The notes under the pieces: model-generated
The model's database searches: none
What the model saw: the letters and a program-made list of their open reading frames with translations, nothing else
What the model was told of the DNA's origin: nothing
Origin: Pseudobdellovibrionaceae bacterium
Lineage (GTDB): Bacteria > Bdellovibrionota > Bdellovibrionia > Bdellovibrionales > Bdellovibrionaceae
Direction: 5' to 3'
DNA: 64,000 nucleotides
Assembly: GCA_016785955.1 (NCBI GenBank)
Contig: JAEUWH010000066.1
Coordinates: forward strand, 1-64,000
Part shown: piece after piece, positions 1 to 64,000 of the stretch
Numbering within the stretch: position 1 is the stretch's first letter
How the letters are laid out: each line of letters opens with the position of its first letter
Position numbers and translations under genes: made by a program

Positions 1-101
1 AGAATCCAATTTACCTAAAAAAAGAAATGGATAAAAAACTTAAAGTATTTTTTGAACTAGTCGATGAGATAAAAAGAAGAAACCGTGCAACCGGATCTTG
101 A
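1..101 (+). CDS. C-terminal end of an unknown protein (partial)
   Basis: An open frame enters from the left edge (codons in phase with base 3) and stops at TGA 99-101. It gives 32 residues ending in a basic helix-like tail (KRRNRATGS). The composition, rich in Lys and Glu with alternating hydrophobic residues, is that of real coding sequence. Too little is visible to name the family. Confidence 0.45.
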   Translation, partial: NPIYLKKEMDKKLKVFFELVDEIKRRNRATGS

Positions 102-212
102 TTGCACTGCTTCAGTATCATTTACCTATGAGTCAATACGATAGGCCTACGAGAGGCTATTTACCTGGATCTGAGACAAGTTGTTGGCACGAGAACTGAA
201 ATTGTCATAGTC

Positions 213-1187
213 ATGAAGTTTAAAACTATACGACCTGCTGCTGTTGCGGCTATTGCATTTATAGTCGTCCACTTTTTGTTCGTCTGTCCGCCGCTCTTTG
301 CTATGACCTGCAGAGAATTCTATCAAGAATTCATATTTCGACAGTTAAAACAAAGTGAGATAGAAATCCTGACCCGCTTTGCTTATGAACCTGATGTTTA
401 TCGGAGTAGTTCAGATCGGGTGATCTGGCTTCAATTCAAAAACGGACCCAACGAAAAACCTCAGACGGTCGATTTAAGCAATCCTAAACTTAATTCGAGT
501 TGGCCCATTGGACAAAAGGACTCTCCTGGAAAATTTCAGAACTTCCCTCTTCTATATGAAGCGGCTGTGCTTTCATTAAAACAGGGGGATACTGTGCGAT
601 TCGGATTAAAAACCTTTAAGCTAGGCGAATTCTTAGGAAACGGTAATGCGTCTCATATATTTGCTTTAGCTCATCAGCCGGACACTCATCAACCAGAGAT
701 GGTTATAAAGATTCCTTTTCTTGCTGCCAACTTAGCAAATCCAAATTCTATTAAGGGATTCCAAACGGTTGTTGATTGGAGGAAATCTCATTACGACAGA
801 ATGCTCGAAGTAAATCGAAGAAGCTTCCTAGCCCTTGAGAAAGAAAGAAATGATATCTTAACCGATGCTGACTTTAGATATATACTTATGCCAAGAATTC
901 GTGGCTCTGTCCTGGCTTCTGATTTTTTAGACCTCATTTCTAGACAAATTCGTGGTCGAGGTCTTTATGCTGGTGAAAGTTTTTATTTGAATTTAGAAAA
1001 ACTCCCCGCTGATATTGATGGTGTAACAAGAGGCCGCCTACTTGACCTTATCGGCTGGATGAAGTCCAGGGGGTATGTAGTGATGAAGAACTCTGCTGAA
1101 GGTGATGTTCATGTGTTAGAAACAGTTGTGACTCGACAGTTGATGCTCAGTGATCAGGGAAAATGGGAAGTGTTAGACGCAGAATAA
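213..1187 (+). CDS. Exported protein with a protein-kinase-like fold (putative pseudokinase)
   Basis: 324 aa. Residues 1-30 form a signal peptide ending near LFA. The mature protein opens with MTCREFY, the C-x-x-F-Y motif shared with several other exported proteins in this window. Residues about 125-165 resemble a kinase N-lobe: a glycine-rich loop (LGNGNASHIF) followed by MVIKIP, placed like the VAIK lysine strand. Further on, YILMPRIRG resembles a hinge, and the C-terminal MKSRGYVVMKNS and LSDQGKWEVLDAE sit where catalytic loop and DFG strand would be. HRD and DFG themselves are missing and the protein ends there, so catalysis is doubtful. The kinase assignment is inference from motif order. 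No clear Shine-Dalgarno precedes the ATG. It stands alone between unrelated genes. Confidence 0.7.
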   Translation: MKFKTIRPAAVAAIAFIVVHFLFVCPPLFAMTCREFYQEFIFRQLKQSEIEILTRFAYEPDVYRSSSDRVIWLQFKNGPNEKPQTVDLSNPKLNSSWPIGQKDSPGKFQNFPLLYEAAVLSLKQGDTVRFGLKTFKLGEFLGNGNASHIFALAHQPDTHQPEMVIKIPFLAANLANPNSIKGFQTVVDWRKSHYDRMLEVNRRSFLALEKERNDILTDADFRYILMPRIRGSVLASDFLDLISRQIRGRGLYAGESFYLNLEKLPADIDGVTRGRLLDLIGWMKSRGYVVMKNSAEGDVHVLETVVTRQLMLSDQGKWEVLDAE

Positions 1188-1254
1188 CGCCGACCCATAG
1201 ATAGTGGTGTCCTTTGTCCTTGCCAACTCATGTATCGTGGGTATTCGTTTCTTT

Positions 1255-1815
1255 TTAATTTTGAATTCGATAGCGAAGATAAAGCCAACCTTCGCTAAAA
1301 CGGCGCTCCTCCAATAGTTCTAGCCTGAGGACAACGTCTTTTGGTAAAACCGAGATCACAGGAATGCCGTTACCGATTGTCGTGGGGACGACGAACAAAT
1401 GGATTTCATCGACCAGTTTGCTCCGAAGAGCAAGAGCCGCCAGAGTTGGGCCGCCGATACAAAGATCTTTGTCCGATCTTGTTTTCATCTCACGAATCTT
1501 TTGGACATCGAAGTCATTCTCAAGACGAGTCCTTCGAGTGGATACAGATTTTAAACTTTTTGAATAGACAATCTTTTCCGCAGATTGCCAGACGTGCATG
1601 AAGTCTTTTTTATCTGCCGCCATATTGGTTAGAACAGGTGTTTCCCAGTAAGACATCGTCTCAAAATTCCGACGCCCATATAGATAGGTTCCTATAGGGC
1701 GCATGACTTCAGTGATGAACGCCGTGGACCCTTCAACTGGAATAGACCAATCATAATGTCCATCACCAATATAACCGTCCAGCGACATAATTGATACGTA
1801 ACTAAGCTTCGCCAT
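1255..1815 (-). CDS. Dihydrofolate reductase family protein (RibD C-terminal domain type)
   Basis: 186 aa with no signal peptide, so cytoplasmic. The N-terminal strand KLSYVSIMSLDGYIG and later YLYGRRNFETMSYW match the RibD-C/DHFR-like family (YyaP/YwjB group), NADPH-dependent reductases whose substrates are mostly unknown. IGGPTLAALALRSKLVDEIHLFVVP is the usual C-terminal nucleotide-binding region of that family. AAGGA lies about 9 nt before the ATG. It is a single gene; the repeat core at 1911-1927 lies upstream of it. The exact substrate cannot be read from sequence. Confidence 0.85.
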   Translation of the reverse strand: MAKLSYVSIMSLDGYIGDGHYDWSIPVEGSTAFITEVMRPIGTYLYGRRNFETMSYWETPVLTNMAADKKDFMHVWQSAEKIVYSKSLKSVSTRRTRLENDFDVQKIREMKTRSDKDLCIGGPTLAALALRSKLVDEIHLFVVPTTIGNGIPVISVLPKDVVLRLELLEERRFSEGWLYLRYRIQN

Positions 1816-1890
1816 GATTCAATATCCTTCTATGATTCTTTTTCCGCTATCATAACCTTCTAAAAATTCTTGTCCATCAAGAAAATCTTT

Positions 1891-1927
1891 GTCCTTACCA
1901 ACAACTGTTATTGCCAACCTATCTAGG
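1891..1927. repeat. Dispersed ACCTATCTAGG-type intergenic repeat, copy 1
   Basis: Contains GTCCTTACCAAC followed by TTGCCAACCTATCTAGG (1911-1927), a variant of the core found also at 17954, 24546, 31751 and 36397. It lies just downstream of the stop of the 1946-3358 minus-strand gene. A partial relative (GTCCTTGCCAACT) lies near 1215-1230. Confidence 0.6.
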
Positions 1928-1945
1928 CCGATTTCAGATCCTGAA

Positions 1946-3358
1946 TTATTGACACTGTAAGTTGGCAATACAGCGTCCGTACAAACAGGTAGAGTCACTC
2001 AGTATACACTTATACGTTTGAACATATTTTAAAAGCGCTGAGTAATGTAAAATCATATTTAGGGAGTTGCTACAGCCCTTAATTAAATTTATATCGTTAT
2101 CTCTAAAAGTTGCCAATTCTTGAGAAAATTGGGCAGATTGTTTGGTGAGTTTGACTAGAGAATCAAATGTAGTTTGGCATTGTGAAACTTCTTTAGATTT
2201 ATTTTCGTAGTAGGTTTTTGTCTGTTGCAAAGGATTTTTCAATCGTGATTGAAAGTTGAAAGTGCCTATCGGAGAAAAGAGTCCAACAAGTTCTTCTTGA
2301 GAAAATAAATACAATGATTGAAGCTGGTTTTCAGATAAAACTCCAAAGGTAATCATATTAGGCTCATAATTTTCTAAAAAAGATTTGATAGAAGTTAATT
2401 TCATTTTGATGTCATTGGCAACACCCTCTAAGGATTCAGAAAAGTATGTATAGTGATAGTTTTTAAAAAGGGTACTTGTGCTGCTAAAGTAGGCGTAGGT
2501 GCTTATAAGCGATGAAAGTTCAGTTTTTATGTTGGCCACCAAATCACTGCTGTTTGCATAGCCAAGCTTAGAGACATCAGCCGAAGTTAAATTGGGCGAT
2601 GTTAACACATACTGAATAAGGCCAGATAGATACTTATAGCGAGTTACAAAGTTGTTATAGACTTTATCTAGAGACTTTCTAATAAGGTAGAGTTTTAAAT
2701 TTTTGTCTATTTGAGAAATTGAAAGGACTCTTTCTGCCAAAAGTTTTCCCTTGAATTCATAATGTTTTTTTACACAACTGGTAGTGTAAATTTTTTCTTC
2801 AGTTTTGATGACGGTGTAGCCATTTAATTTATAGCTATCATAGGACGAATCGCTTTCGCTTTGTTTTTGGAAAAAAGATTTAGCCTCGCTGCCAACGCCA
2901 TTTAAAGTATTTTTCTCTCTGTTATCGTAGACACTTGCAGAACGAGACGCACTTTGATTTTCAGATTGTTCATCAGAGGAGTTCCTGACCGTTTGACGAT
3001 AGGCCCCCGAGAGTTCTGTTTTTTCACGATCACAGACAACTTGCCTTTGAAAGATCATAGCTTCGCTAGCTATCCAAGAGGGTAGGTTGCTAAAATTAGA
3101 CTCATTACTAAAACGTGTACGTAGCTGTGCTTCGACTCGTTGAAGAACAGCCTCTTCAGACTCTTTGGGGCCCTGGATGATCCATGGGGTTTCAATATTG
3201 TAATTGTTAGTCATCATGGGATTAATATAAGTTAGATAAACTTCAAAGGCTCTTGGGTCGCCTTGGTCGTCGTTTATTTGAGTTTGGGCTAAGGCCAGGG
3301 GTGAATTAAAAAAGTTTATGACGGTTAAAAATGAAATTAAAAAATGGAGTTGTTTCAT
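1946..3358 (-). CDS. Exported protein of unknown function with a Ser-rich segment and Cys-rich tail
   Basis: 470 aa. A signal peptide covers residues 1-24 (cleavage near LALAQ). A Cys near residue 112 is followed by a roughly 80-residue polar segment rich in Ser, Asn, Glu and Asp (SSDEQSENQSASRSASVY) and then a second Cys in TTSCVKKHY. The rest is helical and ends with a Cys-rich tail (KCILSDSTCLYGRC) with five Cys in about 20 residues. I recognise no family. The upstream gene (3385-3879, gap 26 nt) has the same Cys, Ser-rich segment, Cys layout, so the two look like paralogous modules in one operon, probably periplasmic or surface-located. Confidence 0.75.
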   Translation of the reverse strand: MKQLHFLISFLTVINFFNSPLALAQTQINDDQGDPRAFEVYLTYINPMMTNNYNIETPWIIQGPKESEEAVLQRVEAQLRTRFSNESNFSNLPSWIASEAMIFQRQVVCDREKTELSGAYRQTVRNSSDEQSENQSASRSASVYDNREKNTLNGVGSEAKSFFQKQSESDSSYDSYKLNGYTVIKTEEKIYTTSCVKKHYEFKGKLLAERVLSISQIDKNLKLYLIRKSLDKVYNNFVTRYKYLSGLIQYVLTSPNLTSADVSKLGYANSSDLVANIKTELSSLISTYAYFSSTSTLFKNYHYTYFSESLEGVANDIKMKLTSIKSFLENYEPNMITFGVLSENQLQSLYLFSQEELVGLFSPIGTFNFQSRLKNPLQQTKTYYENKSKEVSQCQTTFDSLVKLTKQSAQFSQELATFRDNDINLIKGCSNSLNMILHYSALLKYVQTYKCILSDSTCLYGRCIANLQCQ

Positions 3359-3384
3359 AGGTATTTCCTTGGGTGTGGTTGTTT

Positions 3385-3879
3385 TTATTGTTGAACCTGT
3401 TGGCAGGGGTAAAAAGTTAGTTGATCAAGGTTGTCATTAATAATTTGGCCTTGATATCGATGATTGTACCAATCGCTTTCAGAGGAAGATCCACTCTCGT
3501 TCCATCGACCTTTGGTGGATGATTTCTGGGCCGATACACCGTCATCACTGACAGCAGCTCGTTTTGATCCGGTTGAAAAAGATCCTGAGTCAGAGTAGGA
3601 AGAACTATAGCTCGAGCCGCCTTTAAGCTGATTATTCCAGGTCTCAGAGCGGTATCTTTTTCTAGAGATAGTCACAGGCGTCGATGAACAACCGGTTTGA
3701 GCCTGAACTTGAACCCATCCCCCTTGAACCTTTAAATAATAGGGAAGCTGATCTCCTTGAGTGACGTGGGTCAGGAAAATTTCGTTTGCATAGGGGACTT
3801 CTTGTGGGCTCCAACTTAAGGCATAGGTGAAATGAGTTAGAAGGAATAGAGAAGTAAAAGTTAATTTATTAAAAATCAT
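3385..3879 (-). CDS. Small exported Ser-rich protein, first gene of a two-gene operon
   Basis: 164 aa. Signal peptide (residues 1-20, ending TYA), then QGGWVQVQAQTGCSS, a segment of about 55 residues dominated by Ser, Asp, Gly and Lys, and a C-terminal strand LTFYPCQ bearing the second Cys. A good ribosome site (AGGAG, 6 nt before ATG) supports the start. The following gene, 1946-3358, begins 26 nt downstream and repeats the same architecture on a larger scale, which suggests a shared role. Function unknown. Confidence 0.75.
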   Translation of the reverse strand: MIFNKLTFTSLFLLTHFTYALSWSPQEVPYANEIFLTHVTQGDQLPYYLKVQGGWVQVQAQTGCSSTPVTISRKRYRSETWNNQLKGGSSYSSSYSDSGSFSTGSKRAAVSDDGVSAQKSSTKGRWNESGSSSESDWYNHRYQGQIINDNLDQLTFYPCQQVQQ

Positions 3880-4019
3880 GATGGACTCCTGGGTTAGGTT
3901 TTTAGTAAGAATATAGAACTAAAGTAAAAAAATGAATTTTTTGAAGTTGAAATTGTTCCTGTTTTTGGAACAGCAACACGGGGCGGTTTTATGGATTATG
4001 TAGGTATGGGACTATCCGT

Positions 4020-4250
4020 ACTGTCGGCGTCTATCTTTACGACGCCTGTATAAAGAAATCTCATTTTGAGAATCTGGGATAGTCTGGCGGGGGGGGTATA
4101 TTTTTCAATATATGGCTTGATGGATTAGTTGATTGGTTAATCCATTATAATTGGTCTGTTTGTCCTGGTGAGCCCTTTTTTATTTGCAGCCCAGAAGAAT
4201 ATTACAAATAAACGACGCCGCGGATATACCGGGCGTCGTTTATTTTTTTT
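4020..4250 (+). ncRNA. Candidate structured non-coding RNA in a 558-base gap
   Basis: The gap 3880-4437 has no credible coding frame but several stems readable on the + strand: GGCGTC/GACGCC (4026-4031 with 4041-4046), ATGGATTA/TAATCCAT (4120-4127 with 4138-4145) and the strong terminator at 4206-4250. A further small stem, TGTTCC/GGAACA, lies near 3955-3975. Successive hairpins ending in a factor-independent terminator suggest a small RNA of about 200-250 nt. No known family is recognised and the promoter is not certain. Confidence 0.3.
4206..4250 (+). terminator. Strong factor-independent terminator
   Basis: A 14-bp perfect stem (AAATAAACGACGCC at 4206-4219 with GGCGTCGTTTATTT at 4232-4245) whose 12-nt loop can fold further (CGG/CCG) runs into a T tract (4241-4250). 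No + strand protein gene precedes it, so it probably ends the candidate RNA above. Confidence 0.75.
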
Positions 4251-4296
4251 GTTTGTTAAGCGTTTACGGAGTTGTTTGAAGTTAAAATAAATTTCA

Positions 4297-4357
4297 GTTT
4301 AAATTTAAATTTAAATTTAAGTTTAAGTTTAAATTTAAATTTAAATTTAAATTTAAA
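4297..4357. repeat. TTTAAA/TTTAAG hexanucleotide tandem array
   Basis: About ten head-to-tail copies of a 6-bp unit, TTTAAA with a few TTTAAG variants. TTTAAA is self-complementary, so the array can fold back on itself. It is flanked by GAAGTTAA on the left (about 4279) and its complement TTAACTTC on the right (about 4368). It lies downstream of the 4438-4704 minus-strand gene and may act as its 3' end structure. Confidence 0.8.
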
Positions 4358-4437
4358 ACTTCGACTCTTAACTTCAGACAAAATTCAGACTAACTAAAGA
4401 AATAAATTTACGACGATGAGTCAGTAAATCAATCTGC

Positions 4438-4704
4438 TTAGTCGGCTTTGTTTTTAATTTCGGTGGCCTTAGTGCCTACCGCATCGGCTGCAGATTTTGC
4501 TTTGTTGATGCCTTTTTTTACAGCGCATTCCATTTTTCCATTTATCATTTCGCAAACTTCATCTTTGCCTTTACGGTATGTTTTTTTAACACCATCGACA
4601 GCCTTGTTTTTCATAGTCTCGCCTTTCTCTAAAACAGTTTCTTCTGCAATCGAGGAAAGGGCGGCTAAAAGTACGCATGATAAAATAACTTGAATAAGCT
4701 TCAT
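4438..4704 (-). CDS. Small exported Lys/Ala-rich helical protein
   Basis: 88 aa. Signal peptide (residues 1-20, ending SSIA), then a highly charged, probably fully helical mature part in which Lys, Ala and Asp repeat (KNKAVDGVKK, KKGINKAKSAADAV), reminiscent of LEA- or apolipoprotein-like helices. Two Cys (CEMINGKMEC) probably form a disulfide. AGGAG lies upstream of the ATG. It is a single gene, with maeB on the same strand 360 nt upstream. Probably a periplasmic or envelope protein; exact role unknown. Confidence 0.75.
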   Translation of the reverse strand: MKLIQVILSCVLLAALSSIAEETVLEKGETMKNKAVDGVKKTYRKGKDEVCEMINGKMECAVKKGINKAKSAADAVGTKATEIKNKAD

Positions 4705-5020
4705 AAAATCTCCTATTTCTAAATTTGTTTGTTATTGTACAAAGCAAACATAATACCGTTGATTTAGGCTTCTGCGGACGAATAGGTGAGATCTCACAAA
4801 CCTATATGTAGCGAAAATCCCCACGCCGTAGCTATTTTCCACATTCTCAGAACCACACGGAAAGAATCTGTGTCCAGTGAGTCCTTTCAATTAGGCAATC
4901 TTAAGCATCTTACGACGTTCTGGGAAAACATCATTTGTCCAAAATTCGTGAAGCTCTATGTCTTCGGCGATACATAAAGACAAAACGATATGAAATGCTT
5001 CGTATCGCACCACACCTGGA

Positions 5021-5047
5021 GCCAAACAGGCTTTGCCCCTGTTTGGC
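5021..5047. other. 10-bp hairpin downstream of maeB
   Basis: GCCAAACAGG (5021-5030) and CCTGTTTGGC (5038-5047) form a perfect stem 21 nt beyond the maeB stop. No T tract follows on the minus strand, so it is either a weak or factor-dependent 3' end or an mRNA-stabilising stem. Nothing else was seen in the 4705-5067 gap apart from an upstream region for the 4438-4704 gene. Confidence 0.45.
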
Positions 5048-5067
5048 CGTGCCTGTCTCGTCTCTGG

Positions 5068-7386
5068 CTATGTTTGTGGAGCGTCTGCGGTCCGCGTCTG
5101 ATTTTTGTTTTCGCGTGCGGCTTTAATGTATTGCGCTTCCAGAGTCGTCAAAACAACGGAGTTGATAATTCCTTCGACCGTGGTGGTGCGCTGAAGTACG
5201 TTCGCGCTTCGACGAATGCCCATCAAGAACGGACCTAACACTTCCACCTTACCCAACTGCTGCATCAGTTTGTAACTGATATTGGCACTTTCGAGATTTG
5301 GAAATAACAACACGTTGGCGCCGCCCTTGATTTCGCAAAAAGGAAAAATACGCTCGGCAATTTCGGCATTGACTGCCGTGTCGGCCTGAATATCGCCATC
5401 CACCATCAGATCTGGTCGCATTTCGCGCGCCAGCTCGGCCGCTTTTTTCATTTTTGCCGGGGTGCCTGAACCGGCCGTGAAATTAGAATAGGACAGCATC
5501 GCTACCTTTGGTTTTTTTCCAAAGTACTCGACGATACGACTGCATTGGTCGGCAATTTTGGCCAGTTCTTCGCTGGTGGGATTGAAATTAACGGTGGTGT
5601 CCGACAGCAGCACGAAACGATCATCCGTCAGAATCAAATTGCAACCCGCCGCGATTTCATTATGACCGACCCCAATGATTTGAAGAATCGGTTTCACGGC
5701 GTCCGCATAGTTCTGCGTCGAGCCTGTCACTAGACCATCGGCATCGTCCATCATCACCATCATGGCCGAAAAATAATTTGGGTCCGACATTAAACGTTCG
5801 GCTTCTTTCAAGGTTACACCCTTGCGCTGGCGGAGTTTGTAGAGTTCTTGAACGTAGGTTTTGAATTTTGGATGCTGAGAGGGGTGAATGATGGGAATAT
5901 GTTCCAACGCCGTCAATTCCAGCGCCTTGATTTTGTCGCGAACACGGTCCGGGTAGCCAATTAAAATGGGCTCGCAGATGCCTTCTTCGACCAACGTGCG
6001 CAGTGCTTTTAAAATTTTATTCGAGGTGCCTTCGGGGAAAACGATTTTGCATTTATGTCCGGTGGCGACCGAGTTTTGGCGCACGCGATTAATGGATGTT
6101 CGGATGAATGATTTAGAAGGGCCTTGAAATGATTCCAATCGATCTCGGTATTTATCCCAATCTTCGATGTTCTTAGTCGCCACGCCACTTTTCATGGCTG
6201 CTTTGGCCACGGCCGGAGCCACCCACAATAGAACGCGGGTGTCGAAAGGCTTGGGGATCAAATACTCGCGGCCAAACTTAAAACTTTTTCCACCGTAGGT
6301 TTCGGAAACGGCTTCGGGTACTGGTTCGCGCGTTAAATCAGCCAGGGCTTTCACGGCGGCCAGTTTCATCTCTTCATTGATTTGTGTCGAGCGTGTGTCT
6401 AAAGCCCCCCGGAAAATAGAAGGAAAACCAAGCACATTGTTCACCTGATTAGGAAAGTCAGAACGACCGGTGGCGATGATGGCATCGGCCCGCGCGGTGC
6501 GCGCACTGATGGGGTCAATTTCGGGATCGGGATTGGCCATCGCAAAAATGATCGGGTCCTTGGCCATTTTTTTAATCATCTCACCCGTGACAGCTCCGGC
6601 AACGGAAAGACCCACAAAGACATCCGCGCCATCCAGCGCTTCGCTGAGTGTACGTTTTTCAGTTTCCACCATAAAAGCTTCTTTGTATTTATTCATTCCC
6701 GATTTGCGACCTTTGTAGATCACGCCTTGGGAATCGCACATCATCAAGTTTGTGCGCTTTACCCCCAATGCGATAAAAATATTCGAACACGCAACGGCGC
6801 TGGCTCCGGCACCGTTCACAACCAAGCGAATTTGGCCAATGTCTTTGCCGGTGATATGACAGGCGTTCAGCAGGGCTGCGCCACTGACGATCGCCGTTCC
6901 GTGTTGGTCATCATGAAATACGGGGATATTCATTTCTTTTTTAAGTGTCTCTTCAATTTCAAAACATTCAGGCGCTTTGATGTCTTCCAGATTGATTCCG
7001 CCAAACGTGGGTTCAAGATTGCGCACCGCTTGGATAAATTCCTTGGGATCGTCCGTTTTGATTTCGATATCAAACACATCGATACCGGCGAATTGTTTGA
7101 ATAAAATTCCTTTTCCTTCCATGACGGGTTTGGAGGCTAAAGGTCCTATGTTGCCAAGTCCCAGGACCGCCGTGCCGTTAGAGATCACACCGACCAAATT
7201 GCCTTTGGATGTATAATCATAAACTTTGCTTTCGTCTTTAGCGATGACTTTGCACGGTACGGCCACTCCGGGGGAATAGGCCAGGGCGAGGTCCTTTTCT
7301 GTTGCGCAAGGTTTGGAAGATATAACTTCAATTTTTCCAGGTTTACCCTTGGCGTGATACTCGAGAGCTTCTTTATCTAAACTCAT
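5068..7386 (-). CDS. maeB: NADP-dependent malic enzyme with C-terminal phosphotransacetylase-like domain
   Basis: 772 aa, the usual length of MaeB. Residues 1-420 are a malic enzyme: the N-terminal ALEYHAKGKPGKIEV, the metal/malate region with FHDDQHGTAIV, and the dinucleotide fold LVVNGAGASAVACSNI. Residues about 440-755 form a Pta-like domain (KIVFPEGTSNKILKAL, DGLVTGSTQNYADAV, ELAREMRPDLMVDGDIQ), which in this family is regulatory, binding acetyl-CoA, rather than catalytic. It converts malate to pyruvate with NADPH formation. It is transcribed alone, with a 280-nt upstream gap. Confidence 0.95.
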   Translation of the reverse strand: MSLDKEALEYHAKGKPGKIEVISSKPCATEKDLALAYSPGVAVPCKVIAKDESKVYDYTSKGNLVGVISNGTAVLGLGNIGPLASKPVMEGKGILFKQFAGIDVFDIEIKTDDPKEFIQAVRNLEPTFGGINLEDIKAPECFEIEETLKKEMNIPVFHDDQHGTAIVSGAALLNACHITGKDIGQIRLVVNGAGASAVACSNIFIALGVKRTNLMMCDSQGVIYKGRKSGMNKYKEAFMVETEKRTLSEALDGADVFVGLSVAGAVTGEMIKKMAKDPIIFAMANPDPEIDPISARTARADAIIATGRSDFPNQVNNVLGFPSIFRGALDTRSTQINEEMKLAAVKALADLTREPVPEAVSETYGGKSFKFGREYLIPKPFDTRVLLWVAPAVAKAAMKSGVATKNIEDWDKYRDRLESFQGPSKSFIRTSINRVRQNSVATGHKCKIVFPEGTSNKILKALRTLVEEGICEPILIGYPDRVRDKIKALELTALEHIPIIHPSQHPKFKTYVQELYKLRQRKGVTLKEAERLMSDPNYFSAMMVMMDDADGLVTGSTQNYADAVKPILQIIGVGHNEIAAGCNLILTDDRFVLLSDTTVNFNPTSEELAKIADQCSRIVEYFGKKPKVAMLSYSNFTAGSGTPAKMKKAAELAREMRPDLMVDGDIQADTAVNAEIAERIFPFCEIKGGANVLLFPNLESANISYKLMQQLGKVEVLGPFLMGIRRSANVLQRTTTVEGIINSVVLTTLEAQYIKAARENKNQTRTADAPQT

Positions 7387-7666
7387 AATGTCCTCTTTTG
7401 TTTCTAGGGACCCATTAAATGGACTTGCCTCGCTAATGTCAAATTCAAGCGAGGTATTGAGGTGTGGGTCAAAGTTCTTCAGCTGAAAATCAAGGAGCTT
7501 TGTGAAAGCACTTTGATGGCTTATGGGTGTCTATCTGTGGGTATGTGAATATTTTTTAAGCTTTTTCTAACCTATTCTTTGGTTGAGGTGTCTTAAGAAC
7601 AAGAGCGACCATTGAAGGGCGCTCAAGGAAGAGGCAAGAGGTCTCTCTGGTAGATCAGGAGGATGA

Positions 7667-8005
7667 ATGAAATGGATTTCTTTATGGGTCGTTATAATTA
7701 TGATGCATTGTGGGTTTTCAGCGCTGGCAATGTCATCAGAAGACTTTAACAAGGAGATTGAAATGCTGACTCAAGATCAGTACACGCAGCACGTGGCGAC
7801 GATAAATCAAGTGCGGGCAACAGAGGCCGCTGTAGACTTTGAAAACAAGTACCGTCGTCCGTCTCCGGCCAAATCGCTTGTGTTTTTTCCATTGAAACTG
7901 CGTCCGAAATTATTTGGCAAGCCAAAGACTAAAGTCGCCGTGACGACGCCGCCGGCAAATTCGAAAGTGAATAGTATTCAGCTCTATCGTGAGCAAATGC
8001 TTTAA
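7667..8005 (+). CDS. Small exported protein of unknown function
   Basis: 112 aa. Signal peptide (residues 1-22, cleavage near SALA), a short acidic helical region, then a basic stretch (FFPLKLRPKLFGKPKTK). The ribosome site AGGAGG (7657-7662) lies 4 nt before the chosen ATG; an ATG at 7663 is out of frame. Single gene; the fad operon starts 133 nt downstream behind its own control element. No family recognised. Confidence 0.65.
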   Translation: MKWISLWVVIIMMHCGFSALAMSSEDFNKEIEMLTQDQYTQHVATINQVRATEAAVDFENKYRRPSPAKSLVFFPLKLRPKLFGKPKTKVAVTTPPANSKVNSIQLYREQML

Positions 8006-8088
8006 GGTCCAGTTCGGAAAATTAACAAAACAAATAGTGCGCATTGTCTTTTGTAGGGGGGTTCATTAAAAAATTGTAAAATAGGGTG

Positions 8089-8133
8089 CCTTAGTTATCA
8101 TTTTAATTGAAGAAATAAATGATAACTAAGGAG
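8089..8133 (+). promoter_or_regulatory. 15-bp inverted repeat covering the fadI ribosome site
   Basis: CCTTAGTTATCATTT (8089-8103) and AAATGATAACTAAGG (8117-8131) are perfect complements separated by 13 nt. The Shine-Dalgarno AAGGAG (8128-8133) starts inside the right arm and the fadI ATG follows at 8139. In RNA the hairpin would hide most of the ribosome site; in DNA it could equally be an operator for a dimeric regulator. No such element lies before fadJ. Confidence 0.65.
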
Positions 8134-8138
8134 TTTTT

Positions 8139-9494
8139 ATGTCCACCGCTTCTAAAGCTAAGTCTTCTCGTGACGTCGTGATTGTTGAAGGTTTCAGAAC
8201 TCCCTTTGTTAAATCGGGAGACAAATTCTCGCAGGTGCATCCTGCCGATCTAGGCAAAACCGCTTTGAAAGCGGTCCTGGCTAAAACAAATTTAAATACT
8301 GATGAAATTGATGAAGTGATTATCGGGAACACCGGGAATCCTCCGGACGCCGTGAATATTTCGCGTGTGGTGGCTCTGGGGGCGGGGGTTCCACAAAAGA
8401 CGTCGGCCTATACGGTTCATCGTAATTGCGCATCCGCACTGGAGAGTATCTCGCAGGGGTTTGAAAAAATCCGTGGTGGCACGATGGAGGTGATCATCGC
8501 GGGCGGTACCGAGAACATGACACAGATGCCGGTGTTGATGCCGCAAAAATTCCAAAAAATATTTATGGACCTACCACGTGCCAAGGGACCAGCGCAGGCG
8601 TTGCCGTTGTTGTGGAAATTGTTTAAGACGGACGTGAAACAAATCAAAGCGATGTTAACCGGTGATATGCGTAACGAATTGATGCCGACAGCAGCGGTCA
8701 TGCAAGGATTAACAGATCCTTTTGTAGGGATCAATATGGGGCAGACTGCGGAAATTCTAGCGAAGGAATGGGGGCTGTCGCGCCAAACACAAGATGAATT
8801 CGCCCTTCGCTCGCACAAGCTGGCGTCGGCGGCTAAGGAAAAGCTTCGTGAAGAAATCGCTCCGGTGGCCTTGGGGCCGGATTACAAAGAAACGATCATT
8901 GATGATATCGGACCACGGGAAAATCAAACGTATGAAGCGCTGGCCAAGTTAAAGCCCTTCTTTGATAAAGAAACGGGATCGATCACGGCAGGGAATTCGT
9001 GTCCTATCACGGATGGTGCGGCGATGATCTTGATGATGTCGCGAGAAAAAGCGGAAAGTTTGGGGTATAAACCTCTGGCAAGAATTCTGTCCTATGGTTT
9101 TGCTGGTCTTGAGCCCGAGCGCATGGGGCTGGGGCCCGTGTACTCGACGCCCTTGGCGTTGAAGCGTGCGGGTTTAAGTTTGAAGGATATGGGGCTAGTG
9201 GAATTAAACGAAGCGTTTGCGGCGCAGGTTTTGTCCTGCCAAAAGGCGTTGGATTCTGATGAGTTTGCAAAAAATAAATTGGGTTTGTCTGCAAAAGTAG
9301 GCGAGTTGCGTTCTGAAATTGTCAATGTCAATGGCGGCGCCATCGCGCTGGGGCACCCGGTGGGCGCAACGGGAACGCGCATCACTTTGACGTTGATGAA
9401 AGAAATGCGACGACGAAATACGCAGTTTGGCTTGGCCACTTTGTGTATTGGTGGCGGTCAAGGTGGATCTATCATTATCGAAAACGAAAACTAA
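8139..9494 (+). CDS. fadI: Acetyl-CoA C-acyltransferase (3-ketoacyl-CoA thiolase)
   Basis: 451 aa, the size of FadI-type thiolases. The acyl-accepting Cys lies in HRNCASALESIS (near residue 94), the catalytic His in NGGAIALGHPVGATGT and the second Cys in LCIGGGQGG, all in the expected order. GITDGAA-type and LGLGPVYSTP-type segments fit too. It cleaves 3-ketoacyl-CoA to acetyl-CoA and a shortened acyl-CoA. The fadJ-like gene follows within 30 nt, giving a complete beta-oxidation pair. FadI is preferred over FadA for length and partner; the choice is inference. Confidence 0.9.
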   Translation: MSTASKAKSSRDVVIVEGFRTPFVKSGDKFSQVHPADLGKTALKAVLAKTNLNTDEIDEVIIGNTGNPPDAVNISRVVALGAGVPQKTSAYTVHRNCASALESISQGFEKIRGGTMEVIIAGGTENMTQMPVLMPQKFQKIFMDLPRAKGPAQALPLLWKLFKTDVKQIKAMLTGDMRNELMPTAAVMQGLTDPFVGINMGQTAEILAKEWGLSRQTQDEFALRSHKLASAAKEKLREEIAPVALGPDYKETIIDDIGPRENQTYEALAKLKPFFDKETGSITAGNSCPITDGAAMILMMSREKAESLGYKPLARILSYGFAGLEPERMGLGPVYSTPLALKRAGLSLKDMGLVELNEAFAAQVLSCQKALDSDEFAKNKLGLSAKVGELRSEIVNVNGGAIALGHPVGATGTRITLTLMKEMRRRNTQFGLATLCIGGGQGGSIIIENEN

Positions 9495-9521
9495 TAACAA
9501 CTAATGAACCAGGACAAGGGA

Positions 9522-11678
9522 ATGAGCACTATGAAAAACAGTTTGAAACTGAAATACCAAAATGACATTGCAATTCTGGAATTAGATCTGCAAGGCGAGA
9601 AAGTGAATAAACTTTCGACTCCGGTCATGAATCATTTAAAAGACGTGATTGACGAGGTGGCACGCTCGAAAGCCAAGGTGTTTGTTATTCGCTCGTTAAA
9701 GCCGAAAATTTTTGTGGCTGGGGCGGACATTGAAGAAATTAAAAATTTAAAAACTAAGGATGAGTTTGAAAAAGCCGTCCGCGGTGGACAAGATATATTC
9801 AACAGGCTCGAGGATATGCCGCAGGTGACGATCGCCTCGATCAATGGGGCTTGCGCCGGTGGTGGATGTGAAATGATCTTGGCGTGTGATTATCGAATTG
9901 CTTCCGAGGACTCGTCCACGCGCATTGGATTGCCTGAAACTCAGCTGGGTATTATCCCGGGCTTTGGGGGCTGTGTTCGATTGCCACGTGTTGTGGGTTT
10001 GCAAGCAGCTTTGGATATCATTCTTGCGGGAAAATTATTGAATGCTAAAAAAGCCAAAAAAGCGGGCTTAGTTGACAAGCTGGTTCATCCTGGAATTTTG
10101 GAAGAAGAGACGATGAAGTGGGCCGCGCAACTGGCCCAAGAGGGCGGTAAACGTCGTAAACAGTTCAAGGCGCAAGGTTTGGTGAATACGATTTTGGAGG
10201 GTGGCTTGGGGCGCCGGGTGGTTTTTTCAAAAGCGAAAGAGGCCACGCTGAAAGCAACCAAAGGTCATTATCCCGCGCCGTTAGCGGCGTTGGATGTGAT
10301 CAAAGAGACCTATGGCATGAGCGATCGTCAAAAGGCATTGGACATCGAGCGGACGTATTTCTGCGAAATGGGAATCACGGATATTTCTAAAAATTTAATT
10401 CACGTGTTTTACCTGACGGAAATGGTGAAAAAACAAACAGGATTGCCGGCGGGCAGTGCGGCTAAGGCTAAAGATGTTAAGGCCGTGGGGGTGCTGGGAG
10501 CGGGAACCATGGGTGGTGGTGTGGCCTACATTGGTGCCGACAAGGGCATCCAGATGCGCATCAAGGATATTAACTATGAAGCTTTAGGAAAAGCCTATAA
10601 ACATGCCTCGGACCTATGGACTAAGCTGGTGAAAAAGCGAGTCATTGATAAATATCAAGCCAAGCAAAAAATGGATCTCGTGTCGGGTGGTATCGACTAT
10701 GCGGGATTTAAAACGTTGGATGTCGTTATCGAAGCGATCGTGGAAGATATGAACATTAAACGCAAGGTCATTGCTGAAACGGCGGGGCAAATGCGCGCGG
10801 ATGCGATCATTGTGACCAATACGTCGTCCTTGAGCGTGACCGAGATGGGGGAGGCGCATCCGAAGCCGGCTCAATTTGCGGGGATGCATTTTTTTAATCC
10901 CGTCGATAAAATGCCTTTGGTCGAAGTTATCCGAGGGCCTCAGTCCAGTGATGAAACGATTGCAACGATTTTTGAATTGTCCAAAAAAATGGGCAAGATG
11001 CCTGTCGTGGTCAAAGATGGACCCGGTTTTTTAGTGAATCGTCTTTTGATCCCTTATTTGAATGAAGCCACTTTTTTGTTTCAAGAGGGGATGGATATTA
11101 AAACGTTGGATGACTATTACGTAAAGAATTTTGGTATGCCGATGGGCCCCTTAGCCTTGATGGACGAGGTGGGGTTGGATGTCGGGATCAAGGTCGTCAA
11201 GATTTTCAACAAAGCGTTTGGTGCGCGTGTGCAGATACCCGAAGTGATGGAAAAAATTGGCAAGTCTGGTCGTTTGGGCAAAAAGAACGGTAAGGGTTTT
11301 TATAAATATTCGGACGAGGGCAAACGGCTTGAACCGGATGACACCATCTATGCCGAATTGGGTTTAAATGCACCGAAAAATCCCTACACCGAAAAGGAAT
11401 GTATTGAACGCGGGATTTTCTCGATGATCAACGAGTGTGCCTCGGCTCTGTATGATGATAAGATTGTGGAGACGCCGGACGAGGTGGACTTGGCAATGAT
11501 CATGGGCACGGGGTTTCCGCCCTTTCGAGGGGGCTTATGTCGTTACGCGGACAGTGTCGGCTCGCAAACGATTGCCACGGCACTGGAAGCATACTCGTTG
11601 CAACGAAGTACGCCCCGCTTAAAACCTATGGCGGCATTGAATGCCATGGCCAGGGATAATAAAAAATTCTATACATGA
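9522..11678 (+). CDS. fadJ: Fatty-acid oxidation alpha subunit: enoyl-CoA hydratase / 3-hydroxyacyl-CoA dehydrogenase
   Basis: About 718 aa from the chosen ATG, close to FadJ (714 aa). Residues about 10-200 are a crotonase domain (GACAGGGCEMILACDYRIAS; GLPETQLGIIPGFGG). Residues about 315-500 are the NAD-binding dehydrogenase domain (GVLGAGTMGGGVAYIG; AGMHFFNPVDKMPLVEVI), followed by the C-terminal dehydrogenase domains. AGGA (9511-9514) lies 7 nt before ATG 9522; ATG 9531 is also possible, and ATG 9504 has no ribosome site. Together with the upstream thiolase it converts enoyl-CoA through hydroxyacyl- and ketoacyl-CoA to acetyl-CoA in the cytoplasm. Confidence 0.93.
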   Translation: MSTMKNSLKLKYQNDIAILELDLQGEKVNKLSTPVMNHLKDVIDEVARSKAKVFVIRSLKPKIFVAGADIEEIKNLKTKDEFEKAVRGGQDIFNRLEDMPQVTIASINGACAGGGCEMILACDYRIASEDSSTRIGLPETQLGIIPGFGGCVRLPRVVGLQAALDIILAGKLLNAKKAKKAGLVDKLVHPGILEEETMKWAAQLAQEGGKRRKQFKAQGLVNTILEGGLGRRVVFSKAKEATLKATKGHYPAPLAALDVIKETYGMSDRQKALDIERTYFCEMGITDISKNLIHVFYLTEMVKKQTGLPAGSAAKAKDVKAVGVLGAGTMGGGVAYIGADKGIQMRIKDINYEALGKAYKHASDLWTKLVKKRVIDKYQAKQKMDLVSGGIDYAGFKTLDVVIEAIVEDMNIKRKVIAETAGQMRADAIIVTNTSSLSVTEMGEAHPKPAQFAGMHFFNPVDKMPLVEVIRGPQSSDETIATIFELSKKMGKMPVVVKDGPGFLVNRLLIPYLNEATFLFQEGMDIKTLDDYYVKNFGMPMGPLALMDEVGLDVGIKVVKIFNKAFGARVQIPEVMEKIGKSGRLGKKNGKGFYKYSDEGKRLEPDDTIYAELGLNAPKNPYTEKECIERGIFSMINECASALYDDKIVETPDEVDLAMIMGTGFPPFRGGLCRYADSVGSQTIATALEAYSLQRSTPRLKPMAALNAMARDNKKFYT

Positions 11679-11732
11679 GAGAGAGGCGCGACCGCAGGGT
11701 CAGCGCCGCATGCCGAGCAGCGATTGTGTTTT

Positions 11733-12320
11733 CTAGTGATGTTGTGAGCGCTGATTGGTGCAGGCATGTTGCACGCGCAGGAAATAAGGATGCATTTTCT
11801 TGTTGAAGAACTGCGCGCGAATAAGCCACGCCACTCCGAGTGCATCATTAACAGGTAAATCGCAGAATCCGCTGTGAATGTAACAGGAATAATGGGACTC
11901 CATTGCAAATGATTCTACGGTGGAGCAAGAAACTTGATCATGATTCTTGAGGGCGGCAATTAAACACGAGCGAATCTTGGATAAAATAACCTGCCCCTTT
12001 TTGGAAAAACGATGGGCATTGTCTAGAAAATGATGGCAATATTTGTAGCCAAATTGAGTCAGGTAATTGTCAGAGTCGCAATGGAGCGTGTCGCTGAGTG
12101 CGCAATAAGCGGCACACTCAGATGCTTCGTTTTTGCACGCAAAATCATGCGCGTATAACTGGTTTTGGTTTTTACCTTGAGCGTGTGCCAGAGTTCGAGC
12201 GGAAAATTGCGCCAGAGTTTGTGCCTGAATTTTTATACATATACACAAAGATAAAAATAAAGTGAATAAAGCCAAAATTTTCACGTTGTGGAATATAGCA
12301 GCTCGTGGAGATAAGCACAA
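11733..12320 (-). CDS. Exported disulfide-rich protein resembling stanniocalcin
   Basis: 195 aa with a signal peptide (hydrophobic KILALFTLFLSLCICIKIQA). The mature part has eleven Cys. From memory of human stanniocalcin-1, the Cys spacing agrees strikingly: C-x23-C (CHHFLDN to IRSC), CST followed by C 14 residues on, C-x6-C (CYIHSGFC), a helix of about 35 residues, then a last Cys, plus a CD[ST]D motif before the first of these. Stanniocalcins are secreted calcium/phosphate-regulating glycoproteins of animals; a bacterial role is unknown. A GTG at 12284 would give a shorter, tighter signal peptide. The gene is divergent from the S41 protease gene. The relationship is inference until a profile search is run. 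Confidence 0.7.
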   Translation of the reverse strand: MCLSPRAAIFHNVKILALFTLFLSLCICIKIQAQTLAQFSARTLAHAQGKNQNQLYAHDFACKNEASECAAYCALSDTLHCDSDNYLTQFGYKYCHHFLDNAHRFSKKGQVILSKIRSCLIAALKNHDQVSCSTVESFAMESHYSCYIHSGFCDLPVNDALGVAWLIRAQFFNKKMHPYFLRVQHACTNQRSQHH

Positions 12321-12599
12321 AGTCGATGTTGAAAATATAGATTTTTTACTAAGATGTCTTAAACGTATAGATTCTTATCTCAATAAAAAGAAGAAAGGGC
12401 GATTCTGTTGTCAACTAAGTAGACAGTTATCTTTAGAGAAATGTTGAATTTAAAGCTGTCTTTCTAAAACCGCATCTTAAACATCAAGATGGAAAATTTT
12501 GTTTTTTAATCTGCGGACGAGTATCAAACGAATGTCCATTATCAAAGGCAGCGATTGGTCGGGTGACTTGAATGTGGGGCAGGCTCTTTAGTTGCAGTT

Positions 12600-12667
12600 C
12601 AAATTTTTAGTGAAAATTTGGAGGATCACGTGATGTCTATTGTTTAAGACTCTTAGACCTGTCTAAG
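12600..12667. promoter_or_regulatory. Two dyad-symmetric sites in the divergent control region 12321-12723
   Basis: CAAATTTT (12600-12607) mirrors AAAATTTG (12613-12620), and CTTAGAC (12652-12658) mirrors GTCTAAG (12661-12667). Both sit upstream of the S41 protease gene in the 400-base gap that also serves the divergent stanniocalcin-like gene. They look like operators. Which promoter each serves is not clear, and nothing else was seen in the gap. Confidence 0.35.
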
Positions 12668-12723
12668 AATCAGACAGCTGTCAATCAATGTTCTTCTGTA
12701 TATTTTTGGCTTTAAGGAGACCT

Positions 12724-14592
12724 ATGCGCATTAAGTTTTTTATAGTCGCCGTTATTTTTACCAGTTCCGTATTCGCTAACAATGAGTGTATCTATTTTTA
12801 CGGACCTGACAAACCGGAATTAAGAATGATTCACTATGCCCTGCGGAACCATGCTTTAGTGTCATCATTAACCCCTGAATTAACAAGAAAATCTCTCAGA
12901 AAGTTTATTGAAATTTTAGACCCCTCACGTTTTCTATTTTTAGAAAATGAAATAAAACCGTTAATAGATGTTGCGCCGGACGTTTTGGCATCAATTCACA
13001 GGGATGTCGTCAGTAATCCCAAACCCCAGTTTCACAAAGACCTTCAAAATATAGCCATCAGCCGCTTAGACCAATTCATAGAGCTTTTAAGAAACGATAA
13101 AAATACAAGAGATCGCATCCGCGCAGAACTTTCAAAAATTCAGCAGACCAACTCTTTTTATAGAAAGCCGACCGGCTACCCAAAAAGTCAGCAAGACGCT
13201 TATGAAACTTTTGTTCGCTTCATGGCGCAAACGGCGTTCATATATATTAAGACTGCAGAGCAACAGAAAATACCCATGACCAACTTAGAAGCATTCGTTA
13301 TGGCCATTCGAAACTTCAAAGGTGAAATTCAGTCAGAACCCTATATATATGACGAATCTTTTTTACCGGCACTTGTAGCGAAGTCTTATATCATAAATTT
13401 GGATGCTCATAGTGACGTTTTACTTCCTAAAGAAGCTCGAAGTTTGACTCAAAGTTTGAGCGCAGAGTACTCGGGCATTGGTACGGATTTGGTTCCTGCC
13501 ATAAAAGGCGTGCTTATTCACAACGTATACAAAGACTCAGGTGCGGAACATGCGGGCCTGAAGCCCGGCGATATTATTACGCACGTAGAATTAACGTCCG
13601 AACTGAAAGACTCTTTAAATGTACTTTACCCTAAAAATAATCCCGGCTCTAGTTGGTTACTCGTTCGCAACCTAGATCTAAGTACCTTTACGCAAGAAAT
13701 CATTTTAGGAAGAGAAAATACGGTCGTTAAAATGAGAATTTTAAGAGACGGGAAACCCATCGAAGTTGAAGTCGAAAGACGTCTTATTTCCCAAGCGAAC
13801 ACGGGGTTGCATTTGGAAAATCACAACGTGCCAATTGGAAATGTAGCTTATTTAAAATTTGATAGCTTCTACGTGGGCTCGGCCGATCACGTGGCTCAAA
13901 AAGTTCGAAAGGCCAAAGAAAGTAATGCTCTTGGTTTTATCCTTGATCTCAGAGGCAATGGCGGTGGCAGTGTAAAAGATATGATTAAAATCCTAGGATT
14001 GTTTGTAAAAGCTGGCCCTGGGATAGTCATTAAAAAAAAGACGTCTGAAGCCGTCTTCCCTATAGCTGAGAATAATGTACCGGAATGGGACAAGCCACTA
14101 ATGGTATTGATAGATAACGCGTCGGCAAGCGCAAGTGAAGCCTTAAGCGGCGTTTTACAAGATTATGGCAGAGCCATAGTGGTCGGGGCTCACGTAAGCT
14201 CGTACGGAAAAGGTTCGACACAAATTATTAATCCTGTGGGAAATGCAACTCTTATTAGGTTAACGACAAATCTTTTTTCATCACCTGGTGGAGGTCACAA
14301 GCAGTTTGATGGAGTGATACCAGATATATTGATTGAAACTCCTATGAGCACCGGTTTTAAATTTGAAAGGGACACAGGAGATGCAATTCGGCCACAGGAT
14401 ATCTCGCCCGTTACCTTACCGGAAATTTATATTCCTAATAGGGCTGACGTGATTAAGTCTTTGAAGTCTTTTCAGAGAAAAAAAATTATCACCGAACATG
14501 AAATGAATGAAGCTAACACCAAGGATATTGATTTATTGAAAACAGAGGCTTTACAGATGATGTCCGATCTCATCGGGCTATTAGAAAAGTAA
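12724..14592 (+). CDS. Exported S41-family C-terminal processing protease (Prc/Ctp type)
   Basis: 622 aa from ATG 12724, chosen because AAGGAGA lies 3 nt upstream and a clean signal peptide (18 residues, ending VFA) follows. The mature N terminus carries NNECIYFY, the C-x-x-F-Y motif. A PDZ domain lies around residues 245-350 (GIGTDL, HAGLKPGDIITHVE). The S41 core has FILDLRGNGGGSVKDM, the serine motif NASASASEALSG near residue 466 and the lysine in YGKGSTQ near 495, forming the Ser-Lys dyad. Such proteases trim or degrade periplasmic proteins from their C termini. The metzincin-like gene follows 16 nt downstream, so they form an operon. Confidence 0.9.
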   Translation: MRIKFFIVAVIFTSSVFANNECIYFYGPDKPELRMIHYALRNHALVSSLTPELTRKSLRKFIEILDPSRFLFLENEIKPLIDVAPDVLASIHRDVVSNPKPQFHKDLQNIAISRLDQFIELLRNDKNTRDRIRAELSKIQQTNSFYRKPTGYPKSQQDAYETFVRFMAQTAFIYIKTAEQQKIPMTNLEAFVMAIRNFKGEIQSEPYIYDESFLPALVAKSYIINLDAHSDVLLPKEARSLTQSLSAEYSGIGTDLVPAIKGVLIHNVYKDSGAEHAGLKPGDIITHVELTSELKDSLNVLYPKNNPGSSWLLVRNLDLSTFTQEIILGRENTVVKMRILRDGKPIEVEVERRLISQANTGLHLENHNVPIGNVAYLKFDSFYVGSADHVAQKVRKAKESNALGFILDLRGNGGGSVKDMIKILGLFVKAGPGIVIKKKTSEAVFPIAENNVPEWDKPLMVLIDNASASASEALSGVLQDYGRAIVVGAHVSSYGKGSTQIINPVGNATLIRLTTNLFSSPGGGHKQFDGVIPDILIETPMSTGFKFERDTGDAIRPQDISPVTLPEIYIPNRADVIKSLKSFQRKKIITEHEMNEANTKDIDLLKTEALQMMSDLIGLLEK

Positions 14593-14608
14593 AAAGAGGT
14601 AGAATGCA

Positions 14609-15724
14609 ATGAATGAAGAAAAAACCTTTGTGTTAATGACATTTTTTTTACTATTAATTTTTCAACCTCTTTTTTGTTCGGCCGATTCAAATATGGATCC
14701 GTTCCTTATAGAGCAGAGCTACTTATTAGATGTATGGAAGCCGCCGCAGGATAACTTCGTTCCTTTAAAAATATTTGCTCATATGCGTTCTGGAAATCAA
14801 AAGTTAAATGACGATATTGAAGTCGGTTCCCTTGAATGGAAGGATGGGAAATGGCAACTTATCCTTAAAATTGGTGTTTGGGGGGTAAGCGCGTTTTCAC
14901 GGGTGAGGGCTGCCGAATGGATGTCTGCTCGAGACTGGCAAATACAGGAAAGAGAACCCAATATAATTAAGGAAAGCTATTTTAGAAATACCTTTGAAAA
15001 TTTGTCAGGAAATGATCTTAAAAAATTTCTTCCCAAGTCATTCGATGATATTCCAGAATTAGCGGAATTAATTCGCAAACAACTTACGCAAGTTGAAAGT
15101 ATGTTTAACACTAGTTTCATTAGAACCCAATTCCAAGTGCATTTTATTAACGAACGTGATCTTGTTGCTCAAGACTTATGGCTCAATCCCGAAAATATTA
15201 TCCCTAAAATCAGTGAAAGAATTTTCAGTGCCCAGCTAACCGCTAAAAATTTGTTTCTACCTTTGAATTATATGCCAATTCCAAACCCAGGTATAATCAC
15301 CCCTGGATCTGGGGATCCTTATACTTGGGCACAACTCATGGCGCACGAGATATTTCACTTAATAAGTCGCATTCATTTTAATGATGGTTTTATTTTTTCT
15401 AATTATCCAATAGAAGGAATTATGAATGGTGGTCAACAGCATAGGTATCTACGGGATGTGAGCGGCGGGGTGGCAACACTACTCGGCTTAGAGCTAAATA
15501 CTCTCATTGCGAGTCAAATAGATTTTAGAAATAGAACAATTCCGAACGCAACAACTGATATATATTCAATTGCTGAAAATTTTGGAAAGCCTAGCTACTT
15601 TACGGAAGCTATTTTAACCGATAACTTAAAGCACTATGTTGACGAGCCAGAAGAAATTCGGCAACAGGTTTATCGATACAAAAAAAGAAAACTGACTTCA
15701 TGTTTAAATTTTTATTCGAATTAG
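14609..15724 (+). CDS. Exported putative zinc metallopeptidase (metzincin-like) with a C-terminal CxxFY motif
   Basis: 371 aa. Signal peptide about residues 1-25 (ending LFCSA). HEIFHLISRIH at residues 246-256 fits the metzincin consensus HExxHxxGxxH with Ser in place of Gly, and a possible Met-turn (GIMNGG, Met 272) follows 16 residues later. The upstream half is of unknown fold. The last residues are SCLNFYSN, the motif seen at the N terminus of the protease encoded just upstream. It is the second gene of that operon. The peptidase call is inferred from motifs; substitution of the Gly is unusual but does not remove a zinc ligand. Confidence 0.7.
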   Translation: MNEEKTFVLMTFFLLLIFQPLFCSADSNMDPFLIEQSYLLDVWKPPQDNFVPLKIFAHMRSGNQKLNDDIEVGSLEWKDGKWQLILKIGVWGVSAFSRVRAAEWMSARDWQIQEREPNIIKESYFRNTFENLSGNDLKKFLPKSFDDIPELAELIRKQLTQVESMFNTSFIRTQFQVHFINERDLVAQDLWLNPENIIPKISERIFSAQLTAKNLFLPLNYMPIPNPGIITPGSGDPYTWAQLMAHEIFHLISRIHFNDGFIFSNYPIEGIMNGGQQHRYLRDVSGGVATLLGLELNTLIASQIDFRNRTIPNATTDIYSIAENFGKPSYFTEAILTDNLKHYVDEPEEIRQQVYRYKKRKLTSCLNFYSN

Positions 15725-15797
15725 AAAAATTAAACTCACAAAGCTCAGCTAGGCTGAGCAGGAGCGGACTTGATTTGTAGGGTTTTAGACGCGTATC

Positions 15798-16196
15798 TCA
15801 TAGATTAGTCTTAAATAAGTCGAATCGGCCACATTCTATTTTCTTTACCAATTCTTTATTTTGATTGGATGAATTATTAACGTTTAAAGACAAAGATTGC
15901 ATAAATACAATAGGTCTTTTTTGGTTTTGGATCGCTTTGGGGACATATATTTTGGTGAAAACTAGCTCATCGGTAAAAAGGAGGCGACGCCCAAAATTCC
16001 CACCTAGCAGAATTAGTTCATGCTCAAAACGGGTATCAGGATTGACTCGCAGAATGGTAAAGTTCTTAGTTTGCGTAAGCCTTCCAGAAATATTATAATA
16101 TCCGCAGTCGTACTGCCAAGGTAACAACTCAGCCCCGTTACCATTCGAAACAAAAAGTCCTAAAAGGAAAAATACAAATTTAGTTTTTTTGATCAA
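15798..16196 (-). CDS. Small exported beta-rich protein coupled to the legumain-like peptidase
   Basis: 132 aa from a TTG start at 16196, chosen because GAGGAG lies 7 nt upstream and a proper signal peptide (KKTKFVFFLLG to NGNGA) follows. The longer ATG frame from 16247 lacks both. The start lies inside the last codons of the upstream peptidase gene (17-nt overlap), so the two are translationally coupled. The mature protein contains DCGYYNISG and ends with KIECGRFDLF; the two Cys probably pair. Function unknown. Being co-translated with a peptidase, it might be its inhibitor or chaperone (inference). Confidence 0.6.
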   Translation of the reverse strand: MIKKTKFVFFLLGLFVSNGNGAELLPWQYDCGYYNISGRLTQTKNFTILRVNPDTRFEHELILLGGNFGRRLLFTDELVFTKIYVPKAIQNQKRPIVFMQSLSLNVNNSSNQNKELVKKIECGRFDLFKTNL

Positions 16197-17721
16197 GAGG
16201 AGTCTCCTCACAATTTTTAATAGACTCGTATAACTTTTTAATTTCATTGTTGCCCGGTAAGTTTAAATAATCTAAGGCAATGTCCTGACAAGCTTGATTT
16301 CTTAGATCTAACAACCTTTTACTGACTCCTTCTCCTTTATGCCGCTTTCGGATTTCCTCGATATCAAATGGTTTTTCATTATGAGAACTCAATTTGTCTA
16401 TAATTTCATAGCTGGTCTCACCAGACGATCGATTTGCAAATAACTTGGCAAATATCGGAAATCTAGATCTATTTTCTTTAACCCACTTAGCATTTAAATG
16501 TCGGTTTATAAAACCTTCGAACTCTTTTTTAAGTATTTCGCCATTAGTCCGGATAGAATATACATCGCTTTTGTAAGAATTTAATGCCGACTGGTGATCG
16601 ATTGAAAGAGCCAAGGCCTTTTCCCTCTCTACGATATCTTTGTATAATTCGACTCGTTCAGGGTAGTTAGTTTTTAAAAATAGATTCGGTAATATTTCAT
16701 TTTTTAACTTATGCCATTCTTTAACAGCGGCTTCATTTTCTTTGTTGGGTATGATCTCTGGAGCATAACGCAAGTCTAAACCACATGAGTTACATTTTAG
16801 TTGGTCACATGTTTTTTCGAGGTCGCTAAGCCCAGAACTGGCTTGACAAGTTGACGGTTCGGACTTCGTTTTATGTTTACAAAAAGCTTGGCCAATATCC
16901 CGCATAAAGTATCCTAAGGTGGTAACCGGATAGGTGTAATCGTAAGTAGAAGTATCGATTAAATCTTCTTTTAAAGTTTTGATTGTAGCAGTTTTAGCTC
17001 CAGTTAGCACTTTGAACCATTTGGAATTCTCTGGGACTGCTCCATTAGTCCAAAAATTCGTCAGCTGGTTTTCATCTCCCGTTCCAAAGGCACATACATT
17101 AGAAAGATAATTTTCTTTAAGAAACCGAGGCAATTCTTCTAACGATTTCGGTTGACTCCGATTTGGATCAACAATTGTTGCACCTGAAAAGCAATGGCTA
17201 TGAATGACGCGAATTTGTGTGTTTGGAAATTTCTTGAAAATTTTATTCAGTTCGGTGGCCGAAAGAGATTCATTTTCCTGGCACATAGTGTTTCCATTTG
17301 GCCACAAACAAACTCCGGTTTGCAATCCATGATCAGTAAAAAAGACCGTCAAAGTTTTTGGATTTTGTTCCGCTAGATTTTTAAATGCACCTAAAATATT
17401 TTCCTTTGTTGCTGGGACGGCATCAGGTAAACGTGATTTTTCTAATAAGATAAATCCGCTGTCGTCTCGTTCCCAATTATTATAGACATCGCGATCGGAA
17501 TGTAAAATTTGTTTTGGGACACCAATTTGAGGCCCGCCAGCACTAAAAAATTTACCTTTTCCTGGAGAAATTACTTTTTGAAGGGCTAACAGTTCTGTTT
17601 CAAATTTCGGAGAATTAAATGTCGTTTCGGCTCCGCCATTAATATAAATATAGACATCTTTTTCGGAAGACAATGAAGGACTGGATAAGAAGAAGAAAAG
17701 GAGTAAGCTACTAAAAGACAT
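16180..17721 (-). CDS. Exported clan CD cysteine peptidase (legumain/caspase-like)
   Basis: 513 aa. Signal peptide about residues 1-19. TLTVFFTDHG (His 131) followed by IRVIHSHCFSGA (Cys 177) has the hydrophobic strand, DHG, strand, xxC-S-G layout of clan CD peptidases; FTDHG is closest to the C13 legumain/GPI-transamidase group. Residues about 270-310 carry six Cys (CKHKTK, CQASS, CDQLKCNSCG). The C-terminal 200 residues are helical and unassigned. These peptidases cut after specific single residues or carry out transpeptidation. The next gene overlaps its end. Assignment rests on motifs, not on a search. Confidence 0.72.
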   Translation of the reverse strand: MSFSSLLLFFFLSSPSLSSEKDVYIYINGGAETTFNSPKFETELLALQKVISPGKGKFFSAGGPQIGVPKQILHSDRDVYNNWERDDSGFILLEKSRLPDAVPATKENILGAFKNLAEQNPKTLTVFFTDHGLQTGVCLWPNGNTMCQENESLSATELNKIFKKFPNTQIRVIHSHCFSGATIVDPNRSQPKSLEELPRFLKENYLSNVCAFGTGDENQLTNFWTNGAVPENSKWFKVLTGAKTATIKTLKEDLIDTSTYDYTYPVTTLGYFMRDIGQAFCKHKTKSEPSTCQASSGLSDLEKTCDQLKCNSCGLDLRYAPEIIPNKENEAAVKEWHKLKNEILPNLFLKTNYPERVELYKDIVEREKALALSIDHQSALNSYKSDVYSIRTNGEILKKEFEGFINRHLNAKWVKENRSRFPIFAKLFANRSSGETSYEIIDKLSSHNEKPFDIEEIRKRHKGEGVSKRLLDLRNQACQDIALDYLNLPGNNEIKKLYESIKNCEETPLDQKN

Positions 17722-17953
17722 TAGTTTAATTTTCTCATAATCGTGTTAAACTGTAATTGAGGAACTTAAAAGCCTAGGGCAATACTAGACTTAGTGCTAT
17801 TTCTATAATTATCGAACCTTTGTGCTCTGAAAACCATTGGACAAAATTTTACTAAAAAAGTTCAATTGCAAATTACTCGATCAACAATCAAAACTTTATA
17901 TTCAAAATAATTTCAGATGGCCTGAGCATAAATATACAAAACATGGGAGCGAG

Positions 17954-17976
17954 TGTCATTACCAACCTATCTAGGT
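17954..17976. repeat. Dispersed ACCTATCTAGGT intergenic repeat, copy 2
   Basis: Contains ATTACCAACCTATCTAGGT preceded by TGTC, 7 nt beyond the stop of the ATP-grasp gene. The core ACCTA-TC-TAGGT is a short dyad. The rest of the gap (17722-17950) shows nothing further. Confidence 0.75.
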
Positions 17977-17983
17977 CGATTTT

Positions 17984-20359
17984 TTAATTTCCATTGTATT
18001 GATACTGCTCCCAATCGGTAATCCAATATTTTATAAGTGTGCCAACTTCCGCGTATGGCCAATCTTGATTGGGAACTGTTTTCATTTTTTCGAGCAGGGG
18101 AGCAAGCTCACTGCGAAATCTATCGTCGTTAATCTCTTTCGAGTTTAAACGATCAAACAAAGACTGCAGAGGGCGAAACTCGGGACCAAGTATATGCATA
18201 ACTGCACGATATTGATTTGTAAACTGCGTGACCTTGGAATTATTGACATAGTCAAACTGTCCCCAGTATGCTTTGTAGCGGCTATCCTTTGAGTCGAAAA
18301 GTCGAATAAAATGCTTTAGCTGTCCTAAATTCATTAAAAAACTATCTAAAGCCGCTTTATCAGATACTGTAATTCTTCCCTGTGCTTTTCTAACAGGGGC
18401 GATCGTCGGAGTGAGTGTTTTGTTTTTCTGATGAGTGCTTTCATAAACTATTGGAATAAAATAGTCTCCACCCTTTCCTGTGTTTGAAACTGCGCTTTCG
18501 TATTGCCCATTTCTGCCTAAATACGCCATTGTACCAGCATCGACTTGTCCAGTTGGAGACATTAATACAAACAAACGCAAATCAGGAATAATCGTTACTC
18601 TCTTTATGCCTTCCGGAGCTTCAATTGTTGTTGTGATGACTGCGGAGCTTACAAATTCTTGAATCGTGAACTGAGCCACGGCATCTTTGTCACCACGTTT
18701 TCTGGCTTCAGCGACTCTGGATTGATCTGCTTTTACTTTAGCTATGATTTTCTTAATCTCAGATTCGCCTTTCTGAGTGACGACATCGACGCCATTGCCG
18801 CTAGACTCGGCTGCAACTTTTACAACATATTTTTTTGGATCCGCATAAAATTTTGCGTATTCTCCTTCAGAATATTTGGGGTCATTAAGTTCTAGAGTTT
18901 CTGGTGGCGAGAAAATATCGCCGTTGGCATGTTTAGGTGAAAAGTGTTTAGAAATAATAGAAAAAAGTGGTTTAATGTCCAAAGTCCTACCACCCACATT
19001 AGAGAGGTAGACTTTTTTATTTTGAATCATATCAATGATGTCTAACGACGAAGCGGGCTCTTCGGCAGTCAATGTAGGGTCTTTCCCCAGGCGACCATCT
19101 AAAATCACTAGTTTAGCAGGATTTCCATAGGCGTCCCTTTGGACATCGATGATCTGTCCCTCTTCGTTTTTAATAAATTCATACGCAATTCCATGTTCGA
19201 TGCGAAGTCCTTTTTTGTTTAAATTTTCTTTCTCTTTTTGAGTTAGTTCCAACGGAATTTTATAACCCAAATTTCGCTTAGGATTAGCTGCGCTATACCA
19301 CACGCTCTCTTCTGTTCGAGAATAAATACTTGTTACCAAAGGGTGGTTTTTAGGGTCCACTCCCGATTGATTTAAGCGTAAATCTCCTTTTCGATCGATA
19401 TATAAATCCGAGGCTTTCACCAGTGGCATTCCTGACTTCTCGGCGATTGTCACTACATCGGGATGAGCGCCGTTAAATGGACCAGGAGATATCGCAACTG
19501 AAATGCCCTCCGACTTACCTGTCCAATGTCTACCGTGGGCATCTAAATTTTTCTTAAATATTTCAAATGTTTTGTCTGCTTCAAGTAATCGATCGAACAA
19601 CGACGTAAATTGAGGTAATACTTTTTTGTAGGCCTCGATTATAGAACGAGTGTTCGACGCACCACTTGGAGTTCCGCCATTGAATTCAAAGCCTAAGGCT
19701 TTCATGGTATGAACTGTAGTCAATGCATGATCAATTCCCACGACCGAAATAAATCGATAGCTTCTCATCTTTTCAGAAACCAATCCATTTTCAAAGTATT
19801 GATTGTTTTTGATATAACTAATCACATCGGACAAAACAGCATCGGACACGCCTTCGACAGCAAGAGGCCTTAAATCCTCAACAGTCACATTTTTTTTTGA
19901 GTAAAAAAGTTGTAAAAGATCGTTTTTAGCCTCAAAAAGAGCTTTCGTAGATTTAACAAGCTTATCATGATACTCACGCGAAATCGGCATTGGGATTATG
20001 TTCGTTTTCACGTAGAATGGCCTAATGCCACCGTTCCCGTCTTTTTCAGTAAATGAACCCGCTTTGTCCTGACCAAAAACCTTAGTTAACTCTCTTTTTA
20101 TTCTTGCCAAATCTTTGTCGCTACGAGTGTTTAAGAACGTCATGAATGCGCGCATGTCTGCAGGCAAATCGGCCGGTAAATCCAGTGATGGATTTTCCGC
20201 TGGCATGACAATTCGTTTTCCTTCGGGAGTTCTAATTACCGATTGTCTTAGCGGATTTGCTTGATTGTAAAAATCCCCGCACGTTAGCGCTAAAGAATTC
20301 GAGACGAATAAAAGTAGTGATGCAAATACAAGTAAAAGAGATGTAGTAGCAGTTTTCAT
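17984..20359 (-). CDS. Exported circularly permuted ATP-grasp protein
   Basis: 791 aa from ATG 20359, chosen because AAGGA lies 7 nt upstream; longer starts only add residues before the signal peptide (cleavage near SLA). The mature end is LTCGDFY, a C-x-x-F-Y motif. The layout matches circularly permuted ATP-grasp (DUF404/DUF407) proteins: EYHDKLVKSTKALFEA, NGGTPSGASNTRSI, VKASDLYIDRKGDLRL, SNVGGRTLDIKPLFS, YVVKVAAESSGNGVDV, IQEFVSSAVI and DLRLFVLMSPTGQVDAG. Known members are cytoplasmic amide-bond-forming enzymes or their partners. An exported form is odd because ATP is scarce outside the cytoplasm, so it may act elsewhere or have lost activity. Confidence 0.7.
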   Translation of the reverse strand: MKTATTSLLLVFASLLLFVSNSLALTCGDFYNQANPLRQSVIRTPEGKRIVMPAENPSLDLPADLPADMRAFMTFLNTRSDKDLARIKRELTKVFGQDKAGSFTEKDGNGGIRPFYVKTNIIPMPISREYHDKLVKSTKALFEAKNDLLQLFYSKKNVTVEDLRPLAVEGVSDAVLSDVISYIKNNQYFENGLVSEKMRSYRFISVVGIDHALTTVHTMKALGFEFNGGTPSGASNTRSIIEAYKKVLPQFTSLFDRLLEADKTFEIFKKNLDAHGRHWTGKSEGISVAISPGPFNGAHPDVVTIAEKSGMPLVKASDLYIDRKGDLRLNQSGVDPKNHPLVTSIYSRTEESVWYSAANPKRNLGYKIPLELTQKEKENLNKKGLRIEHGIAYEFIKNEEGQIIDVQRDAYGNPAKLVILDGRLGKDPTLTAEEPASSLDIIDMIQNKKVYLSNVGGRTLDIKPLFSIISKHFSPKHANGDIFSPPETLELNDPKYSEGEYAKFYADPKKYVVKVAAESSGNGVDVVTQKGESEIKKIIAKVKADQSRVAEARKRGDKDAVAQFTIQEFVSSAVITTTIEAPEGIKRVTIIPDLRLFVLMSPTGQVDAGTMAYLGRNGQYESAVSNTGKGGDYFIPIVYESTHQKNKTLTPTIAPVRKAQGRITVSDKAALDSFLMNLGQLKHFIRLFDSKDSRYKAYWGQFDYVNNSKVTQFTNQYRAVMHILGPEFRPLQSLFDRLNSKEINDDRFRSELAPLLEKMKTVPNQDWPYAEVGTLIKYWITDWEQYQYNGN

Positions 20360-20494
20360 CTTCATATCCTTAAATAGTTGTTCTCGGCATAGAGCCCGAT
20401 ATAAACTTATAGAAGCCATAAATATGCCGGTTCATAGAAAATATAAGGGGATTAGACGGTTAGCTCGGATATGCAGGTGCTTACTGCGTTTAAC

Positions 20495-20517
20495 AGGTGT
20501 CATCGTTTTAGACACCT
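20495..20517. other. Hairpin between two minus-strand genes
   Basis: AGGTGTC (20495-20501) pairs with GACACCT (20511-20517) across a 9-nt loop, in the gap between the 20608 gene's end and the ATP-grasp gene's start. The half-site AGGTGTC recurs in the larger palindrome at 31872-31900. It could be a terminator stem (no T tract seen) or an operator. Confidence 0.35.
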
Positions 20518-20607
20518 CCATAAATCGCTCTTTCTGGCCTCGTTCTTCTTTTTGTGGCACTAGGTCTGCGCTGGATGCCTTTATGCTTATGAAAAGCTAA
20601 ACCGAAT

Positions 20608-21861
20608 TTAATAGAATTTCGAGCAAATAGATTGTCGCATCAAGTTTTGGTTTCGTGCGACAGAATTGAGTAACGCCTGGTTTAGTTCTTCGTTTGGTTT
20701 TTCGCCATAAAACAGCGCCGATTTTACTTGGCTACCTAATTTATCTAGCCAGGGATAACTTGGATAATCGGTGCCGGGTCTGTAAAATCGTGCTAAATCT
20801 GGTTCGTCTAGAATTAAGTCTCTCCATAGTTCGCCTAGAACAAAGTTTTCCATTCCCGCCCGGCCTTCGCTGTAATAATTCCAAGTTCCATTTTTTGAAT
20901 TTACCGGTTCAAACTCTAACGTCCAATCTGCTTGTGTAATACCGACCTCTTTAGAAATCTCATTAAAGTAAGAATTTGCCTCTTTATAAATATCTCTCAA
21001 TGGATTGTATAGATCCATTGGTTTAGAATAGTGACCAAATGGAAAGCCACTCTCGTTGACGTCTCCTGTGTAACGTCCACCTTCTGATCTTAAAATTATT
21101 AAATCTCGATGCAATTTGAAATGAGGCGACGACTTCATTTGCCGATACAAGCTTTTTGCTTGAAGACGAACCAGAAGCTTCGTTAGCCGCATATTAGGTC
21201 TATAGCGTGGGTCGCCTTTTTTTTCTAATGAAAAGGGCCCGAGGTTAGCATTTTTATCGTAAATCAAATGCCTGTAGCGTTGCAAATTTGGGCTTTCGAG
21301 TAGAAATTTTTTAAGTGAAGACGTTTCCTCGGCACTCAGGATGTCGTCATTGGCTCCATAAGCCTCAGGCCAGTTAGGGTACTTTCGCCAATTCGGCCTG
21401 GCCTCTTTTTCACGGTGGCATTTAAGGCAACGGGGGGGATTAACTTGAGAAAATTGGGGTTTGGAATTTGAAAAATCTATTTCGCGCAGTTCGAATTGAC
21501 TTGAATCCTTTTTAAACTCCATCAATTCAATTTTGTCGAATCCTCTCTGGTTTTCGTCGCCATTGAAAGAGAGGATAGTTGTATCGCCATCGCCAAACAT
21601 AATTATACGAGGACGCTCCGGGGTCGCGCCCTGGGAACTCTGACTGGATTTCATTAAGACGAAATTTTCGCGATATCTTTCTGGTAATACAGAAATCAAT
21701 TTATCAATGGTTGTGATATTTTGACTTTCTATAGCGCTTTTAATCCACTTAAACGTAACGAGAGGATACTCGCCTTGGGGTTCCATACTAAACAAAATAG
21801 AATTGGTGAAAACTATCGTGAAAAACGTCATCATGGCTATCGCGGAATGCTTTCTTTCCAT
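20608..21861 (-). CDS. Exported protein with a c-type haem motif and C-terminal CxxFY
   Basis: 417 aa. Signal peptide about residues 1-25. PPRCLKCHREKEARPNW contains CxxCH, the covalent haem c attachment site, within a region (CHxxxxRPNWxxYxxWPEAYG) that recurs in exported proteins of predatory delta-type bacteria, so a haem-binding role is plausible. No second CxxCH is present. The last residues are SICSKFY, placing the C-x-x-F-Y motif at the very end. The weak ribosome site (AGG) leaves the exact start open. It stands alone upstream of the ATP-grasp gene. Reaction unknown. Confidence 0.7.
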   Translation of the reverse strand: MERKHSAIAMMTFFTIVFTNSILFSMEPQGEYPLVTFKWIKSAIESQNITTIDKLISVLPERYRENFVLMKSSQSSQGATPERPRIIMFGDGDTTILSFNGDENQRGFDKIELMEFKKDSSQFELREIDFSNSKPQFSQVNPPRCLKCHREKEARPNWRKYPNWPEAYGANDDILSAEETSSLKKFLLESPNLQRYRHLIYDKNANLGPFSLEKKGDPRYRPNMRLTKLLVRLQAKSLYRQMKSSPHFKLHRDLIILRSEGGRYTGDVNESGFPFGHYSKPMDLYNPLRDIYKEANSYFNEISKEVGITQADWTLEFEPVNSKNGTWNYYSEGRAGMENFVLGELWRDLILDEPDLARFYRPGTDYPSYPWLDKLGSQVKSALFYGEKPNEELNQALLNSVARNQNLMRQSICSKFY

Positions 21862-22029
21862 ATATTTAAAATACCTGCAAGATATGCCAATATCTCGAAA
21901 TGATACATTTCAAATTTAAATCAATCTTGAGAGAAATTGGACTGAAAATGTAACCACCCTGATGCCCAAAAATGTTGGCAACCCACAAAATCATATTTGT
22001 CGTCACAATGATTTTTATTTGCTTGGCTA

Positions 22030-22502
22030 CTAAAATCCAAGATTCCATATTTTGTATTTGCTCACTACACAGTTGCTATGGGAACCATCATTGCTATTAA
22101 CGTCATTGCCGCCAATATTAATGCAATTTACGGAAGATGGATTGGCAAGGCCTATAGATGATCCTGACTGAGAAGGTTAGCTTTGCCCCTTCCAAATTAA
22201 TTTGGAATCCTTAGGGAGTTCGAAATTAGATGAAAATACAAATTTTGCATTTTTCCCAATTGTTATCGGATTATTTGAGGTCAGTAAGCACGTCTTTTCT
22301 GAATTTTGAGCAACGTGATTTTCTGATGTCGCTGTGTTTGAATTTGTACTACTGTTATCAGACGATGTATCTTTTTGTGTTGATGACAGATTTTGAGTGT
22401 TAACTTGAAAGGCTGAAGGGCTGCAAGCACTCAACAACAAAAATCCTAAACAGAAAATATTTTTTTGTTTTCACTAAAAAATAGAACTAATGAATGTTTC
22501 AT
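22030..22502 (-). pseudogene. Broken lipoprotein gene (frameshift plus in-frame stop)
   Basis: ATG 22502 has a good ribosome site (GAGG, 5 nt away) and starts MKHSLVLFFSENKK, but the frame closes soon. One extra A in the seven-A run near 22470 would join it to IFCLGFLLLSACSPSAF, a perfect lipobox, followed by a Ser/Thr/Asn linker and KTCLLTSNNPITIGKN. TAA at 22177-22179 then interrupts a frame that continues in the same phase for about 48 sensible codons (SGSSIGLANPSSVNCINIGG) to TAG at 22030. Two independent lesions argue for decay rather than a read error. It was probably a surface lipoprotein. Confidence 0.6.
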
Positions 22503-22562
22503 TTTCGCCTCGATTTTGATAATTACAAATTATAAAAGCAAGTGTTGTGCTTATCAACCCAA

Positions 22563-23618
22563 TTAAAATCGAGGTTCTACAAAATGTTGGTTTTCACGAA
22601 CCTTTTTGATGGCTTCGGCTTTGGAAATACCCTCAGCAGAAACGAGTAAATCCACAGCCAGTTTTCCCATCATGGAATAGGGAGAGTAAGCTGTTACAAA
22701 ATTTACTTTGGTCTGTTCCATATATTTAACAGAATCTTCTATTTCTGTTAAAACTTCATCAATAATAGAATCATAGGCATTACGTAATGTTTCCTCTTGG
22801 CAGTAGGCATCGCCATCTAGCTTTTTAACGACGCGAATGTTTTTGTGCTGAAAGATACGGGTGGGATTGTCGTCAACGATAATAACTTTGCCTAATCGTT
22901 CATCGAAGAAGCGTAGATCTTTTGCAGATGAAACAATAACTTGACCAGCCTCTTTGGGTTGAAGAATTAGTTCTTTGCCAGTGAGTACGGCCGATATTTC
23001 AGACATCGAATAGACGTCTTGGCCTTCTTCATTTTTCCAATTTTTTAAATTTTGAACCGTTAAATTTTGGCTATTAGCTGAAAATATCGCAACGACGCCG
23101 CCTAGGTCTCTTATTTTTCGCATTTTAGCTTTAATGTTCTTCACGGTAAAAATTTTCTTAGGTTTTCCCGCATACGAGTAGTTTACATTTGCACACTCGT
23201 TGTCTGATCTTAAGCCTTGATCGTATAGTGTCTCATCTAAATCAAATACGATGATAAATTGTGCTGCTTCAATTTCTGCGCGATTCACACGGACTAATTG
23301 ATCGTCTTGTACCAATTTTAAAGCTCTATCAAAAATTTCCTGAGGACTTACATCTTCAGATTCCATAACGAGATCCTTAAATGTTCTTTGGACCTCAATC
23401 GCCTGCAAACGTGAAAGCTGATACGTTTTCATGAGCTTGTCGATATTAAAAAATACACCATCTTTCCGTTTTAAATCTCCATAGGCGTCAGTCCAATCGG
23501 GAGTATTAGTTAAGATAAAATCTTTCACCGTTAAAGAACTAGAATGACTTAGAAGGGAAGCTAAAAGTGTTAATACAAGAGCTGAGGAGGTGAAAATGTT
23601 TCTATGGCTAGATAGCAT
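22563..23618 (-). CDS. Exported HAD-superfamily phosphatase-like protein
   Basis: 351 aa with a signal peptide (residues 1-28). Motif I of the HAD fold is FIIVFDLDETLYD (near residue 118), motif II is VVAIFSANSQN and motif IV is KVIIVDDNPTR, in the right order and spacing. The catalytic Asp pair (DLDET) is present. A helical N-terminal part (residues 30-110) and a C-terminal helix pair surround it. AAGGA lies about 8 nt before the ATG. Probably a periplasmic phosphohydrolase acting on a phosphorylated metabolite or nucleotide; the substrate is not readable. Confidence 0.8.
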   Translation of the reverse strand: MLSSHRNIFTSSALVLTLLASLLSHSSSLTVKDFILTNTPDWTDAYGDLKRKDGVFFNIDKLMKTYQLSRLQAIEVQRTFKDLVMESEDVSPQEIFDRALKLVQDDQLVRVNRAEIEAAQFIIVFDLDETLYDQGLRSDNECANVNYSYAGKPKKIFTVKNIKAKMRKIRDLGGVVAIFSANSQNLTVQNLKNWKNEEGQDVYSMSEISAVLTGKELILQPKEAGQVIVSSAKDLRFFDERLGKVIIVDDNPTRIFQHKNIRVVKKLDGDAYCQEETLRNAYDSIIDEVLTEIEDSVKYMEQTKVNFVTAYSPYSMMGKLAVDLLVSAEGISKAEAIKKVRENQHFVEPRF

Positions 23619-24034
23619 AAGGGTGTCCTTTTTTAATTCATAGAGAACAAAATGCTAAACACAAGCCAACTGAGACGGAGTGAGAAGCACTTGGGGGACT
23701 TCTAGCGACTATTTTCTTAACAGTAAGAGCCGATTTTAAGAACTCGATACGATATTGCCGCCGAGATGTCTGGATGCCGGGATAATAGAGAACTTAGGTA
23801 CATCGGCGGTAGTTTTTGAGTATGTAATTGGTATCATTATTCTTTATCGAAAAATCCCGGTGCGGGAATACTGTCGTAAAACTACTCGCCAAACTCACTG
23901 TCCTGATCTTCTGGGTTGAAGATTTTCAGATTTCAACGATTTTATTCGGCATTTATTTCACTATAAATTAAATTTTAGTAACAATCCCGGTACGTTATTG
24001 ATAAGTAACCCAAAACTTAACAAGAGGAGACAAC
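23619..24034. other. Non-coding gap with repeated AATCCCGGT motifs
   Basis: Divergent control region of 416 bases. AATCCCGGT occurs at 23853-23861 (as part of a small hairpin TCCCG-GTG-CGGGA) and at 23993-24001, 34 nt before the next ATG. The same motif precedes the 30537 gene (30459-30467). GCCGCCGAGATG and CATCGGCGGTAG (about 23757-23835) form an imperfect long-range stem. No coding frame was seen. Confidence 0.35.
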
Positions 24035-24538
24035 ATGAAGGCATTACTCATCACCCTGACTTTGATCATTTCCGGTCTGGCCCACGCCGATCTTGCAGAC
24101 AACGCGTTTGCTAAAGTTCAGTATCTAGAAGTAGGTATCCTGGACATACAATCTGTAACGTCAAAAATCAGATTTGTACCGGCATCGCCCACGAACGTTT
24201 CTTATTATGATGGGTATATCATCGTAAATGCGTTGGTTGAAGGTAATTTGTGTTCGGCGGCTCCGTCTTCATTTGGTACTCTGCAAGTGACTGAAGGGAA
24301 AATCACGATTACTAAGTTAGTGGCTGGTCGCGCGTGGAATAGTCAAACGATGGGTTGCCTACAATATTCTAAACCAACTCGCGTTTCATTCCCTGTTTCT
24401 ATAGGTTGGTTAGTCGCTTATGGCGATGGGCTTAATCAAACCCTGACGTACTTCAAAACAGTCGGCACGAATCAAAAACTCACACGTATTTTAATCAACG
24501 CACGCGCCTCTCAAATTCAAGTTTCTGTAAAAAAATAA
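24035..24538 (+). CDS. Small exported protein of unknown function
   Basis: 167 aa. Signal peptide of 18 residues (ending LAHA). The mature part is predicted beta-rich with two Cys (GNLCSAAPS and MGCLQYSK), likely disulfide-bonded. GAGGAG lies 8 nt before the ATG. A 13-bp hairpin follows the stop, so the gene is transcribed alone. No family recognised. Confidence 0.7.
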   Translation: MKALLITLTLIISGLAHADLADNAFAKVQYLEVGILDIQSVTSKIRFVPASPTNVSYYDGYIIVNALVEGNLCSAAPSSFGTLQVTEGKITITKLVAGRAWNSQTMGCLQYSKPTRVSFPVSIGWLVAYGDGLNQTLTYFKTVGTNQKLTRILINARASQIQVSVKK

Positions 24539-24545
24539 AGTCGTA

Positions 24546-24579
24546 ATACCAACCTATCTTTGTCTAGATAGGTTGGTAT
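24546..24579 (+). terminator. 13-bp hairpin built from the dispersed ACCTATC repeat
   Basis: ATACCAACCTATC (24546-24558) pairs perfectly with GATAGGTTGGTAT (24567-24579). It lies 8 nt after the stop of the 24035 gene. Both arms are copies of the repeat core found at other 3' ends here, in opposite orientation, which suggests the repeat works as, or evolves into, a transcript end structure. Confidence 0.6.
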
Positions 24580-24681
24580 TGACAGTTCCTTTATAGGCAT
24601 TAGCACCCAGTCATTTGGTATTGACGCCCTTTCCACGATTGGCATCGCGCTTGAGATGGTGGTAAATAATATATTTCTGTT

Positions 24682-26181
24682 TTATTCTTTGAGCGGAAAT
24701 CGATATGTTTCTGAGGCGCAACGAATTCCGCCATGGCATTCAATTGTTTGGACTGAGGATCTCATGGGATAATATTCGTAACCAAGGTTTTTATATATTC
24801 TGCCAATAGCTTGATCTAGTTCCGGGATATTATTCCAAGGGACCAGAGCTATATTGCCAGACAGTATTGAGTTTGTCCCGAAAAAGAAGTTCTGCTTTGC
24901 CATGGTTGTAGAAAAAAAACCATATCCAGGAACTTCACGTGTTGTGTAACCGTGAATCTCAAGCCATCGCCGTGTGTGTAACGATGCCAGCTCGTCTGCG
25001 ACCATCTGCTTTGGGTCCATCTGAGTCAGGACCTCTAGCAATTTAATAGTAGAAGCTGTAAGCGGTTTGTGCTTGGCTTTTTCTTTATAGAAGGCAAGTA
25101 ATTTTTGTTCTAAAAACTTTACGTAGTCCACGTCAGGTATTTTCCTTTCGTAAGGAATATTTAAAATTTCTGTAATTAAGGCTATAGGAGAGCGAACTAA
25201 AGCTATCTCAGAATTTGTGGTTTTATCTACAGCCAGTACAAGGTCTAAATCTATATGGAAGGAGCTTTGACTCATTCGAATTTCTTCTCCAACTAGTTTG
25301 GGCACTCCTACGACCAGAACTTTTTTGCTAAAGCTAGCCTCTAAAAACTGAATAACTGATTCGTAACTAAGACCTTCTCGCATTATATAATATACGCTAT
25401 TCGCTCCTATCAAAATATTTCTATCTCCCACAATTATATTTCCTCCATCTAAATCAAGGATATAATTTTTTGTATCTATTTTATCAGATTTTTTTAATTG
25501 TTCTGTTGCCAGCGAGTCATTAAATTTTCTAAAAATGAAGGTGCTTAGTTTCTTACCATTCTCGAAAGGTTTTGAGTGATCTTGCGCCCATATATTACCC
25601 AATTCTACTGCTGCTTCTGCTGGCGTAAGACCTGTGAGCCAGGGATCTTTGCTGTCATAAAGGATAATCTTTATTCGACTTCTAATTTCAGCTGGCACTT
25701 TTTGCATCGAAAGGTTCATTTTCTCCTCCATTCCTGGAGCTACTATGACGATGATTTCTAATCCTGGAATAAGTCTTAAAGCTACATACATATCTTGAAG
25801 AACGGCAATGCTCATTTCGCTATCGCTTAAATTGATTCTTATCGCACGTAATTTTTGTCTTCCATTTTCTAAAGATAATTTTAGATTTGGAGCATATGAG
25901 AACATCATTCTGTCGAACTTACCGGTGAATCCATCTGCATTAAACATCTCATTTTGAGCTTCAACAAAAGCGGAATCACTCAACCCCAAAATTCTTTTCA
26001 AGTTATCAATTGTGACGTCCAAATGAGGCGGCGATATAGAACGTTGCTTTGAAAAAGCGGCAGGTATATCAAAATTCAAAACTTCGTGCTGAGTTCTTTT
26101 AGGAGCGTAGAAACCAATGCATGTTGATCCATGAGACAAGTTTGTGATGATAAACAATATAAAAAAGAGCCGAATATTCAT
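24682..26181 (-). CDS. Exported peptidylarginine/agmatine-deiminase-like (pentein fold) protein
   Basis: 499 aa. Signal peptide of 18 residues (ending SHG); the mature end is STCIGFY, a C-x-x-F-Y motif. The signature blocks of the guanidino-modifying superfamily appear in order: IWAQDHSKPF (Asp 201), LDLDGGNIIVG (Asp 245/Asn 248), FHIDLDLVLAVD (His 309, Asp 311) and the catalytic Cys 488 in HGGIRCASETYRFP, matching the GGIHC block. Members hydrolyse guanidino groups, e.g. protein arginine to citrulline or agmatine to carbamoylputrescine. Export makes protein-arginine or host/prey-derived substrates more likely (inference). Single gene. Confidence 0.75.
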   Translation of the reverse strand: MNIRLFFILFIITNLSHGSTCIGFYAPKRTQHEVLNFDIPAAFSKQRSISPPHLDVTIDNLKRILGLSDSAFVEAQNEMFNADGFTGKFDRMMFSYAPNLKLSLENGRQKLRAIRINLSDSEMSIAVLQDMYVALRLIPGLEIIVIVAPGMEEKMNLSMQKVPAEIRSRIKIILYDSKDPWLTGLTPAEAAVELGNIWAQDHSKPFENGKKLSTFIFRKFNDSLATEQLKKSDKIDTKNYILDLDGGNIIVGDRNILIGANSVYYIMREGLSYESVIQFLEASFSKKVLVVGVPKLVGEEIRMSQSSFHIDLDLVLAVDKTTNSEIALVRSPIALITEILNIPYERKIPDVDYVKFLEQKLLAFYKEKAKHKPLTASTIKLLEVLTQMDPKQMVADELASLHTRRWLEIHGYTTREVPGYGFFSTTMAKQNFFFGTNSILSGNIALVPWNNIPELDQAIGRIYKNLGYEYYPMRSSVQTIECHGGIRCASETYRFPLKE

Positions 26182-26584
26182 GACTTACATGATAGCAATC
26201 GAGCAGCCATGTCTTAAAATGATACAATTAACCACTTTTTATAAAAATGAGTCTCTGCACTGTTTTATGTTTATGGCGAGAAGAAAATTAATTTTTGGAT
26301 CAAAATTGATAGCTTGAAAATAATAGAAATCTCGAGGGCGGTTACTGCCATAGTAAATGAACATGTGAAGTCAGGCGTCTAAAGTTTGGACACAATATTT
26401 CACCTTTCAGTACGTTCTTCCCGAATAATGTCTCCATTGTCTCTTTCTACAGAGCAGCTCTTGCTGAGTTAAGGAAGCTAGAATTTTTATCTATCCATTT
26501 CTCTACTATGCGAATTTCTCTAAAATAGGCGTTATTGATTCGACTAGGTTGTTCAGCTGAGTGATAATTTCTTTATGCGTAGTG

Positions 26585-26611
26585 GTTTAATCTTTTGCCC
26601 ATAGATTAAAC
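26585..26611 (+). promoter_or_regulatory. 9-bp inverted repeat upstream of the class D beta-lactamase gene
   Basis: GTTTAATCT (26585-26593) mirrors AGATTAAAC (26603-26611) across 9 nt and lies 61 nt before the beta-lactamase ATG; a T-rich stretch follows (26619-26640). It could be a repressor operator or a terminator stem. The remainder of the 490-base gap 26182-26672 shows no gene I can support. Confidence 0.4.
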
Positions 26612-26672
26612 GATTCGTATTTTTTCATTTTTTTTATAGCCATAAGGTATTTCGTTAGTATTAGATGCTACT

Positions 26673-27506
26673 ATGAAAAAAATATTAGTATTACCTTTGT
26701 TTTTGTTTCTAAGTGTTCACTGCGCCGAGAAAAAGACAAGAACTGAAACTGTTGCTGCACCCGTAAATTATTTTGAAAATATGGACGGTTGTTTTTTGCT
26801 CTATAACTTAAAAACAAATACGTTTGAAAAGGTCCTCGGTGAGGAACGCTGCCGAAGAAAGTTCCCCGCGTGTTCGACATTCAAAGTTCCACTGGCTGTG
26901 ATGTCTTTTGATTCGGGCGTATTGAAAGACGAAAATGTAGTTCTGAAATGGGATGGCAAAAAGGACACTCGTGACGTAGCAAACCAAGACCACAATGCCA
27001 AAACGTGGATGAGTGATTCGATTGTTTGGTTTTCACAAAGAATAACTCAAAAACTTGGTAAAAAGAAATTTCAAAATTATTTGAATACTTTTGATTACGG
27101 AAACAAAGATCTTTCAGCAGGGATTACTGAGGCGTGGCTGGTTTCTCCATCCGATAAGAGACCGGCGTTAAAAATTTCTGCCTACGAACAAGTCGAGTTT
27201 ATGAAAAAGCTTTGGACCGATCAATTGCCAGCGTCGCCTCGAGCTATGCAGTTAACTCGAGACATTACATATATCGAAACATCTCCAAATGGTTTTAAAC
27301 TGAATGGAAAAACAGGTTCTAATTTTCACGATAAGCAAAAGAAAGTTCACTTGGGCTGGTTTATTTCCCATATCAAAAAGGCTGATCAAGAATACATCGC
27401 TGTTGCGAACTTTAGTGATTTGAATCCAGTTGAGAATAAAGGCTACGGAGGTTTAAGAGTTCGCGAAATAACGAAGAAAATTCTTTTTGATAGCGGATTA
27501 TGGTAG
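26673..27506 (+). CDS. Class D (OXA-type) beta-lactamase
   Basis: 277 aa. All class D landmarks are present: the active Ser and carbamylated Lys in STFK (68-71), SIV (116-118, the SxV box), YGN (142-144), the W155 region and KTG (213-215), followed by the GWFISH strand. A 16-residue export signal precedes Cys 17, but the -1 His is not a normal lipobox, so lipidation is uncertain. It hydrolyses beta-lactams in the periplasm by an acyl-enzyme mechanism. No mobile element flanks it, so it is likely a resident chromosomal gene. The start has only a weak ribosome site. Confidence 0.93.
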   Translation: MKKILVLPLFLFLSVHCAEKKTRTETVAAPVNYFENMDGCFLLYNLKTNTFEKVLGEERCRRKFPACSTFKVPLAVMSFDSGVLKDENVVLKWDGKKDTRDVANQDHNAKTWMSDSIVWFSQRITQKLGKKKFQNYLNTFDYGNKDLSAGITEAWLVSPSDKRPALKISAYEQVEFMKKLWTDQLPASPRAMQLTRDITYIETSPNGFKLNGKTGSNFHDKQKKVHLGWFISHIKKADQEYIAVANFSDLNPVENKGYGGLRVREITKKILFDSGLW

Positions 27507-27573
27507 TTTCTAAATCATGAAAACACATTTCATGATTTCCTAATTGCGAAAATTTGATATTAGCAAATATACA

Positions 27574-27996
27574 CTATTCGGCCATTTTTTTTGCTTGCTC
27601 GTTAATAGGGAACGTAATGCTTACTGCGCAGTTTGTGAGCCCGGCATCATTTGTTGCAATGTCTTTACACTGCTGAACAAATTGCTCAAGATACTTTTTG
27701 TCCTTTGCAAAAAATGGTGACTCATATCCAAGATCTTGTGCGAATTTTGGGGTTATTGATGCATAACCGGTTTTTGTTTTCTCAGATTGTTCAAATCTTT
27801 CAGTCGCAAGTCTTTTTGAAAACTCTTCGCTGAGCTTTGCCGCTTGCCATAAAGATGTACCTGCCTTTACAAGTGTCATTGTTCCATCATGTCCCAAAAC
27901 CCATTGAGAGCAGTTACAAGACACCTGTGCTTCAAGTTGCTTAGCGTGAACGAAGCATGACGATATCAAAATAAAAACGGCTATAACGGTCTTCAT
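27574..27996 (-). CDS. Small exported Cys-containing protein of unknown function
   Basis: 140 aa. Signal peptide of 18 residues (ending VHA). VSCNCSQWVLG at the mature N terminus and two later Cys (QQCKDI, TNCAVSITF) could form two disulfides. Convergent with the beta-lactamase gene, 67 nt apart. No family recognised. Confidence 0.65.
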   Translation of the reverse strand: MKTVIAVFILISSCFVHAKQLEAQVSCNCSQWVLGHDGTMTLVKAGTSLWQAAKLSEEFSKRLATERFEQSEKTKTGYASITPKFAQDLGYESPFFAKDKKYLEQFVQQCKDIATNDAGLTNCAVSITFPINEQAKKMAE

Positions 27997-28352
27997 ATTG
28001 TTCCTTATTGTTAAATAATTAGTTAGTTATTGCAGGTCCAATCGGTGGTTACAGTGTTGATGCGTGTTCTGATCACCTTCTCTTCTGTTTCAACTGAATG
28101 CTCCTTCAAAGTTATGGTAAAGCTAAAAGTATGCCAGCTTAGGCAAAATATAAAGGTAATGGAAGACATAGGGATTCTCAAAATAGAGCATTAATAGGCT
28201 CTGTGTCCAAGCTATTGACACAAACCCTTTCTCAATCCTTTTCATTTTCAATTGGTTAAGACAGTTTTTTTGCAACCATTACAGGATATGGATTTTTCTT
28301 ATCTACTTCTTCTGCGAGGGCTTTGTTTTTCTATCTTATTGTTCACGCAATA

Positions 28353-28480
28353 ACGGCTGTGGAAGCTGCTTTAACGGCCTCGATTACAAATGGACGTTTA
28401 GACTTCGGTACGTGGCAACAGATATTCTATGCTGAATTTGATGGTCAGCGGGATAAACGTGTACTTGTTTGGAAATTGAT
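28353..28480 (+). pseudogene. Remnant of a YjbQ/UPF0047 (thiamin-phosphate-synthase-like) gene
   Basis: The frame encodes [18 protein letters not shown] followed by [16 protein letters not shown], the conserved C-terminal block of YjbQ proteins (xGxLxLGTWQxIxLxExDG). The N-terminal two thirds, including the metal-binding histidines, are absent and the 3' frame runs on into unrelated codons. On the other strand just left of it (about 28256-28327) is another short coding-like tail ending in a stop ([12 protein letters not shown]). The region 28000-28900 is therefore gene debris. Confidence 0.6.
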
Positions 28481-28696
28481 AACTGTCTACATATTGGAAG
28501 TACCCAATAACGAGAAGAATTCCAAAAGCCGCAAGCCTAATAATCTTCTTGGGATCAAAATTTGGTTCGATCGTCTTTCACACGGGTGTCCTTCTTAGTC
28601 AGGAAGCGTCCTCATTTGATTGACGGTTTTTCTACATTTTAGTCTCGCAGATTGATCCAAAATGATATGAAAAGCTCGATTATCGGAGGGTTTCTG

Positions 28697-28865
28697 ATGT
28701 CGAGAATAGTTTTGAACGATGACCTATAGGGTCAGCTCCAAGCATGCTAGTGGATCTCGGCGTGGAGAATATCGTGCTATCGGAAAAAGTAGTGGTGGAT
28801 CCACAACGAAGATACACATGGCCAGTGATGCGCATGGAAATCCGCATGGCCTTTATCCGTCCTAG
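28697..28865 (+). mobile_element. IS5-family transposase remnant
   Basis: ATG 28697, behind GGAGG-like CGGAGGG, starts MSRIVLNDDL, the usual start of IS5-group OrfA, but meets TAG after ten codons. About 20 nt later a second frame reads SGSRRGEYRAIGKSSGGSTT followed by KIHMASDAHGNP, the DDE transposase block xAIGRSRGGxTTKIHxxxDxxGNP. Everything between and after is deleted. No terminal inverted repeats were found. Confidence 0.6.
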
Positions 28866-29058
28866 CCGTGTGCCTAAATGAGGTTTCCCAGTGAAATTGA
28901 TTCTGTGATAGGTGATTTTATGTTGTGGCTCTATGCTTGAGTTTTTCTATAATCGGAAGTGGGTCGAGAACACAATAAATCTTATCTATCTTCTTTTAAA
29001 AAAACGTTCTTCCTGGTATAGACATAGCGCGCCTAAAAGCTGCGAATGTGAGGCTCTT

Positions 29059-30297
29059 TTGAAATTTGATAAGTTTTTTCTATCTGACGATCTTTTACGT
29101 AATCTTAATGACAATGGATTTTTCCGCACCACAGATATTCAATTTAAAGCGATTCCATCGATTATGAAGGGTGAAGACGTATTGGCGATTGCCCAGACGG
29201 GTACTGGGAAAACGGCTGCATTTGCTATTCCGATTATTAATGCCATTCATGTGCAAAAAACTAGTAAGCGTTCGATCGGTGTTAAATGTTTGGTAATGGT
29301 GCCTACGCGCGAGTTAGCTCAACAAATCGGTGACGTCTTTAATATGTTATGTAAACATACAAAAGTAAAAGCCTTCTCTGTCTTCGGCGGTGTTGAACAT
29401 GATCGTCAAATTGAGAAACTGCAAGACGGTCTCGATATCGTGATCGCAACCCCGGGACGCATGTCTGATTTGATTCATCATGGGCATCTTGATCTGTATC
29501 ATGTAAATACTTTGGTTTTGGATGAAGCCGACCGTATGCTGGATTTAGGTTTTATCGACGAAGTTAAAATTATTAAACGTAAATTGGTTCAACGCCATCA
29601 AACCTTGTTCTTTTCTGCGACTATCAATCCTGAAATTAAAAAGCTGGCGTATTCGCAGGTTAATTCAAACGCGATACGTATTCAGATTGCTCCGGAAGAT
29701 CCTATTTCAAAAAACGTAACTCATTTTGTGATGTTTGTTGAAACCGAAGATAAACGATTTTTCCTTGCCGAGTATTTGCAACAAAACCCGGACGGAAAAT
29801 TTGTAATTTTTGTACGCACGCGTGTGCGCGCCGAGCGTGTGGCTAGTGCCATAGCTAAAGTTAACATCAGTGCCTTAACCATTCATGGCGAAAAAGAACA
29901 ACAGGAGCGCACTGAGGTCATGAAGCAATTTCGCGCTAATGAAAGTCGTATTTTGATCGCGACGGACATCAGTGCTCGCGGTATTGATATCAACGATGTG
30001 ACCCATGTCATTAATTACGATCTTCCTGAGAAACCGGAAAACTATGTTCACCGCATCGGCCGTACAGGACGAGGAATGAATAAAGGAGTGGCTGTTTCGT
30101 TCTGTAGTAAAGAAGAGAAACCACTTTTGGAAGAAATCGAAAAACTAATTATGAAAGAAATTGTCGTATTCAATGTCAGTAAAAATGAATACAAAGCCAT
30201 CATTGCTCCTCCCCCAAAAAAGGATATGAATTTTCAAGAAATGATCGAATTCGAAGAAAGCCTCATGCAGCCAAGACGTAAAAAAAAGCGTAAATAG
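29059..30297 (+). CDS. DEAD-box ATP-dependent RNA helicase (RhlE-like)
   Basis: 412 aa from TTG 29059, chosen because GAGG lies 5 nt upstream and KFDKFFLSDDLLRNL is the normal family N terminus; longer frames add unrelated residues. All motifs are present: Q motif (FFRTTDIQ), AQTGTGKT, PTRELAQQ, TPGR, LDEADRMLD, FSATI, FVRTRVRAE, ATDISARGIDI and HRIGRTGR. The tail is short and basic (QPRRKKKRK). It unwinds short RNA duplexes, typically in ribosome assembly or mRNA turnover under cold. The long leader (28866-29058) may be regulatory. Confidence 0.92.
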   Translation: MKFDKFFLSDDLLRNLNDNGFFRTTDIQFKAIPSIMKGEDVLAIAQTGTGKTAAFAIPIINAIHVQKTSKRSIGVKCLVMVPTRELAQQIGDVFNMLCKHTKVKAFSVFGGVEHDRQIEKLQDGLDIVIATPGRMSDLIHHGHLDLYHVNTLVLDEADRMLDLGFIDEVKIIKRKLVQRHQTLFFSATINPEIKKLAYSQVNSNAIRIQIAPEDPISKNVTHFVMFVETEDKRFFLAEYLQQNPDGKFVIFVRTRVRAERVASAIAKVNISALTIHGEKEQQERTEVMKQFRANESRILIATDISARGIDINDVTHVINYDLPEKPENYVHRIGRTGRGMNKGVAVSFCSKEEKPLLEEIEKLIMKEIVVFNVSKNEYKAIIAPPPKKDMNFQEMIEFEESLMQPRRKKKRK

Positions 30298-30345
30298 AAA
30301 AAAACGTAGATAGAAAAACGTAGATAGAAAAAAAGCGTAAATAAA
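30298..30345. repeat. Short tandem repeat after the helicase gene
   Basis: Three imperfect copies of GTAGATAGAAAAA (about 13-16 bases) directly follow the helicase stop. They look like slippage duplications of the Lys/Arg-rich 3' end of the gene. The rest of the gap to 30536 holds AATCCCGGT at 30459-30467 and little else. Confidence 0.5.
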
Positions 30346-30536
30346 ATAGCTCTGAACAGATGGCTCGGCTTAATGACGGCTTGGCAATAGCCGTATAGCC
30401 AGGATTGTGGGACTCGGTGTATTCACATTCTTTGATGCTGTCGAACAGCCAATTTATTAATCCCGGTCCTAGTCGGTATGGTTCTGAGTTTGCAAATGAA
30501 ATAGTTTAGGGTTGTTTATATTAGCGTAGGGAGTTT

Positions 30537-31622
30537 ATGGCTACATCTTTGGCTATTTTTGTATTCATTGTCTCGTTTAGTCTGTCCTTGCTGGCGACTG
30601 AAGATTCTATTGACCAATTTAGGCAATGTGTAAATTGTACTGTCGACGATTTAGACAGATTTTTTAACCAGACGGACACTCCCTATGAGTCTTTCCGTCT
30701 ACTTCATAGTGAAAACAGTAAGGGACCTGTCCTGTTAGTGCATGGACTTAGTCATTCTCCCTACTACATGAAGGATCTAGCTAACATGTATTATCAACAG
30801 GGCTACGATGTGTATGTTCCTTTGCTTAAAGGGCATGGCAACGCCTATGAGGCTCTAGAGACCATTCATCACTCTGAATGGCACTCACAGATCGAATCTA
30901 TATTCGAACAACTCAGTCAGAGGTATTCAGATAAAATTTCGTTAGGTGGTTTTTCGAACGGTGCTTTGTTATCGACCGTAAGCACACTGTCCGAGTATTC
31001 ACGAGACAAAATCAGTTCCCTTTTGTTGATCTCACCGGCATTTAAACTGCCGTTATCAGTACGTTTAAAGCTGAAAACAGTCGTGGGATTTGAAAAGTTG
31101 GTGGCAGTTGCAAAATGGAGTGTTCTCAAGTCGTCATTTGAAAAACTACGTCGCTTAAAGGTGGTCAGTGGTATGTCCGAAGGAACCCGTGGGCCGGTTC
31201 GGTATAACGATACGCCACTCAATGGTGTCCTTCAGGTCAACAAAGGAGCTGCATTGATGGCCGAGCGTTCTAAAAATCGAGCCATTCGAATTCCGACTGT
31301 TATGGTCCTCTCATCAGGAGATACTTTGATTTCAAATCGGTACGCTGTCGATACATTTAACAAATTATTCGCGGGCGAAAAACATTTAATTTGGTTACAA
31401 AGCCCAGGCGATCAAGTTGAAAAAACTCCGAGAAATGTTTCGCCACAAAATCTATCGGTAATTACCGTTGACTCGTTGGTTGAACATACGATCACGCTTA
31501 ATAGAAATAGTCTTGCTCGTCCCAGTGAAGGCAATCCCGTGTATCAAGAAATGGAAAAACGAATTTCTGAAAAAATTTTGAATTCAGGAGTCAAAAGCTG
31601 TTTGTTGTTTTACTCAAAATAG
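30537..31622 (+). CDS. Exported alpha/beta hydrolase (esterase/lipase type) with C-terminal CxxFY
   Basis: 361 aa. Signal peptide about residues 1-21 (ending LLA). The oxyanion-hole strand is GPVLLVHGLSHSP, the nucleophile lies in LGGFSNGALLS (GxSxG), the acid in VLSSGDTLIS and the catalytic His in LVEHTITLNR, in canonical order. It resembles carboxylesterases and monoacylglycerol lipases. The last residues are KSCLLFYSK, a C-x-x-F-Y motif as in the 14609 and 20608 genes. AGGGAG lies 5 nt before the ATG. Likely acts on ester lipids outside the cytoplasm. Single gene; repeats follow at 31688. Confidence 0.85.
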   Translation: MATSLAIFVFIVSFSLSLLATEDSIDQFRQCVNCTVDDLDRFFNQTDTPYESFRLLHSENSKGPVLLVHGLSHSPYYMKDLANMYYQQGYDVYVPLLKGHGNAYEALETIHHSEWHSQIESIFEQLSQRYSDKISLGGFSNGALLSTVSTLSEYSRDKISSLLLISPAFKLPLSVRLKLKTVVGFEKLVAVAKWSVLKSSFEKLRRLKVVSGMSEGTRGPVRYNDTPLNGVLQVNKGAALMAERSKNRAIRIPTVMVLSSGDTLISNRYAVDTFNKLFAGEKHLIWLQSPGDQVEKTPRNVSPQNLSVITVDSLVEHTITLNRNSLARPSEGNPVYQEMEKRISEKILNSGVKSCLLFYSK

Positions 31623-31687
31623 TCTTTTTATCTGTCAGGAGCGAGGACGAATTTTTTAAATTTTTGCCATTTTGGATAAAGCCTATT

Positions 31688-31773
31688 TGTCCATACCAAC
31701 TGTGTGTCCATACCAACTGTGATTGTGTCATTACCAAATATCATTACCAATGTCATTACCAACCTATCTAGGT
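31688..31773. repeat. Clustered GTCATTACCAA units ending in the ACCTATCTAGGT core
   Basis: Two tandem TGTCCATACCAACTG units, then three TCATTACCAA units, the last extended to ATTACCAACCTATCTAGGT. It follows the 30537 gene. The same build (decaying tandem units, then the core) is seen at 36359-36419. Confidence 0.75.
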
Positions 31774-31845
31774 TTTTGACCCATTTCTTGAATAATTCAT
31801 TTATGTTCACAGTGTTTTAGACGAGGCCTGGGAATTAGGAAAGGG

Positions 31846-31900
31846 GTTGTGCACAACAACGATGTCAAATTATGAGACACCTGACGATCAGGTGTCTCAT
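31846..31900. promoter_or_regulatory. Two perfect palindromes upstream of the TIGR02147 operon
   Basis: GTTGTGCACAAC (31846-31857) is a perfect 12-bp palindrome. ATGAGACACCTGA (31872-31884) pairs with TCAGGTGTCTCAT (31888-31900) across only three bases. They lie 127-181 nt before the GTG of the TIGR02147 gene, with no T tract after them. This suits operator sites for a dimeric regulator, perhaps the TIGR02147 protein itself (inference). Confidence 0.45.
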
Positions 31901-32026
31901 TTAGATAGTTGGAAAAACCTTAATCCCTCTGTGCGTCTATCCAAATGGCATACTTTTAGCATCGCTTTGTAAAAGACAGCACTTTAAAAACGGTTTGAAT
32001 ATTTCAATTTAAAGGAAGGTTGAGCT

Positions 32027-32821
32027 GTGTCTGAGAAGAGGGTTTCCTTTTTGAAAAATAAATTTGAGGAAATAAAGCGAATGAATTCATCATTTTCCAT
32101 TCGAAGCTTTGCCATTCGTTCTGGAATCAGTTCTGGTTCCATGACAGAGATTTTAAATGGCCGTCGTCCTCTTACCAGAAACATGGCTGAAAAAATCGCT
32201 ACGAATCTTAACTTAAATCCCACTGAACGAAGTCTTTTCTTTTATGACCGACAAGATCAACAGTCCTTAGGAATAAAGAAAACTCGATTTTTAAGTAAGG
32301 CTCAATTTCAGTATATTACGGATGCTTCTTATTTTAGTTTTCTCTCTTTAATGGATACATCTAACTTTGAAAATGATTTAAATTGGATTGCTAATAAACT
32401 GGGAATAACAACTGAAAAAGTTCAAACTATTATTTATAGATTTAAAGAGCTGAATATAATTATTGAGAATGAAGGTAAATTAAGTAAGACCAAAGATATG
32501 TTTTCGTCAACTGATGATATCAAAGACGAGTTGGTTGCCGAAGCTCATAAAGAGACTCTTAAAGCGGCGCATAGATCTTTAAGTGAGGATGCTCTTGATA
32601 TGCGTGATTTTACTTCGTTCTGTTTCCCTGTCGACCCATCCTTAGTGAGCGCGGTAAAAGAGCGCATTCGTCTTTTTCAAGATGAAATTGCTCTGTTAAT
32701 GAAAGGACAAAATACAACAGAAGTTTTTAAGTTAGCTATTCATTTATTTCCTGAAACTAAGATTGAAAAAGAAATCAAAAGGACCACTTATGTGCATGAG
32801 AAAAAATTTAAGAAATCTTAA
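32027..32821 (+). CDS. TIGR02147-family protein (helix-turn-helix regulator)
   Basis: 264 aa from a GTG start with AAAGGAAGG upstream. FSIRSFAIRSGISSGSMTEI followed by LNGRRPLTRNMAEKIATNLN is a lambda-repressor-type helix-turn-helix at the N terminus, and the C-terminal half (FSFLSLMDTSNFENDLNWIA, FCFPVDPSLVSAVKERIRLF) is the typical TIGR02147/DUF4423 domain. The family is largely limited to Bdellovibrio and Fibrobacter relatives, often sited next to genes for exported proteins. It begins a run of five same-strand genes, and the next gene's start lies within its 3' end. Probably controls them. Confidence 0.88.
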   Translation: MSEKRVSFLKNKFEEIKRMNSSFSIRSFAIRSGISSGSMTEILNGRRPLTRNMAEKIATNLNLNPTERSLFFYDRQDQQSLGIKKTRFLSKAQFQYITDASYFSFLSLMDTSNFENDLNWIANKLGITTEKVQTIIYRFKELNIIIENEGKLSKTKDMFSSTDDIKDELVAEAHKETLKAAHRSLSEDALDMRDFTSFCFPVDPSLVSAVKERIRLFQDEIALLMKGQNTTEVFKLAIHLFPETKIEKEIKRTTYVHEKKFKKS

Positions 32822-33296
32822 AATGGTCGTTGTCTTTAGTTTATTAGGATTCATAGTAGAAGCTCAAAAAGTAGGGAATGGAGGAGGTTTTGATACAAAT
32901 CAGACCAGAGTTATCATTGATAGAGTCGCTTTTGTACTGAAGAATAGCCTATTTCAAAGTTCGAGTCCGATTAATCCTGAATGGATTACAGCTTTAGAAA
33001 ATACAAAACAAGTATTTAACCTGCATGACCAGGCGTACGCAGCAATCAGTCGATATATTATTGTCACTCAGAGCACAAAATTAAGCGAAAAAAAATACAC
33101 CGTATGTCTCATCGGAACAACAGAGTCTTTTTCTTCAATTTTATCTCAGAATTCAACAGGCGAACTAATAAAAAAAGTTTCAGAGAAATTAGTAACACTG
33201 GATTCTTTAGAGAAGTCCGAGCGAAATCAAGTTATTTCAGACATAAAGCGAGGAATTGAATCCAAGCTTATCTCCACGAATTGCATTACAGAATAA
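32790..33296 (+). CDS. Exported protein with a VGNGGG start, second gene of the TIGR02147 operon
   Basis: 168 aa from ATG 32790 (AAGGA 6 nt upstream); it overlaps the regulator gene by 32 nt. Signal peptide (LKMVVVFSLLGFIVEA), then KVGNGGGFDTNQTR, a mature N terminus I associate with a class of Bdellovibrio exported proteins. Two Cys (YTVCLIG and the last residues NCITE) may pair. Function unknown. Translational overlap suggests co-production with the regulator. Confidence 0.7.
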   Translation: MCMRKNLRNLKMVVVFSLLGFIVEAQKVGNGGGFDTNQTRVIIDRVAFVLKNSLFQSSSPINPEWITALENTKQVFNLHDQAYAAISRYIIVTQSTKLSEKKYTVCLIGTTESFSSILSQNSTGELIKKVSEKLVTLDSLEKSERNQVISDIKRGIESKLISTNCITE

Positions 33297-33308
33297 AGGA
33301 GAATAGCT

Positions 33309-34586
33309 TTATATAAATTTTTATTCGCCTTTTTCCTTTTTGTTCAAATCACAAACGCATTCACAGTTGATCAATTCAAAGCGTTAGCTTTGGAGATGGT
33401 GGATGATTTAGAGAATGTCTATGGATCAAGTTATGTGGATAATGGAATTATTTTTAATTTATCTGTATATAGAAATTTGATTAAAAAAACTAAAGTTGTA
33501 GTACAAAATCAAAAAATTATAAACGTTTATCAAGAGGTGAATACTTTTGGAAATATTGTTTCTATTCGCGAGCTTGTTGATGCTGTTAACTATTTCCCCA
33601 AAGAAAATACTATTCATTTGTATCATAAGGCTTGGGATGACAAATATAAAAAAAAGGAACTAAATGATTTGAAAGTTTTGATTCATCACGAATTTATTCC
33701 CTATTTTACAGGTAAGGCAGGCAGAGATCATAAATATTCAAAAAAAATTCGGGCTATTTATAATCCCAGATTTTCATTCGAAAATTTAAAACCTGGATTT
33801 TATGAAGTTTTGTATTTTGATGACCCGATATTTTCAGTAACGAGTTATTTCTATTGGATGTATGTTTCTTTTGACAAGCATACGAAGCAATTATCTTTAC
33901 AAACGGTAGAAGACCCCCTTAAAGGAGTATGGTGTTTTGACTGTTATTTCCTACCTGTAAATTATGTTAGGCTTGATGATATTAATAATAAAGGTCTCGC
34001 TCGGATTTCAAGTCAATCGGTAGTGTTAAGTATGACTAAAGAGATGGGCATTTTTAAAGGGTTTGATGATGTTCATGGGTATCCCTATGTGAAAATGTTA
34101 ACAGAGGATAGCTTTGGCTTTGGTTTTATGGATGCTGATTATAAAGGTAGTCTAGAACAGTGGACAAGTCAGAATACCATTGATTCTAGACTTGTAGTTT
34201 TAACACGCGTAAGCGATGTGAACGGAGCTAATTGGCTCAAGGAAAATAAGAAAATTCCTTTTGGTGGACTGCGTTTTTCAAAGGAGAATAAAAGTTGTGA
34301 GGACGTTCATCGTCAATTAATCACTGAAAATGTGAATCTTTGTAATACTTATGCCACTACCATTATGAGAGGTATTGATTTAAATTCTTGCCAAGAAAAT
34401 AACGTAAAAATTATAGATGTTAAACAAGGACGCTCAAAGAAAATGTTTGAGAGCTTTCATTGTGCGTATGTTTCACAGTTGCAACCTGCATTTGTGGGCA
34501 TCCCTTCAAATATCCAAAGTCAATATCAGACGGTAGTGGAAAGTTGGCAGTATCTTTTAGAAGAACATAAATATTATAGCCGGTAA
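33309..34586 (+). CDS. Exported protein of unknown function lacking a normal start codon
   Basis: The frame from 33309 encodes LYKFLFAFFLFVQITNA, a convincing signal peptide, followed by FTVDQFKALALEMV and about 400 residues with no recognised domain. AGGAG (33297-33301) lies exactly 7 nt before codon 33309, but that codon is TTA, and no ATG, GTG or TTG occurs in frame before TTG 33390, which would drop the signal peptide. Either the start codon has been lost (so the gene may be silent or expressed from 33390) or a non-standard start is used. The reading frame itself is intact to 34586 and ends EEHKYYSR. Confidence 0.55.
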   Translation, partial: LYKFLFAFFLFVQITNAFTVDQFKALALEMVDDLENVYGSSYVDNGIIFNLSVYRNLIKKTKVVVQNQKIINVYQEVNTFGNIVSIRELVDAVNYFPKENTIHLYHKAWDDKYKKKELNDLKVLIHHEFIPYFTGKAGRDHKYSKKIRAIYNPRFSFENLKPGFYEVLYFDDPIFSVTSYFYWMYVSFDKHTKQLSLQTVEDPLKGVWCFDCYFLPVNYVRLDDINNKGLARISSQSVVLSMTKEMGIFKGFDDVHGYPYVKMLTEDSFGFGFMDADYKGSLEQWTSQNTIDSRLVVLTRVSDVNGANWLKENKKIPFGGLRFSKENKSCEDVHRQLITENVNLCNTYATTIMRGIDLNSCQENNVKIIDVKQGRSKKMFESFHCAYVSQLQPAFVGIPSNIQSQYQTVVESWQYLLEEHKYYSR

Positions 34587-34594
34587 GAATTGTT

Positions 34595-34624
34595 GGCGCT
34601 ATAATTAGCGCTCCAGTTTTGGAG
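34595..34624 (+). terminator. Overlapping hairpins after the 33309 gene
   Basis: GCGCTA-TAAT-TAGCGC (34595-34610) shares its last bases with GCTCCA-GTTT-TGGAGC (34609-34624), which runs into ATTTTC. The two stems are mutually exclusive. The second has the same arms as the hairpin after the next gene (35450-35465). Confidence 0.55.
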
Positions 34625-34688
34625 CATTTTCATCCGGAAAATTTATAAGAATTCTATATCTTTAGGATAAAACAGGATAGGAGTTGAT

Positions 34689-35441
34689 ATGAAACTACTA
34701 ACTTTATACCTATTGTTTTTTATTGGTTTAGATTTTTCTTCGGCTTCTACAAATCGATGCGAGGCATTCTATTTGCCGAAAAAACAAGGCAGGATGTCTC
34801 AATTTATCCCCTCAGAAGTGTATCGAAAGTCAGTCATAGTGCTTGTTCAAAAAGAGTTGGAACACAGACGCTCTAGTAGGCAATCTTTATCCTATAAAAA
34901 AAATCGAGCGGCTGTCATTGGTAAAACTGCCCTTGTTAATTTGGGATACTATAAGGTCCTAGGCTTTGTTGGATATTTACCTGATATTGTGAAATTAAGC
35001 ATTTCTCGATTGTCGGATGCAGATTTGCATAGACTGTCTGCTAGACAGAATAATTTAAGTCTTCAGGAAATTGATCGGACTCTGAAGCCATTTCATCAGT
35101 ATGTCTCTTATTTTTCTTCTGTTGTACGTTGGGTCGGGACAGGTCTTTTTGTATTCACTTTGGTTGCTAATCACCAGGCAGTAATTGGTCAGTCAATACT
35201 GGCCTACGAAATGGTAGGGTCTGGAATGGTAACCAAAGAAAAACTAATAGAAGTTCAGAGTCAGCAGTTTTCTGAAGAAAGCGTTCGCCGTCAGGCCTTT
35301 CAAAGCTGGAAAGACGGCTTTAAAGCCTCGGTGGGACGAGATCCAAATCCAGAAAAATATCCTGAAGATAAAGCCGAATGGGATTTTCAATGGCGATTGT
35401 CTAGAACGGCCGCTATGTCGTCTCTTCAAAATCAGTATTGA
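34689..35441 (+). CDS. Exported protein with N-terminal CxxFY motif, unknown function
   Basis: 250 aa. Signal peptide of about 19 residues (ending SSA), then STNRCEAFYLPKK, the C-x-x-F-Y motif. The body is mostly helical with one hydrophobic stretch (WVGTGLFVFTLVANH, near residue 160) that could be a membrane segment. The C terminus is charged (DPNPEKYPEDKAEW). AGGAG stands before the ATG. Part of the operon led by the TIGR02147 gene, though framed by hairpins on both sides. Confidence 0.7.
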   Translation: MKLLTLYLLFFIGLDFSSASTNRCEAFYLPKKQGRMSQFIPSEVYRKSVIVLVQKELEHRRSSRQSLSYKKNRAAVIGKTALVNLGYYKVLGFVGYLPDIVKLSISRLSDADLHRLSARQNNLSLQEIDRTLKPFHQYVSYFSSVVRWVGTGLFVFTLVANHQAVIGQSILAYEMVGSGMVTKEKLIEVQSQQFSEESVRRQAFQSWKDGFKASVGRDPNPEKYPEDKAEWDFQWRLSRTAAMSSLQNQY

Positions 35442-35470
35442 AATCGCGTGCTCCAATCCTGGAGCGATTT
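35442..35470 (+). terminator. Hairpin after the 34689 gene
   Basis: GCTCCA-ATCC-TGGAGC (35450-35465) flanked by AAATC and GATTT, which lengthen the stem across a small bulge. Same arms as the hairpin at 34609-34624, so a repeated 3' element within this operon. Confidence 0.55.
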
Positions 35471-35574
35471 GATCCTGATTTTCTATAAGATCCTCGGGGT
35501 GTTGATGTAAATTGAAACTACAAACCCAAATGCCTAAATTCGTTGGCTTTGTAGACGGAAAAGAAAGGTAAAAA

Positions 35575-36348
35575 ATGAAATCATTTATATTTAAATATGT
35601 CATATCAATCGTTTTTATTTTAACTCACACTCCAACGGTGCAAGCTTCTGAGTTTTTAAATCGTCAAGAAGTTCAGAAATCTGAAGACGATCGTGTAAAA
35701 TTACTTAGTGCTATTTCAATATTGGAAGAAAAAAGTAAACTTACCTATTTTGACAGATCAGGGCATGCCATCACTTATTCCGAAATGTTTAGAAATCCAA
35801 AAGCATTTAAGGAACACTCAATTGTCACTGGTAAAATAGACGAGGTTTATTCTGGATTTAGAATGCGTATTGATGCTAAAGTTACAGACCAAATATTAGC
35901 GGTCACGGTTCTAGATCAAAATGATTTGCAAATTTTAGGACGAGCTTCCATTTCGCTAGTTCCAAATCAATTCTCTGATTCCTCTGCTGTTAGAAAAATT
36001 ACTATGGATAATGTTATTCTTCACTTAGCAGCGCAAATGGAAGCTAGTTTGATTGCGCAAAAGAAAATAGCTAAGAACGAGAATCATTCAAAAAGTTTTT
36101 TTGCATTTCTATTTTCATCTATAGTTCCCAGTGCTAACGCAGAAAATGGAAGGGGGATAGGATCTGTTTTTACCATGTGGCTAACTGTAATTTTGGGTAC
36201 AAGTGCAGTTCTTGGAGCTTTTTACTTACTCATGGGTTTTCTTGTAACGAATAGTAAAGCCTCTGGGGTTACGAAATTCGTTGTTGGAGTTGTTTCGGCG
36301 GCTGCGTTTATTTCATTTATGGGTTGCCTATCTGGAGTAGATTGTTAA
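35575..36348 (+). CDS. Exported protein with two C-terminal membrane segments, unknown function
   Basis: 257 aa. Signal peptide (residues 1-24, ending VQA), a soluble domain of about 140 residues, a low-complexity linker (SIVPSANAENGRG) and two hydrophobic helices (WLTVILGTSAVLGAFYLLMG and VVGVVSAAAFISFMGC), ending CLSGVDC. It is probably anchored in the inner membrane with its main domain in the periplasm. The linker contains ANA, a possible second signal-peptidase site. Last gene of the TIGR02147 run; a repeat cluster follows. Confidence 0.7.
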   Translation: MKSFIFKYVISIVFILTHTPTVQASEFLNRQEVQKSEDDRVKLLSAISILEEKSKLTYFDRSGHAITYSEMFRNPKAFKEHSIVTGKIDEVYSGFRMRIDAKVTDQILAVTVLDQNDLQILGRASISLVPNQFSDSSAVRKITMDNVILHLAAQMEASLIAQKKIAKNENHSKSFFAFLFSSIVPSANAENGRGIGSVFTMWLTVILGTSAVLGAFYLLMGFLVTNSKASGVTKFVVGVVSAAAFISFMGCLSGVDC

Positions 36349-36358
36349 CTCTCCTATT

Positions 36359-36419
36359 TGTCCTTACCAGCTGTGTGTCCTTACCAAATGTCATTATGTC
36401 ATTACCAACCTATCTAGGT
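36359..36419. repeat. Dispersed ACCTATCTAGGT repeat cluster, after the 35575 gene
   Basis: GTCCTTACCAGCTGTG, GTCCTTACCAAATG and TCATTATG units precede ATTACCAACCTATCTAGGT (36401-36419). Same order as at 31688-31773. The remainder of the gap to 36771 contains only the uncertain minus-strand frame below. Confidence 0.75.
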
Positions 36420-36606
36420 GCTCTATCTCTATCCATGAGATTTTTAATTTGTAGAAATCAGCGCCGACCAAAGTTTGAAAGAAAACCTTCAAAATTTGGT
36501 CGTCATTGTTCAATTCAACCAAAGGCTTCAGATCCTGGCCGATACGGCTGATCGGGACCCCGTACGTTCTTTTGTTGCTAATGACATTCTTTTGTTGGAA
36601 AGACAT
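36394..36606 (-). CDS. Uncertain small gene or gene fragment
   Basis: 70 codons from ATG 36606 (MSFQQKNVISNKR) with coding-like composition (GVPISRIGQDLKPLVELNN, FFQTLVGADFYKLK). No ribosome site or signal peptide is seen, and its end runs through the dispersed repeat, which suggests a repeat landed in, or truncated, an older gene. No family recognised. Confidence 0.3.
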   Translation of the reverse strand: MSFQQKNVISNKRTYGVPISRIGQDLKPLVELNNDDQILKVFFQTLVGADFYKLKISWIEIEHLDRLVMT

Positions 36607-36777
36607 CGTCTCGGTATTCAAGCACTATGTGAATGGATTTAGCCTAGGTATCAAGCAGGCGTTTTATCTAGTTGATCTCTAGCTTTGTGTGGCAGCGTTC
36701 TTTTTTCTATTCTTTTGCCTAAATATTTTTTAGAAATAGAAGAGGCTGCTCTGTTGGTAGTAAGCTAAAGGATGCGT

Positions 36778-38469
36778 ATGTATCAATCGTGTGAAAAATA
36801 CCTGAATAATGACGAGTTATTGCAATTTCTTAAATCTAAAAAAGACCAATATGGTCGTTATTTCGATTATGAATCGATCGGAAAAAGTTCCCTGGGAGAA
36901 GATATATTCTTGGTTACTTTGACGGATAAACAATATAAGCACCATTCGGAAAAGCCCGCATTTTGGCTTGACGCCAATATTCACTCCAGTGAGGTGGCGG
37001 GAACACAAGGGGCGTTGTTTTTTATTGAGCGATTTTTGGATGAAACACATTCTGAGGTGGCCATTCATAAGGAATTGATGAAGAAAATGACGTATTATAT
37101 TTTGCCGCGCTTTTCTCCGGATGGAGCGCGGGCTTTTTTTAGAGAAGCGAATTCATCTCGATCGACACCGCTTGAAGTAAAGTATGATTATAGCAATTTC
37201 AAGCGACAAGATCTGGATGGTGATGGTGAAATTACGCTGATGCGTTGGCCAGATAAAGCCGGTCCTTTTAAAGAGCTTGCGGGGTATCCAGGGGTTTTGG
37301 TTCCGCGAGAAGCGTTTGATTTCAGTTTAGATTCGGAAGTGTATTATCAAGTCGTGCCCGAGGGGGTTTGGGAAAACTACGATGGCTTTAAGAAGGCTAA
37401 AAATTATGATTTTGGTTATGATTTCAATAGGCAATCGCCTTCATTTTTTTCGCCCGAGGGTTTACAGAAAGGTGCTGGCGCCTTGCCTTTGGAATTTTCA
37501 GAGACGCGGGCTGTGGCCGAAGCGGTGAGGAGTCGAAAAAATATTTTTGCGGCGAATTCATATCATACCTACGGAGGGTTTGTGATTATGACGCCCGCGA
37601 ACGTCGAAGAGACGCAGCTGCCTCTTGAGGATCGGTTGCGTATTAAAAAAATTGGTCAAACGATGAGTCAGAAAACTAAATATTCGCTTCATTCGGGTGC
37701 CGACGATTTTATTTATGTTCCGGGGCAGCCATTGCCGGGAACTTTTGATGAATGGTATTACTTGCATTTAGGAATCATAGGTTTAACGGTCGAGTTTTGG
37801 GATATATGGGATAAGGCGGGTTTGAGCTGGGAGCGAGCTGTTGAAAAGTATGAAACCTTGTCATCAGAAAATATGATCAAATTGCTCGAGTGGGCGAAAC
37901 AGAATTTAAAGCGTGAACAGTATTTTAGCGAGTGGACTCCATTTGATCACCCGCAATTGGGAAAAATTGAAATTGGTGGGTTTAAAACTGCGTTTTTTAT
38001 CACCAATCCACCCACGAAGTATTTGGGCGAGGAAGTTGAAAAAGTTTTTGAAGCCAGCTTTGCCGTATCAAAAATGGCTCCCCTCGTAGAGATTCACGAG
38101 TTAGAAACTAAAAAAATTGAAAGTAATGTGACGCAACTATCGGTGGTTATTAAAAACGTGGGATACTTTCCAACTTATGGCTCGATGCAAGCACTCAAAA
38201 TTAGAGCCGTGGAAAGTCCTCGTTATAAATCGTCTTTACAAAAAAAATCAGCTGATTTTAAAATTATCTCGCAGCCAGAAAAGGACACAATCAAACATCT
38301 AAAGGGGTTTTCGGATGGTAGTCCGCGGATCTCGCCGTTTTTTGGAACAGGTTTTTCGCACGAGTACGAGCAATGTTTGGTGTGGGTGTTTCAAGGCGTT
38401 GGAGATTTCACTTTTGAAATTGATTATTACAAGGGAGGCGTCGTGCGCCAAACAATAGCGATCCATTAG
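36778..38469 (+). CDS. M14-family zinc carboxypeptidase
   Basis: 563 aa from ATG 36778 (AAAGGA 5 nt upstream; ATG 36772 overlaps that site). No signal peptide, so cytoplasmic unless exported another way. WLDANIHSSEVAGTQGALFF contains HxxE (His 69, Glu 72), the two first zinc ligands of M14 peptidases; SYHTYGGFVI supplies the third-ligand region and LTVEFWDIWD the catalytic Glu. A C-terminal beta domain of about 150 residues (LSVVIKNVGYFPTYG) follows. Such enzymes trim peptide C termini. Single gene with a strong terminator. Confidence 0.87.
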   Translation: MYQSCEKYLNNDELLQFLKSKKDQYGRYFDYESIGKSSLGEDIFLVTLTDKQYKHHSEKPAFWLDANIHSSEVAGTQGALFFIERFLDETHSEVAIHKELMKKMTYYILPRFSPDGARAFFREANSSRSTPLEVKYDYSNFKRQDLDGDGEITLMRWPDKAGPFKELAGYPGVLVPREAFDFSLDSEVYYQVVPEGVWENYDGFKKAKNYDFGYDFNRQSPSFFSPEGLQKGAGALPLEFSETRAVAEAVRSRKNIFAANSYHTYGGFVIMTPANVEETQLPLEDRLRIKKIGQTMSQKTKYSLHSGADDFIYVPGQPLPGTFDEWYYLHLGIIGLTVEFWDIWDKAGLSWERAVEKYETLSSENMIKLLEWAKQNLKREQYFSEWTPFDHPQLGKIEIGGFKTAFFITNPPTKYLGEEVEKVFEASFAVSKMAPLVEIHELETKKIESNVTQLSVVIKNVGYFPTYGSMQALKIRAVESPRYKSSLQKKSADFKIISQPEKDTIKHLKGFSDGSPRISPFFGTGFSHEYEQCLVWVFQGVGDFTFEIDYYKGGVVRQTIAIH

Positions 38470-38497
38470 AAATGATCGCTATTGTCGATTTAGTTTT
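38453..38497 (+). terminator. Terminator between convergent genes
   Basis: CAATAGCGATC (38453-38463) pairs perfectly with GATCGCTATTG (38474-38484) and is followed by T-rich sequence (38488-38502). It ends the M14 gene, whose last codons form the left arm, and may also serve the cyclophilin gene on the other strand. Confidence 0.8.
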
Positions 38498-39069
38498 TAT
38501 TTTTTAATTCTAATGCTTTCAATTTTCACAACATCGACTGGAACGTCTTCGAATTCTTGTCCCTGTGCTGTTTTTCGTGTCTCTGTTTTTACTTCCTTAA
38601 TGGCATCTACTACGTCAGAGCCCTTGGTGACTTTGCCAAAAACGGTATAGCCCCAACCGGCTGCTGTTTTTCCGCGGTGATTAAGTGCGCCGTTGTCTTT
38701 TACATTAATGAAAAACTGCGCACTGGCAGAGTGTGGATCACCCGTGCGTGCCATCGCGATGGTGTATTTATCATTATTTAAACCGTTATCGGCTTCGTTT
38801 TGAATCGGTTTTTTAGTGTCTTTTTCTTTCATATCGTCAGTGAAGCCGCCACCTTGAATCATAAAATTATCAATCACGCGGTGAAAGATGGTGCCGTCAT
38901 AAAACTTATCTTTTGTGTAAGCTAAAAAATTATTAACAGTTTCTGGTGCCTTCTTTTTATCGAGTTCGACAACGATTGTTCCTTTTGAAGTCTTGATTTC
39001 CACCACGGGGTTTTTTTCTTTAGCCCAGGTCAATGTGCATACGAATAAAAGAATTCCTATTTTAAACAT
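38497..39069 (-). CDS. Periplasmic cyclophilin-type peptidyl-prolyl isomerase
   Basis: 190 aa from ATG 39069, chosen because AAGGAG lies 7 nt upstream and a signal peptide (KIGILLFVCTLTWA) follows. Cyclophilin landmarks: FHRVIDNFMIQGGGF, ARTGDPHSASAQFFINVKDN and a GWGYTVFGKVTKG segment, with the active Arg, Gln and Phe present. It speeds cis-trans turns at proline during folding in the periplasm (PpiA-like). Convergent with the M14 gene. Confidence 0.93.
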   Translation of the reverse strand: MFKIGILLFVCTLTWAKEKNPVVEIKTSKGTIVVELDKKKAPETVNNFLAYTKDKFYDGTIFHRVIDNFMIQGGGFTDDMKEKDTKKPIQNEADNGLNNDKYTIAMARTGDPHSASAQFFINVKDNGALNHRGKTAAGWGYTVFGKVTKGSDVVDAIKEVKTETRKTAQGQEFEDVPVDVVKIESIRIKK

Positions 39070-39195
39070 GATATCGCTCCTTATTGCAGAAAAGCTAAGC
39101 GGCAGGGAGAAATCTGTCAATACCTATGTCGGGATCTTGATATTGTCGAGCCTAGGTTTTCCGTGGCGATATACAGTTTCATGGTCAGGGTGCCG

Positions 39196-40302
39196 ATGGA
39201 ATTTTATATGGCAAACTTACCAAATAAAGGCGCGACGCCGACGGACTGGAGAAATGAAGCTGGTCCCATACGCAAATTTCTAAATGATATTTCCGTAACC
39301 GAAATTATGGTGAATCGTTATGACAAAATCTTTGTTGAGCGTAAGGGCATTATCGAAGAGACAGAGGGTAAATTTGACAATGCCGATCATTTGATTCGCT
39401 TGGTGCAGGCGCTGGCGGTGAATGTGGGGCGAGAACTGAATCGACGCAACCCGTTTTTAGATGCTAAAATGAGTGATGGCTCGCGCGTAAATATTGTAAT
39501 CCCGCCTATCAGTATAGATAGCCCGGCCATTACGATTCGTAAATTTTCCCCGGTCATGATTCACTATAATAATTTGATTCATCACGGGGCTTTTGATGAA
39601 AAAGTTCTTTATTTCTTGAATCAAGCCGTGTTGGCTCGGCAGAATATTGTTATCAGTGGTGGTACGGGCTCTGGAAAAACAACCTTATTGAATTTGATGT
39701 CGCAATTTATTCCGACTAAAGAACGTATCGTGACTATTGAGGATACGTGTGAATTGCAATTGTCTGTTAAAAATCTTGTGAAAATGGAGTGTCGTTCCTC
39801 GGTGGGGGAAGTTCAATTCGACATTAAAGATCTATTGAAAAATGCGCTCAGAATGCGCCCAGACCGTATCATTATCGGCGAGGTTCGAGGCCCTGAAGCC
39901 ATGGATATGTTGGTCGCGATGAATACCGGTCATGATGGCAGTATGAGTACGTTGCATGCAAATTCGGCTTACGATGCTCTTAGGCGAATTGAGGCGATGA
40001 TTCTGCGCGGGGAAAGTGATGTTCCAGTTTCCTCGGTTCGTCAGGATATTTCGTCGACCATCAACTTGATTGTTCAAGCTTCGCGTTCAAATGATGGCAC
40101 TCGTCGGGTTATTGAAATTGCGGAAGTTCTGCCCAATGAAGGTGAGCAGTACCGAACGGAATGTATCTTTGAATTTGATCTACAGTATGGGTTTAGGTCT
40201 ACGGGATATACTCCAAAATTTGCGCAAAACTCAAAAAATCCCAAAATCAAATTCAGTGCGGATTTCTTTAATCCCGAACATAAAATTAAACTCACAGGTT
40301 AA
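39196..40302 (+). CDS. CpaF/TadA-type secretion ATPase, solitary
   Basis: About 368 aa from ATG 39196 (AGGG 5 nt upstream; ATG 39208 also possible). N-terminal domain with ISVTEIMVNRYDKIFVER, then Walker A (ISGGTGSGKTTLL), Asp box (IVTIEDTCELQL), Walker B (RIIIGEVRGPEAMDM) and His box (GHDGSMSTLHANS). It is a hexameric ATPase that powers assembly of Flp/Tad pili. No tadB, tadC or pilin gene stands nearby, so it works with parts encoded elsewhere or has another role. It lacks the long N-terminal regions of some CpaF proteins. Confidence 0.9.
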   Translation: MEFYMANLPNKGATPTDWRNEAGPIRKFLNDISVTEIMVNRYDKIFVERKGIIEETEGKFDNADHLIRLVQALAVNVGRELNRRNPFLDAKMSDGSRVNIVIPPISIDSPAITIRKFSPVMIHYNNLIHHGAFDEKVLYFLNQAVLARQNIVISGGTGSGKTTLLNLMSQFIPTKERIVTIEDTCELQLSVKNLVKMECRSSVGEVQFDIKDLLKNALRMRPDRIIIGEVRGPEAMDMLVAMNTGHDGSMSTLHANSAYDALRRIEAMILRGESDVPVSSVRQDISSTINLIVQASRSNDGTRRVIEIAEVLPNEGEQYRTECIFEFDLQYGFRSTGYTPKFAQNSKNPKIKFSADFFNPEHKIKLTG

Positions 40303-40320
40303 GTCTGTTTGCTCGATTGG

Positions 40321-40343
40321 TAGTGACAGTTGGTAATGACATA
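40321..40343. repeat. GTCATTACCAACT repeat unit (minus orientation)
   Basis: Read on the minus strand, TATGTCATTACCAACT then GTCACTACCAA, the tandem unit of the dispersed repeat family without the ACCTATCTAGGT core. It lies between the convergent ends of the CpaF-like and LEA-like genes. Confidence 0.55.
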
Positions 40344-40358
40344 GTTGTGGAATGAGCT

Positions 40359-40811
40359 TTACTTTTTGCCTTCTATGTTACCGGTGCTGTTAATTGGGAT
40401 GGTCAGTATTCCTGATGTGAGTTGAGCATTAAATTTATACTCTTTGATGGATTTGAAAATATAGTTTTCAACAGCGACCTTGGCAGACTCGTAATTTAAT
40501 TTTATGGGAATTGTTACGAACGTGATGTTTTTTGCTTTTAATTCGACGGTTTTATCAAAAATACCGCTGAATAAAGAACTTTCTCCAATGCTAAAATTAT
40601 ATTTAATTTTATCGATCTGAACGGGGGTAGAGTTGGGGTTATCAACCTTTAGGTTTATGTTTAAGTCTAAGCCTTTTAAGTCCATGCCGACTAAGTTGAC
40701 AGAGTCTACGTCGACTTTGGGGGGCTGCAATACGGCTTGCACAAGACCGGCGCATCCTGGCAGCAGAAGAACAGTGCTGATAAAAATGGCGAGGATAAAT
40801 TTATTGGCCAT
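40359..40811 (-). CDS. LEA type 2 (WHy domain) lipoprotein
   Basis: 150 aa. Lipobox LLLPGC at about residue 20, so a membrane-anchored lipoprotein. The mature part matches the LEA14/WHy beta-sandwich: VDSVNLVGMDLKGLDLNINL followed by KVDNPNSTPVQIDKIKYNF, then a second strand set. In bacteria these are small desiccation- or envelope-stress-associated proteins with poorly known partners. Its start overlaps the end of the 48-codon gene upstream, and pgsA stands before that, so all three form one operon. Confidence 0.85.
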   Translation of the reverse strand: MANKFILAIFISTVLLLPGCAGLVQAVLQPPKVDVDSVNLVGMDLKGLDLNINLKVDNPNSTPVQIDKIKYNFSIGESSLFSGIFDKTVELKAKNITFVTIPIKLNYESAKVAVENYIFKSIKEYKFNAQLTSGILTIPINSTGNIEGKK

Positions 40812-40947
40812 AACTCACAAAAGCGGCTGGGCTAATCATCATGGGAGTGGCTCGTTTGGCGGCATGAAGTTTTGTAGAAAAGTAGAGGCCTAAAAGAAGA
40901 GCCAGGAAAATAAAAAACCAAGAAGAGGGTTGTAAATATCTAAGCAT
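40801..40947 (-). CDS. 48-residue membrane protein between pgsA and the LEA lipoprotein gene
   Basis: ATG 40947 (AGGA 4-5 nt upstream) to TAA 40801-40803. One clear membrane helix (WFFIFLALLLGLYFS) with a short basic, Pro/Met-containing tail (KRATPMMISPAA). It starts 6 nt after the pgsA stop and overlaps the LEA-like gene's start by 11 nt. Tight packing and the ribosome site argue that it is real. Function unknown. Confidence 0.6.
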   Translation of the reverse strand: MLRYLQPSSWFFIFLALLLGLYFSTKLHAAKRATPMMISPAAFVSYGQ

Positions 40948-40953
40948 AGTATC

Positions 40954-41559
40954 CTACTTTTTGACCACACCGTTTTTGTAGATGTTATAATATTCTATAG
41001 CGCTGACAACACTTAAAAGGGACGATACCCAGATAAGGCCATACCCAATATGCCCCACCCATTTAAAGAATTCTAAAAAGTAGTCAGCTTCATATTGGCC
41101 ATGGTACGATTTACCTAAAATCAATGCTGGAATAGCGCCCATTTGAAGGCCAGCCTTCCATTTTCCTGAACTCTTAGCGTCAATGATGATTTGGTCAGCA
41201 GAGGCGACGGCCCGAATGCCCCCGATAAATGTATCGCGAACGGTGAGTAGGATGACTACGTAGGGATCTAGGAAATCTTTATGAGTTAGAAAGATCAAAA
41301 CACCTAGGACTAGGATTTTATCGGTCACTGGGTCCATGAATTTGCCTAAATTGCTGACCAGCTTCCATTTGCGAGCAAAATAGCCATCAAAATAGTCAGT
41401 GATCGAACTGACGATGAATAAAACGGCAGCTAAAATCGCAAAAAAGAATTTTGATTGGTTAAGAAAGAAAATAATGAATGGTACAGCGTACACGCGACTC
41501 ATTGTGAGTTGCATAGGCAGATTTTGTTTCCAGCGAGGCAAATTGGGCGGCGTTGACAT
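40954..41559 (-). CDS. pgsA: CDP-diacylglycerol-glycerol-3-phosphate phosphatidyltransferase
   Basis: 201 aa with about five membrane helices. SITDYFDGYFARKWKLVS followed by NLGKFMDPVTDK is the complete CDP-alcohol phosphotransferase signature D-x2-D-G-x2-A-R-x8-G-x3-D-x3-D. MQLTMSRVYAVPFIIFFL is the usual PgsA N terminus. It makes phosphatidylglycerophosphate, the first committed step to phosphatidylglycerol and cardiolipin, in the inner membrane. First gene of the pgsA, small membrane protein, LEA lipoprotein operon. Confidence 0.93.
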   Translation of the reverse strand: MSTPPNLPRWKQNLPMQLTMSRVYAVPFIIFFLNQSKFFFAILAAVLFIVSSITDYFDGYFARKWKLVSNLGKFMDPVTDKILVLGVLIFLTHKDFLDPYVVILLTVRDTFIGGIRAVASADQIIIDAKSSGKWKAGLQMGAIPALILGKSYHGQYEADYFLEFFKWVGHIGYGLIWVSSLLSVVSAIEYYNIYKNGVVKK

Positions 41560-41663
41560 CCTCAGAGGTGTAGGTCAGTGGTGAGGTTTTGTCATGGGAT
41601 TTGTCATTTGCAAAAAGAAAATTGAAAAAAAGTATAAACGGTGTAAATTCCAAAGCCAAATTC

Positions 41664-42086
41664 ATGAAATCAAACCAGTTTTTTTCATACCAGCATCGCG
41701 TGCAATTCTATGAGACCGACACTATGGGAGTTGTCCATCATTCTAACTACTTGCGCTTTTGTGAAGAGGCCCGGGTGGCTTGGGCGCATTCGGCGGGGTT
41801 GATTGATTATCAAAAACCAGAAAGTGCGTCCCATTTTGCTGTTTTGGAAACCCGGGTTCGTCATCTTCGTCCCGCTTTTTTTGGGGATTCCCTGGTGGTG
41901 TTTTTACAGGTTAAGCTGGAAGGCATTCGTATTTTTTTTCAATATAAAATTCAAAACAAAGATGATGTTTTGGTTTTGGCGGAAACAACACATGTTCCGT
42001 TAGATAAAAATTTAAAACCGATGAGATTAACTAAAGAATTTAGAAAAATAATGGAGACACAAGTATGGAAAGAAATCTGGCTTTAG
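41664..42086 (+). CDS. YbgC-type acyl-CoA thioesterase
   Basis: 140 aa from ATG 41664, which gives the normal family N terminus. RVQFYETDTMGVVHHSNYLR contains the catalytic Asp of the hot-dog-fold 4HBT/YbgC family; RVRHLRPAFFGDSLVV is the second conserved block. It hydrolyses acyl-CoA thioesters; E. coli YbgC is associated with the Tol-Pal envelope system, but no tol genes are seen here. Its 3' end overlaps glpX by 22 nt, implying translational coupling. Confidence 0.9.
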   Translation: MKSNQFFSYQHRVQFYETDTMGVVHHSNYLRFCEEARVAWAHSAGLIDYQKPESASHFAVLETRVRHLRPAFFGDSLVVFLQVKLEGIRIFFQYKIQNKDDVLVLAETTHVPLDKNLKPMRLTKEFRKIMETQVWKEIWL

Positions 42087-43024
42087 AATTTGTTCGTGTG
42101 ACTGAGGCTGCGGCTTTGGCGAGTAGTCGTTGGATGGGGCGTGGCGATGAAAAAGCAGCAGATCAGGCGGCGGTGGATGCTATGAGGCGGGCATTTGATT
42201 CTGTACGCATCGATGGAACTGTGGTCATCGGCGAGGGCGAGCGGGACGAGGCGCCTATGCTGTACATAGGTGAAAAAGTTGGTTTCAAGGGTGATGATTC
42301 TCCTAAGATTGATATTGCGCTGGACCCCTTAGAAGGAACAACTATTTGTGCCACCGGAGGAGTTGGCTCGATCTCGGTTATTGCGCTGGCAGAGCAAGGA
42401 AACTTTTTGCATGCACCGGATACCTATATGGATAAAATTGCCTGTGGCCCAGCGGCTAAAGGTATGATTGATATTGATAAGAGTCCGACTGAAAATATTC
42501 ATCGAGTGGCGGATGCTTTGAAGAAACCCGTGGAGGATGTGACGGTTGTAATTTTAGATCGTCCTCGACATAAAGAGCTTATTGCCGAGGCTCGTAAAAC
42601 GGGTGCGCGTATTCATTTGATTGGTGATGGGGATGTTTCCGCGGCGGTTGCGGCGGCTTGGCCTGATTCGGGCATTGATTTGTTGTTAGGGATTGGCGGC
42701 GCGCCGGAGGGTGTGATATCCGCGGCGGCGATGCAATGTTTGGGTGGTGATTTTCAAGGGCGGTTGAAGTTCCGCAATGAAGAGGAAAAAAGTCGAGCGC
42801 TTAAGATGGGTATTAAAAATTTAGATCAAAAATACACGATTAATGATTTGGCTCGAGGAAGCGTGATGTTTTGTGCCACTGGGGTGACGGATGGGCCTTT
42901 GTTAAAAGGTGTAAAAACTCTGCCTAAAAGCATGGCGCGAACTCATAGTATTGTGATGCGATCAAAAACGGGAACTATTCGTACCATCGAGACACTTCAT
43001 AATTTAGCTGTGAAACCCTTTTAA
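42065..43024 (+). CDS. glpX: Class II fructose-1,6-bisphosphatase
   Basis: 319 aa, full length. FVRVTEAAALASSRWMGRG, GEGERDEAPMLYIGE and DIALDPLEGTTICATGG are the signature blocks of GlpX, with the metal-binding Asp and Glu residues of the lithium-sensitive phosphatase fold. It removes phosphate from fructose-1,6-bisphosphate in gluconeogenesis, which suits a bacterium living on amino acids and lipids. GGAG stands 8 nt before the ATG, which lies inside the thioesterase gene. Confidence 0.95.
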   Translation: MERNLALEFVRVTEAAALASSRWMGRGDEKAADQAAVDAMRRAFDSVRIDGTVVIGEGERDEAPMLYIGEKVGFKGDDSPKIDIALDPLEGTTICATGGVGSISVIALAEQGNFLHAPDTYMDKIACGPAAKGMIDIDKSPTENIHRVADALKKPVEDVTVVILDRPRHKELIAEARKTGARIHLIGDGDVSAAVAAAWPDSGIDLLLGIGGAPEGVISAAAMQCLGGDFQGRLKFRNEEEKSRALKMGIKNLDQKYTINDLARGSVMFCATGVTDGPLLKGVKTLPKSMARTHSIVMRSKTGTIRTIETLHNLAVKPF

Positions 43025-43088
43025 AAGACCATTTAAAGACATTGTAGTTTAAGTTGACTTCGACTTTCGGTGTAATCAGAATTAGGGC

Positions 43089-43532
43089 ATGGCAAAAGCA
43101 CAGACAAGCGAAGTCTTTAAATGTACGGCGGAACAGCTTTATAAAATTGTTACGGACTATTCCAAGTACCCCGAGTTTTTGAGCGAAGTTAAAAAGTGTG
43201 AAGTGATTAAAACAGAGGGTAATAAAAAACTTGTTGAGTATCATGTTTCGATGATTAAATCCTTCAGTTATCGCCTGCAAATGGTTGAAAATTATGTTGA
43301 AAATGGGGCGTCGACAGTGACGTGGGATTTTATTTCGGGAGATGTTTTTAAAAGTCAGAAAGGTGGCTGGAAAATTGAACCGGAAGGTGGTCAGTGTCGA
43401 GCGACTTATGATGTGGAGGCGACATTTGGCATTTTCGTTCCGGGTCCGATTGCCAATACACTGGTCAGTGTGAGTCTGCCAAACATGATTTCTAGTTACC
43501 ATAAAAGGATTCAGCAGCTTTATGGAAAATAG
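43089..43532 (+). CDS. RatA/COQ10-like START-domain protein
   Basis: 147 aa, no signal peptide. EVFKCTAEQLYKIVTDYSKY followed by PEFLSEVKKCEVI and the C-terminal ISSYHKRIQQLYG match the polyketide-cyclase/SRPBCC family that includes RatA (ribosome-association toxin) and COQ10 (quinone-binding). In bacteria lacking a RatB partner the role is more likely lipid or quinone binding. The next gene overlaps its end by 11 nt. Confidence 0.85.
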   Translation: MAKAQTSEVFKCTAEQLYKIVTDYSKYPEFLSEVKKCEVIKTEGNKKLVEYHVSMIKSFSYRLQMVENYVENGASTVTWDFISGDVFKSQKGGWKIEPEGGQCRATYDVEATFGIFVPGPIANTLVSVSLPNMISSYHKRIQQLYGK

Positions 43533-43917
43533 TGATTCTTCTAGTAAAAATGATAAAAAAAGTGAGGGCGGCCCCTCGCTAGAGGATGCTAAAGGATTGT
43601 TTTCAGAAACGCTGAAAAAAGTCTTTACGACGGGGGTGTCGGCGGCCTTCATGACGGAAGAGAGTATTCGTTCTTATTTGCAGGAACTAAAGTTGCCTAA
43701 AGAAATTCTAAATGTTCTTATTCAGAGTGCGAATAAATCAAAAGATGAAATCACTCAGCGAGTATCCAAAGAAATTATTGGTGTATTTAATAAGATTGAT
43801 TGGATCAGTGAATTAGGTAAATTTGCCGAGACTCATAAGTTTAAAATTAGTGCGGAAATAGATATTATAAAAAAAGAGCCTAAAATCGAAAAAATCGAAG
43901 TTGTTAAGCCCGAATAA
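43522..43917 (+). CDS. Small helical cytoplasmic protein of unknown function
   Basis: 131 aa without a signal peptide. A charged, disordered start (SSSKNDKKSEGGPS) is followed by helices resembling phasin-like or PHA-granule-associated proteins (LFSETLKKVFTTGVSAAFMT, RSYLQELKLPKEILNVLIQS) and a Lys/Glu-rich tail (KKEPKIEKIEVVKPE). It overlaps the RatA-like gene by 11 nt, so the two are co-translated. No firm family. Confidence 0.75.
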   Translation: MENSDSSSKNDKKSEGGPSLEDAKGLFSETLKKVFTTGVSAAFMTEESIRSYLQELKLPKEILNVLIQSANKSKDEITQRVSKEIIGVFNKIDWISELGKFAETHKFKISAEIDIIKKEPKIEKIEVVKPE

Positions 43918-44018
43918 CGCTGAAGATCTTGAAACTCGTTGTTAATCACGTCTACAATTTGTTTATCATTTTAATTTTATTATTTTTACAATTGTTTTAC
44001 TAGGGGAGCAGTATAGGT

Positions 44019-44501
44019 ATGAGAAATTTCGTAAAGATCTTAACAGGAGTATTAATTCTTTCAGAAATAGCTATGGCTAAAGATTTGGCGAGTCGATTAG
44101 GTGTGGGTGTTAAAAACAACTCGTCCGAAGATGTTCCAGCGGTGTCGGTGGTTTATTATCCAAATCATGATTTCGGTATCACAGGTGGTATTGGTATCGA
44201 TACGAAAAAAGATCAGTCTAAGTTTGTCGTCAATGGCGGCGTCCGTAAAGTTTTGTTTAAAGAAAATCAGCTTAATTTTTATTTTGGTGGTCAGTTGGGG
44301 CTCGTCAACTATGAAGGCGGTGGAGAGAAGCAAAATGGTTTTGAGCTAAATGCTATTTTTGGTGCCGAGTTTTTCTTTACGGGTTTGGATTCTTTAGGTT
44401 TTTCATTTGAAGGTGGCGCAGGAATTTCGTCGCTTAAAGATGTGCGTTTTAGAACTGTTGCCGATTCTCCGGTTCGCGCGGGGATTACATTTTATTTTTA
44501 A
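44019..44501 (+). CDS. Small outer-membrane beta-barrel-like protein
   Basis: 160 aa. Signal peptide of 20 residues (ending AMA). Alternating Gly/aromatic strands (FGITGGIGIDTKK, LNFYFGGQLGLVNYEGGG, GFELNAIFGAEFFFTG) and a terminal Phe (RAGITFYF) are the marks of a small transmembrane barrel recognised by the BAM machinery. Size suits an eight-stranded barrel. RidA follows 9 nt downstream behind its own ribosome site. Function unknown. Confidence 0.8.
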   Translation: MRNFVKILTGVLILSEIAMAKDLASRLGVGVKNNSSEDVPAVSVVYYPNHDFGITGGIGIDTKKDQSKFVVNGGVRKVLFKENQLNFYFGGQLGLVNYEGGGEKQNGFELNAIFGAEFFFTGLDSLGFSFEGGAGISSLKDVRFRTVADSPVRAGITFYF

Positions 44502-44510
44502 GGAGTGTTT

Positions 44511-44891
44511 ATGAAAAAAATAGTTGTGTCAGAGAATGCGCCAGCACCGATTGGTCCCTACAGTCAAGCCGTCCAGGCTGGGCCTTTTTTGTTTTGTTCG
44601 GGGCAGGTGGCTTTGGATCCAAAATCTGGGCAAGTGGTCAGTCCGGATGTGAAGGGGCAGACAGAACAAGTGATGAAAAATATTGAAGCTGTATTGACGG
44701 CGGGTGGGCTGAAGTTTGAGAATGTTGTTAAGACAACGATTTTTTTAACCTCGATGGGTGATTTTCCAATCGTCAATGAAATCTATGGCCGATTTTTTCC
44801 AACCAATCCGCCCGCGCGTTCGACGGTTGAAGTGCGTGGTTTGCCTAAGAATGTTCAAGTGGAAATTGAAGTTCTTGCTTATAAAGCATAA
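44511..44891 (+). CDS. ridA: RidA-family enamine/imine deaminase
   Basis: 126 aa from ATG 44511 (AAGGAG 5 nt upstream; the GTG at 44505 lies within that site). KIVVSENAPAPIGPYSQAVQ, FCSGQVALDP and PPARSTVEVRGLP with the active-site Arg, plus the final VEIEVLAYKA, are diagnostic. It hydrolyses reactive 2-aminoacrylate-type enamines from PLP enzymes. Its stop overlaps the following ATG (TAATG), so the pair is co-translated. Confidence 0.95.
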   Translation: MKKIVVSENAPAPIGPYSQAVQAGPFLFCSGQVALDPKSGQVVSPDVKGQTEQVMKNIEAVLTAGGLKFENVVKTTIFLTSMGDFPIVNEIYGRFFPTNPPARSTVEVRGLPKNVQVEIEVLAYKA

Positions 44892-45448
44892 TGAGACGAA
44901 AGGTATTTTTTTATTTTTCTCTCGCATTGATTATTGTTTTTATAGTCGTATTTTATTTTGAATATAAAGCGGTGAATTCAGTGAAGTCCACCGCTTGGAC
45001 TCAGGCACAAGACGCCGAATGTGGGATTGTGTTGACCGGGGGGCCGGGGCGTATTCGTGAAGGAATGGATCTGTTGGCGAATCGGAGTATCAAGAAGTTG
45101 ATCATTGCCGGGGTTAATCCTAACTCGGAAATCAAAGAAATTTTTCCATTATGGATTTACTATCCTGAGGTGGATGAGAAGGACGTTGTTCTAGAAAAAC
45201 GCAGTGAAACGACGTTTGGTAATGCTACGCAGAGTTTGCCCTTAGTTGAAATTTTGAATTGCCAAGATGTTTTGTTGATCACTTCGTCTTTGCATATGTA
45301 CCGTTCGAAGCGAACCTTCTATAGGGTTTTTCCAAAAATAATTGATATTAAGACTCACCTCCTTGGTCGTGGCAGCGAGTCTGAATCTGTCTTTGATCGG
45401 CTTCAGGAAACACTGAAGTCTTTGTTTTACTCTCTTTGGGCCTACTAG
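44891..45448 (+). CDS. DUF218 (YdcF/SanA/ElyC-type) membrane protein
   Basis: 185 aa. One N-terminal membrane helix (residues 5-22), then the DUF218 fold: CGIVLTGGPGRIREGMDLLA, KKLIIAGVNP, the TTFGNATQSLPLVE block and DVLLITSSLHMYRSKRTFYR. In E. coli this family (SanA, ElyC) affects envelope integrity and peptidoglycan precursor handling. Domain faces the periplasm. Co-translated with ridA. Confidence 0.85.
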   Translation: MRRKVFFYFSLALIIVFIVVFYFEYKAVNSVKSTAWTQAQDAECGIVLTGGPGRIREGMDLLANRSIKKLIIAGVNPNSEIKEIFPLWIYYPEVDEKDVVLEKRSETTFGNATQSLPLVEILNCQDVLLITSSLHMYRSKRTFYRVFPKIIDIKTHLLGRGSESESVFDRLQETLKSLFYSLWAY

Positions 45449-45554
45449 GACAGGCCCTAGTTCGTATATAAATGAGAAAATTTGAGTGATGGTCGCCTAA
45501 AGACTGGACTTCGGACGAGTTGGTTGTTCGAGGTGATATTCCGAACAGTACGAC

Positions 45555-46379
45555 ATGAATACTGTTTGGGGTCGCATAGAGTCTTTGGGTCGTTCAATTA
45601 CGGAAAATCTTGAGTATACATATAAGATTTTTTTAATGATCTATCTTTCTTTTCGTGCGGGTGTTTTGGATCAAACGCAAAGTTTTCGGCAGATACTTTC
45701 TGTGCTCGCAACGCAAATTTATTTCACTGGCTGGCAAGCGATGCCTTTGATTTCGATTTTGGCGTTAGGTACAGGTGGAATTTTGGTGATCCAGGGGATG
45801 AGTAATTTGACCCTGCTAGGTGGCACCGAAATGATTGGTAACTTAATCGTTGTGGTGCTTGTTCGTGAAATTGGTCCCTTGTTAACGGCGCTGGTGGTTA
45901 TCGCGCGCAGTGGAACAGCGGTCGCGACAGAAGTTGGCAATATGCGCGCGAATCGTGAAATCGAAGCCCTTGAATCGATGGGTATCAATCCCCTGAGTTT
46001 TATTGTATTCCCGCGTATTGTGGGTGGTGTGGTGAGTGTGTTGTGTCTGGCTTTCTATTTTATGCTGATTGCTATTATCGGTGGTTACCTGATCACTCAG
46101 TTTTTCAACAATATTCCATTCAGTTTTTACAGTGAAAGTATTTTAAGAGCTTTTGGTAAGGAAGATGTTGCGATCTTTTTGCTGAAGAACGGTTTTAGCG
46201 GCGTTATTATTTTTGTCGTCTCGTGTTTTCAGGGATTGAGCGTACAAAAAAGTCCACATGAGGTTCCGCAGGTCACGACTCAAGCGGTTGTGAAGAGTAT
46301 CATTTATGTGACCGTTTTTAATCTCGCCGTGACGGCCGTTGTTTATTTGAACCAACTAAAGAAATTAGGTGTTTTATGA
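45555..46379 (+). CDS. mlaE: MlaE-family ABC transporter permease
   Basis: 274 aa, about six membrane helices. GGTEMIGNLIVVVLVREIGP followed by LLTALVVIARSGTAVATEVG and MRANREIEALESMGINP are the MlaE signature. It forms the inner-membrane core of the phospholipid transport complex that maintains outer-membrane lipid asymmetry. The ATPase gene overlaps it by 4 nt (ATGA) and the MCE protein gene follows in the same way. Confidence 0.93.
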   Translation: MNTVWGRIESLGRSITENLEYTYKIFLMIYLSFRAGVLDQTQSFRQILSVLATQIYFTGWQAMPLISILALGTGGILVIQGMSNLTLLGGTEMIGNLIVVVLVREIGPLLTALVVIARSGTAVATEVGNMRANREIEALESMGINPLSFIVFPRIVGGVVSVLCLAFYFMLIAIIGGYLITQFFNNIPFSFYSESILRAFGKEDVAIFLLKNGFSGVIIFVVSCFQGLSVQKSPHEVPQVTTQAVVKSIIYVTVFNLAVTAVVYLNQLKKLGVL

Positions 46380-47107
46380 TCGAACTATCGGGGCAAGCGC
46401 CAATCATCAAAAGCTTGAAATTTGAAGGTCTGTTTTTCCAGCATGAAGCGAATGATCCCATTTTGATGAATGCTGATTTTGACTTTCCAACGAATGAAAA
46501 TGTCCTGATTCAATCGGTTCAGGGGGCTGGAAAGTCAACGTTGTTGCAGATACTGGGCGGATTAATTGTGCCTCAATCGGGTAAGTATTTAATCAACGAT
46601 TCGAGCATCGTGGATATGTCTTTTGAAGAGTTTCTTCCCTATCGGTTAGCGATTGGCTACACGTTTGACTACGGTGGTTTGATTAATAATCGCACGATTT
46701 ATGATAATTTGATGCTGCCGCTGCTTTACCATAAGATGGTAGAGGTGGAGGAAGCTAGTCGCCGTGTCATGGAAGTTTTGAAATATTTTGATTTGGAAAA
46801 GTTTAAGGACGAGCGCCCTGCGCATATTCCCGGTCGAGTTAGAAAGATTGCATGTCTGCTGCGTCCTATGATGACCCACCCTCAGGTTTTATTGCTTGAT
46901 GATCCCTCGGTGGGGTTGGGACAGGAAACTGCACTCAAGTTTATTGATTTAGTTAATAAACATCGCATCGAGCGGGGTCTGAAACATGTTTTTATTTCTT
47001 CGTATGATGAGAAGTTCATGAGTCATATTAGTCATGTCACGGTTCACCTGGATGGCGGATTGCTCTATGCTCATCCGTTAGATGGAAATAAGGCAGTCAG
47101 TTTATGA
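46376..47107 (+). CDS. mlaF: MlaF-like ABC ATPase with degenerate catalytic motifs
   Basis: 243 aa. Position between mlaE and mlaD fixes its identity, but the motifs are eroded. Walker A is SVQGAGKSTLL (first Gly replaced by Ser). The Q-loop GYTFDYGG has Asp for Gln. The signature is HIPGRVRKIACLL in place of LSGGM. Walker B reads VLLLDDPSVGLG (Asp for the catalytic Glu), and the H-loop is FISSYDEK (Tyr for His). The lysine that binds ATP phosphates remains. Hydrolysis is thus likely slow or absent. ATGA overlaps on both sides show co-translation. Confidence 0.88.
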   Translation: MIELSGQAPIIKSLKFEGLFFQHEANDPILMNADFDFPTNENVLIQSVQGAGKSTLLQILGGLIVPQSGKYLINDSSIVDMSFEEFLPYRLAIGYTFDYGGLINNRTIYDNLMLPLLYHKMVEVEEASRRVMEVLKYFDLEKFKDERPAHIPGRVRKIACLLRPMMTHPQVLLLDDPSVGLGQETALKFIDLVNKHRIERGLKHVFISSYDEKFMSHISHVTVHLDGGLLYAHPLDGNKAVSL

Positions 47108-48093
47108 AGGTTAAATTTAATAAGTTTGAACGAATTGCTGGTCTGTTTGTTCTGTTTGCCATAATTGGTTGTATGGTGATGGCCGTGAGTGTGGCGATTA
47201 AGCAAGGTTGGTTTGAGAATAAGATCAAGTTTGAATCGATATTCACGAATGCCGATGGTGTGCATTCGGGTACGACGGTGTTGATTGCGGGTCTTCGTGC
47301 GGGCAGTGTTGAAGAAGTTGAACTTCTTGGGAATAATAAAATTCGAGTGTCTTACTATGTTTTGGGGAAATTCAGCGAGCGTATTCGCGAGGATTCTAAG
47401 GCTCAACTGGTGCGACCGTTCGTAATTGGCGATCGTGTGTTAGAGCTTTCCGTGGGCAGTCCTGAAGCAAAAATCGCTCAAGAGGGTGTGTTGATTGATT
47501 CTGAAGAGACACTGGATTTGATGACATTGCTCAGTGGAAAGCGTTTGGGGACATCCTTAGAAAAAATTTCGGATATGTTAGGGAATTTACAGTTTTTGAT
47601 GGAGGCTTTTTTAGATCGTGATCGTACCCGTTCGATGTTGAATCTTTTTGATAAGCTGGATCCGCTGATGAGTAATATGAATAATATGTCTGAGGAAGTC
47701 ATTAAGCTGAGTCAGCAGTTGACGTACAAAGAGAATTTGAAGAAGACAATCTCGCAAACGGCCATCTTAACAAAAGAACTGAATGTTATTTTGCCTGAAC
47801 TAAATCGTCGGAATCCACAGTTGGCAAAAAATTTAGCACAACTTACGGGAAGTCTGGCGCAGATGACCGACGATTTTAAAGTGCTTACAAATTTGATGAA
47901 AGACTATGGTCCTCATGTTCCTGTCGTCGCCAAACGCGCTCTTGAAGCGTTGGATGAGGCGACTGTGTTGATGAAGGCGATGCAGAAGAATTTTTTCCTT
48001 CGTTCGTCCGTCAAAGAAGTGGCCGATGAAGAGGCTGCTGAGGTGGATCAGGGAACTCGTCAGCCGGCCCGTGAGAAAGGGAAAAAGCCATAA
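47104..48093 (+). CDS. mlaD: MlaD-family MCE-domain substrate-binding protein
   Basis: 329 aa. One N-terminal membrane anchor (residues 10-32) and an MCE domain (IFTNADGVHSGTTVLIAGLR, then AGSVEEVEL, near residues 40-120), followed by a long helical region (residues 150-300) longer than in E. coli MlaD (183 aa) and nearer to the tunnel-forming Mce types. It ends in a basic tail. It carries phospholipid between the inner membrane complex and the outer membrane. Third gene of the mla operon. Confidence 0.92.
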   Translation: MKVKFNKFERIAGLFVLFAIIGCMVMAVSVAIKQGWFENKIKFESIFTNADGVHSGTTVLIAGLRAGSVEEVELLGNNKIRVSYYVLGKFSERIREDSKAQLVRPFVIGDRVLELSVGSPEAKIAQEGVLIDSEETLDLMTLLSGKRLGTSLEKISDMLGNLQFLMEAFLDRDRTRSMLNLFDKLDPLMSNMNNMSEEVIKLSQQLTYKENLKKTISQTAILTKELNVILPELNRRNPQLAKNLAQLTGSLAQMTDDFKVLTNLMKDYGPHVPVVAKRALEALDEATVLMKAMQKNFFLRSSVKEVADEEAAEVDQGTRQPAREKGKKP

Positions 48094-48182
48094 TTCTGGC
48101 CGCCGCTCCGGGGCTTTAGAGTTTGTTGCCATCAAAGTCATTATCGGCTTGCCCTGGACGGGGGCATTCATTACGCTTAGCT

Positions 48183-49454
48183 ATGGTTTTTTTTCTATTT
48201 AAAAAGCTCATTTTATCTGATCGTGCGGGAAATTTGGTGCGCCGAATTTCTAAACTGTCGATGGTCAGTATTGGTGTATCGACCTTCGCTTTTTTATTAA
48301 TTCTATTTATCATGAACGGTATGAATAAAAGCATTGAGTCGCGCGTGATCGCTCTGGAGCCGCATCTGACGATTCTGCCCAAGAGTGCCGTTAGTTTTAA
48401 AGAAATGGAAGCGGATCCTTTGATCGGTAAACTGAAAGATTTAGGAGCCGAAAGACATTCTTTTTTTGACACCCAGGACGTGATTGTCCGCACGATGGAA
48501 GGGCAGTTCAAAGGGGCTATTGCGCAAGGATTTGTTCGTAAAAGTTTTGAAAATCTAAATTTAAGAATTCGTGAACAGAATGATAAGCATTTAAAGCGAA
48601 TATCTGCGGATTCGCAGATGTGGCAAGAAATGGACGTGCCCGAGTCTAACGAAATATTTATTGGTGTTGATTTGGCGCGGAGTCTGGGGGTTTTTGAGGG
48701 AGATTATTTAACTGTTCTGCCTCCGGAAAGTTTATTGTTGGCATCGGGAGCGGCGCCGACGTTCGAGAAAGTGCGCATCAAGAAAATTCTCTCTACAAAT
48801 TTGGCCGATTTGGATTCGCAGTATATTTTTTATATGCGCGATTTGACCTTGGGTTCACTGAAGGGTTCAATGAGTCGGCAAGTGGGTGTCGAGGTTTGGT
48901 TAAAAGACGCGATGGAGGCCGGTCAATTTAAAGATAGGTTGCAAGATTGGCTCGAGGATAAAAAATCACCGATTGCGTGGAATATCCAGACGTGGATGGA
49001 TCGTAACTCGGCTTTGTTTTATGCCTTGAAGCTGGAAAAATTTATGATTGGGGTCTTCTTGGGATTGGCGGGATTGATTGCTTCGTTTTCCATATTAACT
49101 GTGCTGGCATTGTTGATCTCGCAAAAGAAGCGCGATATAGCGATGCTTCGTACGTTGGGACTTTCGAAGCAAGCGGCCGTGCGGTACTTTATTCAAATCG
49201 GCGTGAGTCTGTCTATGGTGGGCGTTCTGATCGGGGCTGTCCTGGGGCTTTTGGTGGGGTATGTATTAGAGTGGCATCCGATCAACATTCTTCCTGATAT
49301 TTATTATGACTCAACAATACCGGCCAAAGTGAATTTAGTATTATTTGTGGCCGTGATACTGGTGACCACATTGATTGCTTTTGTGGGGTCTTATCTGCCC
49401 ACAAAGGCGATCGAGAAAATTTCGCCTTCTGAGGTCATGCGGATGAAGAATTAG
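48183..49454 (+). CDS. LolC/LolE-like (FtsX-type) ABC transporter permease
   Basis: 423 aa from ATG 48183; residues ahead of it in the longer frame are unlike the family. One N-terminal membrane helix (SMVSIGVSTFAFLLILFIMN), a periplasmic domain of about 230 residues, then three helices (FMIGVFLGLAGLIASFSI and following), ending SYLPTKAIEKISPSEVMRM, the usual LolC/E/FtsX tail. It would extract lipoproteins from the inner membrane with LolD, which is not in the window. It lies 90 nt after the mla operon and may be transcribed with it. Confidence 0.85.
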   Translation: MVFFLFKKLILSDRAGNLVRRISKLSMVSIGVSTFAFLLILFIMNGMNKSIESRVIALEPHLTILPKSAVSFKEMEADPLIGKLKDLGAERHSFFDTQDVIVRTMEGQFKGAIAQGFVRKSFENLNLRIREQNDKHLKRISADSQMWQEMDVPESNEIFIGVDLARSLGVFEGDYLTVLPPESLLLASGAAPTFEKVRIKKILSTNLADLDSQYIFYMRDLTLGSLKGSMSRQVGVEVWLKDAMEAGQFKDRLQDWLEDKKSPIAWNIQTWMDRNSALFYALKLEKFMIGVFLGLAGLIASFSILTVLALLISQKKRDIAMLRTLGLSKQAAVRYFIQIGVSLSMVGVLIGAVLGLLVGYVLEWHPINILPDIYYDSTIPAKVNLVLFVAVILVTTLIAFVGSYLPTKAIEKISPSEVMRMKN

Positions 49455-49485
49455 TCAATTTTTCTATGGAGTCTTTCGGCTTTAT

Positions 49486-50328
49486 TTATACCGAAACCTG
49501 AAAATCTCGTAGGGTCTCGTTCAGGGACGTTTTTAAATCAGTACTGGGTTTGCGTTGCCCAATGATCAATGCGCAGTTGACTCCGTATTCACCGGCGGCA
49601 AATTTTTTATTGATCGTGCCAGGAATAACCACCGAGTTCTTTGGAACATAACTCTTGTACTCTTTGACGTCATTTTGACTGACATCTAAAATTTTAGTGC
49701 TGGCCGTGATCGTCACGCCCGCACCGATGACAGCGCCTTCTTCGACAAAAACGCCTTCTACAATAATGCATCGAGATCCCACAAACACATTGTCTTCGAT
49801 AATGACGGGTTGAGCTTGCGTGGGCTCGAGTACGCCGCCAATGCCGACACCGCCAGACAGGTGAACATTCTTGCCGATCTGGGCACATGAACCCACTGTG
49901 GCCCATGTATCCACCATCGTGCCCGAATCAACGTAGCCCCCGATGTTCACGTAAGATGGCATCAGAATACAACCACTGTTAACAAATGAACCATAGCGAG
50001 CAATGGCTGGTGGTACGACGCGCACACCTTCCTGGCCGGTCCATTTTTTGGGCGCGATTTTATCGAAATAATTAAAATCGTTCGTTTCCATCAGTTGCAT
50101 CTTTTGAATACGAAAGTATTGGAGGATGGCTTTTTTCACCCACTCGTTGGTTTTCCAGCTTTGAGGGCCCGTGGCGCCCGGGATTTTTTCAGAAACACGA
50201 ATTTTTCCATGATCCAATAATTGAATGGCCTCTTTGATAGCTGAAGTGTCTTCAGAGGAGAGATCATGGATGGAGAGACCATCTTTTAAATCGGCATCAA
50301 TTTTTTGAATAACTTTTTCTAAGATCAT
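49486..50328 (-). CDS. dapD: 2,3,4,5-tetrahydropyridine-2,6-dicarboxylate N-succinyltransferase
   Basis: 280 aa from ATG 50328, which has AAGGAC 6 nt upstream and overlaps the stop of the upstream gene (ATGA). Left-handed beta-helix hexapeptide repeats run through SFVNSGCILMPSYVNIGGYV, VGSCAQIGKNVHLSGGVGIG and IGAGVTITASTKI. WTGQEGVRVVPPAIARYG is the DapD-specific block. It adds succinyl to tetrahydrodipicolinate on the way to meso-diaminopimelate and lysine. It is coupled to an MpaA-like murein peptidase and faces lysA 0.8 kb away. Confidence 0.95.
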   Translation of the reverse strand: MILEKVIQKIDADLKDGLSIHDLSSEDTSAIKEAIQLLDHGKIRVSEKIPGATGPQSWKTNEWVKKAILQYFRIQKMQLMETNDFNYFDKIAPKKWTGQEGVRVVPPAIARYGSFVNSGCILMPSYVNIGGYVDSGTMVDTWATVGSCAQIGKNVHLSGGVGIGGVLEPTQAQPVIIEDNVFVGSRCIIVEGVFVEEGAVIGAGVTITASTKILDVSQNDVKEYKSYVPKNSVVIPGTINKKFAAGEYGVNCALIIGQRKPSTDLKTSLNETLRDFQVSV

Positions 50329-50990
50329 GAACGTGTCCTTTTTTCTGTTTGTTTTAAGCATTCTAATAATGCCGGAACATGAATTTTTGAAATTTTATCA
50401 AACTCAATATCCCGTTGAATTTCAAACGTGATGGTCGAGATATTTCGTTCTTTCCCGGCATATGTTCCCAGGCTGCCCGGAGTGGGATACCCGATGTCGG
50501 GTTCGATGGGGTATTGGGTGTATTTTTTCAGAATGTCCGCTTCGGGCTGGCAGCCGGAACCGTTGATGTTAATCATTGGATTCCAAGAATGCAGGCTAAT
50601 GATTAAATCCAGTGGTGTCGTTTCAAGTAAATGTACTAAAGCTTTGTTTTCGGGTTCGCTGCCGGCGCTGGGGCCAGGAAAATAACGTTCTTTGGCGGCG
50701 ATGGGTGACCAGTCTTTGGTGGGCAGGTTGCGGTTCAGATCTACGCCATGGGAATTCATGCGTTGTTTATTCATAATCCCTTCGGGATTAAATTCAGGAA
50801 TCACGATGACTTGCAGCGCGTAGTTAAATGATTCATTCAATGCGGCCAGTACGCCTTGAGCGGCGATGACGCCTTCGGGTTCGTCTCCATGAACACCGCC
50901 GATGATCAAGGCACGTGGTCCTGACGCGCCAAAGGTGTACTTAAAAATTGGTAAATGTTTTGGCGAGCGCGCGAAGAGTTCCATTTTCAT
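50325..50990 (-). CDS. mpaA: MpaA-like murein-peptide amidase (M14 family)
   Basis: 221 aa, no signal peptide. ALIIGGVHGDEPEGVIAAQG supplies the HxxE zinc ligands, GVDLNRNLPTKDW the substrate-binding Arg region, LDLIISLHSWNPM the third ligand and STITFEIQRD the catalytic Glu. MpaA cuts the gamma-D-Glu-meso-DAP bond of recycled murein tripeptide in the cytoplasm. Its stop overlaps the dapD start, so recycling and new synthesis of diaminopimelate are made as a unit. In a predator it could also handle prey murein peptides (inference). Confidence 0.88.
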   Translation of the reverse strand: MKMELFARSPKHLPIFKYTFGASGPRALIIGGVHGDEPEGVIAAQGVLAALNESFNYALQVIVIPEFNPEGIMNKQRMNSHGVDLNRNLPTKDWSPIAAKERYFPGPSAGSEPENKALVHLLETTPLDLIISLHSWNPMININGSGCQPEADILKKYTQYPIEPDIGYPTPGSLGTYAGKERNISTITFEIQRDIEFDKISKIHVPALLECLKQTEKRTRS

Positions 50991-51156
50991 AACGAGTCCT
51001 ATTTTATTGGCGTCTTTTGTTGTCGTCAGGTTTACCAGGATACCCTAAAACCTGGAAAGGAATTAGTCCATTGCATTTTTGAAATTCTGCACTTAGGAAC
51101 TCGGTGTTTGTCGTCTTTCTTGTGTTATTCTGACAGCGGCTATTGTAGGGTGAGAT

Positions 51157-52368
51157 ATGCTAAAAGAATTTTTAATTTATCAAAATAATGAGTTGGTCTT
51201 TTTAAGTGATTCGTCGTCGATTTCGTTGACCCATTTGGTTAAAAACTATCAGGGCCCGATGTTTTTCTACAATCGGGATTTTATTCGTATGCGCACACGG
51301 CAGATGCAAACGGCCTTGAAGAACGTCAAGCTTTTCTATGCCTTAAAGGCCAATGCACATCCTCAGGTGCTTTCTGTTTTTAAAGACGAAAATGTGGGCG
51401 TCGATGTCGTCAGTGGTGGTGAAATCGAACATGCGGTTCAATGTGGATTTTCCTATCAATCGTTGGTTTACAGTGGCGTCGGAAAAACAAAAGCCGAGCT
51501 GGAGCTGGCCATTCAAAACGAGATTTATCAAATCAATGTGGAAAGCATTCCTGAACTTTATCGTATTGGTGAGGTGGCAAAAAAACTTGGCAAAAAGGCC
51601 AATGTTGCGTTTCGTGTAAACCCAGATATTAGCATTCAATCTCATCCCTATATTGCCACTGGTCTGAAGGATAATAAGTTTGGTATTGATACGAATCAAT
51701 TTGCCGAAGTGATGCGAGTCGCCCAGGAAAATGCTGCGCATCTATCGGTGAAAGGGATTTCGTTGCACTTGGGTTCTCAGATGTTGGATTTTTCCAGTCT
51801 CAAAGACTCTTTGGCCAAGTTGAAACCGTTGTTTTTGGATCTTAGAAAAATATTTCCAGAATGTCATCGCTTTGACTTTGGTGGAGGCTTGGGGATTTTT
51901 TACGAGAAACAAGATCTAGAAATGGAAAATCGTTTGTTGAATGAATATGCGGCGACGATGTTTTCAGAAATGAACGCGTTAAAAGCGCTAGTTCCTGATC
52001 TCGAGTTGCAATCCGAGCCGGGGCGATGGTTGGTGGGGCATGCCGGGGTTTTGTTGGCGCAGGTTCAATATGTAAAAGTGACGCCGTACAAAGAGTTCTT
52101 GATTCTAGACTCGGGAATGAATCATTTGATACGGCCGTCGTTGTACGAAGCCTATCATGGGGTTCATAAACTGTCTGCTAATGGCGTAGAAAAAACATAC
52201 GACGTTGTGGGGCCTATCTGCGAGTCTGCCGACTTTTTGGGAAAGAACCGCGTGTTGCCGGAAATGAAACAAGATGATTTTGTTGTGATCCGTGATTGTG
52301 GTGCCTATGCGGCCAGCATGGCCAGCGATTACAATTTGCAGCGACGAGCGTTCGAAGTGTCCAACTGA
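51157..52368 (+). CDS. lysA: Diaminopimelate decarboxylase
   Basis: 403 aa. KLFYALKANAHPQVLSVF holds the PLP lysine; VGVDVVSGGEIEHAVQCGF, GISLHLGSQM and SEPGRWLVGHAG are the TIM-barrel PLP and substrate blocks; PICESADFLGKNR provides the second-domain Cys, and DCGAYAASMASDYN closes the active site. It turns meso-diaminopimelate into lysine. Divergent from mpaA-dapD, making a compact diaminopimelate/lysine locus. Confidence 0.96.
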   Translation: MLKEFLIYQNNELVFLSDSSSISLTHLVKNYQGPMFFYNRDFIRMRTRQMQTALKNVKLFYALKANAHPQVLSVFKDENVGVDVVSGGEIEHAVQCGFSYQSLVYSGVGKTKAELELAIQNEIYQINVESIPELYRIGEVAKKLGKKANVAFRVNPDISIQSHPYIATGLKDNKFGIDTNQFAEVMRVAQENAAHLSVKGISLHLGSQMLDFSSLKDSLAKLKPLFLDLRKIFPECHRFDFGGGLGIFYEKQDLEMENRLLNEYAATMFSEMNALKALVPDLELQSEPGRWLVGHAGVLLAQVQYVKVTPYKEFLILDSGMNHLIRPSLYEAYHGVHKLSANGVEKTYDVVGPICESADFLGKNRVLPEMKQDDFVVIRDCGAYAASMASDYNLQRRAFEVSN

Positions 52369-52404
52369 TTATGTTGTAGGCAAGCGTTGCCGGTACAGCC
52401 GCTG

Positions 52405-53223
52405 CTACAGACTGCCTTCATAGAGAGGTGGTCCAGAGATATTGCGATACTCGATGGTTTGGGTGATGCCCAAAAGTATTCGTTCGGCGATATCTTTTAC
52501 AAACTCGACACGATCGGTGGTGTACAGAGTAATATGTCCCGGCGTGTGGGGCTCGGTTTGTACGCAGTGCGAGTGAGCTAAAGATTGCGAGAGTTGAAAC
52601 TCGGAGCTGACAAGTTTTACGGACGGTCCGAAATAGCGATTGAGGGCTTGATACAAAAGTGGGTAGTGGGTGCAGCCAAGGATAAGCGTATCGATACCGG
52701 CCTCTTTCATGGGGCGTAAGTAGCGATCGATAATTAAATCAGTGGCTGCATCGTGAAGCAGACCTTCTTCGACCAGGGGAACGAACAGCGGGCAGGCTTG
52801 GGAAAATGTTTCGCCAGAAAATCCCAGTCTATGAAGTTCATTTTCATAGACGCGTGAACTGATCGTGGCTTTGGTGCCGATGATACCGATTTTTCCATTG
52901 CGTGTTTCCTGTAGCGCCTGAATAGCGCCGGGTTTGATCACTTTAAAGACGGGGCGTCCGCTGTGAAAATCACTGGGGAACTGAGTCGAAGCCGAATTGC
53001 AGGCGATGATGAATGCCTGACAGTTGAACTGGCTCAGAAACGTCAAATTTTCTTCGGTGTAGGCATGAATGGTGATTCCGGATTTGGTGCCATAAGGCAA
53101 TCGAGCGGTATCGCCCAAATAAATCCAGGATTGAGCGGGAAAGGTTTGGCAAAGATGCTTGAGGACGGTCAAACCGCCCACGCCAGAATCAAAAACACCG
53201 ATGGGTGCTGTGAGCGAGGTCAT
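52405..53223 (-). CDS. murI: Glutamate racemase
   Basis: 272 aa. APIGVFDSGVGGLTVLKHL, YLGDTARLPYG, FIIACNSAST (first catalytic Cys) and DTLILGCTHYPLL (second Cys) are complete. It converts L- to D-glutamate for peptidoglycan stems. Its ATG touches the stop of the upstream GMP reductase-like gene (TAATG), so the two are co-translated. Convergent with lysA. Confidence 0.96.
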   Translation of the reverse strand: MTSLTAPIGVFDSGVGGLTVLKHLCQTFPAQSWIYLGDTARLPYGTKSGITIHAYTEENLTFLSQFNCQAFIIACNSASTQFPSDFHSGRPVFKVIKPGAIQALQETRNGKIGIIGTKATISSRVYENELHRLGFSGETFSQACPLFVPLVEEGLLHDAATDLIIDRYLRPMKEAGIDTLILGCTHYPLLYQALNRYFGPSVKLVSSEFQLSQSLAHSHCVQTEPHTPGHITLYTTDRVEFVKDIAERILLGITQTIEYRNISGPPLYEGSL

Positions 53224-54272
53224 TAGTTTTTCACGCCATGAGCGCGTGATTCACTCATGCCAGAGGTGGACATTTCGATAAAGCGCGCCTTTTCGCAAAG
53301 TTCTTCGATTTGGGTGGCATTCACGTAACTCATGCCCGAGCGAATACCGCCCGAGAGTTCGTGGATAACGTCTTTTACGTGGCCTTTGACAGAAACAAAT
53401 GTGGATTCACCTTCGGGTGCCATGCCTTGGGGGACGCCGCCGCGCCAAGAATCCTGTGCTGATCGTGAGGCCATTCCTCGATATTGCTTGCGGCCGTTTT
53501 TGATTTCTCCCGGGGTTTCGATTGTGCCGGAAAGCATACTGCCCAGCATGACAACGCTGGCTCCGGCAGAGAGGGCTTTGACGATGTCGCCCGATGTTTT
53601 AATGCCACCATCGGCGATGATGGGAATGTTATGCTCTTTGCCGACCTCTGAACACAGGGCAATAGCCGTAAGCTGCGGAACACCAGCGCCAGTGATGATG
53701 CGCGTGGTACACATAGAACCAGGGCCAATGCCGACTTTGATGGCATCAGCACCGGCTTCGATCAGCTCTTCCGTCGCTTCGGGGGTAGCGACATTGCCGG
53801 CAATGATGTCGGTATTGGCAAATGTGTCTTTGCACCATTTCATGGTTTCCAGCATTTGGACCGAGTGTCCGTGAGCGATGTCGATGGTCAGGATTTGCAC
53901 GCCGGCTTCGACCAATTTTTTTGCGCGGTCTTTGAAGTCATCATTTACGCCGATGCTGGCGGAAACTAAGTTTACGCCGTGTTTGCGAATTGCATGGACA
54001 TGGCGGACTTGCTCGTCGATCGTCATAAAGCGATGAAGAATTCCTAGCCCACCCAGATCGGCCATCGCGATGGCCATCTCGGACTCGGTGATGGTGTCCA
54101 TGTTGGCCGAGATGACGGGAATATGGATTTGATGGTTTTTAGTTAACTGAGTTTTCAAAGAGGGATCTTTACGAGAGCGAATGTCAGATTTCGACGGGAC
54201 GATGAGAACATCATCAAAAGTCAGACCTTTCATGCGAGTCTTAATATTTTGCCATTTAAAAAGTAATTCCAA
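53223..54272 (-). CDS. guaC: IMP dehydrogenase/GMP reductase family protein lacking CBS domains, probably GMP reductase
   Basis: 349 aa from a TTG start (GGGGG 4 nt upstream); MKGLTFDDVLIVP at ATG 54233 is an alternative. The barrel contains GIGPGSMCTTRIITGAGVPQ with the active Cys and IIADGGIKTSGDIVKALSAG. CBS domains are absent and the length equals GuaC. The flap region SWRGGVPQGMAPEG lacks the RYFQ motif of IMP dehydrogenase and resembles GMP reductase, though SGMSESRAHGVKN resembles the dehydrogenase tail. GMP reductase returns GMP to IMP, useful for nucleotide salvage. Co-translated with murI. Confidence 0.85.
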   Translation of the reverse strand: MELLFKWQNIKTRMKGLTFDDVLIVPSKSDIRSRKDPSLKTQLTKNHQIHIPVISANMDTITESEMAIAMADLGGLGILHRFMTIDEQVRHVHAIRKHGVNLVSASIGVNDDFKDRAKKLVEAGVQILTIDIAHGHSVQMLETMKWCKDTFANTDIIAGNVATPEATEELIEAGADAIKVGIGPGSMCTTRIITGAGVPQLTAIALCSEVGKEHNIPIIADGGIKTSGDIVKALSAGASVVMLGSMLSGTIETPGEIKNGRKQYRGMASRSAQDSWRGGVPQGMAPEGESTFVSVKGHVKDVIHELSGGIRSGMSYVNATQIEELCEKARFIEMSTSGMSESRAHGVKN

Positions 54273-54351
54273 ACTTCCCCCTGAAGCGTTCTGGAGCGTT
54301 CACTGCGCGCCCGTATCAGGCGTATAATGAATGGCTCGCGTATTAAAAAAA

Positions 54352-55041
54352 TTAAGCGGTCGTTGCCGTGCTGGGAGTTCGGTTATCCTGTTGATAAACA
54401 GCCACCAAGAGTAAAAATGCAAAGAGGTTTAAACCTCCCGTGAATGCGCTCGCCAGCAGGGCCAGCACGGGAGTTTCGTTAAAATCTTTATAAGAATCAA
54501 GTAGAGAGCTGAGCATTATAGGAAATACAAAATAAAATACGAGAAAGATGAAAAGGGTGGAAAACCAACGTTTACGAAATTGTATGGTTGAAGCTTCTAG
54601 GGCATCGACTGTGCCGCGATCGTAGTCAGGATTCAGGAAGACGACCTGAGGAACATAGGAATAGGAAAGAAATTTGTAGAGGCCGGGAAGGATGAAGACG
54701 AAAAACCACCAAATAGATTTGCCCCAGCTGCGTAAGGTCTCGATAAAAAGTTGTTCAGCGGGGCTAGGTTCAATTTGATATCCAGGAGAGAGGCGTTCGT
54801 CGTTACGAATACGCGAAAGGGCCAGTAAGGTGATCAACGTAGGAAATAAAAGCCCATTCAGCAAATGTAAAAGACCAAAGCCAATTAAAGAAAACGTATT
54901 CGGATCCGCACTATTGATCACACGTTCAATATTTTTGATTAAAAAATGCTCAAAAACAGAGCTAATCCAGAAAAATATAAGCACCGGGATCAAAAACAGT
55001 TTCAAATTCGTCAAAAGCTGAAAGGCCTTTTTAAAAAGCAT
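54352..55041 (-). CDS. Polytopic inner-membrane protein of unknown function
   Basis: 229 aa from ATG 55041, with about five to six hydrophobic helices (FLIPVLIFFWISSVFEHFL, LLFPTLITLLALSRI, WWFFVFILPGLYKFLSYSY, FSTLFIFLVFYFVFPIMLSS, LLASAFTGGLNLFAFLLLVA). RWFSTLFIF after an amphipathic segment resembles small DUF-type membrane proteins found widely in delta-type bacteria. No ribosome site is obvious. It stands between guaC and the tRNA-Leu gene. Confidence 0.75.
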   Translation of the reverse strand: MLFKKAFQLLTNLKLFLIPVLIFFWISSVFEHFLIKNIERVINSADPNTFSLIGFGLLHLLNGLLFPTLITLLALSRIRNDERLSPGYQIEPSPAEQLFIETLRSWGKSIWWFFVFILPGLYKFLSYSYVPQVVFLNPDYDRGTVDALEASTIQFRKRWFSTLFIFLVFYFVFPIMLSSLLDSYKDFNETPVLALLASAFTGGLNLFAFLLLVAVYQQDNRTPSTATTA

Positions 55042-55123
55042 GATAATATTAAATATTTGTTGATGACAAATCACAAGAAAAATGATTTTTTAAGAACTCA
55101 TTTTTTGATTACCAATACTAAAT

Positions 55124-55215
55124 GCCCCGGTGGCGAAACTGGTAGACGCACAGGACTTAAAATCCTGGGCTTCGTTAACACGGGCGTGCCGGTTCAATTC
55201 CGGCCCGGGGCACCA
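55124..55215 (+). tRNA. tRNA-Leu (anticodon TAA), CCA encoded
   Basis: Acceptor GCCCCGG (55124-55130) pairs with CCGGGGC (55205-55211), followed by A and encoded CCA (55213-55215). D arm has GGTAGACGC; the anticodon stem GGACT-TAA-AATCC carries TAA; a long variable arm (class II) and GGTTCAATTCC T arm follow. The gene is the only tRNA in the window and abuts the phage-like element, a common integration target. Confidence 0.95.
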
Positions 55216-55304
55216 TTCTCAATCTTTTCAAATACTTAGCCTAGTTTTAAGTCCTAAACCTAGAATCCTCAAAAAGGGTAGAAAAGGGTCTCGAAATGAG
55301 ACGT

Positions 55305-55325
55305 GTGACGCCACAGTGACGCCAC
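55305..55325. repeat. Direct repeat of GTGACGCCAC
   Basis: GTGACGCCAC at 55305-55314 and again at 55316-55325, an 11-base period, one helical turn. It sits between the tRNA gene and the first element gene, where excision- or replication-protein sites are common. Nothing else was seen in 55216-55337. Confidence 0.45.
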
Positions 55326-55337
55326 TCGAGGTTTCTT

Positions 55338-56375
55338 GTGGCTAAGAGATTCACTGACACCGGTAAATGGAAAATGGCTTGGTTCCGTGAACTATCGCCA
55401 AAACTCAAAGCAGTAAACGACTTCATTTGCGACAACTGCGACCATGCAGGCATATGGGAAATTGATCTTGAGTCACTTTCATTTCACGTAAACGACAGGA
55501 ATTCAAAAAAACAGATCCAGCTTGTGACCGTCGAAGAAATCGCGATCGCATTTCAAGGCAAAGTTTTCTTCATTGGCGATGACAAATTATTCTTAGAACC
55601 TTTCGTCCTTTTTCAATACAAACTTAAGACTCTTTCTGATTTAAAAATGAGCAATACTGTTCATAAATCAATCATCGAACGCCTCGAGAAATACAAAATC
55701 GTTTCTGTCGAGATCTTAAATCAAGAAAATTCAAATTATCCTAAAGTAAATATATTAATTCTCAAGGGGCTACCCATGCCCCTTGTAGAAGGGGCTATAG
55801 ATAAGGATAAGGATATATATTGGGATAAGGATAAAGAAAAGGATAAAGAAAGCGAATCAAACTTTCATTTTGAATCTCTCGTAGAGATCTATCCGAACAA
55901 GGTAGGCACAGCTGAAGCGTTCCGACGACTCTCGGAGCAGATTAAAACTCAAATCGATTTTATAAACATTCGAACTGCCATTGTGAACTACGTCCGGTAT
56001 CTAAGCCTCGAGAAAAACAAATCATGGCTTAAGCCAAAGAACTTCGATTCGTTCGTTGGTGCTAAGTCGGCAAAGGTTAAGCCATGGCGTGAGTGGATCA
56101 ATCCAGACCCATCAGTCTACATTGATTCGAAAGCACCTTTAAAAGCGCCTACCGGGCAGCCTACAGCAATCGATTTCGGCAAGTCTAGAGCGCAGGCAGA
56201 AGGCGGTTATCGTCGAACCCAAGAACATACGGAAGAGCTTAGTCGGCTTTCAAAAGACATTACTCGCTCTGGACTCGAAGACGTGAAAAAGAATCCTGAA
56301 TTCGCAGCAGCTTTAGCAAAGTTTGGAATCGGTGAAACAAACGAAAATTTAGAAATTAAAGAAGAAATATCATAA
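55338..56375 (+). CDS. Phage-type replication organiser protein
   Basis: 345 aa from GTG 55338 (GAGG 6 nt upstream). The N terminus TDTGKWKMAWFRELSPKLKA, FICDNCDHAGIWEID matches the winged-helix start of phage replisome organisers (DnaT/O-like). The middle is a charged, low-complexity linker (DKDKDIYWDKDKEKDKESES). The C-terminal module IYPNKVGTAEAFRRLSEQIK, VNYVRYLSLEKNKSWLKPKN, PWREWINP is the usual helicase-loader-side block. It would bring the host replicative helicase to the element's origin. First gene of the element. Confidence 0.75.
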   Translation: MAKRFTDTGKWKMAWFRELSPKLKAVNDFICDNCDHAGIWEIDLESLSFHVNDRNSKKQIQLVTVEEIAIAFQGKVFFIGDDKLFLEPFVLFQYKLKTLSDLKMSNTVHKSIIERLEKYKIVSVEILNQENSNYPKVNILILKGLPMPLVEGAIDKDKDIYWDKDKEKDKESESNFHFESLVEIYPNKVGTAEAFRRLSEQIKTQIDFINIRTAIVNYVRYLSLEKNKSWLKPKNFDSFVGAKSAKVKPWREWINPDPSVYIDSKAPLKAPTGQPTAIDFGKSRAQAEGGYRRTQEHTEELSRLSKDITRSGLEDVKKNPEFAAALAKFGIGETNENLEIKEEIS

Positions 56376-56384
56376 GGAGACCAC

Positions 56385-57776
56385 ATGAAAAAATATACTT
56401 TAACCGAAGAACACCGCGCACAGCTTAAGCCTTGGGCAGAAAAATGGATTGCCAACGGTATGTCCACAAAACCAATGGACGACGAAGATAAAACAGCGAT
56501 GAAAATTGCAATCAAAGGCATGTATGAGGCTGCGAACTTGACACCGCCGCCGGAGAATAGAATTGTTTTCGTCCCATCGCCATTCGTTGGTCGATTTGCA
56601 GCAGGTTTCGCAGCGGCCATTTGGTGGTTACGAAAAAATAAAAAACAGGATGCAGACGCTGCCACACGCGCTGCCACACGCGCTGCCACACGCGCTGCCA
56701 CAGACGCTGCCACAGACGCTGCCACACGCGCTGCCACATACGCTGCCACAGACGCTGCCACATACGATGCCACAGACGATGCCACATGCGATGCCACACG
56801 CGCTGCCACATACGCTGCCACATACGCTGCCACACGCGCTGCCACATACGCTGCCACACGCGCTGCCACAGACGCTGCCACATACGCTGCCACAGACGAT
56901 GCCACACGCGCTGCCACAGACGCTGCCACAGACGCTGCCACAGACGCTGCCACATACGATGCCACACGCGCTGCCACATACGCTGCCACATACGCTGCCA
57001 CAGACGCTGCCACATACGCTGCCAGAAACAAAAAAGTTACCGATAAAAAGTCGTGGTTTCAATTCGATATCAAAGCAATGGTATCTTTGTCGGTTAGTTT
57101 AAAAATAGGCGAATTCGGCTTGCGTTGTGCGACCGAAGCTTGGCGAATGTATAACGGTGGTAACTTCTGGTCCGGCACAGCGTCCTTCTTAAGCTTCTTT
57201 CGGCATGTAGTTAAATTAGAAATCGATTATTCCAAATGGGACCATTATGAAAAGGCTTCAATTCATGGATCATTTAGATATATGCATCCTGAGTTTTGTA
57301 TCGTGTCAGATCGTCCAAGAAAGCTAACAGTTGATGATCAAAACAGGCCGCACTCTTTTCAAGGCCCTTATATGCAGTGGAGTGATGGCTCTGCGCTATA
57401 CGCAATTCATGGAGTGAGAATTCCCGCTTGGATTGCTGAAACACCGAAAGAAGAATTTACGAAAGAGATGATAATCGGCGAAACGAATGTTGATTACCGT
57501 CGCTGTATTATTAAAAAGATCGGTATCGAAAAAGCAATTCAAATTCTAGGCGCTACCGTGATTGATACTTACGAATCACCAGTAGGTGGTAAGTACGAGT
57601 TGCTTCAGATTGACTACGATGGGCGCGGAAATTTGCGACCATATTTAAAAATGGATAGCAAATCCATCGATGCAATTCATATCGAAGGAATAGCTCCAAA
57701 TATCAAAACAGTTAAGGCCGCACTCATGTATCGCAACAAAGTAAAGACATTCAGAGAACCGCAATTTTTATCATAA
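56385..57776 (+). CDS. DUF6745-type protein with a long Ala-Thr tetrapeptide array
   Basis: 463 aa. N-terminal helical region (residues 1-90, WAEKWIANGMSTKP), then 31 tandem tetrapeptides of the form [D/R/Y/C]-[A/D]-A-T (residues 91-213), then a C-terminal domain with MQWSDGSALYAIHGVRIPAW and DYRRCIIKKIGIEKAIQILG, the hallmark of DUF6745 proteins. Members in other bacteria and phages often carry similar Ala-rich arrays. Function unknown. AAGGAG lies before the ATG. The next gene encodes the small protein that usually accompanies it. Confidence 0.8.
   Translation: MKKYTLTEEHRAQLKPWAEKWIANGMSTKPMDDEDKTAMKIAIKGMYEAANLTPPPENRIVFVPSPFVGRFAAGFAAAIWWLRKNKKQDADAATRAATRAATRAATDAATDAATRAATYAATDAATYDATDDATCDATRAATYAATYAATRAATYAATRAATDAATYAATDDATRAATDAATDAATDAATYDATRAATYAATYAATDAATYAARNKKVTDKKSWFQFDIKAMVSLSVSLKIGEFGLRCATEAWRMYNGGNFWSGTASFLSFFRHVVKLEIDYSKWDHYEKASIHGSFRYMHPEFCIVSDRPRKLTVDDQNRPHSFQGPYMQWSDGSALYAIHGVRIPAWIAETPKEEFTKEMIIGETNVDYRRCIIKKIGIEKAIQILGATVIDTYESPVGGKYELLQIDYDGRGNLRPYLKMDSKSIDAIHIEGIAPNIKTVKAALMYRNKVKTFREPQFLS
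56655..57023 (+). repeat. 12-bp coding minisatellite, 31 units
   Basis: Unit NRC GMT GCC ACA: the first codon is GAC, CGC, TAC or TGC, the second GCT or GAT, and the last two are always GCC ACA. Being a multiple of three, it keeps frame at any copy number. Near-perfect units leave all six reading frames open across the region, producing many spurious long frames. Confidence 0.95.
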
Positions 57777-57789
57777 AAAGGAGATTAAA

Positions 57790-58194
57790 ATGAACATAGA
57801 AAAAATATTAGGAACACCTGATCTTGTTTGGAAGCAACCATACACAATGCAAGGAGATGTAATCATTAAGCAATGCGGAGATTTCGATAGCATCTTTGAA
57901 GTTTCTCACGAAATCATACCATCTGAAGCTAAGCCAGTGCCAGGAAACTTAGTTCTCAAAGGCCAAACAAACTCACACGCTTTGTACGGCGGCAAGTTTC
58001 AGCTTTATGAACATGAAGGAACTCTTTTTATAAGAGTCGAAGAGCCTACAGTTTTAGATCACGTGAAAGATCACACTCGTGGGCAAGAGAAAGCTGAGCA
58101 TCATGGGCAATGGATTCCTGTTGGTGAGTATTTCGTCGATAGTGTCCAAGAATTTGATCATCTGCTCGAGGAATCACGTAAGGTCATAGATTAA
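57790..58194 (+). CDS. Small partner protein of the DUF6745 gene
   Basis: 134 aa, cytoplasmic. PVPGNLVLKGQTNSHALYGG, LYEHEGTLFIRVEEPTVLDH and HHGQWIPVGEYFVDSVQEFD resemble the small beta protein (GxxTGHxHxxxG ... EPxxLxHxEHxxxxxPxGxYxVxxQxEY) often encoded next to DUF6745 genes. AAGGAG precedes the ATG, 13 nt after the upstream stop. Function unknown; conserved pairing suggests they act together. Confidence 0.75.
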   Translation: MNIEKILGTPDLVWKQPYTMQGDVIIKQCGDFDSIFEVSHEIIPSEAKPVPGNLVLKGQTNSHALYGGKFQLYEHEGTLFIRVEEPTVLDHVKDHTRGQEKAEHHGQWIPVGEYFVDSVQEFDHLLEESRKVID

Positions 58195-58202
58195 GGCGTG
58201 TG

Positions 58203-58334
58203 ATGATTGCAGTTTTTTTACTAATCACAATTTGCACAACAATAATTATTTTAACAGCGATTACGCTTAACTACAAAAAGGGGAAAAGAGATGAGAAAAA
58301 TCGTTATAGCGATATTGGCAACACTAACACTTAG
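58203..58334 (+). CDS. 43-residue single-span membrane protein
   Basis: ATG 58203 to TAG 58332-58334. One membrane helix (AVFLLITICTTIIILTAITL) followed by a charged tail (KKGKRDEKNRYSD). It begins 8 nt after the previous stop with AAGGCG upstream and overlaps the band-7 gene by 44 nt in another frame. Small membrane proteins of this kind are common in phage early regions. Confidence 0.5.
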   Translation: MIAVFLLITICTTIIILTAITLNYKKGKRDEKNRYSDIGNTNT

Positions 58335-59070
58335 TGCTTGTGGATTCGAGATTGTAGATACTGGTTATCGAGGGATTGAAACGCGGCTTGGTGCGGTTCA
58401 GGGTGAACCGTTGCCAGAGGGCCTTCATTTTTACAATCCATTCACATCAAGTATTACTGAATACAGCGTGAGACAAGAGAAGTGGGAGGAGACAACATCG
58501 ATCTTTACTCGAGATACTCAAAACGTAAGTGTCAAATTTGCGGTTGTTTATTATGCCGATCCTGCGCACGTTCATACCTTGTTTAGAGATGTTGGTCGTT
58601 TAGATGCCTTGACTGATAAGATCATTAAACCGGTAGTTTTGGGTTCAATCAAAGATGCAATCGGTGAGGTTATAGCTGATGAGTTAGTGATGAAGCGCGA
58701 GCTTGTTACTAAATCTGCTCTTAAAGAAGTTGTAGAGAACTTAGAAAAGAAAAATGTTATTGTGACTGATTTACAATTTGTGAATCTAGATTTTGATAAT
58801 GCATACGAACAGGCCGTTGAACAAAAAGTCGTTGCAATCCAGAACGCTCAAAAAGCGAAAAACGAAACGGTGCGTATTCAAGAAGAAGCCTTTCAAACAG
58901 TAAAGACAGCTCAAGCCGAGGCTGAGTCTATGCGGATTAAATCTCAAGCGTTGGCGCAAAACAAGGGGCTTGTGCAATTTGAACTAGCTAAGAAATGGGA
59001 TGGGGTTTTACCCGTATATATGTTTGGTAACTCTGTTCCGTTGATCGATCTTAAATCAATGACTAAATAA
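58291..59070 (+). CDS. Band-7/SPFH (prohibitin-like) lipoprotein
   Basis: 259 aa. Lipobox LTLSACG (Cys 17). An SPFH domain follows: GYRGIETRLGAVQGEPLPEG, LHFYNPFTSSITEYSVRQEK, TRDTQNVSVKFAVVYYADP. Then comes a long helix (AVEQKVVAIQNAQKAKNETV, AQAEAESMRIKSQALAQ) as in prohibitins and HflK. Such proteins form membrane-associated rings controlling proteases. Phage-borne copies may alter host membrane quality control or lysis (inference). GGGGAAAAG serves as ribosome site. Confidence 0.85.
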   Translation: MRKIVIAILATLTLSACGFEIVDTGYRGIETRLGAVQGEPLPEGLHFYNPFTSSITEYSVRQEKWEETTSIFTRDTQNVSVKFAVVYYADPAHVHTLFRDVGRLDALTDKIIKPVVLGSIKDAIGEVIADELVMKRELVTKSALKEVVENLEKKNVIVTDLQFVNLDFDNAYEQAVEQKVVAIQNAQKAKNETVRIQEEAFQTVKTAQAEAESMRIKSQALAQNKGLVQFELAKKWDGVLPVYMFGNSVPLIDLKSMTK

Positions 59071-59098
59071 CTCCGCATGCGCGGGAAAGAGAGAAAAT

Positions 59099-59338
59099 AT
59101 GGAAACACAAAGTGAACAAAACCACGTTGCTCAAAAAGAAATCGCTCATGAGTTTAGCTCATGGCCAGTAAATGAAGCACAGCTAAAAAACATCAATGAT
59201 ATCAGAGGTGATTTTGATCATCTGCTTACTTTGATTTCAAACAAGATGCCTCCGCAAAATGGTCGCTACCTGGGGGTTGTGAAAACTAAGCTAGAAGAGG
59301 CGTGCATGTTTGCTATTAAAGGATTTTCTAAACCGTAA
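59099..59338 (+). CDS. Acb2-like protein (candidate anti-CBASS)
   Basis: 79 aa. The layout, a helical N terminus (LKNINDIRGDFDHLLTLIS), a short loop and then RYLGVVKTKLEEACMFAIKG near the C terminus, matches phage Acb2/T4 Vs.4 proteins, whose helical hexamers sequester cyclic oligonucleotides and so block CBASS immunity. The conserved core is K-T-x-L/F-x-x-A/G-x-M. Its place among phage early genes fits. The call rests on memory of the family and needs a profile search. Confidence 0.6.
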   Translation: METQSEQNHVAQKEIAHEFSSWPVNEAQLKNINDIRGDFDHLLTLISNKMPPQNGRYLGVVKTKLEEACMFAIKGFSKP

Positions 59339-59388
59339 AACAACCAGCCGAAAGCATTTGAACAAACCCGGTGTGAGTAGGCTTAAAG

Positions 59389-60000
59389 ATGAGAATGGAT
59401 GATGAACAATATAAAAGGCTTTTCAAAAAAGCCAAGCTATATGCAGCTAAACGAGGATTTGGAGATGAATCTGAGGATTTTGCACAAGAATATGCAATCA
59501 AATGTCTTAAGTCAGGAAATGAAGAATGCATTGAGTGGGATTTTATCGACTATTCAGATGCACAACGAGCTGACAAAAGGATACTTAGCAGTCCTTCAGG
59601 GTTCCTTTCAAAGAATGTCAGAGTCAGCCTTGATGCCCCCATCATCAGTTCGAACGAAAATTCAACAAAACTTAGTGATTATATCGGAGTGTCTGGAGAT
59701 GAGCTGGATAACATCGGATACGATGAGCAAAACAAGTCTGTACTCACAAGGCGAGAAGGTATGATTTACGATTTATATTTCAATCAGAGACATACGCTAA
59801 GAGATATCGGTGCAAGAATAGGAGTGAGTGAGTCTCGTGTCTCACAATTTTTGAGCGAGATAAATAGAAAAATATCTCGTCTCTATGAAGACGGCGAAAT
59901 CTTAAACCTTTTTCTGTCTAAAATTGATTCAAAAGAGTCTCGTCTTTTAACTATTAGTACATTTAAACAGGGAATAAGAAAAAATGTATTCAAAGGCTGA
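59389..60000 (+). CDS. Sigma-70-like factor of the element
   Basis: 203 aa. The N-terminal part, ESEDFAQEYAIKCLKSG, resembles sigma region 2; the C-terminal MIYDLYFNQRHTLRDIGARI, GVSESRVSQFLSEINRKI is a region-4 helix-turn-helix that would contact a -35 box. The linker is longer than in ECF factors. Could direct host RNA polymerase to late promoters of the element. Start may be ATG 59389 or 59395. The next gene overlaps its end by 17 nt. Confidence 0.7.
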   Translation: MRMDDEQYKRLFKKAKLYAAKRGFGDESEDFAQEYAIKCLKSGNEECIEWDFIDYSDAQRADKRILSSPSGFLSKNVRVSLDAPIISSNENSTKLSDYIGVSGDELDNIGYDEQNKSVLTRREGMIYDLYFNQRHTLRDIGARIGVSESRVSQFLSEINRKISRLYEDGEILNLFLSKIDSKESRLLTISTFKQGIRKNVFKG

Positions 60001-60508
60001 GAACTCAGTAGTCACCTACATCATGAATGGGCTTCCAAATAAGGAAATTGCAGATCTGCTTTGCGTTTCCGAGAAAACCATTAAATTTCATATTACAAAT
60101 ATTTATAAAAAGGCGGGAGTTCGATCAAGAGCTGAGTTTATCTCTGAGTCTCATGGAAACAGAATAACTATAGATCAAACTGACAATTTTAAAAAAATTA
60201 TTACAAAACAAAGTGAGGTAAGTATGAATGATATGCCACAGGGTTCAAGGCCAGTGAATCCTTCAGGATTGCAACAAGGAGCTAGACAGGTTCAAGTTAT
60301 CGGAAAGTCGCAAGAGGACAAGATTACTTTCATTGATGAGAAGTTTAGAGTCGGAGATACAATAACTACTCTACACAATATGATGAAAGAAGTTACAAAG
60401 GACGAAATTACTCCCAACACAGTGAACGCTGCATGTAATTGCGTCGCTCGGCTAAATGAAACAATCAACACAGCTATTCAAGCTGCTAAATTCTTAAACG
60501 AGAGATAG
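59984..60508 (+). CDS. LuxR-type helix-turn-helix protein with phage tail domain
   Basis: 174 aa. Residues 1-60 are a GerE/LuxR helix-turn-helix (VVTYIMNGLPNKEIADLLCV, EKTIKFHITNIYKKAGV, ARAEF-like end) without a receiver or ligand domain. Residues 85-174 form a separate helical part (NDMPQGSRPVNPSGLQQG, NAACNCVARLNETINTAIQA) that could be an oligomerising module. An internal ATG preceded by GAGGTAAGT at about 60224 might start this second part separately. It is sandwiched between two other DNA-binding proteins. Confidence 0.65.
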   Translation: MYSKAENSVVTYIMNGLPNKEIADLLCVSEKTIKFHITNIYKKAGVRSRAEFISESHGNRITIDQTDNFKKIITKQSEVSMNDMPQGSRPVNPSGLQQGARQVQVIGKSQEDKITFIDEKFRVGDTITTLHNMMKEVTKDEITPNTVNAACNCVARLNETINTAIQAAKFLNER

Positions 60509-61261
60509 ATGCGAATATCATGGAACAAGCAGAACTTGAAAATGCTTTCTAATTTGATAGATAAAGGTCTTACAAATGTAGAAATAGCGGAAAAGCTTGG
60601 TAGCTCTCGAGAGGCTATAACACTTATTGCAAATCGGTATCTTAAAGGTAATCAAAACTATCAAAAAAGAATAACCAAACATGCGCATTTACGCGAACCT
60701 GTAATGAAATACTTTTTAAAACATACAGCGAGTGAGTGTCAAAAAAAATTCAAACTAACGAATAGCGAATTTAAAAGCCTGATGACCGTCGGATATCGAG
60801 ATCCGAAGTTTAAGCATTTAAGGAAGGAAACTCGCCGGCATGATGCCTGGTCTGCCAAAGAATACAAATTTCTATTGCAGCATTCTGGATTGCGATCACG
60901 CAAATGGATTGCGGAGAAGTTAAATCGGGGTGGTGAGCTTGGAATTAAAGATCGCTTGGACTTACATGGAATTTCATCAAAGAATTTGAACGGACTAACA
61001 CTGTCGCAATTTCGTGATGCTTTCGGAAAAGACCCAGAATGGTTTATCCAAACGTCTGCTGGGCCGGGTGGCAACCTTCACGGCGGATTGACTGGCTATT
61101 TTAAAATCGTACCTTGGGTTTATTTAAAACGCGAATTTGAGCTTAAAAGGCTTAGCAGTCACACAATTATAGTTCAACTTGTTGAGGCAATGGCAATGTT
61201 TCAGGACTGGTTCTACGAAGGCAATGCTTTGAAAAAATTAAAGAAAAGGAGATTTATTTAA
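60509..61261 (+). CDS. DNA-binding regulatory protein of the element
   Basis: 250 aa. The N-terminal helices LIDKGLTNVEIAEKLGSSRE, AITLIANRYLKG form a helix-turn-helix; a second possible one is LRSRKWIAEKLNRGGELGIK. The body is basic throughout (RRHDAWSAKEYK, KKLKKRRFI end). SAGPGGNLHGGLTGYFKIVP is distinctive but unknown to me. The ATG follows the previous stop directly. Likely transcription regulator or packaging-related protein. Confidence 0.55.
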   Translation: MRISWNKQNLKMLSNLIDKGLTNVEIAEKLGSSREAITLIANRYLKGNQNYQKRITKHAHLREPVMKYFLKHTASECQKKFKLTNSEFKSLMTVGYRDPKFKHLRKETRRHDAWSAKEYKFLLQHSGLRSRKWIAEKLNRGGELGIKDRLDLHGISSKNLNGLTLSQFRDAFGKDPEWFIQTSAGPGGNLHGGLTGYFKIVPWVYLKREFELKRLSSHTIIVQLVEAMAMFQDWFYEGNALKKLKKRRFI

Positions 61262-61262
61262 C

Positions 61263-61523
61263 ATGAACCCACTAAACCAAAAAATCGGCGAGATCATCAG
61301 ACAGAAGCGCGTGGCAAAGAATATGACGCAGCTACAGCTCTCAACCTTGCTAGGCTACGAGAGTACGCAGTTTATTTCCTTGTTCGAACGCGGGCTATCT
61401 AAAGTTCCATTGAACGTGCTTGGTAAGCTAAGCGTGATTCTAGAAATACCGGCTAAGAGATTTCAGAATCTGCTTGTGGCTGATTTTAAGAACAAATTGC
61501 AAACTGAAATGAGACCGAGATGA
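61263..61523 (+). CDS. XRE-family helix-turn-helix repressor-like protein
   Basis: 86 aa. IGEIIRQKRVAKNMTQLQLS followed by TLLGYESTQFISLFERGLSK and a helical end is a complete Cro/CI-type domain. AAAGGAG lies upstream. Its stop overlaps the next ATG (ATGA). Probably a control protein of the element. Confidence 0.8.
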   Translation: MNPLNQKIGEIIRQKRVAKNMTQLQLSTLLGYESTQFISLFERGLSKVPLNVLGKLSVILEIPAKRFQNLLVADFKNKLQTEMRPR

Positions 61524-61792
61524 AAATCAAAACATGGTTTGCAAGATTTGAAGGTGATCCAGAAAAAGATGGCTTACCTAAATTCAGAGTTATTGGGACG
61601 ACAAAGCTGAAACCAGTTAACCATTCGGACGAAATCGTAGAATTTGTAAAATTGAGTGATGTTAAGCCGCTCATTGAAGCAGCTCAAGCATTTAGAAAAG
61701 AGCCAACAAATACGTTTAAAGATGAAAATCTAAAAGTTCGATTGAGCTATTGGAAAGATATCATGCTTGGATTGAACGAGAGGGATTTGTGA
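61520..61792 (+). CDS. Small protein of unknown function
   Basis: 90 aa, cytoplasmic, mixed charge, starting KIKTWFARFEGDPEKDGL. It overlaps its neighbours by 4 nt at both ends, which supports its reality. No family recognised. Confidence 0.6.
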   Translation: MKIKTWFARFEGDPEKDGLPKFRVIGTTKLKPVNHSDEIVEFVKLSDVKPLIEAAQAFRKEPTNTFKDENLKVRLSYWKDIMLGLNERDL

Positions 61793-61878
61793 ATCTGCAC
61801 GTGTTAGATGTGATTAATATACTGTTTGCTATGTTCGCACTTGGGTATGTTGGGTATTTATTTTATTTGGGGAATTAA
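61789..61878 (+). CDS. 29-residue membrane peptide
   Basis: GTG 61789 overlaps the stop of the upstream gene (GTGA) and runs to TAA 61876-61878. Almost the whole peptide is one hydrophobic helix (LDVINILFAMFALGYVGYLF). Its translational coupling argues for a real gene, perhaps a small membrane or lysis-related peptide. Confidence 0.45.
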   Translation: MNLHVLDVINILFAMFALGYVGYLFYLGN

Positions 61879-61888
61879 GGGTGGAGAA

Positions 61889-62278
61889 GTGAGCAAATGT
61901 TACCACTTTACTGCGAAAAGATTTGTCGAATCTATTAAGCGCGACGGTCTTACAAGAGGTGTAATGCTTAAGAGCATTAACCCGCCGAGTTTTCTTTTCA
62001 ACAAGCAATGGTTAACTAAAAATCCGTCTTTTGATCAAGGTTGGTCAATTGGAACTGGGAAACTTCCATACAAAAGAAACGAAGTGCGGATGACAATAGA
62101 TATACCACTAGAAGAAAGAATCAATCTTAAGCCGTGGTCTCAAATGAAGTTTCTCGTTCCACTTGTTGCAAATGATCTCGAGGCTTCTGATTTAGCTGAT
62201 CCAGAAAACTGGTTAATTTATCAGGGCACTGTTAAGCCTGAATGGATAAAAGAAATAAAGGAGCAAAGCCGTGAGTGA
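61889..62278 (+). CDS. Protein of unknown function, possibly ADP-ribosyltransferase-like
   Basis: 129 aa from GTG 61889 (AAGG 8 nt upstream). CYHFTAKRFVESIKRDGLTR resembles the first strand of small ART-fold enzymes (YHxT...I..GL), and QWLTKNPSFDQGW with RMTIDIPLEERINLKPW resembles the following blocks. The required Arg/Ser/Glu triad cannot be assigned with confidence. Its end overlaps the next gene by 8 nt. Confidence 0.5.
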   Translation: MSKCYHFTAKRFVESIKRDGLTRGVMLKSINPPSFLFNKQWLTKNPSFDQGWSIGTGKLPYKRNEVRMTIDIPLEERINLKPWSQMKFLVPLVANDLEASDLADPENWLIYQGTVKPEWIKEIKEQSRE

Positions 62279-62444
62279 TAAACAATTAGCAGCAATAGGA
62301 GCAATATTTATTCTAATTTTCGTTTCGTTTTTAAGCTTCAAAGCATGGGCAAAGAACGAGCTTTGCAAGACATATTATTCTGAAATGAATCGCGTGGCGT
62401 GTTTTATGAATGATTCGACTTTGCCGCAAAGGAGTAATCGATGA
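62271..62444 (+). CDS. 57-residue membrane-anchored protein
   Basis: GTG 62271 (GGAG 6 nt upstream) to TGA 62442-62444. One membrane helix (AAIGAIFILIFVSFLSFKAW), then a small Cys-containing domain (NELCKTYYSEMNRVACFMN). Overlaps neighbours at both ends (8 and 4 nt). Confidence 0.5.
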   Translation: MSDKQLAAIGAIFILIFVSFLSFKAWAKNELCKTYYSEMNRVACFMNDSTLPQRSNR

Positions 62445-62746
62445 GGGATGGGGTTCATCTTTGGATGATTCGATCTAAAGAGAAAATAGGAAAAGATATC
62501 TGGAATAGGCCTTCTTATAACTACTTTGCCAGGCAAACATCGTTAAAGAATCGGCGCTACATAGCTAATGCTCACTACCAGATTAAATGGTTTGAAACTC
62601 GTGATGAAGCCCTTACCTATTTTTATAAAAAAGAATGCCTCGGTTTTGATTTACAGAATTACAGTGTCTACAGAAGAAAACTTTATGTGAACAAGAAAGG
62701 GGAATATGATTATTTTAGGAATTACGAGAAGTTTAGGTGCCTTTAA
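62441..62746 (+). CDS. Small basic protein of unknown function
   Basis: 101 aa, rich in Tyr, Arg and Lys (WNRPSYNYFARQTSLKNRRY). Starts by ATGA overlap with the previous gene, GGAG upstream. No family recognised. Confidence 0.6.
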   Translation: MRDGVHLWMIRSKEKIGKDIWNRPSYNYFARQTSLKNRRYIANAHYQIKWFETRDEALTYFYKKECLGFDLQNYSVYRRKLYVNKKGEYDYFRNYEKFRCL

Positions 62747-62947
62747 ATGAAACTCACAAATTTTGAATCGCTAGATGAGAAAATAGCACAAGCTATCGCT
62801 GATGGCATTAACGAATTGGGATGGACCCCAGATGTGCCAAATGAAAACGACGAAATGCTTTTTGGTCCAGAGTGCCATGAAGTGCAAACTATAATGATAA
62901 AGGTCTCCGCCGCCCTCGCTGAGTTTTATGGGGAGAATGGGAAATGA
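62747..62947 (+). CDS. Small acidic protein of unknown function
   Basis: 66 aa, starting directly after the previous stop. Acidic (GWTPDVPNENDEMLFGPECH). Overlaps the following gene by 4 nt. No family recognised. Confidence 0.55.
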   Translation: MKLTNFESLDEKIAQAIADGINELGWTPDVPNENDEMLFGPECHEVQTIMIKVSAALAEFYGENGK

Positions 62948-63207
62948 ATAACAGGCACTTTATGAACTATGAATACGTAGCAGACGAATTTGCCAAAGAA
63001 ACAAAGATAAATGAAGAAAAGAAAGAGTACTTTCTGCGAGGTGTTCGATGGGCAATTATGGCAATTGAAGAGACGATTGATAGAAGCGGTTGTCATCTTG
63101 ATAAATCAGCGGACGCTTATCTAAAGCAGCTTACGATTTCAGATATAAATAAAGCTATACGTAAACTAAAATCTGTACCTGAAAAAAAGGCCCCAGAAAA
63201 TGAGTGA
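62944..63207 (+). CDS. Small helical protein of unknown function
   Basis: 87 aa, helical, charged (FAKETKINEEKKEYFLRGVR). Start and stop overlap the neighbouring genes by 4 and 8 nt. No family recognised. Confidence 0.55.
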   Translation: MNNRHFMNYEYVADEFAKETKINEEKKEYFLRGVRWAIMAIEETIDRSGCHLDKSADAYLKQLTISDINKAIRKLKSVPEKKAPENE

Positions 63208-63406
63208 GATAGCTGTAAGAGACACAACATTTGATAATGTTAAACTAGAAAGCGTTTGGATTAGTCATAGAACTACTCCTGACGGGAAATACATCGTCTG
63301 TTTTTTGGTATTGAATGGAATAGAAAAGGAAATTTCTAGATTTTACGTTCACGACTACGATGGGCTTATTTGCGAATCGACTAACTTAACATGGATTTTA
63401 TCATGA
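63200..63406 (+). CDS. Small beta-rich protein of unknown function
   Basis: 68 aa, predicted beta strands (VWISHRTTPDGKYIVCFLVL). Overlaps the previous gene by 8 nt and the next by 4 (ATGA at 63403). No family recognised. Confidence 0.55.
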   Translation: MSEIAVRDTTFDNVKLESVWISHRTTPDGKYIVCFLVLNGIEKEISRFYVHDYDGLICESTNLTWILS

Positions 63407-63579
63407 ACACCAAGCGATTGAAGCCGGGGATATATTTCCACTGCGATACACTTGAGATGATTGAAGTTGATTACGATAACTACTTTCATGCAATTGCTAT
63501 TATTTACACTTTAACACGAAAAATCCAAGTCGTTGGTGCTGAATTAGAAACCGAATGGACTTATCTGGGGGAAGTATGA
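63403..63579 (+). CDS. Small protein of unknown function
   Basis: 58 aa from ATG 63403, chosen for the ATGA overlap with the previous stop. Beta-rich (GIYFHCDTLEMIEVDYDNYF). Overlaps the next gene by 4 nt. Confidence 0.55.
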   Translation: MNTKRLKPGIYFHCDTLEMIEVDYDNYFHAIAIIYTLTRKIQVVGAELETEWTYLGEV

Positions 63580-63743
63580 CCGACTCTGATTTCGATGTCG
63601 AAGACTTTTTGAAAGAAGAACTAACATTCTGGGGCGACTACGACATGACTCAACAAAATTACCGAGAGGCTTTTAGAAAGCTAGTTAAGTTACTAGTAGA
63701 TAAAGAAATTCTAGATGAAGACGATGTTAGGAGTTTAAAATGA
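63576..63743 (+). CDS. Small acidic protein of unknown function
   Basis: 55 aa from ATG 63576 (GGGGGAAG upstream, ATGA overlap). Very acidic start (TDSDFDVEDFLKEELTF). The size and charge are those of small phage inhibitor or DNA-mimic proteins, but that is only a resemblance. Confidence 0.5.
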   Translation: MTDSDFDVEDFLKEELTFWGDYDMTQQNYREAFRKLVKLLVDKEILDEDDVRSLK

Positions 63744-63778
63744 CCGACGCAAATATTTTTAATGGGAGTGAGAGATGA
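63740..63778 (+). CDS. 12-codon micro-frame in the ATGA chain
   Basis: ATG 63740 overlaps the previous stop and the frame ends TGA 63776-63778, itself overlapping the next ATG. It encodes MTDANIFNGSER. It carries the ribosome site (GGGAGTGAGAG) for the next gene and may simply couple translation across the gap. Confidence 0.3.
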   Translation: MTDANIFNGSER

Positions 63779-64000
63779 GTTTAGAACTAAATATTTTACT
63801 AGCAATTTGGATTCACTGGGTAGCTGATTTTATTTTCCAAACTGACACGATGGCGATGAATAAAAGTACATCAAATAAATGGCTTGCATCGCATGTTAGT
63901 GTTTATTCAATTCCATTTATAATATTTGGCTGGAAGTTTATGCTTCTTAATGGACTAGCTCACTTTGCAGTTGATTGGTGTACCTCTCGAGCGACTTCGT
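63775..64000 (+). CDS. DUF3307-like membrane protein (partial, runs off the window)
   Basis: 75 residues are visible from ATG 63775. IHWVADFIFQTDTMAMNKST, NKWLASHVSVYSIPFIIFGW, LLNGLAHFAVDWCTSR match the DUF3307 pattern (HxxxDFxxQTDxMxxNKxxS, H, NxxxHxxxDxxTS), small multi-span proteins common in phages and bacteria. Function unknown. Confidence 0.7.
   Translation, partial: MSLELNILLAIWIHWVADFIFQTDTMAMNKSTSNKWLASHVSVYSIPFIIFGWKFMLLNGLAHFAVDWCTSRATS

Follow-up and report, generated by a model that had tools for sequence, protein, structure and literature searches.

Evidence for members of the stanniocalcin superfamily in Bdellovibrionota and Myxococcota

Introduction

The cysteine framework of stanniocalcin-1 (STC1) includes residues 45, 54, 59, 65, 74, 98, 114, 128, 135 and 170 (PMC2744999). 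Five disulfides are known experimentally, namely C45-59, C54-74, C65-114, C98-128 and C135-170, with C45-C59 and C54-C74 having been assigned by mass spectrometry, the former indirectly (PMC2744999). In 2022 the fold of STC2 was reported to lack structural homologues, and the phrase 'the first of its family' was applied to it (PMC9579167); a lack of homologues has also been named as the obstacle to understanding the stanniocalcins (PMC2744999). Biochemically, STC2 is best characterised as an inhibitor of the metzincin PAPP-A (PMC9579167, PMC9780223), and binding of hemin has been reported for STC1 (Westberg 2011, cited in PMC3861479).

Here, a stanniocalcin-like gene within a 64,000-nucleotide stretch of Pseudobdellovibrionaceae DNA (referred to as the window) was examined, together with its bacterial relatives. 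An earlier note, made from the window sequence alone, had proposed that the product is a bacterial counterpart of the stanniocalcins. Stanniocalcins are said to occur in unicellular eukaryotes, Roch and Sherwood having reportedly surveyed the eukaryotes in 2011. No open-access paper linking stanniocalcin to these bacteria was found, although an earlier notice of the link in that survey cannot be excluded.

Results

The gene and its product

The gene occupies positions 11733..12320 of the minus strand, with a stop codon at 11735-11733, and encodes a protein (P0001) of 195 aa when read from the TTG at 12320; its best Pfam match is PF03298. The open reading frame is as the earlier note had described it, and the exported nature of the product is apparent from a signal peptide in the translation. 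A GTG at 12284-12282 (V13, followed by KILALFTLFLSLCICIKIQA) is inferred to be a likelier start than the TTG because a normal signal peptide then results (VKILALFTLFLSLCICIKIQA, 12222..12284, minus strand, identified from the translation). The GTG-AAA-ATT start is kept in a paralogue encoded in the same genome; no ribosome-binding site stands out clearly. The stanniocalcin-like ten-cysteine core, from Cys62 to Cys187 (11760..12137, minus strand), is supported by profile, fold and cysteine covariation, and the protein ends 8 residues past the tenth cysteine.

Cysteine framework and disulfides

The core cysteines of P0001 (62, 69, 73, 81, 95, 119, 132, 146, 153 and 187, lettered a to j in chain order) are separated by gaps of 7, 4, 8, 14, 24, 13, 14, 7 and 34, and map one-to-one on Cys45, 54, 59, 65, 74, 98, 114, 128, 135 and 170 of STC1, where the gaps are 9, 5, 6, 9, 24, 16, 14, 7 and 35 (positions from PMC2744999). 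The similarity in spacing on which the earlier note rested its case was thus borne out, in that the C-x23-C, the CST with a cysteine 14 residues on, the C-x6-C and the ~34 residues to the last cysteine are all present, as is the C-D-[ST]-D motif (CDSD in P0001, CDTD in STC1). The local likenesses that it listed (FDTQGK with FSKKGQ, CYSKLNVC with CYIHSGFC) are correct on the bacterial side; for STC1, the peptides presented in PMC2744999 show part of them.

Such gaps recur across 134 non-redundant relatives: all 134 have a g-h gap of 14, 109 an h-i gap of 7, 94 an i-j gap of 34-35 and 85 a b-c gap of 5, and 24 is the modal e-f gap (69 relatives). Because of this recurrence, the match in cysteine spacing between P0001 and STC1 is, on sequence grounds, beyond what chance would produce. 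The alignment of the 134 members contains exactly ten conserved cysteine columns and no other conserved cysteine, and six of the ten are present in every complete sequence.

The remaining four cysteines are lost in pairs. Cysteines a and c are both present in 112 members, both absent from 21 and discordant in one (a count that leaves out two signal-peptide cysteines), while for b and e 125 members have both and nine have neither, with no discordant case. The b-e pair is missing from one Myxococcota group. The co-lost pairs correspond to the C45-C59 and C54-C74 disulfides of STC1, such that two of the five are reproduced; with ten cysteines, the chance of two named pairs both matching one fixed pairing is 1/63. 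The strength of this evidence is limited by phylogeny, since a weakly supported tree has nine changes for each of a and c but only one for b and e, and paired losses are uninformative for the six cysteines that never vary. By analogy with STC1, disulfides in P0001 would be expected to link residues 62-73, 69-95, 81-132, 119-146 and 153-187. As a separate observation, a Bdellovibrio member (locus L194) has its first cysteine segment duplicated in tandem (CTPSANSCEFYQCTPSANSCEFYRC), upstream of the core.

A histidine in an SHxxCY motif (His143 of P0001, H132 in 184-aa numbering; codon 11892..11894, minus strand) is invariant in the 54 aligned members from Bdellovibrionota and Myxococcota. STC2 has no histidine at this position in the HMMER alignment, and the residue is, as far as the aligned proteins reveal, a bacterial signature.

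Profile searches

When P0001 alone was compared with Pfam, the Stanniocalcin family PF03298 was the best match, collinear over 135 residues yet weak (E 0.017, 15 bits, below the Pfam cut-off of 23 bits). A match of this kind with a single sequence is only suggestive, and the family was therefore collected. PF03298 matched 28 of 44 aligned members, the best at 7.6e-7, and no other Pfam family matched more than one of the 44; CIAPIN1 and other weak matches were dismissed as single-member noise. A separate search of genomes with PF03298 gave matches at loci already located by the family search, with six genomes or loci above the curated cut-off; Myxococcota members taken singly did not match PF03298. 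Databases may already flag the few bacterial proteins that are above threshold. A search of NCBIfam with the stanniocalcin-like family gave no match.

In the reverse direction, a profile of the bacterial family was compared with all 177,635 PDB sequences, Cys-rich proteins included. Three chains of human STC2 were matched at 2.4e-6, with the next, unrelated, entry at 0.24; with a profile combining Bdellovibrionota and Myxococcota members, STC2 was the only significant match (8.1e-7; next 0.88). A stanniocalcin profile match, the check proposed in the earlier note, therefore holds for the family (28/44 members, six above cut-off, STC2 at 8e-7), and fails for P0001 by itself, which stays below the cut-off.

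Predicted structure

An AF2 model of P0001 was obtained with a pLDDT of 86.8 (90-98 in the core). A Foldseek comparison of this model with 350,542 chains placed STC2 first and second, with probabilities of 0.99 and 0.94, all other chains having values of 0.15 or less; in the VIA comparison STC2 gave a Z of 9.9 over 136 residues and the best unrelated chain 5.4. In absolute terms the scores are modest, with weak Foldseek E values (0.056 and 0.2), a TM of ~0.43 and an rmsd of 5-7 Å, and Z values of ~9-10 can be common among helical bundles. For this reason the fold test was repeated with a second AF2 model, that of a Myxococcota lipoprotein built from a Myxococcota-only alignment. Again STC2 was ranked first by Foldseek (probability 0.97; next 0.08), with a Z of 9.6 at 3.7 Å over 126 residues and the best unrelated chain at 4.0. 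The models hence predict the all-helical stanniocalcin fold for the bacterial family, with STC2 on top by a clear margin, though no structure has been solved. A search of the BFVD viral folds with the model returned no match.

Structure prediction, as suggested in the earlier note, has accordingly given STC2 as first match for two models from separate phyla. According to that note, the absence of a significant profile match together with a fold or disulfide pattern unlike that of stanniocalcin would have refuted a stanniocalcin-like identity; this check did not refute it.

Distribution and domain architecture

Family members were identified in 103 of 369 Bdellovibrionota genomes with a single-sequence search and in 113 with a profile search, which also located members in 26 of 189 Myxococcota genomes; none was recovered by the profile from 150 Pseudomonadota or 118 Desulfobacterota genomes, where only fragments were matched. 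Screening of 84,980 genomes with a degenerate DNA pattern revealed many members in Bdellovibrionota and Myxococcota, and the matches outside both phyla (among them Flavobacterium, Pontibacter, Desulfobacterales and Nitrospina) were attributed to chance. Viral contigs encoded no relative, a pattern match at locus L064 being without a family member, and none was found on plasmids or in phages. One member is present in the complete genome of Bdellovibrio bacteriovorus strain kdesi, which belongs to the same family of bacteria as the window genome.

Depth and diversity are evident within the bacterial family, whose members are ~20-35% identical and spread over many genera of the two phyla. Those of Bdellovibrionota are mostly free exported proteins (~160 aa) that bear a signal peptide and are secreted or periplasmic, and those of Myxococcota are often lipoproteins of ~250 aa in which the stanniocalcin-like domain is C-terminal, a lipobox cysteine being present in all 19 Myxococcota proteins inspected (signal peptides and lipoboxes were read by eye). 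The Myxococcota lipoproteins (loci L065, L137, L116 and others) have, in their N-terminal ~100 residues and ahead of the stanniocalcin-like domain, an additional Cys-rich region of ~90 residues with the pattern C-x9-C ... C ... C ... CxxG.

Genomic surroundings

The P0001 gene lies convergent to fadJ (9504-11678), with fadI (8139-9494) further back, such that it is located downstream of fadI. A convergent stanniocalcin-like gene is likewise found at the fadI-fadJ 3' end in another family of the order (L216, G257:C65). The paralogue of P0001, which is 64-65% identical, is encoded on contig C50 of the same genome, where it accompanies a second fadJ (L002, G000:C50:1-3006; compare 9504-12320 of the window). 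The FadJ copies from the window and C50 are 93% identical as against 65% for the stanniocalcin-like cores, and because of this disparity either the stanniocalcin-like gene evolves fast, or it diverged after duplication, or C50 derives from a co-binned relative. Adjoining the gene in the window is one for an exported S41 tail-specific-type protease (12688-14592, plus strand), followed by genes for an exported 371-aa protein with an HEIFH motif (14609-15724, plus strand) and an exported 513-aa protein (16180-17721, minus strand) whose FFTDHG and HSHCFSG motifs resemble those of caspase/legumain-type cysteine peptidases, without a Pfam match. No conserved operon, neighbourhood or partner was found for the stanniocalcin-like loci.

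Discussion

P0001 is very probably a distant but real relative of stanniocalcin, belonging to a branch of the superfamily in bacteria, and the results show that a fold supposed to be animal or eukaryotic is also present in bacteria, in about a hundred related genes. It could be argued that an unrelated bacterial family of Cys-rich helical proteins has converged by chance on the same spacing and on a generic helical bundle. The low identity (~15-18%) and the modest TM-scores and rmsd of the P0001 model allow for this, and chance matches between helical bundles arise readily. However, the family profile reached STC2 with an E of 8e-7 and nothing else in the PDB, two models from separate phyla place STC2 far above every other chain, and the co-loss of cysteines fits two specific STC1 disulfides, leaving convergence as a highly improbable account. 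It can also be imagined that a predatory bacterium recently acquired a stanniocalcin gene from a eukaryote, in that predators of other cells could acquire foreign genes and unicellular eukaryotes reportedly possess stanniocalcins, but such a transfer is hard to reconcile with a bacterial family that is deep and diverse and has its own invariant histidine and lipoprotein fusions, and little credence is given to it.

That the bacterial branch of the superfamily comprises an extracytoplasmic, disulfide-rich helical domain is solidly supported; its function can only be inferred. The domain, predicted to be all-helical and held together by five disulfides, would presumably be oxidised by the Dsb system in the periplasm, and its place of action would be extracytoplasmic, where it would serve as a rigid binding module resistant to proteases. 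Since STC2 inhibits a metzincin, metalloproteases near the bacterial genes were examined. Conceivably, the domain would bind and regulate extracytoplasmic zinc metalloproteases, as an inhibitor, pro-domain or chaperone, in the manner of STC2 with PAPP-A, although this remains a tentative proposal. Genes with an HExGH motif made up 20 of 729 within five genes of the loci, versus 9 of 1256 control ORFs (60 control regions from the same genomes), and when collapsed to genera there were 11 against 4.6 expected (p 0.01). Exported HExxH proteins share an apparent operon with the stanniocalcin-like gene at L231 and L233 (gaps of 8 and 17 bp) and at L232 (4-bp overlap), and a convergent Met-zincin (PF16313) occurs at L241, L242 and L255. 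Against this, p is 0.12 at ±1 gene after collapse to genera, the enrichment is partly post hoc, no partner is constant, M43 pappalysins never co-occur with the gene, and the linking cysteine of STC2 is without a counterpart. The enrichment is thus modest, and represents a lead rather than a demonstration. M43 pappalysins were found in 13 of 369 Bdellovibrionota genomes, and not one of these 13 is among the 113 that have a stanniocalcin-like gene, which, as far as the searches reach, rules out pairing with a PAPP-A analogue in the same cell in Bdellovibrionota. Because the PAPP-A-linking cysteine, the dimer cysteine and pappalysins are all absent, any binding of metalloproteases would be non-covalent or would use other partners. 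A family of small, exported, Cys-rich putative metallopeptidases (HE[LIV]GHxxGGxP ... EGQADYF) was also seen within five genes of the locus at L180, L193, L220, L229, L232 and L240; the one member scanned, that at L220, has only a sub-threshold match to Pfam M48.

A role without any protease, as a structural or an adhesive or ligand-binding protein of the envelope and perhaps in contact with prey, is about as likely, and as tentative. The protein would then be a surface lipoprotein in Myxococcota and periplasmic or secreted in Bdellovibrionota, and the signal peptides and lipoboxes, the patchy distribution over two phyla that contain predators, and the lack of a conserved operon are all in keeping with this; there is, however, no direct evidence for surface exposure or expression in the prey phase. 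Binding of a small ligand, or of metal or haem, via the bacterial-specific SHxxCY histidine seems rather unlikely: the residue is invariant in 54/54 members from two phyla, and there is a report of hemin binding by STC1 (Westberg 2011, via PMC3861479), yet only this one histidine is invariant, it could be structural, and the family members have no evident haem-binding motif in common.

With regard to origin, the fold could feasibly be an invention of Bdellovibrionota and Myxococcota for regulating extracellular metalloproteases, passed to eukaryotes before it took on the role of animal hormone and PAPP-A inhibitor, but such a history is speculative and improbable as matters stand. The bacterial branch provides small ten-cysteine cores in organisms that can be manipulated genetically in the laboratory (Bdellovibrio and myxobacteria), and some of the cores have genes for candidate partners next to their own. 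It thereby becomes testable how the fold originated and whether control of proteases is ancestral; the question of origin has been opened as opposed to settled.

Comparison with known stanniocalcins

The bacterial proteins are not classed as STC1 or STC2 proper because they have only ten conserved cysteine columns and P0001 ends shortly after the tenth. The eleventh cysteine, which forms the disulfide-linked dimer (C202 in STC1, C211 in STC2), is absent from the bacterial family. STC2 has, besides Cys211, the PAPP-A-linking Cys120 and a long C-terminal region, and the bacterial proteins, which are ~15-18% identical to it, are without all three. As homologues of the core that lack the dimer cysteine, they give no indication of a hormone or calcium function. 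Compared with STC1, they carry a bacterial signal peptide or lipobox and the invariant histidine, and the d-e loop of P0001 is 5 residues longer (a gap of 14 as opposed to 9). PF03298 is the best and only recurrent Pfam match of the family, with P0001 (15 bits) and the Myxococcota proteins below the cut-off. Human STC2 (PDB 8a7d, 8a7e, 7y5q and 8hgh) ranks first among the structural matches of each model, with the entire core covered, and its six cysteines e-j align column by column with the bacterial family. With human and fish STC1, the ten core cysteines correspond one-to-one at near-identical spacing, and P0001 shares the CST, CY and CDTD-like local matches. Lacking the dimer and PAPP-A-linking cysteines, the bacterial domain corresponds to the monomeric stanniocalcin core, equivalent to residues ~45-170 of STC1.
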